NCBI GenBank assembly: GCA_009993045.1
Contig: JAACUG010000098.1
Coordinates: forward strand, 1 to 48,082
Source of the DNA: Cyanobacteria bacterium CG_2015-22_32_23
Lineage (GTDB): Bacteria; Cyanobacteriota; Cyanobacteriia; Cyanobacteriales; Cyanobacteriaceae
Length of the DNA: 48,082 nt
Direction: 5' to 3'
Shown here: positions 1-48,082 of the stretch, in pieces
How the letters are laid out: each line of letters begins with the position of its first letter
Numbering within the stretch: position 1 is the first letter of the stretch
The notes under the pieces: model-generated
The model's input: the letters and a program-made list of their open reading frames with translations, nothing else
Databases searched by the model: none
What the model was told of the DNA's origin: nothing
Made by a program: the position numbers and the translations under genes

Positions 1-84
1 AGACCAAAAGGCGGACGTAAGTCAGTTTTGGGGCATGAGCCTGTGAAGTTAGAAGCTAACACTGTAATCTTCGATTCAGTGTGA
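1..84 (+). pseudogene. C-terminal end of a probable TnpB-type transposon protein (cut by window edge)
   Basis: Frame 1 is open from the first base to a TGA at 82-84 and gives 27 residues beginning RPKGGRKSVLGHEPVKL and ending VIFDSV. The Pro-Lys-Gly-Gly-Arg start and the basic-then-acidic tail resemble the extreme C-terminus of IS200/IS605-family TnpB (OrfB) proteins in cyanobacteria. This rests on family resemblance only, because the catalytic part lies outside the window. Whether the gene upstream is intact cannot be seen. It runs convergently with the gene on the other strand that ends at 102, leaving 17 bases between them. Confidence 0.4.
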
Positions 85-101
85 GTAGTTCACAAAGATG
101 T

Positions 102-1439
102 TTAAGGCTTTACAATTGGAACATCCTCCGCAGGAGTTGAAACTGTATTCAGTTTAGTTGGTAAAGGAGCACGGGGAGAATAAAATTTAAAATGTTGGTA
201 CGCAGTACGAGAAATTTCTTGAATTAATGTTCTAGCAGAATAATCATTATGAGGACGTTTCACTAAAACTGCCCCAATATAACGTTTACCCGTAGTAACA
301 TCAATTATTCCTGCATCTCCTAATACTGTGCCAATATCCCCTGTTTTATGAGCAATTCTGGCATCTTTTTCTAATCCTTGAGGTAAAAGAGTTCTCGTGT
401 GAGTTTGGGTCATAATTTCAAAAAGGCGATCTCGAGAACGAAGAGAAATTAATTCCCCTTGATTAACCTTAAGTAACACCATCCCTAAATCTTTTGGAGT
501 TGTGGTATTTGTACCCTCTAAATCAGGTAAAGGATTTTTAATCACCGTTGAATTTAAACCCCATTCCTGAAAACGCTTATTCAAAACATCCTTTCCTCCA
601 AGTCTTTCAATAATCATATTGGTAGCAGTATTATCGCTATTAATAATCATTTCCGTGACTGTATAGAGAGCAGTAAATTGAGTACCCACAGGCTGATATT
701 GCATACTACCCGAACCACTGCCAATATTAGCTTTACTGGTAGTAAGTTTTTCATCAATATAAATCTTCCCAGCATCTACATCCTGAAGAAATGCTACTAA
801 CACAGGAATTTTAATAGTACTGGCAGCCGAATAAAGTGTATCTCCATTGAAGTTAACATAAGCACCATTATCTAAGTCAACAAAAAAAGCTCCCGGTTGT
901 AACTCTGGATATTTAGCCTTTAGTTTCACTAATTTTTCTTTAAGAGAATTTAATTCTTGGGTAAAAGTTACAGACTCATCAGAGATATTTTTTACTTCTG
1001 ATTTTTCAACTACTTTAACCTCCGCACTTTTTTCTTGTTTTTTTGACGGAGTCATTGTGCTGGTAATATCCGACACAAAAGGTATGTTAATTTTAGGAAA
1101 TAAAGGTTTAGTTAAATCGGTATTAGCCAGAATACTTCCCAAAATAGTACCCATTCCCACTCCCACAATAGCTAATCGAAAAATATTGTTAAAAATAACA
1201 TTTCCCAGATTCTCTGAAGAATTATTCCCCAAAACTTGTAGCTGTGTTTGTTCCTGTGCTAAGGTTTCATTATTATTAATTAAAGTAGAACTACTTTTTC
1301 TCACTACCCTACTACGAACAGAACTTGTGCCATTTCCCGATGGTTTTCTCCGAGTACCTTGTCTTTGATTGCTCTCTTTTCCAGAGGTTTTGCGATTGTA
1401 GTTATTTTCTCCGTGAGTTCGAGATAAAAATATAGCCAA
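102..1439 (-). CDS. Membrane-anchored class A beta-lactamase-fold serine hydrolase
   Basis: A 445-residue serine hydrolase of the beta-lactamase/DD-peptidase fold (Beta-lactamase2 type), probably acting on peptidoglycan or a related acyl substrate outside the plasma membrane. The class A motifs are in order: S207-T-I-K210 (SxxK), S268-D-N270 (SDN) and K365-T-G367 (KTG). The ExxLN motif that carries the deacylating glutamate in true class A lactamases is not visible; the region before the TTTP segment near 312-315 reads DLEGTN. I therefore favour a penicillin-interacting or other hydrolase over antibiotic resistance. Residues 1-80 are basic and rich in Ser, Arg and Asn, followed by one hydrophobic segment at about 87-105, so it looks like a type II membrane protein with a linker before the catalytic domain. 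The start is TTG, supported by a GGGGAG ribosome-binding site about 10 bases upstream. It appears monocistronic. Confidence 0.85.
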   Translation of the reverse strand: MAIFLSRTHGENNYNRKTSGKESNQRQGTRRKPSGNGTSSVRSRVVRKSSSTLINNNETLAQEQTQLQVLGNNSSENLGNVIFNNIFRLAIVGVGMGTILGSILANTDLTKPLFPKINIPFVSDITSTMTPSKKQEKSAEVKVVEKSEVKNISDESVTFTQELNSLKEKLVKLKAKYPELQPGAFFVDLDNGAYVNFNGDTLYSAASTIKIPVLVAFLQDVDAGKIYIDEKLTTSKANIGSGSGSMQYQPVGTQFTALYTVTEMIINSDNTATNMIIERLGGKDVLNKRFQEWGLNSTVIKNPLPDLEGTNTTTPKDLGMVLLKVNQGELISLRSRDRLFEIMTQTHTRTLLPQGLEKDARIAHKTGDIGTVLGDAGIIDVTTGKRYIGAVLVKRPHNDYSARTLIQEISRTAYQHFKFYSPRAPLPTKLNTVSTPAEDVPIVKP

Positions 1440-1611
1440 AGTTCAGTTCTCCCCTAAAATTGTTAAATCTTAAATAAATGTAAAAATATTAACTTATTTA
1501 TAGAACATAATCATTCATTTCGTGCAACTTTTTTGTCTCTATCACTTCTGATTATTATAAATTATTGGTTGACATAGAATAATGGGCAAAGCAAAGAACA
1601 ACAAAGATTAT

Positions 1612-2349
1612 TTACTCATCATTCTTCGTCTTTTTAATAGCCCATTGTATTTGTCTTAAAATACCCCTAACCATAGCAAGTTCATTCCTTTTTAAATTAC
1701 TACGATTAACTATTCTGCGCAGCTTTTCCATTTTTACCGCCGCCGTATGAGGATATAAGTAGTTAACATTCAATAATACCGACTCTAAATGTTGATAATA
1801 TCCCTCTAACTCCTCAATATTTGCCATCTCCTTATAATCGTAATTTTCTGAAATATTAAGATCATTTAACCCCTGATAAAGTTCATAAGCACAAACTCCC
1901 ACCCCTTGAGCTAAATTTAAAGAAGGATATTCAGGATTAGCAGGAATACACACAAAACGTTGAGCGTAACTCAATTCTTGATTACTTAAACCCCGATCTT
2001 CAGGACCAAAAATCAACCCTGAAGGTACATTTTTCTCCATTAGCCACCCCAGCGCTTGTCTGGGAGTTTCTAACTTAGTGGGAATACCCCTAGCCCTTGC
2101 TGTCGTGGCGATCGCCCGTTGACAACCTTGTAAAGCCATCGGTAAAGAATCCACAATAACCGCTTTTTTTAAAACTTCAATGCCATGAACAGCCATAATT
2201 TGAGCATCTTCAGATAAATAGTCACAACGAGGATTAACCAAAACCAATTGACTTAAACCCATATTACGCATAACCCTCGCAATAGAACCAATATTTCGTT
2301 CCCCTGCTGTTTCAACTAAAATAATTTTTACTCCCTCAATTAACGTCAT
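1612..2349 (-). CDS. trmJ: tRNA/rRNA 2'-O-methyltransferase, TrmJ-like (SpoU/TrmH superfamily)
   Basis: A 245-residue SPOUT-class methyltransferase, predicted to transfer a methyl group from S-adenosylmethionine to a ribose 2'-OH; TrmJ enzymes act at position 32 of the tRNA anticodon loop. Visible family motifs are the N-terminal ILVETAGERNIGSIARVMRNMG strand-turn-helix (given here only as the N-terminal 20 or so residues after position 8), then LIFGPEDRGLS for motif 2 and the knot segment IPANPEYPSLNLAQ for motif 3. I chose the ATG at 2349 over an in-frame start at 2379 because AAAGGAAA stands directly in front of it and homologues begin at this point. It is divergent from the DUF2470 gene starting 56 bases away, so the two promoters share a very short region. 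Assignment to TrmJ rather than another SpoU member is by overall similarity. Confidence 0.85.
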   Translation of the reverse strand: MTLIEGVKIILVETAGERNIGSIARVMRNMGLSQLVLVNPRCDYLSEDAQIMAVHGIEVLKKAVIVDSLPMALQGCQRAIATTARARGIPTKLETPRQALGWLMEKNVPSGLIFGPEDRGLSNQELSYAQRFVCIPANPEYPSLNLAQGVGVCAYELYQGLNDLNISENYDYKEMANIEELEGYYQHLESVLLNVNYLYPHTAAVKMEKLRRIVNRSNLKRNELAMVRGILRQIQWAIKKTKNDE

Positions 2350-2404
2350 TTTCCTTTTGCCTTTGATGATAAAATACAAACATTACTTTTTCTCATTACT
2401 AAAT

Positions 2405-2683
2405 ATGACAGAAACTATTACTCCCACTATCAGCGATCGCATCTGTAAACACATGAACGAAGATCACGGAGAAGCCATCGTCTTATATGCTCAATTCTAT
2501 GGGAAAATTTCCTCCATTGAAAGTGCGAAAATGTTATCTATTGATAATGAAGGAATGTATTTGACCATAAAGAATAGAGAAGAAACACCCCTACGCATTG
2601 AATTTGACCATAAATTAGCAGACGCAAAAGACGCTCATAACACCTTAGTAGAAATGCTCAAAGAAGCCCAAAAAAATCAATAA
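2405..2683 (+). CDS. DUF2470 protein, Dri1-like heme-binding candidate
   Basis: A 92-residue stand-alone DUF2470 domain, recognised from the ISDRICKHMNEDHGEAI segment at residues 9-25. DUF2470 is also found in the glutamyl-tRNA-reductase-binding protein of plants and in HugZ-type heme proteins. The closest known cyanobacterial counterpart I recall is Synechocystis Ssr1698 (Dri1), a heme-binding protein connected to iron and succinate dehydrogenase, with a histidine near residue 79 as heme ligand; H78 here falls at the equivalent place. Heme binding for this protein is inferred. The ATG at 2405 is preferred over an in-frame ATG-less extension to 2357, because the extra 16 residues are hydrophobic, overlap the divergent trmJ start and do not resemble the family. 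Confidence 0.8.
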   Translation: MTETITPTISDRICKHMNEDHGEAIVLYAQFYGKISSIESAKMLSIDNEGMYLTIKNREETPLRIEFDHKLADAKDAHNTLVEMLKEAQKNQ

Positions 2684-2868
2684 ATTATTATTTTCACAAA
2701 AAAAAAACAACCAATTGTGAAAAATAGATGTTATAATCAAAGCTGATGAGATTAAGTATCGGTTTAAAGATTTGTTTAAGATATTCACGAATTTTTCGAG
2801 TTTAAGATTGACAAGCTTCTCTCCGAATTGCGACTCTTGACCACAAAATTGAAATTTGGAGACAGACT

Positions 2869-3174
2869 ATGTCAATCTATGTAGGCAATTTATCCTATGA
2901 TGTTACGGAAGCACATTTAACCTCTGCGTTTGCAGATTTCGGAGCAGTAAAAAGAGTTTATCTCCCTACTGATCGTGAAACTGGACGTATGCGTGGTTTT
3001 GGTTTTGTAGAAATGAATACAGACGCTGAAGAAAACGCAGCAATTGAAGCGCTAGATGGTGCGGAATGGATGGGCCGTGACATGAAAGTAAATAAAGCTA
3101 AACCCCGTGAAGAAAATAACTCTCGCGGCGGTGGCGGCGGTGGAAGACGTAATAGTTTTTCTCGCAACTACTAA
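2869..3174 (+). CDS. Cyanobacterial RRM RNA-binding protein (Rbp family)
   Basis: A 101-residue single-RRM protein. RNP2 is IYVGNL at residues 3-8 and RNP1 is RGFGFVEM at about 42-49. Residues 81-95 form a short glycine/arginine-rich tail with seven glycines, so this is the Rbp type with a Gly-rich tail, many of which are cold-induced in cyanobacteria. It binds single-stranded RNA and probably affects mRNA stability or localisation. The upstream gap from 2684 contains no gene and may hold a leader of well over 50 bases, fitting post-transcriptional cold control, although no leader structure is proven. A GGAG ribosome-binding site precedes the ATG, and a strong terminator follows 57 bases after the stop, so it is monocistronic. 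Confidence 0.92.
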   Translation: MSIYVGNLSYDVTEAHLTSAFADFGAVKRVYLPTDRETGRMRGFGFVEMNTDAEENAAIEALDGAEWMGRDMKVNKAKPREENNSRGGGGGGRRNSFSRNY

Positions 3175-3231
3175 AACATATTTAGGTTTAACTAAAGTTT
3201 TTACTTCTAGTTTTTAACTCTAAATAAAACT

Positions 3232-3269
3232 AACCTCTATTCTTTTTTTGGATAGGGGTTATTTTTTTT
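3232..3269 (+). terminator. Rho-independent terminator of the rbp gene
   Basis: An 11-bp stem pairs 3232-3242 (AACCTCTATTC) with 3250-3260 (GGATAGGGGTT), with two G·U pairs. The loop is seven T and the stem is followed by eight T at 3262-3269. This is a textbook intrinsic terminator 57 bases beyond the stop codon of the RNA-binding protein. Confidence 0.88.
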
Positions 3270-3317
3270 GACATGATTAATGTACAATCAGTAATGTTCT
3301 ATTTCATCTAAATTAGC

Positions 3318-4040
3318 GTGAAAATTTCTGTTTATCATACTCCTGAATCTACTCCTGATAATTGTATTCCTGAATGTGCTGTTGTTATTGATGTGCTAAG
3401 AGCAACTACGACAATTGTTACAGCATTAAATAATGGAGCAAAATCAGTCAAAGCCTTTAGTGATATAGATTTGTTATTAGCAGAAAGTGATTTATTATCT
3501 TCAGAATCTCGATTGAGACTAGGGGAAAGAGGTGGCAAAAAGGTTGAAAGTTGTGATTTAGGAAATTCCCCTTTAGATTGTTCTTCAGATATAGTTAAAG
3601 ATAAACAATTATTTATTAGTACTACCAATGGTACTCGTTCATTACAAAGAGTTGAATCAGCAAAAACAGTAATTGCTGGAGCGATTATTAATTATGGGGC
3701 GGTGGTTAATTATTTAAAAGAACATAAACCAACTACATTGTGGCTACTAGGTTCGGGATGGGAAGGCGGTTACTCTTTAGAAGATACCGTTTGCGCTGGT
3801 GCTATTGCCTCTGAATTGGTTGATTTTAATGATATTGATCCTATTGGTAATGATGAAGTCGTTTCGGCTATCGCTTTATATCTTCAATGGCAAGATAATT
3901 TATTAGATTTATTCCGTTTATCAAGTCATGGACAAAGATTATTAAAGTTAAATTTAGATGATGATTTGAAATATTGTGCTCAAAAAAATATTGTTTCTTC
4001 TGTGCCAATGCAAACACAAAAGGGTATCTTAACTATTTAA
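3318..4040 (+). CDS. comB: 2-phosphosulfolactate phosphatase family protein (ComB)
   Basis: A 240-residue ComB-family phosphatase. In methanogens the enzyme removes phosphate from 2-phosphosulfolactate during coenzyme M synthesis; cyanobacteria carry the family without that pathway, so the substrate here is unknown. Family features seen are the N-terminal [18 protein letters not shown] segment (about residues 20-37), LRLGERGGK near 66-74, and the TTNGTRSL loop near 103-110, with conserved acidic residues for Mg2+. The length matches the family. The start is GTG at 3318, giving [10 protein letters not shown], which fits homologues. It stands alone between the rbp terminator and a convergent gene. 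Confidence 0.88.
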
Positions 4041-4304
4041 TTATATTTTTAGCAACTATTTATAGATGGTAAAATTCAGCACTTTTAAGGGTTGAATAGC
4101 TGCCGTGGAAGAAAAAAATTTCTTTTTTTTACCTTGACTTTTTTCTTTTAATTGGTAATAATAGTAATTATATAATAATGGAAATATAACTTTTTATTTT
4201 TAAAACTGTCAATATTCCTATTATCTAAATAATAACATTTCTGTCAAGAAAATGCAAGGATTTAGTCCTCAAAAAATGATTTTTTTTTAATAAAACTTGT
4301 CATA

Positions 4305-5525
4305 TTACGAAATGTTACTTAATAAATTTTGAGCGGCAGCTAACATATCGGGGACTAAATCCTGTAAATCTTGTCTATTATTAAGATATGTTGATAATGC
4401 AGAAAGAGGATCTAAACTTTTACCAATACCCAATTCGGGTAATCTCGCACGAGTTAATTGACTGATAATTTCTGCTTTAATGGTGTAAGTATGACTTATA
4501 GATAAAACCTCATTAATGACATTCATTTTAACTAATTCTATTTGTTCTGATCGAAGACGATAAATTAACCGCACTACGGCATCTTCTATGTTATATTTGG
4601 CGATGGCCTCAAGAAGATCTGTTTCGGGATGAACACTATGACTAAGATCAACTTCAATGGTAATAAAAGAACGAGCGGGTAAAACACAAAATTCCCAATG
4701 AACTTGTTTCTGGTTAAGATGAATTAAAACGTAACCTTTTTCCTCTTTTTCTTCAGAGAAATCTACACGCTCAATACTACCTGGATAAACTACGGGAGGA
4801 TTATTTTTAGGATTGAGATTTTGATGTTTATGAACATGACCTAAAGAAACATAATCAAATTCAGAACGAATTAACATAGATAAAGGAATTTGAAAACCCT
4901 TACCAACAGCTAAAAATCTTTCTGCACCTAAACTTGCCCTTTCGGCCATGACGTGAGCAAGTAAAATAGTGGGAATATCAGGATTTAAACGTCTAATTTC
5001 ATCTTCTAAACAAGGCTCGATTTTTTGAATTAATAATTGGTTAATCTGTTCCATAGATAACCCTTCAGTTTCAGGGCGAGTTAGTAAGACAGAACGAGTC
5101 AACCAAGGTAAAGTAATAACTTGAATTAGTCCTGATTTTGTTTCAATTAAATGGGTTTCAAGATGTTCTCCGACAATGAAATTAGGTACAGCTAAAGTAC
5201 GATAAATAGATAAACTTGCACCTCCACTTCCTTGGGTATGTTGATCATGATTCCCGATTAATAATACCGTGGGAATATTCCCCTGTGCTAAACGACGGAA
5301 TTGATTAGCAAAGGCGGATTGAATATAAGGAGCAGGAGTACTATCAGGAAAAGCATCACCGCCAAATAGTACTAAATCCACATCCTCATTAATAGCTCTA
5401 TCAATACAAATACTTAGGCTATGGATAAAGTCTTCTAACCTAGTATTTTGTTGTGTTTCGGGGTTTATTTTACCGTGACGAAAACTGCTACCTAAGTGTA
5501 TATCACTTAAATTTAATATTTTCAC
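4305..5525 (-). CDS. sbcD: SbcD-like metallophosphoesterase (DNA repair nuclease subunit)
   Basis: A 406-residue calcineurin-like phosphoesterase of the SbcD/Mre11 type. Metal-binding motifs are SDIHLG (D8, H10), FGGDAF near 54-59, GNHDQH near 92-97 and LGHVHKH near 228-234. With an SbcC ATPase, such proteins cut hairpins and blocked DNA ends; no SbcC is present in the window. The C-terminal ~140 residues form the capping region. The start lies four bases after the stop of the pilT-like gene on the same strand, so the two are co-transcribed although their functions are unrelated on their face. Other SbcD-like phosphoesterases cannot be excluded. Confidence 0.85.
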   Translation of the reverse strand: MKILNLSDIHLGSSFRHGKINPETQQNTRLEDFIHSLSICIDRAINEDVDLVLFGGDAFPDSTPAPYIQSAFANQFRRLAQGNIPTVLLIGNHDQHTQGSGGASLSIYRTLAVPNFIVGEHLETHLIETKSGLIQVITLPWLTRSVLLTRPETEGLSMEQINQLLIQKIEPCLEDEIRRLNPDIPTILLAHVMAERASLGAERFLAVGKGFQIPLSMLIRSEFDYVSLGHVHKHQNLNPKNNPPVVYPGSIERVDFSEEKEEKGYVLIHLNQKQVHWEFCVLPARSFITIEVDLSHSVHPETDLLEAIAKYNIEDAVVRLIYRLRSEQIELVKMNVINEVLSISHTYTIKAEIISQLTRARLPELGIGKSLDPLSALSTYLNNRQDLQDLVPDMLAAAQNLLSNIS

Positions 5526-5529
5526 TATT

Positions 5530-7125
5530 TTAGATTCTACCTCGTAACATCATAGCCATTTCATTACGAACGGGAGATCTTTCTAAGGCGATTTCTTCCG
5601 TGATGCGCCCTTCTTGATAAAGATTAAATAAAGATTTATTCATTGTCATCATGCCGTCAAATTCTCCCTCATCCATTAGCATTCCGATTTCTTCATATTT
5701 ATTACTCAAGATATAATCTTTGACAGTTTCTGTATTAATTAAAATATCATGATAGGCTGCTCGTTTACCGTCAGTGGTACGACATAACCCTTGAGCAATA
5801 ATTCCGACTAAGGATTCGGCGATAGCTGAACGCATGGCTGGTTGTTCTTCTGCACTATATAAGGTAAAAACCCTTTCCAAAGTTTTAATAGCACTATTAG
5901 TATGTAAAGTACCCATGACTAAGTGTCCTGTTTGTGCGGCTTTAAGCGCCGTATTTACCGTTTCTTTATCTCGCATTTCCCCTACAAGAATAATATCAGG
6001 ATCTTCCCGTAAAGAGGCTTTTAGGGCATTATCAAATTTATGAGTATTCATGCCAACTTCCCTTTGTTTAATTAAGGCTTTACGACTTTTATGGACAAAT
6101 TCGATAGGATCTTCAATGGTAATAATATGTTTAGGTTGTTCTGTATTTATATAATCAATCATGGCGGCTAGGGTAGTCGATTTACCTGAACCCGTTGGCC
6201 CTGTAATCAAAATTAAACCTTTATGAGCATCACAAATGTCTCTAAAAATAGGCGGTAATCGTAATTGTTCCATGGTTAGAATTTTGAGAGGAATTAAACG
6301 TAATACTAAAGCTGGACCTCTGAGAGTATCAAAAACATTAATCCGAACCCTTGCAAAATCGTATTGAGTTGCACCATCAAATTCTAACTCTTTTTTAAAC
6401 CGTTGTATTTCTTCCTCTTTCAAAATTTCCCGTAACCAACTCATGAATGTATTAAGATCAATTTCAGGATATTGTTCTAAAGTTATCATGTCTCCTCTAT
6501 CTCTCATTCGTGGTAATTCCCCAACTCCTAAATGAACATCAGAATAGCCATTATCGTAAGCCATTTTAACTAATTCACTCAAAGCAGGTTGTCCGGGAGA
6601 TCTTGACGGGTTACTTGATGGACGTATTCCAGCTTGTTGACTAGATCGGAGTGGTGTTCTATCCATGCCTGATCCTTTTCTTACATCCGTTTCACCCGGT
6701 AAAGCTACACTTTTGACAGGATTTGAAGATATGGGGGTGGCTTGACGTAATCCTACCACAGGCATGGTGACTGGTGGTTTTGATGAAATGTCTCTGTTAC
6801 TCGGATTGATCGGCGTAGATGTAGAAGGAGGCGTGAGATTAGGTGGTTTTCGATTTAAACTTAAAGGGGGTATCCCATTAGGTAGATTTATTTGAGTTTC
6901 TTCCCCTGAAAGAAGATCATCGTCATCGTCATCATCAAAATTGGGAATGTTTAATCCTTGACTCGATTTAGATAGAGTACTTTTTTTACCCAGAGAGGGA
7001 AACGGATTACTAGAACTAATTTTAGTTTCGTCTTCTATACTTGTCGTCTCTTGAGGTTTGGTTTTAGTTATTAAAGGTGGTACTGGTAAAGGTTGTTTTC
7101 TTTGTTTGTCAGAAGATTGTGTCAT
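5530..7125 (-). CDS. pilT2: PilT-family type IV pilus ATPase, PilT2-like with long disordered N-terminus
   Basis: A 531-residue GspE/PilT secretion ATPase. Walker A is GPTGSGKS at 309-316, the Asp box is TIEDPIEF near 336-343, Walker B is DPDIILVGEMRD near 375-386 and the His box is GHLVMGTLHTN at 400-410, all intact. Such ATPases power pilus retraction and twitching or phototaxis. Residues 1-180 are Pro/Ser/Thr-rich and low in complexity with a seven-Asp run at 64-70; classical PilT proteins (about 340-430 residues) lack this. The long N-terminus and overall length match the second cyanobacterial paralogue (PilT2, Synechocystis sll1533), which was implicated in phototaxis direction. The symbol is therefore an inference from architecture. 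It is first in an operon with sbcD. Confidence 0.85.
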   Translation of the reverse strand: MTQSSDKQRKQPLPVPPLITKTKPQETTSIEDETKISSSNPFPSLGKKSTLSKSSQGLNIPNFDDDDDDDLLSGEETQINLPNGIPPLSLNRKPPNLTPPSTSTPINPSNRDISSKPPVTMPVVGLRQATPISSNPVKSVALPGETDVRKGSGMDRTPLRSSQQAGIRPSSNPSRSPGQPALSELVKMAYDNGYSDVHLGVGELPRMRDRGDMITLEQYPEIDLNTFMSWLREILKEEEIQRFKKELEFDGATQYDFARVRINVFDTLRGPALVLRLIPLKILTMEQLRLPPIFRDICDAHKGLILITGPTGSGKSTTLAAMIDYINTEQPKHIITIEDPIEFVHKSRKALIKQREVGMNTHKFDNALKASLREDPDIILVGEMRDKETVNTALKAAQTGHLVMGTLHTNSAIKTLERVFTLYSAEEQPAMRSAIAESLVGIIAQGLCRTTDGKRAAYHDILINTETVKDYILSNKYEEIGMLMDEGEFDGMMTMNKSLFNLYQEGRITEEIALERSPVRNEMAMMLRGRI

Positions 7126-7212
7126 AATTATTTTCCCACGTTTTTTGAATATCTCATTCCCATTGTACTTTTACCTATTAATTTTTATCTTAATTTGAAA
7201 TAAAATTTATGG

Positions 7213-7399
7213 GAGTTAGGAGAGAGAAGTTAGGAGTCAGTTAAATTAGGGGTTTGCGCTGGGGAATCAGAAGACTATTAAAATCAATGTTTTAAACAGA
7301 TTAGAAGCTCAAATGTGCAGTTTTAGGAATTTTTATTCAATATTTTTTGTATTTATATCTTCTACATAACACTTGAAACCCGAAACCTGACACCTAATA
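7213..7399. repeat. Two degenerate heptamer repeat clusters in a 398-base gene-free gap
   Basis: The gap 7126-7524 between divergent pilT2 and rsfS has no convincing gene. It contains two runs with an exact 7-base period: four units at 7213-7240 (GAGTTAG, GAGAGAG, AAGTTAG, GAGTCAG) and four at 7372-7399 (CTTGAAA, CCCGAAA, CCTGACA, CCTAATA). These resemble the short tandemly repeated repetitive (STRR) heptamers known from cyanobacteria. The second run is the complement of the AGGTTTC type found near 9590. Confidence 0.65.
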
Positions 7400-7524
7400 T
7401 TTACTATCATCACTCATACTTGTTCAGGAAACCTAATTAAGAATTGTAATCAATCACAAAAGATAATTTTTGATTTAACGGGTTAGTGTCAACTATAATT
7501 GTAGAAAAGAGATTAAGAATTTGA

Positions 7525-7947
7525 ATGACACAATCACATTTACAACTTAAAAATTATTCCGCTCAATTGCATAAAAATCAATCTAGTTCATCTATTTCTC
7601 CCAAAGAGTTAGCTTTCATGATTGCTGAAGCCGCCGATGATCGTAAAGCTGATCAAATTGTACTCTTAAATGTTGAAAAATTATCCTATTTAGCTGATTA
7701 TTTTCTCATCATGACGGGTTTTTCTCAACCTCAATTAAGGGCGATTTCTATTTCTATTGAAGATAAAATTTATGAAAAATTCCAACGCTTACCCATCAGA
7801 GTAGAAGGGAAAAACGAAGGAAATTGGATACTCCATGACTATGGTGATGTTATTGTTCATATTTTTCTCCCTGAAGCTAGACAATTCTACGATTTAGAGG
7901 CTTTTTGGAGTGGTGCTGAAAGAACAGTCTTTACCTCTAGCCCATAA
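7525..7947 (+). CDS. rsfS: Ribosome silencing factor RsfS (iojap family)
   Basis: A 140-residue RsfS/Iojap protein. It binds ribosomal protein L14 on the 50S subunit and blocks joining with 30S when nutrients run short. Family features are the KADQIVLLNVEKLSYLADYF core (about residues 37-56), the SQPQLRAIS segment, and GNWILHDYGDVIVHIF near 100-115. The N-terminal ~25 residues are variable. It is followed after 52 bases by the CGLD27 gene and then asparaginase, a neighbourhood I recall from other cyanobacteria. Confidence 0.93.
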   Translation: MTQSHLQLKNYSAQLHKNQSSSSISPKELAFMIAEAADDRKADQIVLLNVEKLSYLADYFLIMTGFSQPQLRAISISIEDKIYEKFQRLPIRVEGKNEGNWILHDYGDVIVHIFLPEARQFYDLEAFWSGAERTVFTSSP

Positions 7948-7999
7948 TTTCCGTCTCAATTAGGAGAATAATGTTAATTACTAATGACTATTATTGATT

Positions 8000-8509
8000 A
8001 TGAATCAATCCTCTAATATTTTTTGTCCTGTACCACCAGAGCAACAACCTGTAAATGAATATCAAGAATTAGCGGAATCATCCTTTTTTCGTTGGGTAAC
8101 ATTGCCAAAACGTCAATTTATCTTTAAATTTATTTGGGTATGGGTGTTTAGTTTATTTATTTCCTCTCCTATTGCTGCTGCTAGTTTTTCTCCTCTACAA
8201 ACTCCTTTTTCTTTTTTTCTCTCTAGTGGTTTAGGCGCTTCTCTTTTTATGGCTTTTTTCTTGATACGCTTGTATTTAGGATGGAGTTATATTGGCGATC
8301 GCCTCAGAAAGACAAAAATAGTGTATGAAGAGTCAAGTTGGTATGATGGGCAAATATGGGAAAAACCTTTAGAATTTTATCGCAGAGATCAATTAATTTT
8401 TCAGTATCAAGTACAACCGATTTTAAAAAGATTGCATAAAAGTATGATCCTGTTGGGAAGTCTAATGGGTAGCGGTTTGTTAACCTTATTATGGCTAATA
8501 ATCAATTGA
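8000..8509 (+). CDS. CGLD27 family protein (DUF1230, Ycf36-like) membrane protein
   Basis: A 169-residue DUF1230 protein, the family conserved in cyanobacteria, algal plastids (Ycf36) and plants (CGLD27). No biochemical activity is established; a thylakoid or plastid-envelope role has been suggested for plants. Two or three hydrophobic segments are visible: about 42-62 (VWVFSLFISSPIAAA region), 70-90 and a C-terminal one at about 147-167. The family motif PVPPEQQPVNEYQELAES occupies residues 10-27. I chose the ATG at 8000 over a TTG six bases upstream. Its stop codon overlaps the beginning of a heptamer repeat run. Confidence 0.88.
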   Translation: MNQSSNIFCPVPPEQQPVNEYQELAESSFFRWVTLPKRQFIFKFIWVWVFSLFISSPIAAASFSPLQTPFSFFLSSGLGASLFMAFFLIRLYLGWSYIGDRLRKTKIVYEESSWYDGQIWEKPLEFYRRDQLIFQYQVQPILKRLHKSMILLGSLMGSGLLTLLWLIIN

Positions 8510-8549
8510 CAATGGACAATGAATAATGAACAATGAACAATTAATAAAT
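8508..8549. repeat. Six in-phase heptamers overlapping the CGLD27 stop codon
   Basis: Six consecutive 7-base units, GACAATG, GACAATG, AATAATG, AACAATG, AACAATT and AATAAAT, begin at the last two bases of the CGLD27 stop codon and run toward the asparaginase start. The spacing is exactly seven throughout. This looks like an STRR tract that grew into a gene end. Confidence 0.6.
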
Positions 8550-8591
8550 ATTCTTAATTCTTCATTCCTATACTACCTACTTAGATAAAAA

Positions 8592-9545
8592 ATGACAAGA
8601 TTAAAACGCTCACCCTATCCACGCTTAGAAATACATCTATTAAGAGAAGGATTATTAGAATCTATCCATCAAGGAGAAGTGGTGGTTGCTGATGATAGAA
8701 GCAGAATTTTAGCCGTAGCAGGAGATACTGAAACCGTCTCTTTTATGAGATCAGCAATGAAACCATTTCAAGCCCTAGCGGTTACAAGTACGGGAGTGAT
8801 GGAGCGATTTGACTTAAATGATAAAGATTTAGCGATTATTTGTAGTTCTCATCAAGGTAATATAGAACAAGCAAGACAAGTTTTTAATATTCTTTGGCGT
8901 GCGGATATTGAATCAAGTTACTTAAAATGTCCTATTCCTGAAGGGAAAGATAGTGCTTTACAATATAATTGCTCAGGTAAACACGCTGGAATGTTAGCGG
9001 TTTGTCAACAAAGAAATTGGAATTTAGATACTTATTTTCATCGCTCAAACCCAGTGCAACAATTAATTTTACAAAAAATTGCTGAGTTATTAGCCATTCC
9101 GGGCGCAGAAATTATGACGGCAAGAGATGATTGTGGTGTACCGACTTATGCTTTAGAATTAGGACAAATGGCTACTCTATACGCTAAATTAGCCAACGGT
9201 AATAATATCGATTTAGAGAGAATCCTTCGTGCTATGACTAATCACCCCACTATGGTAGCAGGAGAAGGTGCTTTCGATACGGAATTGATGACTTTAACTG
9301 ATGGAATGTTGGTTAGTAAATCTGGAGCTGAAGGTATCCAATGTATCGGTAATATAGGGCAAAATATGGGTTTAGCTATTAAAATTCTTGATGGTGCAAA
9401 ACGGGCTAAATATGCTACGGCTATTCATGTTTTAAAACAATTGGGTTGGATTACTCCGACAGTTGCCCAAAATTTAGGTGACAAGTTTTTGCGTATTGAT
9501 GATTATAAACGTTTGGAAGTTGCAGGAGAATTATCTTTTCTTTAA
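8592..9545 (+). CDS. Asparaginase (asparaginase II family, PF06089 type)
   Basis: A 317-residue protein of the thermolabile asparaginase-like family, predicted to hydrolyse L-asparagine to aspartate and ammonia. Seen motifs are the VSFMRSAMKPFQALAV segment (residues 49-64; SxxK), ICSSHQGN near 82-89, NCSGKHAGMLA near 125-135 and DDCGVPTYAL near 173-182. These match the Rhizobium-type asparaginase family rather than the periplasmic bacterial type II enzyme. No signal peptide is visible, so it should be cytoplasmic. Length is typical. Confidence 0.88.
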   Translation: MTRLKRSPYPRLEIHLLREGLLESIHQGEVVVADDRSRILAVAGDTETVSFMRSAMKPFQALAVTSTGVMERFDLNDKDLAIICSSHQGNIEQARQVFNILWRADIESSYLKCPIPEGKDSALQYNCSGKHAGMLAVCQQRNWNLDTYFHRSNPVQQLILQKIAELLAIPGAEIMTARDDCGVPTYALELGQMATLYAKLANGNNIDLERILRAMTNHPTMVAGEGAFDTELMTLTDGMLVSKSGAEGIQCIGNIGQNMGLAIKILDGAKRAKYATAIHVLKQLGWITPTVAQNLGDKFLRIDDYKRLEVAGELSFL

Positions 9546-9589
9546 ATGATTAAAAATTTCTGCTCAAATAATTAATAATTTATGTTAAT

Positions 9590-9845
9590 AGGTTTCAGGT
9601 TTCAGGTTTCAGAACAAAAATACTTAATACTCTAAAGTGAGGTAATCAATTTTATAGCGGTTAGTATCAATTCTGAAACTCATTACTCATTACTTCTTAC
9701 TCATTACTCCCCCTAACCAGTGAATGGGGTGCAAGATATGAGTATCAGGTATCGGGGTTTAAATAATGAGTTTATAGACTATTCAATATTCTTTCTATCT
9801 CCCCGTTTCCCTTTTATTTCCTAACTCCTATCTCCTATCTCCTAT
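9590..9845. repeat. Three different heptamer repeat tracts in one intergenic region
   Basis: The 343-base gap 9546-9888 has no gene. It contains three copies of AGGTTTC at 9590-9610, four CTCATTA-type units at 9679-9706 (one degenerate) and three copies of CTCCTAT at 9825-9845. All have a strict 7-base period but unrelated unit sequences. They resemble cyanobacterial STRRs. No promoter or terminator could be separated from this repetitive background. Confidence 0.75.
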
Positions 9846-9888
9846 GTAATAATTAACAGTAAATTGATCAAATTAGGAAATCTTCTTT

Positions 9889-10881
9889 ATGAAACTATCT
9901 AGTAAAAATTTTGATACCCGTATTGATACGGTTTATGATGCTATCGTTGTTGGTGGTGGCATGGGGGGTTTATCGGCGGCTATTTATTTAGCTCGTTATG
10001 GTTTAAAATGTCTTGTCATCGAGAAAGGTAAAGGGCGATCGCTATGGATGCAAGATCTGCGTAATTATTTAGGTATTGATCCTCATGTACCGGGTAGAGA
10101 TATACTAAATCATGGTACAAAACAAGCCATTGATTGGGGTGCAGATCATTTACGAGGTTATGTCGAAGATGTTACCGATGAGGGTGAAACCTTTGCGGTA
10201 AAAGTAAAAATTGGGAAAAAAGACTCTGTTTATCCTATTTTTCGGGGTAAATATTTAATTGCGGCTTCAGGGGTGATTGATGTTTTACCTCATGTTGAAG
10301 ATATGCAAAATGTCTATGATTATGCTGGTTATACTCTTCATGTTTGTATGATTTGTGATGGTTTCGATATGTGGGATCAAAAAGCTGTATTAATCGCCGC
10401 TACAGAATCTCAAATTAACGCTGCTTTTGTCTTAAATTGGTTTACTCCCTATATTACGGTTTTAACTCATGGTTTATGTAATGTGAGCGATGACATGAAA
10501 CAAAAATTAGCAGAATATGGTTATCCTTTATATGAAAGTGCTATCGCACGTTTTGTGGGGGAAAATCATCAAATGCAAGGAATAGAATTAACTGATGGTA
10601 CTTTTATTGAAGCGACAACGGGTTTAATTAATATGGGCTCGATTTATAATAACCATTATTTAAAAGCCATAGAAGGTTTAGAATGGGATGGCGAAAACCT
10701 CATTACTAATGATATGGCACAAACTACCCATGAACGTATATTCGCATTAGGTGACTTGAAAAAAGGTTTAAATCAAGTATCTATTGCTGTAGCTGATGGT
10801 ACTTTGGCCGCCACTCAAATCTGGCGTAACATTCGTCGTCAATCTTCTCCTAGAAAATGGGAAGAGAATATTAAGAATTAA
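9889..10881 (+). CDS. Thioredoxin-reductase-like flavoprotein without NADPH signature (DDOR candidate)
   Basis: A 330-residue member of the thioredoxin reductase fold. The FAD site is VVGGGMGGLSAA (residues 20-31), the redox motif is C153-M-I-C156 followed by DGFD, and the C-terminal FAD motif is FALGDL. At the place where thioredoxin reductases have GGGxSA and HRR for NADPH, this protein reads IAATESQIN (169-177) and then TVLTHGL, so canonical NADPH binding looks lost. That matches the diflavin-linked disulfide oxidoreductases (DDOR) described in cyanobacteria, to which Synechocystis Slr0600 belongs, where a second FAD replaces NADPH. The reductant and partner are unknown. The DDOR assignment is from recalled literature plus these missing motifs. 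Confidence 0.8.
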   Translation: MKLSSKNFDTRIDTVYDAIVVGGGMGGLSAAIYLARYGLKCLVIEKGKGRSLWMQDLRNYLGIDPHVPGRDILNHGTKQAIDWGADHLRGYVEDVTDEGETFAVKVKIGKKDSVYPIFRGKYLIAASGVIDVLPHVEDMQNVYDYAGYTLHVCMICDGFDMWDQKAVLIAATESQINAAFVLNWFTPYITVLTHGLCNVSDDMKQKLAEYGYPLYESAIARFVGENHQMQGIELTDGTFIEATTGLINMGSIYNNHYLKAIEGLEWDGENLITNDMAQTTHERIFALGDLKKGLNQVSIAVADGTLAATQIWRNIRRQSSPRKWEENIKN

Positions 10882-10898
10882 ATATTAATAATTAACAA

Positions 10899-11831
10899 TT
10901 AACAATTATTCATAGTAACAACTTGGTTTTTACCATTATTTTTTGCTTTTAATAAAGCCTTATCGGCACAAGAAATAATATAATCTATACTTTCAGCTTC
11001 ATCACCATAAGCACAAACTCCCACACTAACCGTTACATTAATTTGATAAGATTCTATGACAATATTTTGATTTTCAATATTACTTCTGATACGATTAGCC
11101 ACAATTAACGCTTCTTTTAAATTAGTTTCCGAAAGAAAAATAATAAATTCTTCTCCCCCCCATCTAGCACATAAATCCTCTTTTCTCAAACATTTAACAC
11201 ATTCTTTTGCCACATAGATTATGACATAGTCTCCCACAGGATGACCATAAGTATCATTAATTCTCTTAAAATAATCAATGTCTAAAATAAGCAGGGAAAA
11301 TACTCTTTTTTGTCTTTTTGCGAGGTGAAATTCTCTTTGCGCTAAAGCAAGAAAATTACGACGGTTAGATATACCCGTTAATTCATCGGTTTTGGCTAAT
11401 TTTTCTAATTCTACTAATGCCTTTTTTAATTCATCTCTAGTAAATTTTAACTCCATATGATTTTTTACTCTAGCCAATAATTCTTGATTATGAAAAGGTT
11501 TCATAATGTAATCTACTGCACCTAAATCAAAGGCTTTCAATAAATCTTTTTTATCGTCACTAGCAGTGATAAAAATAATAGGAATTTCTTGGAAATGAGG
11601 ATTTAATTTAATTTGTTCACACAATTCTAAACCATTAATCTTTGGCATCATTAAATCTAATAATATCAAATCAGGATTAATCTTTTCCAGAGAAGACATG
11701 ACATCTTCACTATTAGCAAAAAATTTAGTATTATATCCTTCTTTTGTTAATAATTTATCCAATAAAATTCTGTTAACAGCATTATCATCCACCGCCAAAA
11801 TTAAAAAGTTTTTCGGATTATAATTAACCAT
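10899..11831 (-). CDS. Response regulator with diguanylate cyclase output (PleD-like)
   Basis: A 310-residue receiver-GGDEF protein. The receiver (about residues 8-125) keeps the acidic pocket D15/D16, the phospho-acceptor D59 and K111. The cyclase domain (about 145-308) has GGEEF at 225-229, so it should make cyclic di-GMP from two GTP. An inhibitory I-site RxxD (R216-K-E-D219) lies exactly five residues upstream, which predicts product feedback. It probably converts a phosphorelay signal into c-di-GMP control of motility or aggregation. No cognate histidine kinase adjoins it. It lies downstream of recF on the same strand, with 96 bases between. Confidence 0.92.
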   Translation of the reverse strand: MVNYNPKNFLILAVDDNAVNRILLDKLLTKEGYNTKFFANSEDVMSSLEKINPDLILLDLMMPKINGLELCEQIKLNPHFQEIPIIFITASDDKKDLLKAFDLGAVDYIMKPFHNQELLARVKNHMELKFTRDELKKALVELEKLAKTDELTGISNRRNFLALAQREFHLAKRQKRVFSLLILDIDYFKRINDTYGHPVGDYVIIYVAKECVKCLRKEDLCARWGGEEFIIFLSETNLKEALIVANRIRSNIENQNIVIESYQINVTVSVGVCAYGDEAESIDYIISCADKALLKAKNNGKNQVVTMNNC

Positions 11832-11927
11832 AAAAGTTGTTTCGCTTTTAGAACATCAATTTAATAAGTATCAGGATTAGAAACTATAGAATCCGAATCT
11901 ATAAAAGTTTGATCTCAATATTTAAAA

Positions 11928-13064
11928 TTATATAATCACTTTTCCTTTTTCAACTTCAATAATTTGTGCTTGTTGTAATAATTTATTATCAAAATAATTC
12001 AAGTGAGTTGTGGTTATAAAAGTTTGAAAACGATTTCCTAAAGAATCCAATAATTGTTGCTGCCGTTTTAAATCTAACTCTGCCATTACGTCATCTAATA
12101 ATAATAAAGGAGTTTCTCCTACCACTTGTTCAATTAATTGCAATTCTCCCAACTTTAAAGACAATACTAACGTTCTTTGTTGTCCTTGAGATCCATAATT
12201 TTTGGCGGTAGCTTGATTTATCATAAAATCGATGTCGTCTCGATGAGGACCTACTAATGTATTTCCTGAACTAATTTCCGCATTTCGTTTATGATTAATT
12301 TCTTCTCTAATTCTATTTTGTATATCTTCTATTTCATTCTCTTTATATTCTACATTTGGAAGATATATTATTTGTAATTTTTCGGTTTTATTACTAATTT
12401 GATTATGCCATAATTTTGCTAAAGGTTCTATTTTACTTAAAACTCTTCCTCTTCTTCTCATGACTCGACAACCAGTTTCTACTAATTTATCATCCCATAA
12501 TTGTAATTCTAATTCTTCCGATTTTGATAAACTAGAAAAAGTCATAATTCCTCGAGTTTTAAAACTTTTTAATAAGGCATTTCTTTGTTTTAAAACTTGT
12601 AAATATTGTTTAATAATATAACTATAAATTGGTTCTAATTGTACTAAAAGATTATCCACCCAATTTCTTCTATATTCAGGCGAACCTCTTACTAAATCTA
12701 TATCTAAACTAGAAAATAAAACAGTATTAACTATACCTAAAAAATCTAAATTACGAGATAATTTCTCATAGTTTAAAGTTAACTCTCTTCTACCTTTAAA
12801 TGGTAACATTATACCTAAATCATAATCAGCAAAATTACGACTAATATTAGCTTTTATTTGACCATAAACTCGATCTTTATAGACAAAATCTTGTTCTCTA
12901 CTGGTACGATGACTTTTTAATGTTGATAGTAATTCAATCGCTTCTAATAAATTTGATTTACCTTGAGCATTATTCCCTAAAATAATTATTTTATTACTAT
13001 GAAAATTAACTTCTTCTTGAATATAATTACGAAAATAACTAAGATAAATATTCTTTAAAAACAT
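11928..13064 (-). CDS. recF: DNA replication and repair protein RecF
   Basis: A 378-residue SMC-like ATPase of the RecFOR pathway, which loads RecA at single-stranded gaps. Walker A is GNNAQGKS at 30-37, the signature region is GQQRTLVLSLKLGEL in the C-terminal third, and Walker B is PLLLLDDVMAELD. The family length (about 360-390) fits. dnaA and dnaN, its neighbours in many bacteria, are not in the window, as is usual in cyanobacteria. The gene is very AT-rich but intact. Confidence 0.95.
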   Translation of the reverse strand: MFLKNIYLSYFRNYIQEEVNFHSNKIIILGNNAQGKSNLLEAIELLSTLKSHRTSREQDFVYKDRVYGQIKANISRNFADYDLGIMLPFKGRRELTLNYEKLSRNLDFLGIVNTVLFSSLDIDLVRGSPEYRRNWVDNLLVQLEPIYSYIIKQYLQVLKQRNALLKSFKTRGIMTFSSLSKSEELELQLWDDKLVETGCRVMRRRGRVLSKIEPLAKLWHNQISNKTEKLQIIYLPNVEYKENEIEDIQNRIREEINHKRNAEISSGNTLVGPHRDDIDFMINQATAKNYGSQGQQRTLVLSLKLGELQLIEQVVGETPLLLLDDVMAELDLKRQQQLLDSLGNRFQTFITTTHLNYFDNKLLQQAQIIEVEKGKVII

Positions 13065-13321
13065 AACACAATAATTGATATTTAATAATTAGCAATTGTT
13101 TTTATCTCCTTGGGAGGTTATAATCAGCTTGAAAATGTAATAATAGTTATCTTATCAAAGTTGTGACTATCGAATTATTGAATAAAGTTATTCTCAGAAG
13201 TTAACTATCAATTGTTCATCATCAACGGTCAATTCTTTTCTCTGATTTATAGTTTCTCACATATAATTTAAGATTCCTATTATTAACTTATTTACCTCAT
13301 TAATTTTTTGAGATTCTTCCT

Positions 13322-14239
13322 ATGAGCAAAAAAAATCAACTACTATCAATAACTTTATGTTTAGTAACTATTATAACAGTTTATTTTAGTTATATTCCTA
13401 ATGCAAATGCTTACAGTAAAGATAATATTGCACAATTAATAAAAGAAAATAAATGTATAAAATGTGATTTATCTAACTATCATTTTCCCAAAAATAAGTT
13501 TAACTTAGAAAAAGCTAATTTATTCAAATCAAACTTACATAAAACTAACTTTACTAATCTTAATTTACGAAAAGCTAACTTCTCAGAAACTGATTTAACT
13601 TTTAGTAATTTAGAAAAAATTAACGCCAAAAAAACGGATTTTAGAAAAGCCGATTTAACTCATAGTAATCTAAAAAACAGTAATCTTAGTCAAGCAAATT
13701 TTTCAGAAGCAACTCTTAATCATAGTAATTTTAGTCATAGTATTTTAGAAAGAAGTGATTTTGAAAAAGCAGATTTATCAGAAAGTAATTTTATTCAAGC
13801 CAATCTTTCAGGTGCAAATTTTCACAACGCAAATCTAACCAAAGCCGACTTAGATTTAGCTAATTTGAGTAGTAAAAGTAAAAAACATTTGACTAATTTT
13901 TCTAACGCTAATTTAACTCAAATACAGTTAATCAATGCTAACTTACAAAAAGTAAACTTTAGTAATGCTAATTTATATCAAGCAGATTTTGATGGTAGTG
14001 ATTTAACAGAATCGATCTTAGAAAAAGCTAATTTAGCCGAAGCAAATCTCAGTCATGTTAATTTAAGTAATGCTGACTTACGCCATGCTAATTTAATTAA
14101 TGCTTCTCTTGTTTATGCTAATTTAAGTAATGCTAATCTTAAAAATGCCAACCTTGAAAAAGCTAATTTAACAGGAGTAAATCTCACAAATACTAATTTA
14201 AAAGGTGCAATTATGCCTGACGGTTCAATTCATAATTAG
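13322..14239 (+). CDS. Secreted pentapeptide-repeat protein
   Basis: A 305-residue protein with a signal peptide (hydrophobic residues about 8-24; likely cleavage after ANA near 29-31). Pentapeptide repeats of the A(D/N)LxX type occupy about 45-300, giving roughly 50 coils of a right-handed beta-helix. It should therefore lie in the periplasm or thylakoid lumen. Many exported pentapeptide proteins occur in cyanobacteria and their functions are mostly unknown. A break in the rhythm near residues 180-195 (LSSKSKKHLTNFS) suggests a loop splitting two helix blocks. No operon partner. Confidence 0.9.
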   Translation: MSKKNQLLSITLCLVTIITVYFSYIPNANAYSKDNIAQLIKENKCIKCDLSNYHFPKNKFNLEKANLFKSNLHKTNFTNLNLRKANFSETDLTFSNLEKINAKKTDFRKADLTHSNLKNSNLSQANFSEATLNHSNFSHSILERSDFEKADLSESNFIQANLSGANFHNANLTKADLDLANLSSKSKKHLTNFSNANLTQIQLINANLQKVNFSNANLYQADFDGSDLTESILEKANLAEANLSHVNLSNADLRHANLINASLVYANLSNANLKNANLEKANLTGVNLTNTNLKGAIMPDGSIHN

Positions 14240-14296
14240 TTTAAATAGGTTTTAGATATTAGGTATTAGGTTAAATTATTAACTTTTAACATTTAT

Positions 14297-14926
14297 TTAG
14301 CGAATAAAATTACTTATTAACCATAATAAACAAAAAGTAAATAACGTTGCAAATTGTTCCGATCCTAAACTAATATTTAAGCCAATTCCTATAGATAAAT
14401 TAAATAAAATATTAGCTAAAGAAACACCAATTATAAAAGCAATAAAAGTAATTCCTAGCGATCGCCAAAACAATCTTCTTTTACGATATAAAACAAAAAA
14501 ACTTGTTCCCACACCACCAGTTAATAAAAGAGGTAATATTTGACTATTTGTATTAAAAATACTGATAGCAATTAAGAGAAGAAAAACGATACCGTTAAGA
14601 GAAATTTCTTTCACCGATGGTTGATCTAATAAATCATTTAACCATAAAGAAACTTTTTTTGCTGTGGGATTATTTTCGATAGTTAATATTTTTTTAGTTT
14701 CCATAATTTTTTCAGGAAATCTAATTTGTTCGGGTACTTTAATTTTACCTTCTTGTCTGAGTCTTAATCGTTGCATAATAATCGCATCATAAGCAATTTC
14801 GATACTTTCAATGGCTGGGGGATCATTTTGATATTTTTCCTTAAGATTTTGTTTTGCTGCCTGTATTTCGTCAAAAGAAGCATTTTCTGTAAGGCCTAAT
14901 TGTTCATAAGGATTTAACTCAGTCAT
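14297..14926 (-). CDS. CPP1-like J-domain-related membrane protein (DUF3353)
   Basis: A 209-residue protein of the CPP1 family. The first ~70 residues look like a degenerate J-domain (NPYEQLGLTENASFDEIQAAK), but the HPD tripeptide needed to stimulate Hsp70 is not present. At least three hydrophobic segments follow (about 115-132, 138-150, 155-185 and 190-208). In plants CPP1 is a thylakoid/envelope holdase that stabilises protochlorophyllide oxidoreductase; that role is inferred here only by family. The ATG at 14926 is preferred over an upstream in-frame start at 15001, because a GGAGG site lies 11 bases before it and homologues start MTELNPYEQL. Confidence 0.85.
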   Translation of the reverse strand: MTELNPYEQLGLTENASFDEIQAAKQNLKEKYQNDPPAIESIEIAYDAIIMQRLRLRQEGKIKVPEQIRFPEKIMETKKILTIENNPTAKKVSLWLNDLLDQPSVKEISLNGIVFLLLIAISIFNTNSQILPLLLTGGVGTSFFVLYRKRRLFWRSLGITFIAFIIGVSLANILFNLSIGIGLNISLGSEQFATLFTFCLLWLISNFIR

Positions 14927-15143
14927 TTTTGTTTTATTCCTCCAATTCTCAATAATTATTAATAACCTTAACTTGAATAAATGAATTTGATTAATTTGCA
15001 CTCATTAACAAATAATATTATAGTTAAACTCAGTACCTTAATTTTTAGGATAATTTTAGATGATTATTTTACTTTATCTTTAAAATCGATCCTGATAAAA
15101 TTAAATATTCAAACTTTGATGAATACCGCCACCAAAAACTAAT

Positions 15144-15857
15144 ATGGAAGTAGCTTTAGCTAAAATTCTAATCGTTGATGATGATATTCACATTAGCAAT
15201 TTAATCAGACGTTTTCTTACCCAAAAACAATATCTTGTGGAATCTGCCTCTGATGGAAAAACTGCCACAGAAATATTTAATCGTTTTCGCCCAGATTTAG
15301 TTATTCTTGATATAAATTTACCCGATACTCTCGGTTATAATCTCTGTCAAGAAATGCAGAATCAGAACGATGTTTTTATTTTAATGCTTACCAGTCGCAC
15401 CGATGTTGAAGATAAGAAAAAAGGCTTTTTAATTGGCGCGGATGATTACCTCACCAAACCTTTTGACTTAGAAGAATTAGAATTTAGAGTACAAGCCATT
15501 TTGCGTCGCAAACGAATAATTAACTCTACAGATATTAATATCCTACAATTTGGTAGTTTAATTATTAATCCTGAAACTCGACAAATAATCTTCAATAATG
15601 AAGAAATAATTTTTACCAGTTTAGAATTTGATCTTCTTTATTTTCTTGCTAGTAATCAAGGTAAAGTATTTCGCCGAAAAGATTTAGTTAATAACGTCTG
15701 GAAAAATAACCCTATGGGTGATAATCGGGTGGTGGATGTTCATATCGGGCAAATTCGCCGTAGAATAGACTCTGACCCTAATAAACCCCCCTATATCTCT
15801 ACTGTACGAGGGGTAGGTTATAAATTCGACTTTATTGACTCCACTAAAAAAAATTAA
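15144..15857 (+). CDS. OmpR/PhoB-family response regulator
   Basis: A 237-residue two-component regulator. The receiver (about 7-120) has D12-D14, phospho-acceptor D56 and K105; the winged-helix DNA-binding domain (about 138-232) ends with the family's RVVDVHIGQIRRRID recognition helix and VRGVGYKF wing. It does not match my memory of RpaA, RpaB, ManR or NrrA, so the target genes are unknown. No histidine kinase gene adjoins it. The M16 peptidase follows after 53 bases on the same strand and may be co-transcribed. Confidence 0.9.
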   Translation: MEVALAKILIVDDDIHISNLIRRFLTQKQYLVESASDGKTATEIFNRFRPDLVILDINLPDTLGYNLCQEMQNQNDVFILMLTSRTDVEDKKKGFLIGADDYLTKPFDLEELEFRVQAILRRKRIINSTDINILQFGSLIINPETRQIIFNNEEIIFTSLEFDLLYFLASNQGKVFRRKDLVNNVWKNNPMGDNRVVDVHIGQIRRRIDSDPNKPPYISTVRGVGYKFDFIDSTKKN

Positions 15858-15910
15858 TCTCTTCCTAATATTCAAGGTAAGATTAAGGAAAGGTAAAACA
15901 ATGTCTTTAT

Positions 15911-17197
15911 ATGATATTCTCAACATATAACAAAACTACTCCTCAATCTAATTACCGTTACCATCTTAATCGGATTTCCCTTAATAATGGTTTAACTTTA
16001 ATACATCAAGAAATTTCCTCTACATCTGTTGTTGTCGCTGATATTTGGGTTAATGCAGGAGTTACTACTGAACCTCAATCGTGGTCTGGAATGTCTCATT
16101 TTTTAGAACACATGATCTTTAAAGGGACAAAAAATATATTACCCGGAGATTTTGATTATATTATTGAAAATACTGGAGGTTACTCCAACGCAGCCACAGG
16201 TTATGATTATACTCATTTTTACTTAACCACCGCCTCTGGATATTTACCTGACACTTTACCTTATTTAGCAGAAATATTATTACAAGCAGAAATACCCGAT
16301 GAAGAATTTTACCTTGAAAGAGATGTAGTATTAGAAGAAATCCGCTCTAGTAATGATGACTATGATTGGATTATTCTTCAACATCTCGCTAGTAGTATTT
16401 ATCCCAATCATCCTTATGGACGTTCCGTTTTAGGAGAAGAATCATTATTATTAAATAATACTCCTAATCAGATGCGATGTTATCATAAAACCCACTATCA
16501 ACCAGAAAATATGACCGTTGTTTTAGTTGGTAACATTACTCAAGATAAAGCAATTTCTTTGGTAGAAAAATGTTTCCAAAATTTTAGTCCTCGTTCTGAA
16601 TGTCCTAAAGTTACATTTGATAGTGAACCACCGATGATTGATATTCGCCGTCAACAACTATTTTTTCCCCGACTTCAACATTCACGCCTCGTTATGGGGT
16701 GGCTTGGCGCTGGTATTGATAACCTAGAAGGTGCGATCGCCCTTGATATGTTATCAGTAATATTAACAGGAGGCAGAACTTCAAGACTAATCAGAAAACT
16801 CCGAGAAGAAGAACATTTAGTATTAGACATAAGTTGTGATTTTTCCCTACAAAAACACTCTAGCTTATTTACTATTTCCGCTTATTTATCTCCTGATAAA
16901 ATGACTATCCTAGAAGATAAAATTAGAAACGAAATTCATCAATTACAACAAAATCCGATTACCGTTCAAGAACTAATAAATTGTCAGAAAGCCTTATGTC
17001 ATAACTATATTTTCTCCACAGAAACCCCAGAACAATTAGCTGGTTTATATGGTTATTATGAGATGCTAGAAAATGCACATTTAGCCTTAAAATATCCTCA
17101 GATTGTCAAAAATTTATCCCCAGAAAAACTCCAAAGTTATGCTTGTCAATATCTTTCTCCTGAATATTATGCTCTTTGTCATATAGAATGTTGTTAA
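15911..17197 (+). CDS. M16-family zinc peptidase (pitrilysin/MPP type)
   Basis: A 428-residue M16B peptidase. The inverted zinc motif HFLEH occupies 63-67 and the downstream ligand glutamate is in VVLEEIRS about 75 residues later. The C-terminal M16 domain, with the RSRLIRKLREE-like TSRLIRKLREE motif, is also present. It should degrade or process small peptides, perhaps as one half of a two-subunit enzyme; no second M16 gene adjoins it. The chosen ATG has no close ribosome-binding site. The AGG-rich sequence at 15887-15896 instead suits an ATG at 15901 that opens a 9-codon frame overlapping this start, so initiation may be coupled. Confidence 0.88.
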   Translation: MIFSTYNKTTPQSNYRYHLNRISLNNGLTLIHQEISSTSVVVADIWVNAGVTTEPQSWSGMSHFLEHMIFKGTKNILPGDFDYIIENTGGYSNAATGYDYTHFYLTTASGYLPDTLPYLAEILLQAEIPDEEFYLERDVVLEEIRSSNDDYDWIILQHLASSIYPNHPYGRSVLGEESLLLNNTPNQMRCYHKTHYQPENMTVVLVGNITQDKAISLVEKCFQNFSPRSECPKVTFDSEPPMIDIRRQQLFFPRLQHSRLVMGWLGAGIDNLEGAIALDMLSVILTGGRTSRLIRKLREEEHLVLDISCDFSLQKHSSLFTISAYLSPDKMTILEDKIRNEIHQLQQNPITVQELINCQKALCHNYIFSTETPEQLAGLYGYYEMLENAHLALKYPQIVKNLSPEKLQSYACQYLSPEYYALCHIECC

Positions 17198-17228
17198 TAT
17201 AAAAATCATTTATTATTGATCAATATCT

Positions 17229-17423
17229 ATGAATAGAAAAACTCAAAAAATAACTAAAAAATTACGTCTATTAATAGTTCTTTTTATTCCTCTAACGATC
17301 CTTTTATACTTATTAAGAGGATTTGGTTTATTAAGTTTTTTACCCGGAGGAATATTCTTATTTTTTATCATTGCTTCCCTCTTTCTTTTAATCAGTTTTT
17401 TAATAACCGAAACCTTGAGTTAA
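17229..17423 (+). CDS. Small two-helix membrane protein, unknown function
   Basis: A 64-residue protein with a basic N-terminus (RKTQKITKKLR) followed by two hydrophobic segments at about 13-32 and 36-60, so an inner- or thylakoid-membrane hairpin protein is expected. It starts 31 bases after the peptidase gene on the same strand, and a GC-rich hairpin follows 89 bases after its stop, so it may be the last cistron of that unit. I do not recognise the family. Confidence 0.65.
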   Translation: MNRKTQKITKKLRLLIVLFIPLTILLYLLRGFGLLSFLPGGIFLFFIIASLFLLISFLITETLS

Positions 17424-17512
17424 ATTATCAATATCTCTAAAAATTAAAGAATTATAATTGATAACTCCTTTTTTATTAGTAGTAAAAAATATTCAACTAA
17501 TAAAATAGACAC

Positions 17513-17562
17513 AAGCCACCCCTCCCCGACCGCAACGGGTCAAGAAAAGGTGGCTTTATTTT
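17513..17562 (+). terminator. GC-rich two-tier hairpin between convergent genes
   Basis: AAGCCACC (17513-17520) pairs perfectly with GGTGGCTT (17549-17556), followed by TATTTTAT. Inside the loop CCCG (17525-17528) can pair with CGGG (17536-17539). The composition contrasts sharply with the AT-rich surroundings. It probably terminates the small membrane protein transcript, and from the other strand could end transcription of the permease operon. It may equally be a dispersed repeat. Confidence 0.65.
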
Positions 17563-17658
17563 ATATCTTAATTATAACCTTTTAATTTGAAAATGTCAAG
17601 TATTTATCAGATTTTTTATTAATTATTTTTAAAGAGAAAAGAGGATAATTTTTATGTA

Positions 17659-18669
17659 TTAATGATCAAGGTTTTCTAATTTTATGCGAGGATCAACTAC
17701 TTTTAATAACAAATCTGCCACTAAGTTCCCAATAATTAACATAGTAGCTCCCATCATTAAACTAGCCATAACTAAATATAAATCTTGAGCTTGTACTGCT
17801 TGTAATATTAATCTTCCTAACCCAGGCCAATTAAAGAAATATTCAGCGATAAAAGAGCCACTTAATAAACTAGCAAATTCAAAGCCTAAAAGAGTTATTA
17901 ACGGATTAATTGCATTGCGCAAAGCATGAATATATAAAACTTGATTTTCAGGTAATCCTTTCGCCCTTGCAGTTTGTATGTAATCTTGTCTTAGTACATC
18001 TAAAAGTTGCCCTCTTGTAAGTCTTTGTAAACCTGCAAAACTGGTAATACTTAAAGCAATAGTAGGTAAAATCATATGCCAAGCTATATCTCTAACTTTT
18101 CCCCACCACGATAATTCATCATAATTAATACTTGTCATGCCACCAATAGGAAAAATCGGCACTAAGTTTTGAGCTAGGATTAGTAATAATAAAGCGGTAA
18201 TAAAGCTAGGAAAACCTTGCCCAAAATAACTAATTACTCTTAATACCCTATCAGTAACGGTGTTTTGTTTGACGGCGCTAATAATTCCTAAAGGTAAAGC
18301 GATGGCCCATGTAATAATAATAGAAGAAAAAGCTAAAAGTAAAGTAGCAGGTATTCTTTCTAAAATAAGACTAGATACAGAACGAGAATAAACGAAACTT
18401 TGCCCAAAGTCAAATTCAGTAATAACTTGTTTAAACCATAACCAATATTGCTGTAAAGGCGGTTTATCTAAACCAAAACGAATTTTTAACTCCTCAAGGG
18501 TTTCTTGAGAAATAGTCGGATTTTGTCGCAAATTATCAAGATAATCCCCTGGCGCTAATTGAATAATCGCAAAACTTAACATTGATGCTAATAATAACGT
18601 TAAAAATCCTTGAGATATACGTTTAATAACATAAATTACATTCTCATTAAATAACCAATAATTTTTCAT
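17659..18669 (-). CDS. ABC transporter permease, dipeptide/oligopeptide type (DppB family)
   Basis: A 336-residue binding-protein-dependent permease. Six hydrophobic helices are apparent, the first near residues 18-38 and preceded by basic residues. The EAA cytoplasmic loop reads TARAKGLPENQVLYIHALRNA, typical of DppB/OppB. It would import peptides, nickel or a related solute together with a second permease, ATPases and a binding protein, none of which adjoin it; a family 5 binding lipoprotein occurs 25 kb away at 43630. I chose the ATG at 18669 because the longer frame begins with TTG and neither has a strong ribosome-binding site. It follows hisH on the same strand, 48 bases after that stop. 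Confidence 0.9.
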   Translation of the reverse strand: MKNYWLFNENVIYVIKRISQGFLTLLLASMLSFAIIQLAPGDYLDNLRQNPTISQETLEELKIRFGLDKPPLQQYWLWFKQVITEFDFGQSFVYSRSVSSLILERIPATLLLAFSSIIITWAIALPLGIISAVKQNTVTDRVLRVISYFGQGFPSFITALLLLILAQNLVPIFPIGGMTSINYDELSWWGKVRDIAWHMILPTIALSITSFAGLQRLTRGQLLDVLRQDYIQTARAKGLPENQVLYIHALRNAINPLITLLGFEFASLLSGSFIAEYFFNWPGLGRLILQAVQAQDLYLVMASLMMGATMLIIGNLVADLLLKVVDPRIKLENLDH

Positions 18670-18717
18670 CGTTGAAGATTTGAAGTTAGGCAAAAAATCT
18701 TAAAACTAAAAGCAAAA

Positions 18718-19341
18718 TTAAGTACAAACCAATTCCACAAAGTTCGTTAATATTTGTAAACCATGATGGGATGATTTTTCTGGGTGAAATTGCACTGCCA
18801 TTAAATTATCTTTGGCGATCGCTGCAGTTACAGTTTGTGAACCATGAGTAACTTGTCCAGAAATTACCCTAGAATCAGAGGGAGTGACATAATAAGAATG
18901 TACAAAATAGACATAAGGAGAAAGAGGAAGATTTTTCCATAAAGAATGATTGTTTTGCGTAAAATCAAGAGTATTCCACCCCATATGAGGAATAGTTAAA
19001 TTTGCTTCCGATTGAAAACGCCTTACTTTACCCTTAATAATACCTAAACCTTCTTCTTTTCCTTCCTCCGAAGCCTCAAATAAAATTTGTAATCCTAAAC
19101 AAATACCCAAAAAAGGCTTACCACTTTTAACCGCTTGTGTGATAGGCTCAATCAAATCTCTTTCCTTTAAATGTTGCATAGCAGGATCAAAAGAACCTAC
19201 ACCGGGTAAAACTACCCCATCAGCTTGGGCAATTTCCAAGGGGGAGGAAGTAATTTTCGGGGTTGCACCAGCTTTTTCTAAACCCTTACAAGCAGAGTGC
19301 AAATTTCCCATATCATAATCAATTACAGCAATTACAGTCAT
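18718..19341 (-). CDS. hisH: Imidazole glycerol phosphate synthase, glutaminase subunit HisH
   Basis: A 207-residue class I glutamine amidotransferase that feeds ammonia to HisF in histidine biosynthesis. The catalytic triad is C81 (GICLGLQ), H186 and E188 (FHPEKS). The oxyanion-strand motif PGVGSF is at 46-51. Length is typical. hisF and other his genes are absent, in line with scattered his genes in cyanobacteria. It lies between a 112-residue hypothetical protein (23 bases upstream) and the permease on one strand, forming an unusual operon. Confidence 0.95.
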   Translation of the reverse strand: MTVIAVIDYDMGNLHSACKGLEKAGATPKITSSPLEIAQADGVVLPGVGSFDPAMQHLKERDLIEPITQAVKSGKPFLGICLGLQILFEASEEGKEEGLGIIKGKVRRFQSEANLTIPHMGWNTLDFTQNNHSLWKNLPLSPYVYFVHSYYVTPSDSRVISGQVTHGSQTVTAAIAKDNLMAVQFHPEKSSHHGLQILTNFVELVCT

Positions 19342-19364
19342 TTGTCAACTCAAATTTACAATTA

Positions 19365-19703
19365 TTAACTACTTAAATATTGCTCTAAATCTTCCACTAA
19401 ACGGGTTAATTCCGCTTCCGAAGTCAATCTTAAACGTTCATCTCTAACGGTAACTAACACTTTAGCAGAAAAAGGACTAGGATAAATATTCGGATTACAA
19501 AATACCTCAAAAAAAACATCTCCAGTATATTGATATTCCATCGCTTTTTTAGGTGTCGGTTTACCACCTGTTTTTGCGTGTAAAGTAATCTCTTTCAAAC
19601 TTTGCATTAAAACAGCAATATCTTGTTTAAGTTTTTCAGCACCATTAAGACTAAAATTAAAAGATACTGCACCTTGAAGAAGATTAAGGGTGAATTGACT
19701 CAT
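19365..19703 (-). CDS. Conserved cyanobacterial hypothetical protein upstream of hisH
   Basis: A 112-residue soluble protein that I cannot assign to a family. It has no signal peptide or membrane segment, a helical region around residues 20-45, a strand-rich middle (about 55-90) and an acidic C-terminal helix. Its closeness to hisH (23 bases) suggests co-transcription. Composition is unremarkable, so it is likely a genuine gene. Confidence 0.7.
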   Translation of the reverse strand: MSQFTLNLLQGAVSFNFSLNGAEKLKQDIAVLMQSLKEITLHAKTGGKPTPKKAMEYQYTGDVFFEVFCNPNIYPSPFSAKVLVTVRDERLRLTSEAELTRLVEDLEQYLSS

Positions 19704-19837
19704 TCCATTAGATTTTTTTTCGGTTATTAACTGCTTTTTATCTTATACCACCTGAGATGAAAATAATTAGCTATTCATTCAGGAAGAAGATTTATACTCA
19801 GATTTTGCACCTCGTTAAAAATTAACTGGTGATGCTA

Positions 19838-19865
19838 GGGCAAAGGGCAAGGGGCAAAGGACAAA
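19838..19865. repeat. GGGCAAA heptamer run
   Basis: Four 7-base units, GGGCAAA, GGGCAAG, GGGCAAA and GGACAAA, lie back to back in the 280-base divergent gap between the hypothetical protein and rsmI. This is another unrelated heptamer with STRR-like phase. Confidence 0.65.
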
Positions 19866-19983
19866 GGGATTAAAATTGACTCAAACTATACTAAAATTGA
19901 TTTTTTGACTTTTGTTTATTAAGTATTTTTGATCTGATGCAAGATCTCAGTTATACTTACTATTTTATTACTTACTATTTATC

Positions 19984-20820
19984 GTGACAGGAATACTTTA
20001 TCTCGTAGCTACTCCCATCGGCAATTTAGAAGATATAACTTTTCGTGCTATTAGAATCTTACAAGAAGTTGATTTAATCGCCGCCGAAGATACTCGACAC
20101 ACGGGAAAATTATTACAACATTATCAAATAAAAACTCCGACAATTAGTTATCATCAACATAACCATCAAACAAGAATAACCGAATTATCAGAAAAATTAT
20201 TAAATGGTTTAAATATAGCTTTAGTAAGTGATGCTGGTACTCCCGTTATTTCAGATCCTGGTTATCATCTTGTGTTAAGCTGTATTGGAAATGCTATTAA
20301 TATCATACCCATTCCGGGTGCTATGGCTGGAATAAATGGTTTAATTGCTTCTGGTTTGCCTACAGAAAGATTTTGTTTTGAAGGTTTTTTACCCACGAAA
20401 AAGAAATTAAGAGATAATTTACTCCATAGTTTAGTAACAGAAAAACGCACGATAATTTTTTATGAAGCGCCTCATCGTGTAGAAAAAACTTTAAAGGATT
20501 TTGCACAGTTTTTTGGACTAAATAGAAATCTTACTCTAGCTAGAGAATTAACAAAACTTCATGAAGAATTTTGGAGAGGTACAATTCAAGAAGCCATTAC
20601 TTTTTATCAAAATCGTGAACCAAAAGGAGAATTTACCATTATTGTAGAAGGAAATAATCAACAAGAAGAATTAGAATTATCCGAAACAGAAATAAAACTA
20701 GAAATGGTTAAATTATTAAATCAAGGAATGAGTAAAAGTGAAGCTAGTCAACATTTAGCAAAATATACCAATTTTTCTCGTCGAGAAATTTATCAATTAA
20801 CCCTGATAGATGATATTTAA
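19984..20820 (+). CDS. rsmI: 16S rRNA (cytidine(1402)-2'-O)-methyltransferase RsmI
   Basis: A 278-residue RsmI, which methylates the ribose of C1402 in the 16S decoding centre. Signature motifs are LYLVATPIGNLEDIT (residues 5-19), AAEDTRHTGKLL near 34-45, LVSDAGTPVISDPG near 80-93 and PIPGAMAGINGL near 107-118. The length is normal. The start is GTG at 19984, which places the conserved LVATPIGN motif at the usual distance from the N-terminus. It appears monocistronic. Confidence 0.95.
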   Translation: MTGILYLVATPIGNLEDITFRAIRILQEVDLIAAEDTRHTGKLLQHYQIKTPTISYHQHNHQTRITELSEKLLNGLNIALVSDAGTPVISDPGYHLVLSCIGNAINIIPIPGAMAGINGLIASGLPTERFCFEGFLPTKKKLRDNLLHSLVTEKRTIIFYEAPHRVEKTLKDFAQFFGLNRNLTLARELTKLHEEFWRGTIQEAITFYQNREPKGEFTIIVEGNNQQEELELSETEIKLEMVKLLNQGMSKSEASQHLAKYTNFSRREIYQLTLIDDI

Positions 20821-21036
20821 AATTAAATAATTTTAAGGGCAAAATATCTATAAATTAAAATTTTCTTCTCTTTATAATAACTTAATCTTTTCTTAATCAT
20901 AAAAATCTAAAAGTCATGATTAATTGACAAAATAAAAACTAAGAAAAAAAATGCTCAAAAATAGAATTACAAAATAAAATGAAAGTGATTAAATAATATT
21001 GTTTAATCATTTATCATCAAAATTCAACATATATAG

Positions 21037-22059
<1,023 letters not shown>

Positions 22060-22161
22060 AGATAACGTTAATCACAGAAAATAATTGTTAATTATTCCCT
22101 AAGACCTCTTGCAAAATAAAAAGTAAAATCTATTTTAGGATCGAAAACGTTAATTTCTTAA

Positions 22162-22203
22162 CTCATTACTCATTACTTATTACTCATTACTTATTACTCA
22201 TTA
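22162..22203. repeat. Perfect-phase CTCATTA/CTTATTA heptamer array upstream of cpcB
   Basis: Six heptamers in exactly 42 bases: CTCATTA, CTCATTA, CTTATTA, CTCATTA, CTTATTA, CTCATTA. The same unit occurs at 9679. It lies in the gap 22060-22589, ahead of the probable cpc promoter, so it probably sits outside the core promoter. Confidence 0.8.
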
Positions 22204-22358
22204 CTCCACTTCTGCAAGAAGTCTACTAGGTGGAGAATTAGGAATATTGAGAAAAATCTCCTTTCTCTTTTCTTCACCCATGATACATCATGAAGAAATG
22301 TAAATAAGTATCTCAGAAAATTTAACAAGACGTAATAAACAAATGCGCAGATACAGGG

Positions 22359-22589
22359 TATAAAATTATATGAAAGGTTAAAACACTTTTCAAAAACTGA
22401 TTTCTCCAGAAGAAATTGTCAAAATATTAAGTTTCTTTACAAGTGCTTAACAATAACTTTGACTTAAGCACATAATAAGAGAAACTGATTTTTGGGAAGA
22501 AAATCCCGATTCTGGTTTAACTTTTTTGTTGAACTAAAATTTAATAAAACAAACTAACAAACTACTTCTATATAGGAGATTAACTTAAA
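22359..22589 (+). promoter_or_regulatory. Probable cpcBA promoter and long structured 5' leader
   Basis: A TATAAAAT box at 22359-22366 is a good -10 candidate, which would give a leader of about 215-220 bases; a -35 element is not obvious. Within the leader GTGCTTAA (22443-22450) and TTAAGCAC (22464-22471) form a perfect 8-bp inverted repeat around a 13-base loop. An AGGAG ribosome-binding site lies 11 bases before the cpcB ATG. Long leaders are known for cpc operons; the start site here is inferred. Confidence 0.5.
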
Positions 22590-23108
22590 ATGTACGACGC
22601 ATTCACAAGGGTTGTTTCTCAAGCTGACGCACGTGGTGAGTTCTTAAGCTCTAGCCAAATCGATGCTTTAAGCCAAATGGTAAGTGACAGCAACAAACGT
22701 ATTGATACTGTAAATCGTATCACCAGCAACGCTTCTGCTATCGTTACCAACGCTGCTCGTTCTTTATTTGCTGAGCAACCTCAATTAATCGCACCCGGCG
22801 GAAATGCTTATACTAGCCGTCGTATGGCTGCTTGTCTTCGTGACATGGAAATCATCTTACGTTACGTTACCTACGCTATTTTCTCTGGTGACGCTTCCGT
22901 ATTAGAAGATCGTTGTTTAAATGGACTTCGTGAAACCTACTTAGCTTTAGGTACTCCTGGTTCTTCCGTAGCTGTTGGCGTTCAAAAAATGAAAGATGCA
23001 GCTATTGCGATCGCTAATGATACCAACAATATTACCCTTGGTGATTGTAGTTCTTTAATGGCTGAAGTTGCTACTTACTTTGATCGTGCTGCTGCTGCAG
23101 TTGCATAG
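22590..23108 (+). CDS. cpcB: C-phycocyanin beta subunit
   Basis: A 172-residue beta phycocyanin, a rod component of the phycobilisome on the thylakoid surface. Phycocyanobilin attachment cysteines C82 (MAACLRD) and C153 (GDCSS) are both present, with N72, the site methylated in this family. Codons are those of a highly expressed gene, clearly less AT-driven than its neighbours. It begins MYDAF where many homologues have MFDVF or MFDAF. It pairs with cpcA 68 bases downstream. Confidence 0.98.
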
Positions 23109-23176
23109 GTATAACCATACCAATTAAGTTCAATTAATTCACATAACATAATATAATTTAGGAGAAATAAATCACA

Positions 23177-23665
23177 ATGAAAACCCCTTTAACTGAAGCA
23201 GTATCAGCAGCAGATTCTCAAGGACGTTTCTTAAGCAGCACCGAACTTCAAACCGCTTTCGGTCGTTTTCGTCAAGCAACCGCAGGTTTACAAGCCGCTA
23301 AATCCTTAACCGATAACGCACAACGTTTAGTTGATGGTGCAGCAAATGCAGTTTACAACAAATTTCCTTACACCACCACAACTTCTGGTGCTAACTTCGC
23401 TTCTACTGCCGAAGGTAAAGCAAAATGTTCTCGTGACATCGGTTACTACTTACGCATGGTAACATACTGTTTAGTAGCTGGTGGAACTGGTCCTATGGAT
23501 GAGTACTTAATCGCTGGTATTGATGAAATCAACCGTAGTTTTGACTTATCTCCTAGCTGGTATGTTGAAGCATTAAAATACATCAAAGCTAACCATGGTT
23601 TAAGTGGTGATTCTGCTGTTGAAGCTAACTCCTACCTCGACTACGCTATCAACGCTCTTAGCTAG
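23177..23665 (+). CDS. cpcA: C-phycocyanin alpha subunit
   Basis: A 162-residue alpha phycocyanin with the single bilin cysteine C84 (AKCSRD). It forms the alpha-beta monomer with CpcB and stacks into phycobilisome rods. An AGGAG site sits 12 bases before the ATG. Rod-linker genes (cpcC, cpcD) and lyase genes (cpcE, cpcF), which often follow, are absent; instead the helicase-nuclease gene begins about 250 bases on. Confidence 0.98.
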
Positions 23666-23761
23666 TCTCTTTTTCTACTTCAGAGTAATTCTCAAAGGCT
23701 TTATAATGCTTTTGTCATCAAATAAAAATCCTTGTGATTATCAAGGTTAAAATAAAAATCG

Positions 23762-23821
23762 TTGCCTGAGAAAATTTGCGAATACGAATTAATAAGCGTG
23801 TTTGTTGATTTTTTCGGGCAA
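23762..23821 (+). terminator. Long imperfect inverted repeat after cpcA, probable terminator or attenuator
   Basis: TTGCCTGAGAAAAT (23762-23775) can pair along its whole length with ATTTTTTCGGGCAA (23808-23821), 12 Watson-Crick and two G·U pairs, around a 32-base loop. Upstream, CCTTG (23730-23734) and CAAGG (23742-23746) form a smaller hairpin followed by TTAAAATAAAAAT. Together they probably stop most cpc transcription. The large loop is unusual for an intrinsic terminator. Confidence 0.5.
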
Positions 23822-23855
23822 TGTTGTTTTAAGAATAAAAAATTGATAATTATTT

Positions 23856-23869
23856 TTGTATTAATACAA
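23856..23869. promoter_or_regulatory. 14-bp perfect palindrome, candidate operator of the helicase-nuclease operon
   Basis: TTGTATTAATACAA is a perfect palindrome centred 54 bases before the ATG at 23917. Candidate -10 boxes follow it (TATGCT at 23871, GATAAT at 23885). A dimeric repressor site fits the TGTA-N4-TACA shape. No regulator gene adjoins it, so the binding protein is unknown. Confidence 0.45.
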
Positions 23870-23916
23870 GTATGCTATCATTAGGATAATTAAAAGTATT
23901 GATCAGAAATAAAATT

Positions 23917-26900
23917 ATGAACAGTTTACAAAATATTTTGGAGAAATACTGTCTTGAGGATAAAACAGGTTTATTGCTTCTGAGTATGCCAACGGGTTTT
24001 GGAAAAACCCATAATGTTTTAGATTTTATTTATCATAATTATCCGCAATTTAAAGCACAAGGTAGAAAAATTATCTTCATTACTAACCTAAAAAAGAATT
24101 TACCTTATCAAGATTTAAAAAAGCGTTTTATTCAAGATAATAAAGAAAAAGAATATCAAGAAAATGTTTTATTTATCAATTCTAATTTAGATTTTGTCAT
24201 TGATAATTTACTAAATTGTGAGATTCCAGAGGATTTTAAAAAGAGTGAAAACTATAAAAAATTATTTAATAAAATAAAACACTTAGAAAATTTAGAGAAA
24301 GATAAAAAAAATATTGATTTAGATTATTTGCAAGGACTAAAAAATGATATTAAGGATAAATATGAACCTAGTTTTAGATATGAGATTATAGAAACTTTAA
24401 AACAAAAATGCAAGAAGAAAGAAAAACGTTTAGAATTAATCAAAAACGATAGTAATTATCAATGGATTGGTAAATTATATCCGACAGTTTTTACCGATAA
24501 TAGAACAGTTTTATTCTTGAGTATAGATAAGTTTTTCTTAAAAAATTCTACTCTTATTGAACCATCTTATTATTGTTATCATAACTTAGCTAAAAATTCT
24601 CTAGTTTTTATTGATGAATTTGACACTACTAAAGATACGATTTTAAATCGAATAATTGAAGAAGGAAACAAACATAAAATTGATTTAATCTCATTATTTT
24701 CTAATATTCATAATAATATTAATAATAGTGAATTTCCTAAATATTTTCTCGAAGAATCTGAGAAAAGACAAAAACAAAAAATATCTCAGAATAAAAATTG
24801 GAAATCTTTAACAGTAATCATAGAAGAATTAAGACAAGAATCTCAAGATATTTATCAAAAATTTAACTTAAAATATGCCTATAAATTGAATATTAATGAT
24901 TCGGATAAATCCAGAAATTTTCTATTTTATGACTATGAAAATCATAATGTTTTAAACCGTGATTATCAATTAATTATCAATACTGATAATGAGGATAATA
25001 TTAATTGGATTAAAAAAGTTAAACATGAAGAAATAGGTTCTCAAAAAAATAAGACAATACCATATTTATTAGGACAAGTAAGAGGTTTTATAACTTATTT
25101 TGAAACAAGAATTAGTTTTTTAGCTGAAAATTATCATAACTTAAAAAAAGAAAAAGGTGACGATATTTATTCCCTTGAATCAGCTATTCGCTCAATTTTA
25201 GATTTTACTTGTAAAGAAGTAGATAAAAAAACTACTGATTGGTTAATGGAAAATATCCTAAAAATTTCCAATTCTTCGGCTAGTATGTCAAAGAATGAAA
25301 AACAAATAAATGAATTTCAAAGTTTTTATGAAGTAGGTTTTAAATATCATGATATTGTGGATAATGATAACCATGATTTAAGCTCTAAAATTTATTTTTA
25401 TAACTTTAATCAGACTCCTGAAGGTTTTTTATGGAAACTATGTCAGCAAGGGATGGTAGTAGGAATTTCTGCTACTGCTAGTATGGATACTAATATTGGT
25501 AATTATGATATTAAATTTTTAAAACAATATCTAAAAAACTCTTTTTATTCCCTTTCGGAAGACGAAATTAATCAATTAAAAAATGAATATGAAGTGATAA
25601 CAAAAGGTTATAATCAAATCGAAATTAAAGCTAAATTTATTGGTACAGAAGATAAAAATGAAGCCTTAGAAATACTTAAAACAATAGTAAAAGATGAAGT
25701 ATGCGCTAATAGTTTACTAACTGAATCTCAAGGAAATAAATATGTTTTTTGTCGTTATGTAAGATTATTAGAAGCATGGCAATATTTTAATCAAAATGAA
25801 GATTGTCAGGCTTTTATTTGCTTTTTAAATAAGTTTCCTAAAGATGATGACTCAAAGTTAGATTTAAAGATAATTAATCCTTATTTTTGTTATGCCAATG
25901 GTTTTGATCCTAATGAAGATAATTTACAATTAATTAAAAAGCAATATGTGATTTTAAGTAGTAAAAACTTTGATGAAGAATTAAAAAAATTAAAGGAAAG
26001 ATTAGCTACAGGTGAAAGAATTTTTATTATTTCTACCTATCAAACTTTAGGTGCAGGAGTTAACTTACAATATACTATCCCCGAAGGTTTTAACGCAGTT
26101 AAAATTAATGATTTTGATGATAGATTAGAAATGGATATTAATGGTGTTTATTTAGAAAACCCAACTAATTTATTAATCACTATTAATAGTAATGAAGAAG
26201 AAAAAAATCAAGATAAAAATTTTATTAAACATCTTTTTCAATTAGAATTTTTATTAGAAAATGGTGTTATGTCTCGCCAACAATTTAAAGGTAAATTAGA
26301 TGAGGCTTTTCATAAATATATCGGAGATAAAAATTATCGCTCAAAAAGTCATATTAAGTTGCCTGAAACTTCTGCTTTTACTAAATATTTAAACAAAGTA
26401 ATTATTCAAGCATTAGGAAGAATTTGTCGTACTAATATGAAAGCCTCAACTATTCATATTTTGGCAGATAGTAGTATCAAAAAATATCTTAATCGTGTTC
26501 AATTACCTTCAGAGATTATTCCCGTTAAAGAATATCAAGAATTAGTGAAAAATTGTAATCAATCGATGATATTTTCAGAAGAAATAAAAGAAGCAAAAAA
26601 TAAAGCTGAAACTACAAGTGAGCAGGATTTTAAGTATATTCAAAATAGATTAAATAATATTTGGGATGCTAAAGATATTGAAAAATGGAAATCCTTAAGA
26701 AAGCAAGTTTTATGTCAGCCAACGATTGTTAATAAATTAGATTGTGAAAAAGAGTGGTTTAAAATTTATATAGAATTATCAAAACCTAATAATTATTACA
26801 GATTTACTCAAACAAATGATTATGGAAAAGTAAAAATTTTCTTTGATAAAAATGAGGGAAATCAAGAAGTAAGTGAAATGTCTGCTAAATTACCAGAATT

Positions 26901-27375
26901 AATGAAAATTGACTTATTAAAAGACTTATTTATTGAGAATAATTGGGCTACTAATTTTGAGAAAGCAGAATTAATAATTAGCCCACCAATTTTTAATAAT
27001 ATTTATAAGGGTGCATTAGGAGAAGTTTGTGGTAAACATATTTTAGAGACCTATTCTGATATTAAACTATTAGAACTTGATGATATTGAATTTGAAAGAT
27101 TTGATTTTAAAACTGCCGATGGTATTTATTTTGACTTTAAATATTGGAATAATTTTGATCAAGATGAAGAAACAGAGTTAGAGAAAATTCGAGCTAAAAT
27201 GACTGAAATTAACGCTCAAAAAGTATTTATTATTAATATTTTAGCCAATACTGATAATTGTGCATTTATCCCTAAGTATCATCAGGAGAAAAAAATAATT
27301 ATCATTCCTTTTCTATGTCAAAATAATAAAATTGTTCCAAAAGCAATAGACTATTTATCCAATAATTTATCATGA
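23917..27375 (+). CDS. SF2 (DinG-like) helicase with C-terminal PD-(D/E)XK nuclease-like domain
   Basis: A 1152-residue protein counted from the ATG at 23917; a TTG 18 bases earlier is less likely. Helicase motifs in order are Walker A MPTGFGKT (24-31), Walker B DEFD (233-236), motif III-like SATA (518-521), TYQTLGAGVN (707-716) and motif VI QALGRICR (831-838). The set resembles DinG/XPD-like SF2 helicases, but only three cysteines lie between motifs I and II, so the four-cysteine iron-sulfur cluster seems absent. The last ~130 residues look like a PD-(D/E)XK nuclease: a helix with E1036 (GALGE), then D1063 and D1073-F-K1075. This predicts an ATP-driven DNA or DNA-RNA unwinding enzyme that also cuts. 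The next gene overlaps by four bases (ATGA), which implies coupled translation. I infer a mobile-element or phage defence role; no defence homologue was verified. Confidence 0.75.
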   Translation: MNSLQNILEKYCLEDKTGLLLLSMPTGFGKTHNVLDFIYHNYPQFKAQGRKIIFITNLKKNLPYQDLKKRFIQDNKEKEYQENVLFINSNLDFVIDNLLNCEIPEDFKKSENYKKLFNKIKHLENLEKDKKNIDLDYLQGLKNDIKDKYEPSFRYEIIETLKQKCKKKEKRLELIKNDSNYQWIGKLYPTVFTDNRTVLFLSIDKFFLKNSTLIEPSYYCYHNLAKNSLVFIDEFDTTKDTILNRIIEEGNKHKIDLISLFSNIHNNINNSEFPKYFLEESEKRQKQKISQNKNWKSLTVIIEELRQESQDIYQKFNLKYAYKLNINDSDKSRNFLFYDYENHNVLNRDYQLIINTDNEDNINWIKKVKHEEIGSQKNKTIPYLLGQVRGFITYFETRISFLAENYHNLKKEKGDDIYSLESAIRSILDFTCKEVDKKTTDWLMENILKISNSSASMSKNEKQINEFQSFYEVGFKYHDIVDNDNHDLSSKIYFYNFNQTPEGFLWKLCQQGMVVGISATASMDTNIGNYDIKFLKQYLKNSFYSLSEDEINQLKNEYEVITKGYNQIEIKAKFIGTEDKNEALEILKTIVKDEVCANSLLTESQGNKYVFCRYVRLLEAWQYFNQNEDCQAFICFLNKFPKDDDSKLDLKIINPYFCYANGFDPNEDNLQLIKKQYVILSSKNFDEELKKLKERLATGERIFIISTYQTLGAGVNLQYTIPEGFNAVKINDFDDRLEMDINGVYLENPTNLLITINSNEEEKNQDKNFIKHLFQLEFLLENGVMSRQQFKGKLDEAFHKYIGDKNYRSKSHIKLPETSAFTKYLNKVIIQALGRICRTNMKASTIHILADSSIKKYLNRVQLPSEIIPVKEYQELVKNCNQSMIFSEEIKEAKNKAETTSEQDFKYIQNRLNNIWDAKDIEKWKSLRKQVLCQPTIVNKLDCEKEWFKIYIELSKPNNYYRFTQTNDYGKVKIFFDKNEGNQEVSEMSAKLPELMKIDLLKDLFIENNWATNFEKAELIISPPIFNNIYKGALGEVCGKHILETYSDIKLLELDDIEFERFDFKTADGIYFDFKYWNNFDQDEETELEKIRAKMTEINAQKVFIINILANTDNCAFIPKYHQEKKIIIIPFLCQNNKIVPKAIDYLSNNLS

Positions 27376-29705
27376 CTATTATTACTAATCGTTTAAAATT
27401 TACCTTTCATCTTGATAATATTAAAAATGATTTTATTTTTCTTGCTTTTAAAAGAATAGATAATAATAGCAGATGGTGGGGTGCAAAAGTATTAGATTCT
27501 CTTTTAGGTGATGAATATAAAGCCTTAGCTGTTTGTTATACAGAAAAATATGCTTTTGCTATGTTTAAAAAACAAGAAAATAATGCTTATAAATTAATAA
27601 CACGACTAAGAAATTATAGCGGTGATGATACACAAGAAAATGAAAAAAAAGAAGATTTTATAGTTAATGAAGTTGAAATAAAAAATCTCAATATCGATAA
27701 TGGTGAAAGTTTTATTGATAGTGAAGCCTTAGCTCGTTTATTATTAAATTATCTTGGTTCATCAAGATCAAAATATCCTAGTCTTCAGTTTTCTAATCTT
27801 ACTGGTTGTTTGTTAAAAGTGCCTAGTTTAAACAGCAATAAATTATATAAATCCATACAAGTTGGAGAAGTAAATCTTAATTATATTAATAATACTGACA
27901 ATGAATTTTTGCTTAATGTGAGTATGGAAACTTATCGTTTAAAAATAGATATTTTCTCTGAATTAAAAACTGCAACAGGTAAACGTAAAATACAAGTCCA
28001 AAAATATTTAAACCGTCCACAATATGTACTATTTGATGGTAACAATATTTTAAGAAGATCCTTGGGAGAAAAAGACAAAAATGATCCGAAAAAAACTTAT
28101 ATTAAAGCAGGAATAAAAGGTAAAAAAACTCATCAAGATTTTCTAAAGTTTAAAAATATAGAAGATTTTAAAAGCAGTAGGGGAGGAATTTTAAATCAAG
28201 TAATTAAGGATATAAAAGAGCATCTTAATAAGTATCTAACAGTAGAGTTTATTCCATTAAAAATTGATGAATGTATTGAGTTTGATTCAAAAAATTTAAT
28301 ATTTAAAAAGCCTGAGAAACTTCATTATATTCTCGATAATCAAAGAATTAATATTGTTGATTTAGTTAAAGATGAAACCTCCCAAAAATTAGTTAATGAT
28401 ATTCAAGAATTATTGAAACCCTTTTTTAAGGATCAAAATTTAGTTTCTATTAATAATCATGAAATTGAAGGAGTTTTTAATCTGAGAATTATTCATGATA
28501 AAAACTATTATCAACGTAATAATATTGAAGATGAATACTTACTATCAGATAAAATTACCCCAAGACAACATTTAACTATTGAATCGGGAGAAAATATCTC
28601 TAAAGCTATTATTAAAACTTTGATTAAAGAATTAATTATCAAACAAGATATTGCGTATAAAAAAATTAGTCTTTTTGATTGGAATAATATCGTACAATCA
28701 TCTCCATCAGCTACTTTTAAATCTAATCAATCAAACAATAAAAATAATACTCAATTAAGTCCTTTTGATTTAGATAAGTTAGAAGATGAAATAAAATCAG
28801 AGAAAAAGTGGATATTTGGGCAATATAAAAAAAATAGTAATAATGAAGATAATCAAGATAATAAGATTTTAATTTTTATGATTATTAATCCAGACGGTAG
28901 TTTTGAATTTGAAAATTTAGATACTCGTGAAAGTTTGTTCAATGATCATAAATATCAAGATTATTACAAGTATATTGAACAATTTGAAAAAAATAAGACA
29001 AAATCATCTTTTCAGTTTGAAGGTTTTGTTATGTCAGATAGTGGCGATATTAATTTAATTTTTCACTCCAATGAAATTACTTTACCTAACTTACCAGAAA
29101 TAGAATATTTATTAAAAGAAATTGAAAAAAAATTACCAGAAAACCTGAACAATGGTTTAGCAATTATTAATATTATTCAAGAATTTTTACCGTTATATCC
29201 TAACTTAAAGAAAAGAAAATTTGAGGATTTTTGTGAACAACTTAAAAATAATTATACTTATGATATATCCAAGAAAGAATTATATAATTTAATTCAACAA
29301 TATTTAGGTTCACAACGTAACCATAACGGAAAAATATCTTATACTGCGAATACTGATGAAGCGACTAAATTTAGAGATTATTTATTAGAAAAATATCAAG
29401 TGAGATTTAGGTTTCCTAAAGATAATGAAACTCTCGATTTTGTATTTGCTAATGCTTTAAATATTAATTATTTTGGTGAAACCGATACCGAAGCCTATTA
29501 TTTTGTAGGCGATCGCACAGAGCAAATTCAAACATCTTTCAAGGATGCTTGTCATATTCGCAAAATTATAGCTATCAAAGGTTGTAAATTAATTTTTAGA
29601 GATTTATTAAAAACGATGGATGTTGACTTTGTACGCACAGGTCAAAGTACGGTAATTCCTTTCCCTTTTAAATATATTCGAGAATATCATAATCTTAATT
29701 ATTAA
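27372..29705 (+). CDS. Unidentified 777-residue partner of the helicase-nuclease
   Basis: I do not recognise this protein. It is soluble, rich in Lys, Asn and Ile, and without signal or membrane segments. Conspicuous segments are VLFDGNN (219-225), which could begin an NYN/PIN-like or other Rossmann-type strand, SSRGGIL near 271-277, NLRIIHDKNYY (D376), TPRQHLTIE (R398, H400, E404), a low-complexity Asn/Lys stretch near 455-500, and a conserved-looking C-terminus RTGQSTVIPFPFKYIREY. Its partner (helicase plus nuclease) and order recall the bacterial pPIWI-RE operons, which couple a PIWI-module protein to a DinG helicase and a restriction-fold nuclease. I therefore raise a divergent guide-binding PIWI-like protein as a hypothesis only. 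The ATG overlaps the upstream stop by four bases. No third gene follows. Confidence 0.7.
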   Translation: MTIITNRLKFTFHLDNIKNDFIFLAFKRIDNNSRWWGAKVLDSLLGDEYKALAVCYTEKYAFAMFKKQENNAYKLITRLRNYSGDDTQENEKKEDFIVNEVEIKNLNIDNGESFIDSEALARLLLNYLGSSRSKYPSLQFSNLTGCLLKVPSLNSNKLYKSIQVGEVNLNYINNTDNEFLLNVSMETYRLKIDIFSELKTATGKRKIQVQKYLNRPQYVLFDGNNILRRSLGEKDKNDPKKTYIKAGIKGKKTHQDFLKFKNIEDFKSSRGGILNQVIKDIKEHLNKYLTVEFIPLKIDECIEFDSKNLIFKKPEKLHYILDNQRINIVDLVKDETSQKLVNDIQELLKPFFKDQNLVSINNHEIEGVFNLRIIHDKNYYQRNNIEDEYLLSDKITPRQHLTIESGENISKAIIKTLIKELIIKQDIAYKKISLFDWNNIVQSSPSATFKSNQSNNKNNTQLSPFDLDKLEDEIKSEKKWIFGQYKKNSNNEDNQDNKILIFMIINPDGSFEFENLDTRESLFNDHKYQDYYKYIEQFEKNKTKSSFQFEGFVMSDSGDINLIFHSNEITLPNLPEIEYLLKEIEKKLPENLNNGLAIINIIQEFLPLYPNLKKRKFEDFCEQLKNNYTYDISKKELYNLIQQYLGSQRNHNGKISYTANTDEATKFRDYLLEKYQVRFRFPKDNETLDFVFANALNINYFGETDTEAYYFVGDRTEQIQTSFKDACHIRKIIAIKGCKLIFRDLLKTMDVDFVRTGQSTVIPFPFKYIREYHNLNY

Positions 29706-30008
29706 CTAAAATTTTTACCACAGAAAGATTTTATATTTAAAAGTATTTACTTAATCATTAGTGGATCTTTTTTCTTCTAAGAAGTTAATAAAATTCAGTT
29801 GATGTAGTTTGATTAATATGAAGAATCGTAAAAAAAATCGAAAATAAGTCATAAAAAATAACTCTAAAATCTAAAATAGACTTAAACTAAATTATAAATA
29901 AGTAATTTTTATATTCAAGTTAAATAATTAGTTAAATATATTATCTTGAATCATTGACATAAATTATCTTAATTAGTGGTCAAAATACAAATATTGAGAA
30001 TTTAAAAT
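29706..30008. other. Gene-free AT-rich gap between the two-gene module and gltD
   Basis: This 303-base stretch has no supportable gene. It contains an 11-base near-palindrome CTTCTAAGAAG near 29774-29784. I see no clear terminator for the module and no GTA-N8-TAC site that would place gltD under NtcA. Confidence 0.4.
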
Positions 30009-31490
30009 ATGGGAAAACCAACAGGATTTTTAGAGTTTACAAGGGAATTACCTGTCGATAAAGCTCCCCTTGAAAGAATTAATAATTGGGATGAATTTCA
30101 CTTACATTTGCCCGAAGAAAATCTCCGTAATCAAGGTGCAAGATGTATGGATTGTGGAACACCTTTTTGTCATACAGGAGAACTTATTAGCGGTATGGCT
30201 AGTGGTTGCCCCGTTAATAACTTAATTCCTGAGTGGAATGACTTGATTTATCGAGGTTTATGGCAAGAAGCACTAGATAGACTTCATAAAACTAACAACT
30301 TTCCTGAATTTACTGGTAGAGTTTGCCCTGCTCCTTGTGAGGGTTCTTGTGTACTAGGAATAAATAATCCTCCCGTCACCATCAAAAATATAGAATGTTC
30401 TATTATAGATCACGGTTGGGATCAAGGTTGGGTAAAGCCTCAACCTCCTGAAAAACGTACTGGCAAAAAGATTGCCATTGTAGGCTCAGGCCCTGCAGGT
30501 TTATCGGCGGCGGCACAACTTAATAAAGCAGGACATTCTGTCACGGTTTATGAAAAAGATGATCGCCCTGGTGGATTGTTAATGTATGGCATTCCTAACA
30601 TGAAACTGGATAAAGAAAAAGTTGTCTTGCGTAGGGTGAAACTGTTAGAAGAAGAAGGAGTTAAATTTGTTTGTAATAGTACCATCGGCAAAGACATTCC
30701 AGCGGAAACTTTAGTTAATGATAATGATGCGGTAATTCTTGCTATCGGTGCTGGAAAACCTCGTGATTTACCCATAGAAGGGCGATCGCTCAAAGGGATC
30801 AATTTTGCCATGGACTTCCTCACCGCTAACACTAAAGCCGTTTTAAGTGATAATCCAGAAGAATTTATCTCAGCAAAAGGAAAAGATGTTGTGATTATTG
30901 GCGGTGGTGATACTGGTACAGATTGTGTTGGTACATCTATAAGACATGGTTGCAATAGTGTAACCCAGTTAGAAATCATGCCTCAGCCCCCAGAAATACG
31001 AGCAAAAAACAACCCTTGGCCCGAATATCCGAAAATTTATCGTTTAGATTACGGACAGGAAGAAGCCGCCGCTAAATTCGGTAATGACCCTAGAGTTTAT
31101 ACTACAACTGCCACTAAATTCGAGGGAGACTCCGAAGGTAACGTGATCGCCGTGCATACGGTGGAAGTAGAATGGGCAAGAGATGAGCAAGGGCGTTTTA
31201 CGCCTAATCCCATCAAAGGTACAGAAAAAAGATTACCCGCACAATTAGTCTTACTGGCCATGGGTTTTCTCGGTCCTGAACAGTTATTATTAGAACAAAT
31301 GGGCTTAGAAAAAGATAATCGCAGTAATATCAAAGCCGAATATGGAGAATATGCTACAAGCATCCCCAATGTATTCGCCGCAGGAGATTGTCGCCGAGGT
31401 CAAAGTTTGGTAGTGTGGGCATTTAATGAAGGGCGTGGTGTCGCTAAAGAGTGCGATCGCTTCCTCATGGGATATACCGATTTACCATAA
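30009..31490 (+). CDS. gltD: Glutamate synthase small subunit (GltD)
   Basis: A 493-residue flavoprotein that passes electrons from NAD(P)H to the large glutamate synthase subunit in nitrogen assimilation. The N-terminal iron-sulfur cysteines are C46, C49, C54, C67, C106, C110 and C114. The FAD site is [12 protein letters not shown] near 156-167 and the pyridine nucleotide site [11 protein letters not shown] near 297-307. The large subunit gene is not in the window. A clear terminator follows. Length is usual for the family. Confidence 0.95.
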
Positions 31491-31520
31491 AAAATTATCC
31501 ACCATTTATGTAGTTTTTTT

Positions 31521-31541
31521 AAGGGCTTCTGGCCCTTTTTT
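31521..31541 (+). terminator. Rho-independent terminator of gltD
   Basis: AAGGGC (31521-31526) pairs with GCCCTT (31532-31537) around TTCTG, followed directly by T residues through 31541. It lies 31 bases after the gltD stop. Confidence 0.85.
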
Positions 31542-31690
31542 GATGTGTTAATTAATAACAAATAACTCAAAAAGTGTGTAGCTTATTTTCGGTATTTAAA
31601 AATACATTTTATGGATATTAGTTTTGAATGTCCGTCACTAATATTGACAAAACTTTTTTTTACTCAGATTTTAAATTGTTCAATCTTCAA

Positions 31691-31789
31691 TTAACCTGCT
31701 ACTAAACCTCCTCCAAAGGCACTAGAAATAGCGATAGTATCATCAGCTTTGACAAAATCAGGATCATCTTCAATTAACAGTAACCGCAT
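31691..31789 (-). pseudogene. 32-codon ORF, possible gene remnant
   Basis: The only reading frame that looks protein-like in the gap 31542-32035 encodes 32 residues, starting MRLLLIEDDPDF and ending AISSAFGGGLVAG. The end recalls the C-terminal SxFGG segment of beta-ketoacyl synthases and the start recalls a response regulator, so it may be a scrambled remnant. No ribosome-binding site is evident. The rest of the 494-base gap holds nothing I can identify. Confidence 0.25.
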
Positions 31790-32035
31790 AAATTACTTTT
31801 TTTGATATTTTGGGGGAATATTCTTTCAATTACCTGTTGCCTATTGCCTTTCTTAAAATTATCATTAATATAGAACATATAAAAAGAAATCTCTAATAAA
31901 ATAAGCCCTTGTCAATAGAGCATATCAAAGTTAGAATAGATAATCTGAATATTCTATAATAAAAACTAAAGATTTCCTTTTTTGAGGAATTTTTTAGGAT
32001 ATATTTAATTAAGTAACTTATATAAATAGAAGATA

Positions 32036-32332
32036 GTGGCTAACTCAAAATCCGCAACAAAAAGAATCGATATTAACGAGCGTAATCGTATGCGTAACAA
32101 GGCTTACAAATCTGCCGTTAAAACTCTCATGAAAAAATATTTTCAAGCAGTAGAGGTTTATGCTTCCTCTCCTAGTGAAGAACAATTACAAACAGTACAA
32201 ACTTCTATGTCTATAGCCTATAGCAAAATTGATAAAGCAGTAAAACGTGGGGTTTATCATAAAAATAATGGAGCGAGAAAAAAAGCTAGATTAGCAAAAG
32301 CATTAAAAAATGCTGTACCTCAAGCATCCTAA
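32036..32332 (+). CDS. rpsT: 30S ribosomal protein S20
   Basis: A 98-residue S20 that binds 16S rRNA. The N-terminal [10 protein letters not shown] and helical [15 protein letters not shown] are family features, with the [15 protein letters not shown]-terminus. The start is GTG at 32036. Synechocystis also keeps tatD, rpoB and rpoC2 nearby, so this block looks ancestral. Confidence 0.97.
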
Positions 32333-32438
32333 GTTATCTTGATTTGATCAAGGAAAATTAAGCATTATTTGTCATAGTCAAAAATAACTTTAAAAGTACT
32401 AAACTGCTTAAAAATAATACTATAAAATATAGGCAGCA

Positions 32439-33215
32439 ATGCAACTAATAGATACCCACGTTCATGTAAACTTTGACTTATTCAAAGAAGATTTGGATTC
32501 AGTCTGTAATCGTTGGCAGTCCGCAGGAGTTAGTAAATTAGTTCACTCTTGTGTCCATCCCGACGAATTTGAAAGTATTAAACAGTTGTGTTTGCGATTT
32601 CCTCAATTGTATTGTTCCGTAGGTTTACACCCATTAGATGCCCAGAAATGGCAAGGGGAAAAAACCTACCAACAAATCTTACAATCAGCAAAATCTCATC
32701 CTAAAGTTGTCGCCATTGGTGAAATGGGATTAGATTTTTACAAAGATGATCAGCAAGAGCTACAAAAAGAAGTTTTTTGGCAACAATTGATCATCGCTCA
32801 ACAATTGAATAAACCAGTTATTATTCACTGTAGGGATGCGGCTACTTCTCTACAGGATATTTTGTGTAAATTTATCCGTGAAAAAGGAAAAGTAACAGGA
32901 GTAATGCACTGTTGGGCTGGAAATCCAGAAGAAACTCAATGGTTTTTAGATCTGGGAATGTATATTAGTTTTAGTGGCGTTGTTACCTTTAAAAATGCTA
33001 AAACCGTTCACAGTAGTGCCGCTATTGTACCGGGCGATCGCCTATTAATTGAAACAGATTGTCCTTTTCTTGCACCATCTCCTTATCGGGGGAAAAGAAA
33101 TGAACCTGCTTATGTTATTCATGTCGCTGAAAAACTAGCACAAATTAGAGGAGTATCATTAGATACCATTGCGAGGCAAACTTACGACAACGCTTGTAGA
33201 TTGTTTAATATATAA
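32439..33215 (+). CDS. tatD: TatD-family metal-dependent DNase
   Basis: A 258-residue TIM-barrel hydrolase with metal-binding HVHVNF (residues 6-11), GEMGLDFY near 94-101, IIHCRDA near 128-134, MHCWAGN near 155-161 and [10 protein letters not shown] near 205-214. Such enzymes remove nucleotides from DNA 3' ends and act in DNA quality control; related proteins deacylate D-aminoacyl-tRNA. It is encoded just upstream of rpoB, as in Synechocystis (sll1786-sll1787). Confidence 0.92.
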
Positions 33216-33408
33216 AGGAAACGGGCAAAAAAACCAATTGAATATTAAAGTATCAAAATCAGCATAAAACTTAAAGGGTTACGTCTTATTAAAACTCAAA
33301 GACAAAAAATAAATTCTTTTTAACCCCTAACCCCGTCCGAAATCTAACATCTTGTAAACATTCCTAAGATATAGGATAATCAAATAACCGATAATTGACA
33401 ACTGACTT

Positions 33409-36400
33409 ATGAGAACCCAAGAACTGTTACCTGATTTAATCGAAATTCAACGCTCTAGCTATAAATGGTTTTTAGAGTATGGTATTATTGAAGAACTCAA
33501 CAGTTTTACGCCGATAACCGACTATGCAGGTAAATTAGAATTGCACTTCATCGGTGAAAAATATCGACTAAAAGAGCCAAAATACTATATTGAAGAAGCT
33601 AAAAAACGAGATGCTAGTTACTCCGTACAAGTTTATGTCCCTACATTATTATTAAACAAAGAAACAGGAGAACGTAAAGAGCAAGAAGTATTTATCGGTG
33701 ATTTACCTTTAATGACCGATAGAGGTACATTCTTGATTAATGGTGCAGAACGAGTCATTGTCAATCAAATCGTGCGATCGCCCGGAGTTTACTTTAAATC
33801 AGAATTAGACAAAAACGGTAAAAGAACTTACTCCGCTTCTGTGATCCCTAATCGTGGAGCATGGTTAAAATTTGAAACCGATAAACATGGCGTTGTGTGG
33901 GTAAGAATTGATAAAACTCGCAAAATTTCTGCCCAAGTGCTTTTAAAAGCCATGGGATTAAGCGATCGTGAAATATTAGATCGTCTTCGTCACCCCGATT
34001 TTTATCAAAAAACCCTCGAAAAAGAAGGCAATCCCACCACTGACGAGGCGTTAATGGAACTATATCGCAAATTACGTCCGGGAGAACCTCCTACCGTGAG
34101 CGGTGGACAAGCGTTATTAGAAACCCGTTTCTTTGATCCTAAACGTTATGATTTAGGCAAAGTGGGGCGTTATAAAATGAATAAAAAACTACGGTTGACA
34201 GTTCCTTATAATCTCAGGGTTTTAACCGTAGAAGACATCTTATCAGTAGTGGATTATTTAATTAATCTCGAATTTGATATTGGTAACGTTGACGATATTG
34301 ATCACCTTGGAAATCGTCGAGTAAGAAGTGTAGGTGAATTACTCCAAAACCAAGTCAGAGTAGGCTTATCTCGTTTAGAACGTATTATACGAGAAAGAAT
34401 GACGGTAGGAGATCCAAATACCTTAACTCCTGCTGCTCTGGTGAACCCAAAACCTTTAATAGCAGCCATAAAAGAGTTTTTTGGTTCTTCCCAATTATCT
34501 CAGTTTATGGATCAAACTAATCCCCTAGCAGAATTGACCCATAAACGTCGTATTTCAGCTTTAGGGCCTGGTGGTTTAAGTCGAGATAGAGCAGGTTTTG
34601 CCGTTCGAGATATTCACCCTAGTCATTATGGACGTATTTGTCCTGTAGAAACTCCTGAAGGACCAAATGCTGGTTTAATCGGTTCATTAGCTACTTATGC
34701 TCGTGTTAACGAATACGGATTTATTGCCACTCCTTACTACAAAGTCGAAAATGGGAAAGTACGTTGGGATTTAGCGCCTGAATACCTCACCGCCGACGAA
34801 GAAGATGATAAAAGAGTCGCTCCGGGAGATTTATCCACCGATGAAAATGGCGTAATTTTAGGGGAAAGTGTACCCATTCGTTACCGTCAAGAATTTTCTA
34901 CTACTTCACCAACTCAAGTGGATTATGTAGCGGTTTCTCCCGTACAAATCGTTTCTGTAGCTACCTCGATGATTCCTTTCTTAGAGCATGATGACGCTAA
35001 CCGAGCCTTAATGGGATCTAATATGCAACGTCAAGCAGTACCTTTATTACGAGCCCAACGTCCTCTAGTGGGTACTGGGTTAGAAGGTCAAGCCGCACGA
35101 GATTCAGGGATGGTGATTGTTTCCCGTGACTATGGTACAATTACTTACGTTGATGCTAAAAAAATTAAGCTCAAAACTAAAGACAATCACGAAATTGTTT
35201 ATAATCTCCAAAAATACGAACGCTCAAACCAAGACACTTGTTTAAATCAAAAACCTTTAGTGGACGAAGGAGAAGACGTTGTACCCGGACAAGTATTAGC
35301 CGATGGTTCAGCCACTGAAGGAGGAGAATTAGCCCTAGGCCATAATATCACCGTTGCTTATATGCCTTGGGAAGGTTATAACTACGAGGATGCGATTCTT
35401 ATCAGTGAACGGTTAGTACAAGAAGATATTTATACAACTATTCACATTGAAAAGCACGAAATTGAAGCTCGTCAAACTAAATTAGGACCTGAAGAAATCA
35501 CCCGTGAAATTCCTAACGTGGGAGAAGATTCTCTCTTAAACCTTGATGAACAGGGTATTATCAGGGTTGGTGCTTGGGTAGAATCTGGAGATATTTTAGT
35601 AGGTAAAGTTACCCCTAAAGGTGAATCAGATCAACCTCCTGAAGAAAAATTATTACGCGCCATTTTCGGCGAAAAAGCCAGAGATGTTCGTGATAATTCC
35701 TTACGTCTTCCTAACGGAGAAAAAGGACGGGTTGTTTATGTGCGAGTATTTACCAGAGAACAAGGGGATGAATTACCCCCGGGTGCAAATATGGTAGTAA
35801 GGGTTTATATCGCCCAAAAACGCAAAATCCAAGTCGGGGATAAAATGGCAGGGCGACACGGTAATAAAGGGATTATTTCCCGTATTTTAGCCCGTCAAGA
35901 TATGCCTTATTGCCCTGATGGAAGCCCCGTTGACATTGTCTTAAATCCTCTGGGTGTACCTTCTCGGATGAACGTGGGACAAGTGTTTGAATGCCTTTTA
36001 GGTTGGGCTGGTGAACATTTAGGCTACCGCTTTAAAATGACTCCCTTTGACGAAATGTACGGAGAAGAAGCCTCTCGTAATACCGTTAATGGTTTGTTAA
36101 AAGAAGCCTCTCAAAAACCGGGTAAAGATTGGGTATTTAATGAAAATGAACCGGGTAAAATCCAACTTTATGATGGTCGCACGGGGGAAGCATTTGATCG
36201 CCCCGTAACAGTGGGTAAAGCCTATATGCTCAAATTAGTTCACTTAGTTGATGATAAAATTCACGCTCGTTCTACAGGTCCTTACTCTTTAGTTACACAA
36301 CAACCCCTCGGTGGTAAAGCTCAACAAGGAGGACAAAGATTTGGAGAAATGGAGGTATGGGCATTAGAGGCTTACGGTGCTGCTTATACTTTACAGGAGT

Positions 36401-36675
36401 TATTAACGGTTAAGTCTGATGATATGCAAGGGCGTAATGAGGCATTAAATGCCATTGTCAAGGGTAGAGCGATTCCTCGCCCTGGTACTCCTGAGTCCTT
36501 TAAAGTACTTCTAAGAGAATTACAATCTCTTGGCTTGGATGTGTCTGTCCATAAAGTATTAGAGGATAACGAGGAAGTTGAAATTAACCTCATGGATTCA
36601 GGTAATCGTACCCCTAAACGTCCTACTTACGAAAACTTAGCGAGTTTAGGTCAAGATGACGACGACGAATATTAA
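33409..36675 (+). CDS. rpoB: RNA polymerase beta subunit
   Basis: A 1088-residue beta subunit, near the cyanobacterial norm. Recognisable blocks are the rifampicin-region motif [20 protein letters not shown] (about 364-383), [19 protein letters not shown], the C-terminal [10 protein letters not shown] and [20 protein letters not shown]. The C-terminus is acidic and lies 140 bases before rpoC2. No sequence resembling rpoC1 lies between or after. Confidence 0.98.
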
Positions 36676-36680
36676 ATTAA

Positions 36681-36701
36681 TTAGGAATTAGGAATTAATT
36701 T
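36681..36701. repeat. Short heptamer repeat between rpoB and rpoC2
   Basis: TTAGGAA, TTAGGAA and TTAATTT lie back to back directly after the rpoB stop, and further ACTCATT/CCTCATT units occur near 36758-36771. Both are STRR-like. No gene fits in this 140-base gap, where many cyanobacteria have rpoC1. Confidence 0.5.
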
Positions 36702-36815
36702 AGTTACCAGTAAACGATTGTTAATTTTATCAAGCATCTGATAACTTCAAAAACTGAATTACTCATTCCTCATTACTTTTACTTATTATCAATTATTAAT
36801 TATCATCTACACAAT

Positions 36816-39800
36816 ATGCCTACAGAGAAAAAAAACCAAACTTTCTATAACACTGTTATCGATAAAGGTGCTCTTAAAAAACTCATTTCTAAAACCTTTA
36901 CTGAATATGGTTCTGCTCGTTGTTCATCGGTTTGTGACAAACTAAAAACCATGGGTTTCCGTTATGCGACTCAAGCCGCAGTTTCTATCAGTATCGAAGA
37001 TTTAAAAGTACCAGACGCTAAAAAAGCCATGTTGGCAGTGGCGGAAAGTACTATCAAAGATACTATTAATCGTTATGCTAATGGTGAAATTACTGAAGTT
37101 GAGCGTTTCCAAAAAGTAATTGATACATGGAATGATACTTCAGAATCTCTTAAAGATGAAGTTGTCCGTAATTTCCGTCAATCTGATCCTCTTAATTCTG
37201 TCTATATGATGGCATTTTCTGGGGCAAGGGGGAACATTAGCCAAGTTCGTCAGTTAGTCGGTATGCGTGGTTTGATGGCTGATCCTCAAGGGGAAATTAT
37301 TGACTTACCCATTAAAACTAATTTTCGTGAAGGATTAACCGTTACAGAATATATTATTTCTTCCTACGGTGCAAGAAAAGGTTTAGTTGATACTGCGTTG
37401 CGTACTGCCGATTCTGGTTATTTAACCCGTCGTTTAGTGGATGTTTCTCAAGATGTCATTATTCGTGAAACTGACTGCGGCACCACAAGAGGGGTAACGG
37501 TTTTACCCATGAAAGATGGAGAACGGACTTTAATTCCTTTGGGCGATCGCCTTTTAGGTCGTGTATTAGCAGAAGATGTGATCAATCCTGCTACGGGGGA
37601 AGTAATTGGTGTTCGTAATCAAGGTATTGATGAACCGTTAGCAAAAGCCATCGGTGAAGCGGTGGAGCAAGTAAAAGTAAGATCTCCTCTTACCTGTGAA
37701 ACTGCCCGTTCTGTCTGTCAAAAATGTTACGGTTGGTCTTTGGCTCATGGTGACTGGGTAAATATGGGTGAAGCTATCGGTATTATTGCAGCCCAATCCA
37801 TCGGTGAACCTGGGACTCAGTTAACCATGCGTACTTTTCACACTGGGGGGGTATTTACAGGGGAAGTTGCTCAACGGATTACCACTCAACGAGCTGGTAC
37901 TATTAAATTTGATAAAAAACTGAAAGTCCGTGATACTCGTACCCGTCATGGAGATCAAAAATTATTAGTAGAAATCGCAGGGAATATTCTTATTGGTGAT
38001 ACAAAAATCAATGTTCCTAAAGATAGTTTATTAGCTGTCAGAGAAGGAGATACCGTCGGAATTGATGATTTATTGGCAGAAGTCATGCCTCAAAAAACCA
38101 GATCGACTGAAAGAGTTACCAAAGATGTTTCTTCAGATTTATCTGGTGAGGTTCAATTTGCTGATGTTTCTCCTGAAAGTCAAACCGATAAACAAAGTAA
38201 TACCACAACGAAGGCAACTCGTAACGGTTTAATTTGGGTTCTCTCCGGACAAGTTTATAATTTACCCCCAGGTGCTGAACCTGTGGTTAAGAATGGTGAT
38301 AAAATTACCGTTGGTTCAGTTTTAGCCGAAACTAAGTTAAAAACTAAAAGTGGTGGGGTTTGTCGTTTCTCTGAAGGTAATCGAGAAATTGAAATTATCA
38401 CCGCCTCTGTGTCTTTAGATCAAGCTGATATTTTCCTTGAACATAACGGTAGTCAACAACAATATGTTATTCATACTCCTAAAGGCGATCGCTTTGCCTT
38501 AAAAGTTGTGCCGGGTACGAAAGTTCAAAATAACCAGATTGTAGCGGAATTAATTGATGATACTTTCCGAACTAATACTGGTGGTATCATGCGTTATGCA
38601 GGACTTGAAACAGGACGAGGCAACCGTAAACAAGGTTATGAAGTTATCAAAGAAGGTACTTTAATTTGGATTCCTGAAGAAAGTCACGAAATTAATAAAG
38701 ACATCTCCTTATTATTAGTGGAAGATGGTCAATATGTGGAAGCTGGTACAGAAGTAGTTAAAGATATTTTCTGTCAATCAAGCGGTATTGTGGAAGTAAT
38801 CCAGAAAAATGATATTTTACGAGAAATCGTTATCAAACCCGGACATTTGTACATGGATTTAGATCCTGATTACTTAGCGACGGTGGAAGATGGAACGATT
38901 ATTCCTCCGGGTACGACTATTACTGACGGTAGTGTCACTGAAGATGAATTTTTAGCGGAATTTGTTGATACTAACGAAGGGGTTGGTTTATTATTGCGTC
39001 CCATGAAACAGTATGAAATCTTTAATACCACTCAGTCTCCTTCCCAAGAGTCTTTAAATAGCGCAGGAGGTGCTATTAATTTACGTCCTGTATTGCGTAC
39101 TTTCTTTAAAGATGGTGAAAGAGTTAAAAGTGTTGAAGGTGTACAACTTGTTACGACTCAATTAGTTTTAGAAACCGTTGAGGGTTTAAGTGCAGATATT
39201 GAATTAATACCCCATGAAATCGAAGAAGATGGTTTCCGTCTGCAAATCGTAGTTTTAGAATCAGTGATGTTACGTCGGGAAATGGAATCCGAGTCGAATA
39301 TTATCACTCGTGTTCTAGTTACTGATGGCCAAGAAATCTCTCCGGGTGAAGTAGTAGGTACAACGGAAATTCTTTGTTTAGAAAATGGCACTATTCAAGG
39401 GATTCGAGAAGGTGTTGAAGCCATCCGTCGTATTTTAGTTGTCCGAGAAGATGATAATGTTGACATCGAATTTGATGCTGATATAAAACTACAGAAAAAA
39501 GTAGGAAATTATGTTACTCAAAGTGACTATTTAGATGTCGATAAAACAATCTCTTTCCCCGAATCGGGTATAATTACAAACATAGAGAAAGGAAAGTTAA
39601 CCTTACGTTACGCTCGTCCTTATCGTGTATCACCCGGTGCGATTCTCCATATTGAACAAGGAGACTTAGTACAACGAGGAGATAACTTAGTATTACTGGT
39701 ATTTGAACGAGCAAAAACTGGGGATATTGTTCAAGGTTTACCGAGAATTGAGGAATTACTTGAAGCTCGTAAACCCAAAGAACCAGCTTTATTATCTCGC

Positions 39801-40712
39801 AGACCGGGTATTTGTCAAGTAGAATATCGAGAAGATGAAGCTATTGACGTAAAAATTATTGAAGATGATGGTACTATTTCAGAGTATCCTCTCAACCAAA
39901 ACCAGAATATCATCGTTAATGATAATCAACGAGTAGAAGTAGGCGAACCTTTAACCGATGGTTTACCTAGCCCCCATGAAATGTTAGAAGTATTCTATGG
40001 ATATTATCAGGAACATATGGGGATGTATGATGCGGCTTTGGCAGCATTACAAAAAGCTCAATTATTCTTAGTCAATCAAGTACAAGGGGTTTATCAATCT
40101 CAAGGTATTGATATTTCTGATAAACATATTGAAGTAATTGTACGTCAAATGACCTCTAAAGTGAGGGTTGATGATGGTGGTGATACTATTCGCTTACCCG
40201 GGGAATTAGTAGAATTACGAGAAATTGCCAAAGATAACGAAACTGTTGCTATTACTGGTGGCGCACCCATACAATATACTCCGATGCTCATGGGTATTAC
40301 TAAATCTAGTTTAAATACTGATAGCTTTATTTCGGCAGCTAGTTTCCAAGAAACCACCAGAGTATTAACAGAAGCCGCCATCGAAGGTAAAACAGACTGG
40401 TTACGAGGTTTGAAAGAAAACGTTATTATCGGTCGTTTAATCCCCGCAGGTACGGGTTATAATGCCTATGATCAACATCTTGACTGGGATGATCCCGAAC
40501 CCATCGTTAATAATATAATTTCTTATAGTGATCCTTTAGATCAAGATGAGATAAACACTTTGTCTATCAGAGATAATGAAGATGTCATTATTGATGATCA
40601 AGTAGCCAGAGTTTTGTCTCCTGAAGAGTCTATTCTTTATGATGATGATTATGATGTCAGCGATGACAATGATTATGAAGAGGATGATTATGAGGAGGAT
40701 ATTGACGAATAG
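36816..40712 (+). CDS. rpoC2: RNA polymerase beta' subunit (C-terminal half), RpoC2
   Basis: A 1298-residue cyanobacterial RpoC2. The zinc cysteines are C221, C294, C301 and C304, and the trigger-loop helix [20 protein letters not shown] starts near 317. The large insertion between the trigger-loop halves (about 345-945), typical of cyanobacterial beta', is present. The last ~40 residues are extremely acidic (many Asp and Glu). It pairs with rpoB but not with rpoC1, which must be elsewhere in the genome. Confidence 0.98.
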
Positions 40713-40890
40713 TCAACAATTTTCTAGGGTATAATTAAAAAAATTATCACATAAAGGGAAGATTTAATATATTGAAAATGAAGCAAGATAAAAATTATTT
40801 TATGTCAGGTTTCATCTTCAAAATATATTATATACTTCCTTTTTTTACTATTTATAATCTAATTAACTTATTTTATTACTTTACTTAGCT

Positions 40891-41904
40891 ATGAAAAAAA
40901 AAATTATTATCTTAGATGATATAGAAGAACAAAGTCAGTTTTTTTTACAACTACTTCAAGAAGCTAATTATAAAGTAACAATTACTAACCAAGAGTCTCA
41001 ACTTCTGGATTTAATTTCTAATGATTTTCCTGATCTTATTCTCTTAAATGCTAATTTTAAAGATAAAGATACATATTTAGTTTGTAGAAAAATTAAAGTA
41101 TTAGAAATGGGAGAAGATATACCCGTTATTTTTATTAATAAAAACCAAGATAGTTTTTCCCCTGAAATGATGTTTAATGCTGGAGGCTCTGATTATATCA
41201 ATTATCCTTTTAGTACAACAGAAATATTGCATCGTATTTATTTACAAATAAAGTTGAAAACTATCACAGAAGATTTAAAAGAAAAAACTAATCAATTACA
41301 TAAATTAATTCCCCATTATCAAAAGTTAAAATTCGCCTTAGAAAAAGCTAAATTAGAATTAGCAAATAGAGATAAAAATAATCAGATTAGTATTTTACTT
41401 TCTCGAGAAGTATTTGAAAAAACTTTACAGCAAGAATGGTTAAGAGGAGCTCGTCAAAGATCATCTTTTGGTGATTTATCAGGTACAAATATTTCTTTAA
41501 TAATGACTCAAATTAATGACTTTACGGCTTATCAAAATAATCATGAATCAGAGTTGATTGATAGTTGTCTTAATATAATCAGTAACGTCCTTCAGTCAAC
41601 CATAAAAAGGCCTGGAGATATAGTCGGTAGTTTTATTAAAGGACAATTTGTCATTCTTTTACCTAATACAGATCAAGATGGAGCGAGAACTGTAGCACAA
41701 ATTATTAATAGCAAGTTAGAAAAATTACAAATTCCTCACCATTACTCTGATTTTAGTGAATATCTGACCTTTAGCAGTGGTATTGCTACGGGTATTCCTA
41801 CTCAAGCCTTACCCCCTAGCATACTGATTGAAGTTTCGGAAAATGCCCTAAATACTGCTTTATCTCAAAGACAACATAATGTAATTGTGATTGATAATTT
41901 TTAA
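40891..41904 (+). CDS. Degenerate receiver plus degenerate GGDEF protein
   Basis: A 337-residue protein with receiver and diguanylate-cyclase folds, both apparently inactive. In the receiver (about 4-115) the phospho-acceptor aspartate is N53 (LLNANF) and the conserved lysine before P106 is Y105 (INYPF). The second domain (about 165-335) has SFIKGQF where GGDEF should be, so catalysis is not expected. A coiled-coil-like linker covers about 118-160. It may act as a non-enzymatic sensor or scaffold. It stands 178 bases after rpoC2. Confidence 0.85.
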   Translation: MKKKIIILDDIEEQSQFFLQLLQEANYKVTITNQESQLLDLISNDFPDLILLNANFKDKDTYLVCRKIKVLEMGEDIPVIFINKNQDSFSPEMMFNAGGSDYINYPFSTTEILHRIYLQIKLKTITEDLKEKTNQLHKLIPHYQKLKFALEKAKLELANRDKNNQISILLSREVFEKTLQQEWLRGARQRSSFGDLSGTNISLIMTQINDFTAYQNNHESELIDSCLNIISNVLQSTIKRPGDIVGSFIKGQFVILLPNTDQDGARTVAQIINSKLEKLQIPHHYSDFSEYLTFSSGIATGIPTQALPPSILIEVSENALNTALSQRQHNVIVIDNF

Positions 41905-42003
41905 TCCCTAACTTTACTTTGTCTCTTAAAATATGGTGTTGTCAGTAATATATCAAAAAACTTCAATGAGATTTTTGTGCATAATTTAATGATTTAGTGA
42001 TAG

Positions 42004-42642
42004 TTAATTTTTAAGCATTTTTGTAAGTTTATCACTTACTTTCCTTAAGACTCCATTGATAAAACGAAACCCGTCATCATCAGAATAATTTTTGGCAACC
42101 TCAATGGCTTCATTTATCGCTACTTTATGATCTACGTTTAAAAAAGCCATCTCAGCCACTGCAAGACGAAGAATATTTGCATCTATTTGGGTTAAACGAT
42201 TTAAAGTCCAATCTACCATAACTTCATTTAAAATAGCTTCAATTTCAATGCGACGACGATCAACTGTACCGATTAATTCTACCGCATATTCTCTCACTTC
42301 ATGATGACGAGATAACTGGACAAATTCGGGAATTTCAATAACGCTACCCAGACGATTAATGGCTTTTTGAGTGAGGGTAATAGCATCTTTAAGCATGGTT
42401 TTGGCACTTCCTAAATCCGTAGCACGAGTATCACTTTTAAAAAGTTTATCATTACTACGATTTAATTCATCGGATGCTGTTTCAATAGTACTTTCAATTT
42501 CTACCGTTAAAGTACGAATTGCACCTAAAATAAGATCATTTATTTCTATATCTTCAAGTTGTTCTGATTTCGCCCTAAATTGGCTTAAAGTTAGTAACGA
42601 CAGTATTCTAGCAGTTCTTCTCGGTTGTTGACGAATGGACAT
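42004..42642 (-). CDS. nusB: Transcription antitermination factor NusB
   Basis: A 212-residue NusB, longer than the ~140-residue bacterial norm but usual for cyanobacteria, whose proteins carry an insertion after the first helix (about 35-105 here). The C-terminal NusB core is clear: VDWTLNRLTQIDANILRLAVAEM, then VAINEAIEVAKNYSDDDGFRFINGVL. It binds boxA RNA with NusE to prevent early termination in rRNA operons. The start MSIRQQPRRTARIL matches the family. Confidence 0.93.
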   Translation of the reverse strand: MSIRQQPRRTARILSLLTLSQFRAKSEQLEDIEINDLILGAIRTLTVEIESTIETASDELNRSNDKLFKSDTRATDLGSAKTMLKDAITLTQKAINRLGSVIEIPEFVQLSRHHEVREYAVELIGTVDRRRIEIEAILNEVMVDWTLNRLTQIDANILRLAVAEMAFLNVDHKVAINEAIEVAKNYSDDDGFRFINGVLRKVSDKLTKMLKN

Positions 42643-43001
42643 TTTATTCGATTCTTAAATAGCACTAATCCTTTAATATACACTAAGTAGGTATCTAAAA
42701 TTAATTGTTTGTTTACTTTTCACAATTTTAATAATAAATATAATTATAAAAAACTATGAATGTATATTAATAAATTAAAAATGTTGAATTTTTGACTCAA
42801 ATTTGCTAGGATAGAACTCTTTTTTGTTGATATAGTGTTTTTAAACAGTGGATTTTTATAGTCTTTTGATTCTCTGCACAAATCCTAAATAAGCATTTTT
42901 ACTTATGTTTACTTGAATGTTAAATTTGATTAACAAAATCATCTTGTCAGAGAAACATTTGATAGTCTGAGGAAAGAAGAAATAAAACCTCACAAAGATT
43001 A
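42643..43001. other. Divergent gene-free gap between nusB and a membrane protein
   Basis: This 359-base AT-rich stretch has no coding frame with protein-like composition. TTGACT near 42794 could be part of a promoter facing right, but I cannot place a matching -10 box at normal spacing. A GAGGAAAGAAG sequence sits about 30 bases before the 43002 start. Confidence 0.35.
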
Positions 43002-43316
43002 ATGAAACATTTTTCAGATAATTGGATTAAAGAATGGTGTCAAGATAATGGTTGGACAGACTTATTTCTCGAAAGTCGTCACTATTGGGCATTTCCTCCT
43101 CATGCAGTAATGCCTTTACCGATACCAAAAGAAACTTTAATTCAAATCAAAGCAGAAAAAGGGTTATCTCAAGATGAAAAAATTTGGTCATTAATAGCTG
43201 TTATGGTAACTATTATCGCTATTGCTTTTACTTATCTCCTTCACAATCCTATGGCTTTAGTTTTTGCCTTTGCTTTTACGGCGATTATCGTCGCTAATTT
43301 TGAATTGGAATATTAA
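43002..43316 (+). CDS. Conserved small membrane protein, unknown function
   Basis: A 104-residue protein with a soluble N-terminal half containing an aromatic, Pro-rich segment (HYWAFPPHAVMPLPIP, about 27-42) and two hydrophobic helices at about 62-80 and 83-99. It resembles cyanobacterial conserved hypotheticals, but I do not know a function. Nothing adjacent shows an operon. Confidence 0.65.
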   Translation: MKHFSDNWIKEWCQDNGWTDLFLESRHYWAFPPHAVMPLPIPKETLIQIKAEKGLSQDEKIWSLIAVMVTIIAIAFTYLLHNPMALVFAFAFTAIIVANFELEY

Positions 43317-43351
43317 TCAGGCAAACTATATCAATTATAGTTGTGAAAGAA

Positions 43352-43510
43352 TTAATTATATTTTTTGAAAAATTGTTTTTCTATTAATAAATAAATTGGT
43401 AAACTTTGTCTTAAAAAGCACTCAAAACTAAATTTGTCATGATTAGTACTTAAACAATAATCTTCAATTTTATTGCCTAAATCAGCTTGTTTTCCATGGG
43501 GTAATCTCAC
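43352..43510 (-). pseudogene. 52-codon remnant resembling DUF6883-type proteins
   Basis: On the minus strand a frame starting GTG at 43510 encodes 52 residues. The first ~24, LPHGKQADLGNKIEDYCLSTNHD, resemble the N-terminus of small DUF6883 proteins linked to toxin loci; the rest (KFSFECFLRQSLPIYLL) does not continue the family. No ribosome-binding site precedes it. I read it as a decayed gene or a chance resemblance. The rest of the 313-base gap 43317-43629 holds nothing clear. Confidence 0.3.
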
Positions 43511-43629
43511 AATTTTTATTTTTATTTAATTTTTATCAATTATTTTAAAGAAACAGACGTTATTAACTAGCTCATTTGTGTCAAAATTTAACAAGTTTGC
43601 TGAAAATATAATGTTACTTGTAATAAAAC

Positions 43630-45249
43630 ATGAGAAAAATAACGAAAATACTCAAATATATCGCCCTTTCTTTTGCCTGTTTAGGTTTAATTATGGCTTG
43701 TAATGCTAATAATGGACAACAAAATATTCCTCCTTCCACAGAGAATAATGGTAGAATTACCATCGGCACTACCTTGAAAGCTAGAACATTAGATCCAGCA
43801 GATAGTTATGAATTAGCTGGTTTAAACTTGATTTATAATATCGGTGAAAGTCTTTACACTTATAAACTAGGCACAACGGAATTAATCCCTTTATTAGCCA
43901 CTGCTATGCCTACCGTTAGTGATGGTGGTTTAACTTATAAAATACCCGTTAGAGAAGGGGTTAAATTTCATGATGGTGCAACTTTTAACGCCGAAGCTAT
44001 GAAGTTTTCTTTAGATAGATTTATCAAAAATGGTGGTAAGCCTTCTTTTTTGTTAAGTGATGCGGTAAAGGAAATTAAAGCAACGGGAGAATATGAATTA
44101 ACTATCACTCTCAATAAACCTTTTGCGGCTTTTCCTGCTTTACTTGCTTTTCCCGGAGTTTGTGCCGTTTCTCCTCAAGGTTATACTATCGGGGAAGGAG
44201 AATTTAAGCCTAATGAATTAATCGCTACAGGTCCTTACAAGTTGACTGCTTTTAATAGTGATTCGGTGACATTAGATGTATTTGCGGATTATTGGGGAGA
44301 AAAACCCGTTAATCAAGGTGTTGACTTACAAATTTATGCGGGTAATTCTGCTAATCTTTATAATAGTTTCTTAACAGGTGCTATTTCTGTCGCTTATCAA
44401 ACTTTTGCTCCTGAACAAATTACGACTTTACTCAAAGATGCCACAGAAGGTAAATTTCAAGGAGTACAAGGGGCAGGTACTGCGGTGAGTTACATGGTGT
44501 TAAATCGCAATCAAAAGCCTTTAGATAAACCTGAAGTACGACAGGCGATCGCAGCGTTAATGGATCGTAAATTAATTGTAGAAAGAGTATTACAAGGACA
44601 AGCAGAACCGTTATATAGTCTAATTCCTAACGTTTTTGAGGTTTCACAACCTATTTTTCAAACCAAATATCAAGACGGTAATATTGCCTTAGCCAAAGAA
44701 TTATTAGTTAAAGCTGGTTTTAGTGCTGAAAATCCTGCGATTATTGAAATTTGGTATCCTTCTTCTTCCAAAACCCGTAGCGGTGTAGCAAGTACTTTAA
44801 AAGCCATGGCAGATCAACAATTAGAAGGTATAATCCAATTTATTCCTAATGCAGTAGAAAGTGCCACAGCTTTTAGTAACTTAGGTAAAGGAATTTATCC
44901 GAGTTTTTTAGGAGACTGGTATCCTGACTTTCTCGACGCTGATAATTATATACAACCCTTCTTACAATGCGTTAAAGGTAGTGAAACAGAAGGATGTTTA
45001 GAAGGAGGTGCGCAAACTCAAGGCTCTTTCTTTTATAATCCTAAAGTTAATGAGTTAATCGACAAACAACGCAAAGAATCAGGGATGGATATTCGTAAAA
45101 CAGCCTTTGCAGACATCCAAACAATTATGGCAGAAGAAGTGCCTTATATTCCGTTGTGGCAAAATAAAGATTATGCTTTTGCTAAAAATGACGTAACTGG
45201 TGTTGTTATTAACCCTAGTCAAAGTTTTCCCTTTTGGACAATTAAGTAA
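43630..45249 (+). CDS. ABC transporter substrate-binding lipoprotein, family 5 (peptide/nickel type)
   Basis: A 539-residue extracellular binding protein of the DppA/OppA/NikA class. The N-terminal signal ends in a lipobox LIMAC with C24 as lipidation site, so it should be anchored in the plasma membrane. Family motifs include LDPADSYE near 55-62 and VKFHDGATFNAEAMKFSLDR near 114-133. The solute is unknown. The dipeptide-type permease at 17659 could be a partner, but they are 25 kb apart. It ends five bases from a convergent gene. Confidence 0.92.
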   Translation: MRKITKILKYIALSFACLGLIMACNANNGQQNIPPSTENNGRITIGTTLKARTLDPADSYELAGLNLIYNIGESLYTYKLGTTELIPLLATAMPTVSDGGLTYKIPVREGVKFHDGATFNAEAMKFSLDRFIKNGGKPSFLLSDAVKEIKATGEYELTITLNKPFAAFPALLAFPGVCAVSPQGYTIGEGEFKPNELIATGPYKLTAFNSDSVTLDVFADYWGEKPVNQGVDLQIYAGNSANLYNSFLTGAISVAYQTFAPEQITTLLKDATEGKFQGVQGAGTAVSYMVLNRNQKPLDKPEVRQAIAALMDRKLIVERVLQGQAEPLYSLIPNVFEVSQPIFQTKYQDGNIALAKELLVKAGFSAENPAIIEIWYPSSSKTRSGVASTLKAMADQQLEGIIQFIPNAVESATAFSNLGKGIYPSFLGDWYPDFLDADNYIQPFLQCVKGSETEGCLEGGAQTQGSFFYNPKVNELIDKQRKESGMDIRKTAFADIQTIMAEEVPYIPLWQNKDYAFAKNDVTGVVINPSQSFPFWTIK

Positions 45250-45253
45250 GAAA

Positions 45254-45808
45254 CTAAAAGGAATTAGAAGGAAAATGGAGAATTTCTGTTTGAATTAGAT
45301 TTACCCAACGAAAATCAGTATTTTTAAATATTGCACCCTCAAAATTACTTAATATGATGTCAGCTTTAATCAGATGAGTATTAATTAACCCTGCATTTTT
45401 AAAATTACTTTTATATATTTTCGCTTCTCCTAATTCCGTTTCATATAAAGTAGTATTACTTAAATCTGATTCACTAATCATTACTTGTTTTAAGTCTGCT
45501 TCACTCAAATTTCCTCGATGTAACTCAGTATTAATCAATATTGCTTTTCTTAAAGAAGCTAATCTCAAGTTGACACCGATTAAATTAGCCTTAGTTAAAT
45601 TCCCATGGTTTAAATTAGCAAATCTCAAGTTACTACCAATAAAATTCACATCAGTTAAATTACAGTTACTTAAATTTATTCCTTCTAAATCATAATTACT
45701 CAAATTCATTCCCGAAAGATCAATTTTGACATCATCATTAAATTTGCGCCATTGATTCCATTTTTCGACATTTTTAATTAAATTTAACAAATATTCTTGA
45801 TTATTCAT
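45254..45808 (-). CDS. Cytoplasmic pentapeptide-repeat protein next to ccmP
   Basis: A 184-residue pentapeptide-repeat protein without a signal peptide. Repeats of the A(N/D)LxX form run from about 30 to 175, giving a short right-handed beta-helix. It starts five bases after the ccmP stop on the same strand, so co-transcription is very likely. A link to carboxysomes or photosynthesis is only suggested by that position. Confidence 0.88.
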   Translation of the reverse strand: MNNQEYLLNLIKNVEKWNQWRKFNDDVKIDLSGMNLSNYDLEGINLSNCNLTDVNFIGSNLRFANLNHGNLTKANLIGVNLRLASLRKAILINTELHRGNLSEADLKQVMISESDLSNTTLYETELGEAKIYKSNFKNAGLINTHLIKADIILSNFEGAIFKNTDFRWVNLIQTEILHFPSNSF

Positions 45809-45813
45809 CCTTT

Positions 45814-46452
45814 TTACTCATTAACCTCTGATAAACTAACTCTACCTCCCATATTCGCCATAGCAGTTAAAGCAGCATCCGCACCAGCTTTTATATCCCT
45901 TTCCTCTCCGCCTAAATAAACTCTACCAAAACTACCCACAGCTTGAACAGAAAGAATATTTATCAACGCCGCTTTTTCAGCCTCATTAGCCGCCAATGCC
46001 GCATAAGCCGCAGGTTTTACTTCCAAAACATAAAGAGTTTGTTTCGCTAGTAACATTTGTCCTCTTCGATTACGATTAATAATTTGTGCTTGGAAAGGAT
46101 CTATATTACGAATAATTTGACTAGAAACAACTTCAGGTTTAAGACAATCTTTTTTACTTACTCCCAAAGCATCTAAAATAGCTTTTCCCGCAATTTTTGT
46201 TTCTCCTTGATTACTCGAATGAATTTCTAATAATCCATAAAGACGTTCTACAAATTGCACTCCTGGTCGTACTGCTGCCGATTTCAAAGCTATATCCGTT
46301 ATTCTATTAATTTCTATGCCAGGAGAAATCTCAATCCACAAAGAAGAATCACCGGGTAAAGGCAAAAAACCCAATGCAACCGTACCAATATAAGAAGCGT
46401 GTTGAGGTTGTAATCGATCTAAATAAACGTAACTACGGAGTTCAACACCCAT
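45814..46452 (-). CDS. ccmP: Carboxysome shell protein CcmP (tandem BMC domains)
   Basis: A 212-residue protein with two BMC domains (about 1-105 and 106-212) of the BMC-D type, which assemble as stacked pseudohexameric trimers with a gated pore in the beta-carboxysome shell. The N-terminus [35 protein letters not shown] and [20 protein letters not shown] match CcmP as I remember it from Synechococcus PCC 7942 and Synechocystis. The main ccm cluster is not in the window, in line with ccmP usually being a satellite gene. Confidence 0.95.
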
Positions 46453-46524
46453 GTTTTTAATAATTTAACTCTGGTCAACATTGATCAATTATCAATGATT
46501 AACCATTAATTAGCAATTATTAAT

Positions 46525-47271
46525 TTAAAATAATACTTTTTGACGACCAAATAATTTACGAGTATCAATAGAATTTACCGCTTTATCTAAAGGCATTTTC
46601 CGAAAATTTTTGCCAAAGCTATTCACTTGATATACCATAGAATCATTTAAGTCTAAAGCCGTTAACCAACCTTGTTCATGATGATAAACTCCTGTATCAA
46701 TGCCAATCCAGCCATTTCCTTTCGCTAATTGTCCTGGTTTAAGACCGTTAAAAGTAAAAGTGATAGTATGACCAATAATAATAGTTTTGTTTTGGAAAAA
46801 AGGCGTAACGCTACCATGAAATTCTCTCCGAATCCAACAAAATTCATCGGCGGATTGTTGTAGTAAAGGAAGAGACGGATCTACCCCAGCATGAACTAAC
46901 CAATAATTATCTAAGTCAAAGTATAACGGTAGATTTTTCATCCACTCAATATGTTCTAATGGTGGCATTTTATGACCATAACTCATCACTGTTGCGTTAC
47001 CACCATTTTGTAACCATCCTTGAAAGGCTTGATGATTAAGTTGCCCTTTACCTAAAGCATCGAGTAACATAATTTCATGATTGCCCAAAATGCAGTTATA
47101 GTTATTCTTGATAACAAATTCTACCACTTGAGAGCTTTGAGGACCTCGATCAATTAAGTCTCCGAGAAAATAAATTTCATCGTTTTGATCTGGTGCTATA
47201 TTTTCAAACAAACCAGATAAAGCGTCATAATGACCATGAACATCTCCAATTACCAATCGTTTGTTACTCAT
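46525..47271 (-). CDS. PPP-family serine/threonine phosphatase (PrpA-like)
   Basis: A 248-residue metallophosphatase with all three PPP signatures: GDVHGH (8-13), GDLIDRG (about 37-43) and GNHEI (about 64-68). Bacterial members (PrpA/PrpB, or ApaH-like) remove phosphate from proteins or dinucleotide polyphosphates. The sequence looks nearer the Ser/Thr phosphatases than ApaH, but the substrate is uncertain. It lies divergent from miaE. Confidence 0.88.
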   Translation of the reverse strand: MSNKRLVIGDVHGHYDALSGLFENIAPDQNDEIYFLGDLIDRGPQSSQVVEFVIKNNYNCILGNHEIMLLDALGKGQLNHQAFQGWLQNGGNATVMSYGHKMPPLEHIEWMKNLPLYFDLDNYWLVHAGVDPSLPLLQQSADEFCWIRREFHGSVTPFFQNKTIIIGHTITFTFNGLKPGQLAKGNGWIGIDTGVYHHEQGWLTALDLNDSMVYQVNSFGKNFRKMPLDKAVNSIDTRKLFGRQKVLF

Positions 47272-47375
47272 TCTTCTATATTATGCTCAGTTTTAATTTA
47301 CAGACTTTATCACAAGTGTAGCCTAAATTATTTTATTATGTTGAGTAAAATAACTATTTATGCTAAATCAAATTT

Positions 47376-47969
47376 GTGTCAACTTCTACAAAAATTAAAC
47401 TACTTTGTCAGCCTACTGATGATTCTTGGTTACAACAGGCTTTAAATAACTTAGATCTAATCTTACTAGATCATTCCCATTGTGAACGAAAAGCCGCAGG
47501 AGTTGCTGTTAATCTTCTATTTCGTTATCCTTCCCATGAGTCTTTAATTCATCAACTTACTGCCATCGCCAAGGAAGAATTAGAGCATTTTGAACAAGTA
47601 AACCAATGGTTAGCCAAAAAAAATATTCCTCTGTCTCCATTAAAACCTTCTCCCTACGGTGCAACCTTAAAAGATGCCATTAGACGACACGAGCCCCATC
47701 GACTTTTAGACTCTTTATTAGTATCGGCGTTAATTGAAGCAAGATCTCACGAAAGACTAGGTTTATTAGCGGATAATTGTCCTGATGTTGATTTAGCTAA
47801 ATTTTATCGAGGTTTAATGGCTTCAGAAGCGAGACATTACGGAATTTATTGGCTATTAGCAACGCAATATTTTGACAGAGAAATTGTTGATCAAAGATTA
47901 CCAGAATTAGCACATTTAGAAAGTGAAATATTAAGTAATCTTTATCCTGAGCCAAGGATTCATAGTTAA
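47376..47969 (+). CDS. miaE: tRNA 2-methylthio-N6-isopentenyladenosine hydroxylase MiaE
   Basis: A 197-residue ferritin-like di-iron hydroxylase that oxidises ms2i6A37 in tRNA. Iron-ligand motifs are ERKAAG near 31-36, EELEHF near 67-72, EARSHERL near 121-128 and SEARHYGIYW near 150-159. The start is GTG at 47376, giving MSTSTKIKLL; an ATG-started frame at 47341 belongs to a different phase. Nothing recognisable follows to the window end. Confidence 0.93.
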   Translation: MSTSTKIKLLCQPTDDSWLQQALNNLDLILLDHSHCERKAAGVAVNLLFRYPSHESLIHQLTAIAKEELEHFEQVNQWLAKKNIPLSPLKPSPYGATLKDAIRRHEPHRLLDSLLVSALIEARSHERLGLLADNCPDVDLAKFYRGLMASEARHYGIYWLLATQYFDREIVDQRLPELAHLESEILSNLYPEPRIHS

Positions 47970-48082
47970 CCTGAGTTTCATCCCACATTCCGCACGTCAT
48001 CATGTAGTTTACAAAAACAATACTTGAATTATATCTAACTTTTATTCAGATATAGAAAATCTTTATCTTCTGACTAAAAATT

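What the first reader, a model, noticed from the sequence alone, without database searches (positions are those of the whole stretch)
23917..29705. Two-gene helicase-nuclease plus unknown-partner module: candidate defence system
A 1152-residue DinG/SF2-like helicase with a C-terminal PD-(D/E)XK-like nuclease (E1036, D1063, D1073-x-K1075) overlaps by four bases a 777-residue protein I cannot assign. Seen: the motifs, the ATGA overlap and isolation from other genes. Known: bacterial pPIWI-RE operons join a PIWI-module protein, a restriction-fold nuclease and a DinG-family helicase. Inferred: this may be a compact form of such a system, with nuclease and helicase fused, or a new helicase-nuclease defence type.
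Basis: partly seen in the sequence, partly recalled or inferred. Interest (0 to 1): 0.85.

Follow-up and report, generated by a model that had tools for sequence, protein, structure and literature searches.

The report
Cyanobacterial DdmDE plasmid-defence operon
These two overlapping cyanobacterial genes are a previously known kind of plasmid-destroying defence system (DdmDE): a DNA-guided Argonaute-like protein that is expected to call in a helicase-nuclease to cut up invading plasmids.

Summary
In detail: two intact genes (1152 and 777 codons) overlap by ATGA at 27372-27375 and stand apart from their neighbours. Gene 1 is DdmD (PADLOC DdmD 2e-45; solved DdmD 1.7e-46; fold). Walker A/B, helicase motif VI and the nuclease residues E1036, D1063, D1073, K1075 are invariant in 25 aligned sequences; the DdmE slicer site looks degraded. 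The pair is rare and nomadic: 9 of 386 genomes of the phylum, both genes in each, and the same-genus copy lies at another locus, sharing only the two genes. Relatives occur in other cyanobacteria, methane-cycling archaea, Bacteroidota and Firmicutes. Expected mechanism: DNA-guided recognition by DdmE, then DdmD attack on plasmids; shown in print for other species, inferred here. New member of a known kind.

The parts
23917..27375 (+). ddmD: SF2 helicase plus C-terminal PD-(D/E)XK-type nuclease, 1152 aa
   Evidence: PADLOC DdmD 2e-45; PDB DdmD 9ix4 1.7e-46 over residues 16-1113 and 8u0u 1.2e-45 over 301-1136; profile 4.5e-127; Foldseek rows 1-21 all from DdmD or DdmDE entries
23989..24009 (+). 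Walker A region (PTGFGKT, residues 25-31)
   Evidence: P25, T26, G27, G29, K30, T31 invariant in 25 sequences
24607..24624 (+). Walker B/DEAH-like box (FIDEFD, residues 231-236)
   Evidence: F231 to D236 invariant in 25 sequences
26407..26430 (+). helicase motif VI (QALGRICR, residues 831-838; motif name recalled)
   Evidence: Q831, A832, G834, R835, R838 invariant in 25 sequences
27022..27141 (+). nuclease active-site residues E1036, D1063, D1073-x-K1075
   Evidence: invariant in 25 sequences; helix/strand placement in the model
27372..27375 (+). ATGA stop/start overlap of ddmD and ddmE
27372..29705 (+). ddmE: Argonaute-like guide protein with a degraded slicer site, 777 aa
   Evidence: PDB DdmE 9iw3 2.8e-14; profile 9e-45 and 8.1e-24 to L. 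casei and Vibrio DdmE; model pLDDT 78.7, first 6 Foldseek rows all DdmE
28536..28643 (+). putative MID guide-5'-end pocket of DdmE: Y389, Q399, K419/K424
   Evidence: Q399 in 25 of 27, Y or H389 in 27 of 27, K419 in 24 of 27, E420, K424 and D426 in 27 of 27; assignment to the pocket is inferred from general Argonaute knowledge

Best explanation
A two-gene DdmDE plasmid-defence operon in a cyanobacterium. DdmE, an Argonaute-fold protein with a degraded slicer site, most likely loads short single-stranded DNA guides, pairs with matching plasmid DNA, and recruits DdmD. DdmD, held as an autoinhibited dimer in the characterised systems, then loads on the displaced strand, moves along it 5' to 3' by its SF2 helicase, and nicks or degrades it with its PD-(D/E)XK domain, so that small multicopy plasmids are lost. 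Shown here: gene identity, fold, conservation of the catalytic residues of DdmD, lack of a conserved slicer site in DdmE, pairing of the two genes in all nine cyanobacterial genomes of the sample that carry either, accessory and mobile distribution. Inferred from Vibrio cholerae and L. casei work: guide type, recruitment, autoinhibition, plasmid loss.
For: Gene 1: PADLOC DdmD 2e-45; solved DdmD 9ix4 1.7e-46 over 16-1113 and Vibrio DdmD 1.2e-45 over 301-1136; profile 4.5e-127 and 2.8e-103; fold. Gene 2: the only PDB hits of the family profile at E up to 10 are four DdmE sequences, 9e-45 to 8.7e-24; the best runs over 2-694 of 700 profile positions; VIA Z 14.6-18.6 for six DdmE entries against at most 12.0 for other Argonautes. 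The same nine of 386 genomes for each gene. DNA homology to the same-genus copy covers 23907-29697, i.e. the two genes alone, at another locus. Mechanism of the family: passages of PMC12409362.
Against: PADLOC's DdmE model does not hit the window protein and hits only 7 of 27 family members; DdmE here is 16-19% identical to solved DdmE in structural alignment, so details may differ. In six of 51 related loci a full-length DdmD has no detectable DdmE, so the pair is not obligate across the whole family. Plasmid loss in any cyanobacterium is untested here. Some copies lie on large plasmids or secondary contigs (G167, G308), so it cannot act on every plasmid.
Confidence: 0.93

Rival explanations
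1. An ApsAB-like or intermediate anti-plasmid system: ApsA is a DdmD-related helicase-nuclease and ApsB a different Argonaute-like partner; ApsAB-like systems are reported in cyanobacteria.
For: [quoted passage not shown]
Against: Gene 2 matches DdmE by sequence profile and fold, whereas that paper reports no sequence similarity between ApsB and DdmE and different predicted structures. ApsB itself was not compared here, because I had no ApsB sequence.
Confidence: 0.05
2. One reading: a compact pPIWI-RE-type system with nuclease and helicase fused.
For: Same parts list in outline: PIWI/Argonaute fold, DinG-like helicase fold and restriction-type nuclease.
Against: No pPIWI-RE family among the Pfam matches of 27 gene-2 sequences or of the window proteins; full-length homology to DdmD and DdmE.
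Confidence: 0.01
3. A housekeeping DNA repair pair rather than defence.
For: DinG/XPD-type helicases among structural neighbours.
Against: Present in 9 of 386 phylum genomes and 2 of 5 genus genomes, another locus in the same-genus copy, decayed copies.
Confidence: 0.01

Closest known systems
DdmDE of Lactobacillus casei (PDB 9ix4, 9iw3, 9ixm)
   Same: Closest solved relative of both proteins by sequence; same domain order; DdmE C-terminus alike (PFPFKYIREY against PYPVKYLREY).
   Different: Only about 18-22% identical in structural alignment; the window DdmE has a low-confidence stretch (442-476), most of which is absent from the seven cyanobacterial relatives of alignment A2.
DdmDE of Vibrio cholerae (PDB 8u0u, 8u0j, 9ezy and others)
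   Same: Helicase-nuclease plus inactive Argonaute-like protein; fold of both.
   Different: Weaker sequence match for DdmE (0.037 alone, 8.1e-24 by profile); there it lies in a pathogenicity island (PMC12409362 passages), here between ordinary chromosomal genes.
ApsAB of Escherichia coli
   Same: Related helicase-nuclease plus Argonaute-like partner, anti-plasmid (PMC11096173 passages).
   Different: Partner protein reported there as unlike DdmE in sequence and predicted structure; gene 2 here is DdmE-like.
pPIWI-RE systems
   Same: PIWI-fold protein, DinG-type helicase and restriction-fold nuclease acting together (recalled, also from the finding).
   Different: Separate genes and a different PIWI family (recalled); no Pfam match here.

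Membership tests
DdmDE | DdmD: SF2 helicase with Walker A/B and motif VI | tested here: met
   PADLOC DdmD 2e-45; motifs invariant in 25 sequences
DdmDE | DdmD: C-terminal PD-(D/E)XK nuclease | tested here: met
   E1036, D1063, D1073, K1075 invariant in 25 sequences; secondary structure fits; full-length fold match to DdmD
DdmDE | DdmE: Argonaute-like fold homologous to known DdmE | tested here: met
   9iw3 2.8e-14, profile 9e-45, Foldseek E 1.3e-29 to 7.5e-22 for six DdmE rows, Z 14.6-18.6. PADLOC's own DdmE model misses the window protein
DdmDE | DdmE slicer site inactive | tested here: met
   No acid at the strand-1 position in the window (Y485-K486-K487); position 770, where I place the last tetrad residue, is R in 25 of 27. 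Placement is my reading of alignment and model, not a superposition; 17 of 27 have D at 486
DdmDE | Two-gene operon, ddmD then ddmE | tested here: met
   ATGA overlap; both genes in the same 9 of 386 genomes; DdmE match in 40 of 51 related loci
DdmDE | DNA guides, DdmD recruitment from an autoinhibited dimer, plasmid loss | not testable with these tools
   Known for V. cholerae (PMC12409362 passages)
ApsAB | Partner related to ApsB with conserved MID Y-K-Q-K motif | tested here: inconclusive
   No ApsB sequence was at hand; gene 2 matches DdmE, reported as dissimilar to ApsB. Y/H389, Q399, K424 are conserved here
pPIWI-RE | PIWI protein of the pPIWI-RE Pfam families (their presence in Pfam is recalled) | tested here: not met
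   0 Pfam families for either window protein at E up to 10; none of the 18 families listed for 27 gene-2 sequences is pPIWI-RE

The most novel reading that the evidence does not exclude
A cyanobacterial-archaeal branch of DdmDE with its own DdmE type works as a nomadic two-gene weapon that excludes small plasmids while sparing large ones, and is itself carried on large plasmids as a weapon against rival plasmids. Hints only: five carriers with at most seven contigs have no secondary contig under 35.9 kb, while four of ten non-carriers looked at have contigs of 4.7-29.1 kb (not significant); one copy is on a 292-kb Nostoc plasmid.
Probability: 0.25. Interest if true: 0.5.

Novelty: new member of a known kind. 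Interest (0 to 1): 0.3.

Why it matters
It gives a name and a likely mechanism to two genes whose relatives are annotated as hypothetical proteins, and documents DdmDE in cyanobacteria with near relatives in methane-cycling archaea. Cyanobacteria often carry plasmids and are engineered with small ones (general knowledge), so a plasmid-removing system bears on why some strains refuse replicating vectors. Copies on large plasmids make the open question of how DdmDE chooses its targets testable in a natural setting.

Tried and rejected
pPIWI-RE: rejected on Pfam and homology. Housekeeping: rejected on distribution. Viral carriage: a scan of viral contigs gave 173 pattern matches but no relative. 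A 14-bp palindrome at 23856-23869, 61 bp before ddmD (1 found, 0.07 expected), looked like an operator, but none of 16 other loci, the close relatives G187 and G119 among them, has a perfect palindrome of 12 bp or more in the 150 bp before ddmD, so I drop it. Promoter-like sites show no excess (52 found, mean 47.9 in shuffles); terminator-like sites are 3 against 0.9, none right after ddmE on the + strand. Flanking direct repeats: longest is 11 bp in AT-rich DNA, not convincing as a target-site duplication. Synteny with genus relatives: homology around cpcBA ends just past cpcA in all four, so no empty site could be read. Plasmid-size comparison: 0 of 5 carriers against 4 of 10 non-carriers with a contig under 30 kb; by my own hand calculation, no call, one-sided Fisher about 0.15, so not significant. 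Contigs are not proven plasmids. I took only genomes that or 24 listed, left out three listed non-carriers with at most ten contigs (G042, G054, G068), and left out the four carriers in 40 or more contigs (G000, G030, G074, G193). Defence-gene enrichment around the operon was not scored. The first genome-contig scan with the single protein gave nothing; the alignment worked.

Literature: in the listings of five searches I saw no paper whose title or shown abstract is about a cyanobacterial DdmDE: 'DdmDE' (25 papers, 24 listed), 'DdmD/DdmE/plasmid' (150, 30 listed), 'DdmDE/prokaryotic Argonaute/cyanobacteria' (34, 20 listed), 'Argonaute/anti-plasmid/cyanobacteria/DdmDE' (5), 'ApsAB/plasmid/Argonaute' (2). 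I opened passages of four of them only. PMC11096173 mentions ApsAB-like systems in some cyanobacteria; its tree also holds DdmD-like proteins whose taxa I did not see, so cyanobacterial DdmDE may already be in its supplement.
Full report
Observation. The two ORFs are real and intact: 23917-27375 (1152 aa) and 27372-29705 (777 aa), overlapping by ATGA. They lie between two phycocyanin genes, cpcB and cpcA (22590-23665; names recalled from the sequence), and a glutamate-synthase-small-subunit-like gene at 30009 (name recalled). Their G+C is 24.2% and 24.8% against 32.7% for the window and 42-43% for the three nearest genes.

Identity of gene 1. Pfam has no match to the window protein, but PADLOC's DdmD does (2e-45, residues 158-1134) and so do solved DdmD proteins (9ix4 1.7e-46; Vibrio 8u0u 1.2e-45). 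A profile of 25 sequences reaches 4.5e-127 and 2.8e-103. The AlphaFold2 model (pLDDT 82.3, pTM 0.70) matches chains of DdmD or DdmDE entries in Foldseek rows 1-21 (E 2.7e-52 to 6.6e-18); DinG follows at 3.5e-09.

Identity of gene 2. phmmer finds L. casei DdmE (2.8e-14) and, weakly, Vibrio DdmE (0.037). A profile of 27 sequences finds four PDB sequences up to E 10, all DdmE (9e-45 to 8.7e-24), with the match to L. casei DdmE covering positions 2-694 of 700. The model (pLDDT 78.7, pTM 0.78) has six DdmE rows at the top of Foldseek (1.3e-29 to 7.5e-22), then Argonautes (4.8e-07 and weaker); VIA-align Z is 14.6-18.6 for DdmE and at most 12.0 for other Argonautes. PADLOC's DdmE model misses the window protein and hits 7 of 27 family members, so the protein is divergent; relatives are annotated as hypothetical.

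Slicer site. In the window the end of the first PIWI strand reads Y485-K486-K487; 17 of 27 sequences have D at 486, but position 770, which I align with the last residue of the Argonaute tetrad, is R in 25 of 27, and position 556 varies (D 15, E 5, N 5, others 2). I read this as an inactive slicer, as reported for DdmE (PMC12409362 passages). The putative guide pocket (Y or H389 in 27 of 27, Q399 in 25, K424 in 27) is kept. These placements rest on alignment and general Argonaute knowledge, not on a superposition.

Distribution. DdmD: 9 of 386 genomes of the phylum (8 of 142 genera); DdmE: 9 of 386, the same nine handles; one of the nine (G030, whose contig has the same length as one of Cylindrospermum sp. 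FACHB-282) is broken. In the genus, 2 of 5. In genome contigs, 51 loci: Cyanobacteria, methane-cycling archaea (Methanolobus, Methanoculleus, Methanosarcina, Methanoperedens; 45-47% identity), Bacteroidota, Firmicutes and a few others. A DdmE match, whole or partial, lies in 40 of 51; of the other 11, five (L087, L092, L095, L110, L111) have under 500 bases of contig left after DdmD and cannot tell, and six (L093, L094, L099, L100, L109, L114) have 4 kb or more but none, nor elsewhere in their genomes (0 of 6, with 2 of 2 controls found). These six are MAGs of unstated completeness, and a very divergent DdmE could be missed. Seven loci have DdmD split or cut short (L080, L089, L103, L106, L107, L111, L112); some may be assembly errors.

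Tree. In a 49-row DdmD tree (quick method, SH-aLRT only) the window groups with the same-genus, same-family and Prochloron copies (4 rows, support 100), and five archaeal rows form a clade (98) inside a set of 21 rows (99) whose other members are cyanobacterial. That suggests transfer between cyanobacteria and methane-cycling archaea; the root is a midpoint and the direction is unknown. The three most distant plasmid rows have very long branches and unsure places.

Mobility. DNA homology to the same-genus copy runs 23907-29697 and no further on either side, and that copy sits at another locus (3.84 Mb, whereas its cpcBA is at 3.12 Mb). Between these two genomes only the two genes are shared there. 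Copies off the main chromosome: Nostoc sp. UHCC 0926 plasmid pn2 (292 kb) and G308 contig 2 (332 kb beside a 4.2-Mb contig).

Plasmid content. Five carriers with at most seven contigs (G187, G022, G119, G308, G167) have no secondary contig under 35.9 kb. Of ten non-carriers looked at, four (G145, G386, G109, G058) have contigs of 4.7-29.1 kb, two (G056, G064) only larger ones, and four (G002, G014, G051, G066) are one contig. This agrees with removal of small plasmids, but the numbers are too small and the sample was not drawn at random.

Mechanism. From PMC12409362 (passages): DdmE binds single-stranded DNA guides, finds the plasmid, recruits DdmD; the DdmD dimer opens, loads on the non-target strand, moves 5' to 3' and cuts; mainly small plasmids are hit. 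I expect the same here. Shown: parts, fold, catalytic residues, pairing. Inferred: guides, recruitment, plasmid loss.

Verdict. An intact member of a known anti-plasmid system in a cyanobacterium.

Noticed in passing
L109:7914-13423 (Owenweeksia MAG): A full-length DdmD without DdmE forms a tight run with an N6 DNA methylase gene (410 aa, Pfam N6_Mtase 5.1e-49) and a Hypoth_Ymh protein, with gaps of 8-9 bases: possibly a DdmD effector paired with a methyltransferase instead of an Argonaute. In 196 genomes of its order the only match was itself.
   Followed up: partly
L093, L094, L099, L100, L114 (Firmicutes MAGs): Full-length DdmD genes without a detectable DdmE nearby or in the genome; L093 has an N6 methylase downstream, L114 two genes that look like cytosine methyltransferases and L094 genes that look like a CBASS set upstream (both my reading, untested).
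   Followed up: partly
L060:3324-9328 (Persicobacter plasmid pPP11): A distant DdmD-like gene with an overlapping partner on a 46-kb plasmid directly after ParA/ParB genes; similar pairs on a L. intestinalis plasmid near its replication gene (L062) and on Cetobacterium p6 (L061): possible anti-plasmid systems carried by plasmids. The partners were only aligned (17-23% identity), not tested as DdmE.
   Followed up: partly
L084:13506-18148 (Cesiribacteraceae): ddmE is split by two genes on the other strand that look like IstA/IstB of an IS21 element (recalled, not searched): a copy switched off by a transposon.
   Followed up: partly
window 33409-40712: rpoB is followed directly by an rpoC2-like gene (Pfam Rpb1 domains 3-5) with no rpoC1 between them; a separate rpoC1 is recalled for Synechocystis 6803.
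   Followed up: no
window 23856-23869: Perfect 14-bp palindrome TTGTATTAATACAA 61 bp before ddmD; no palindrome of 12 bp or more at that place in 16 other ddmDE loci.
   Followed up: yes
PMC12904381 (passages): This review calls DdmE the nuclease-helicase and DdmD the Argonaute in one passage, the reverse of PMC12409362.
   Followed up: no
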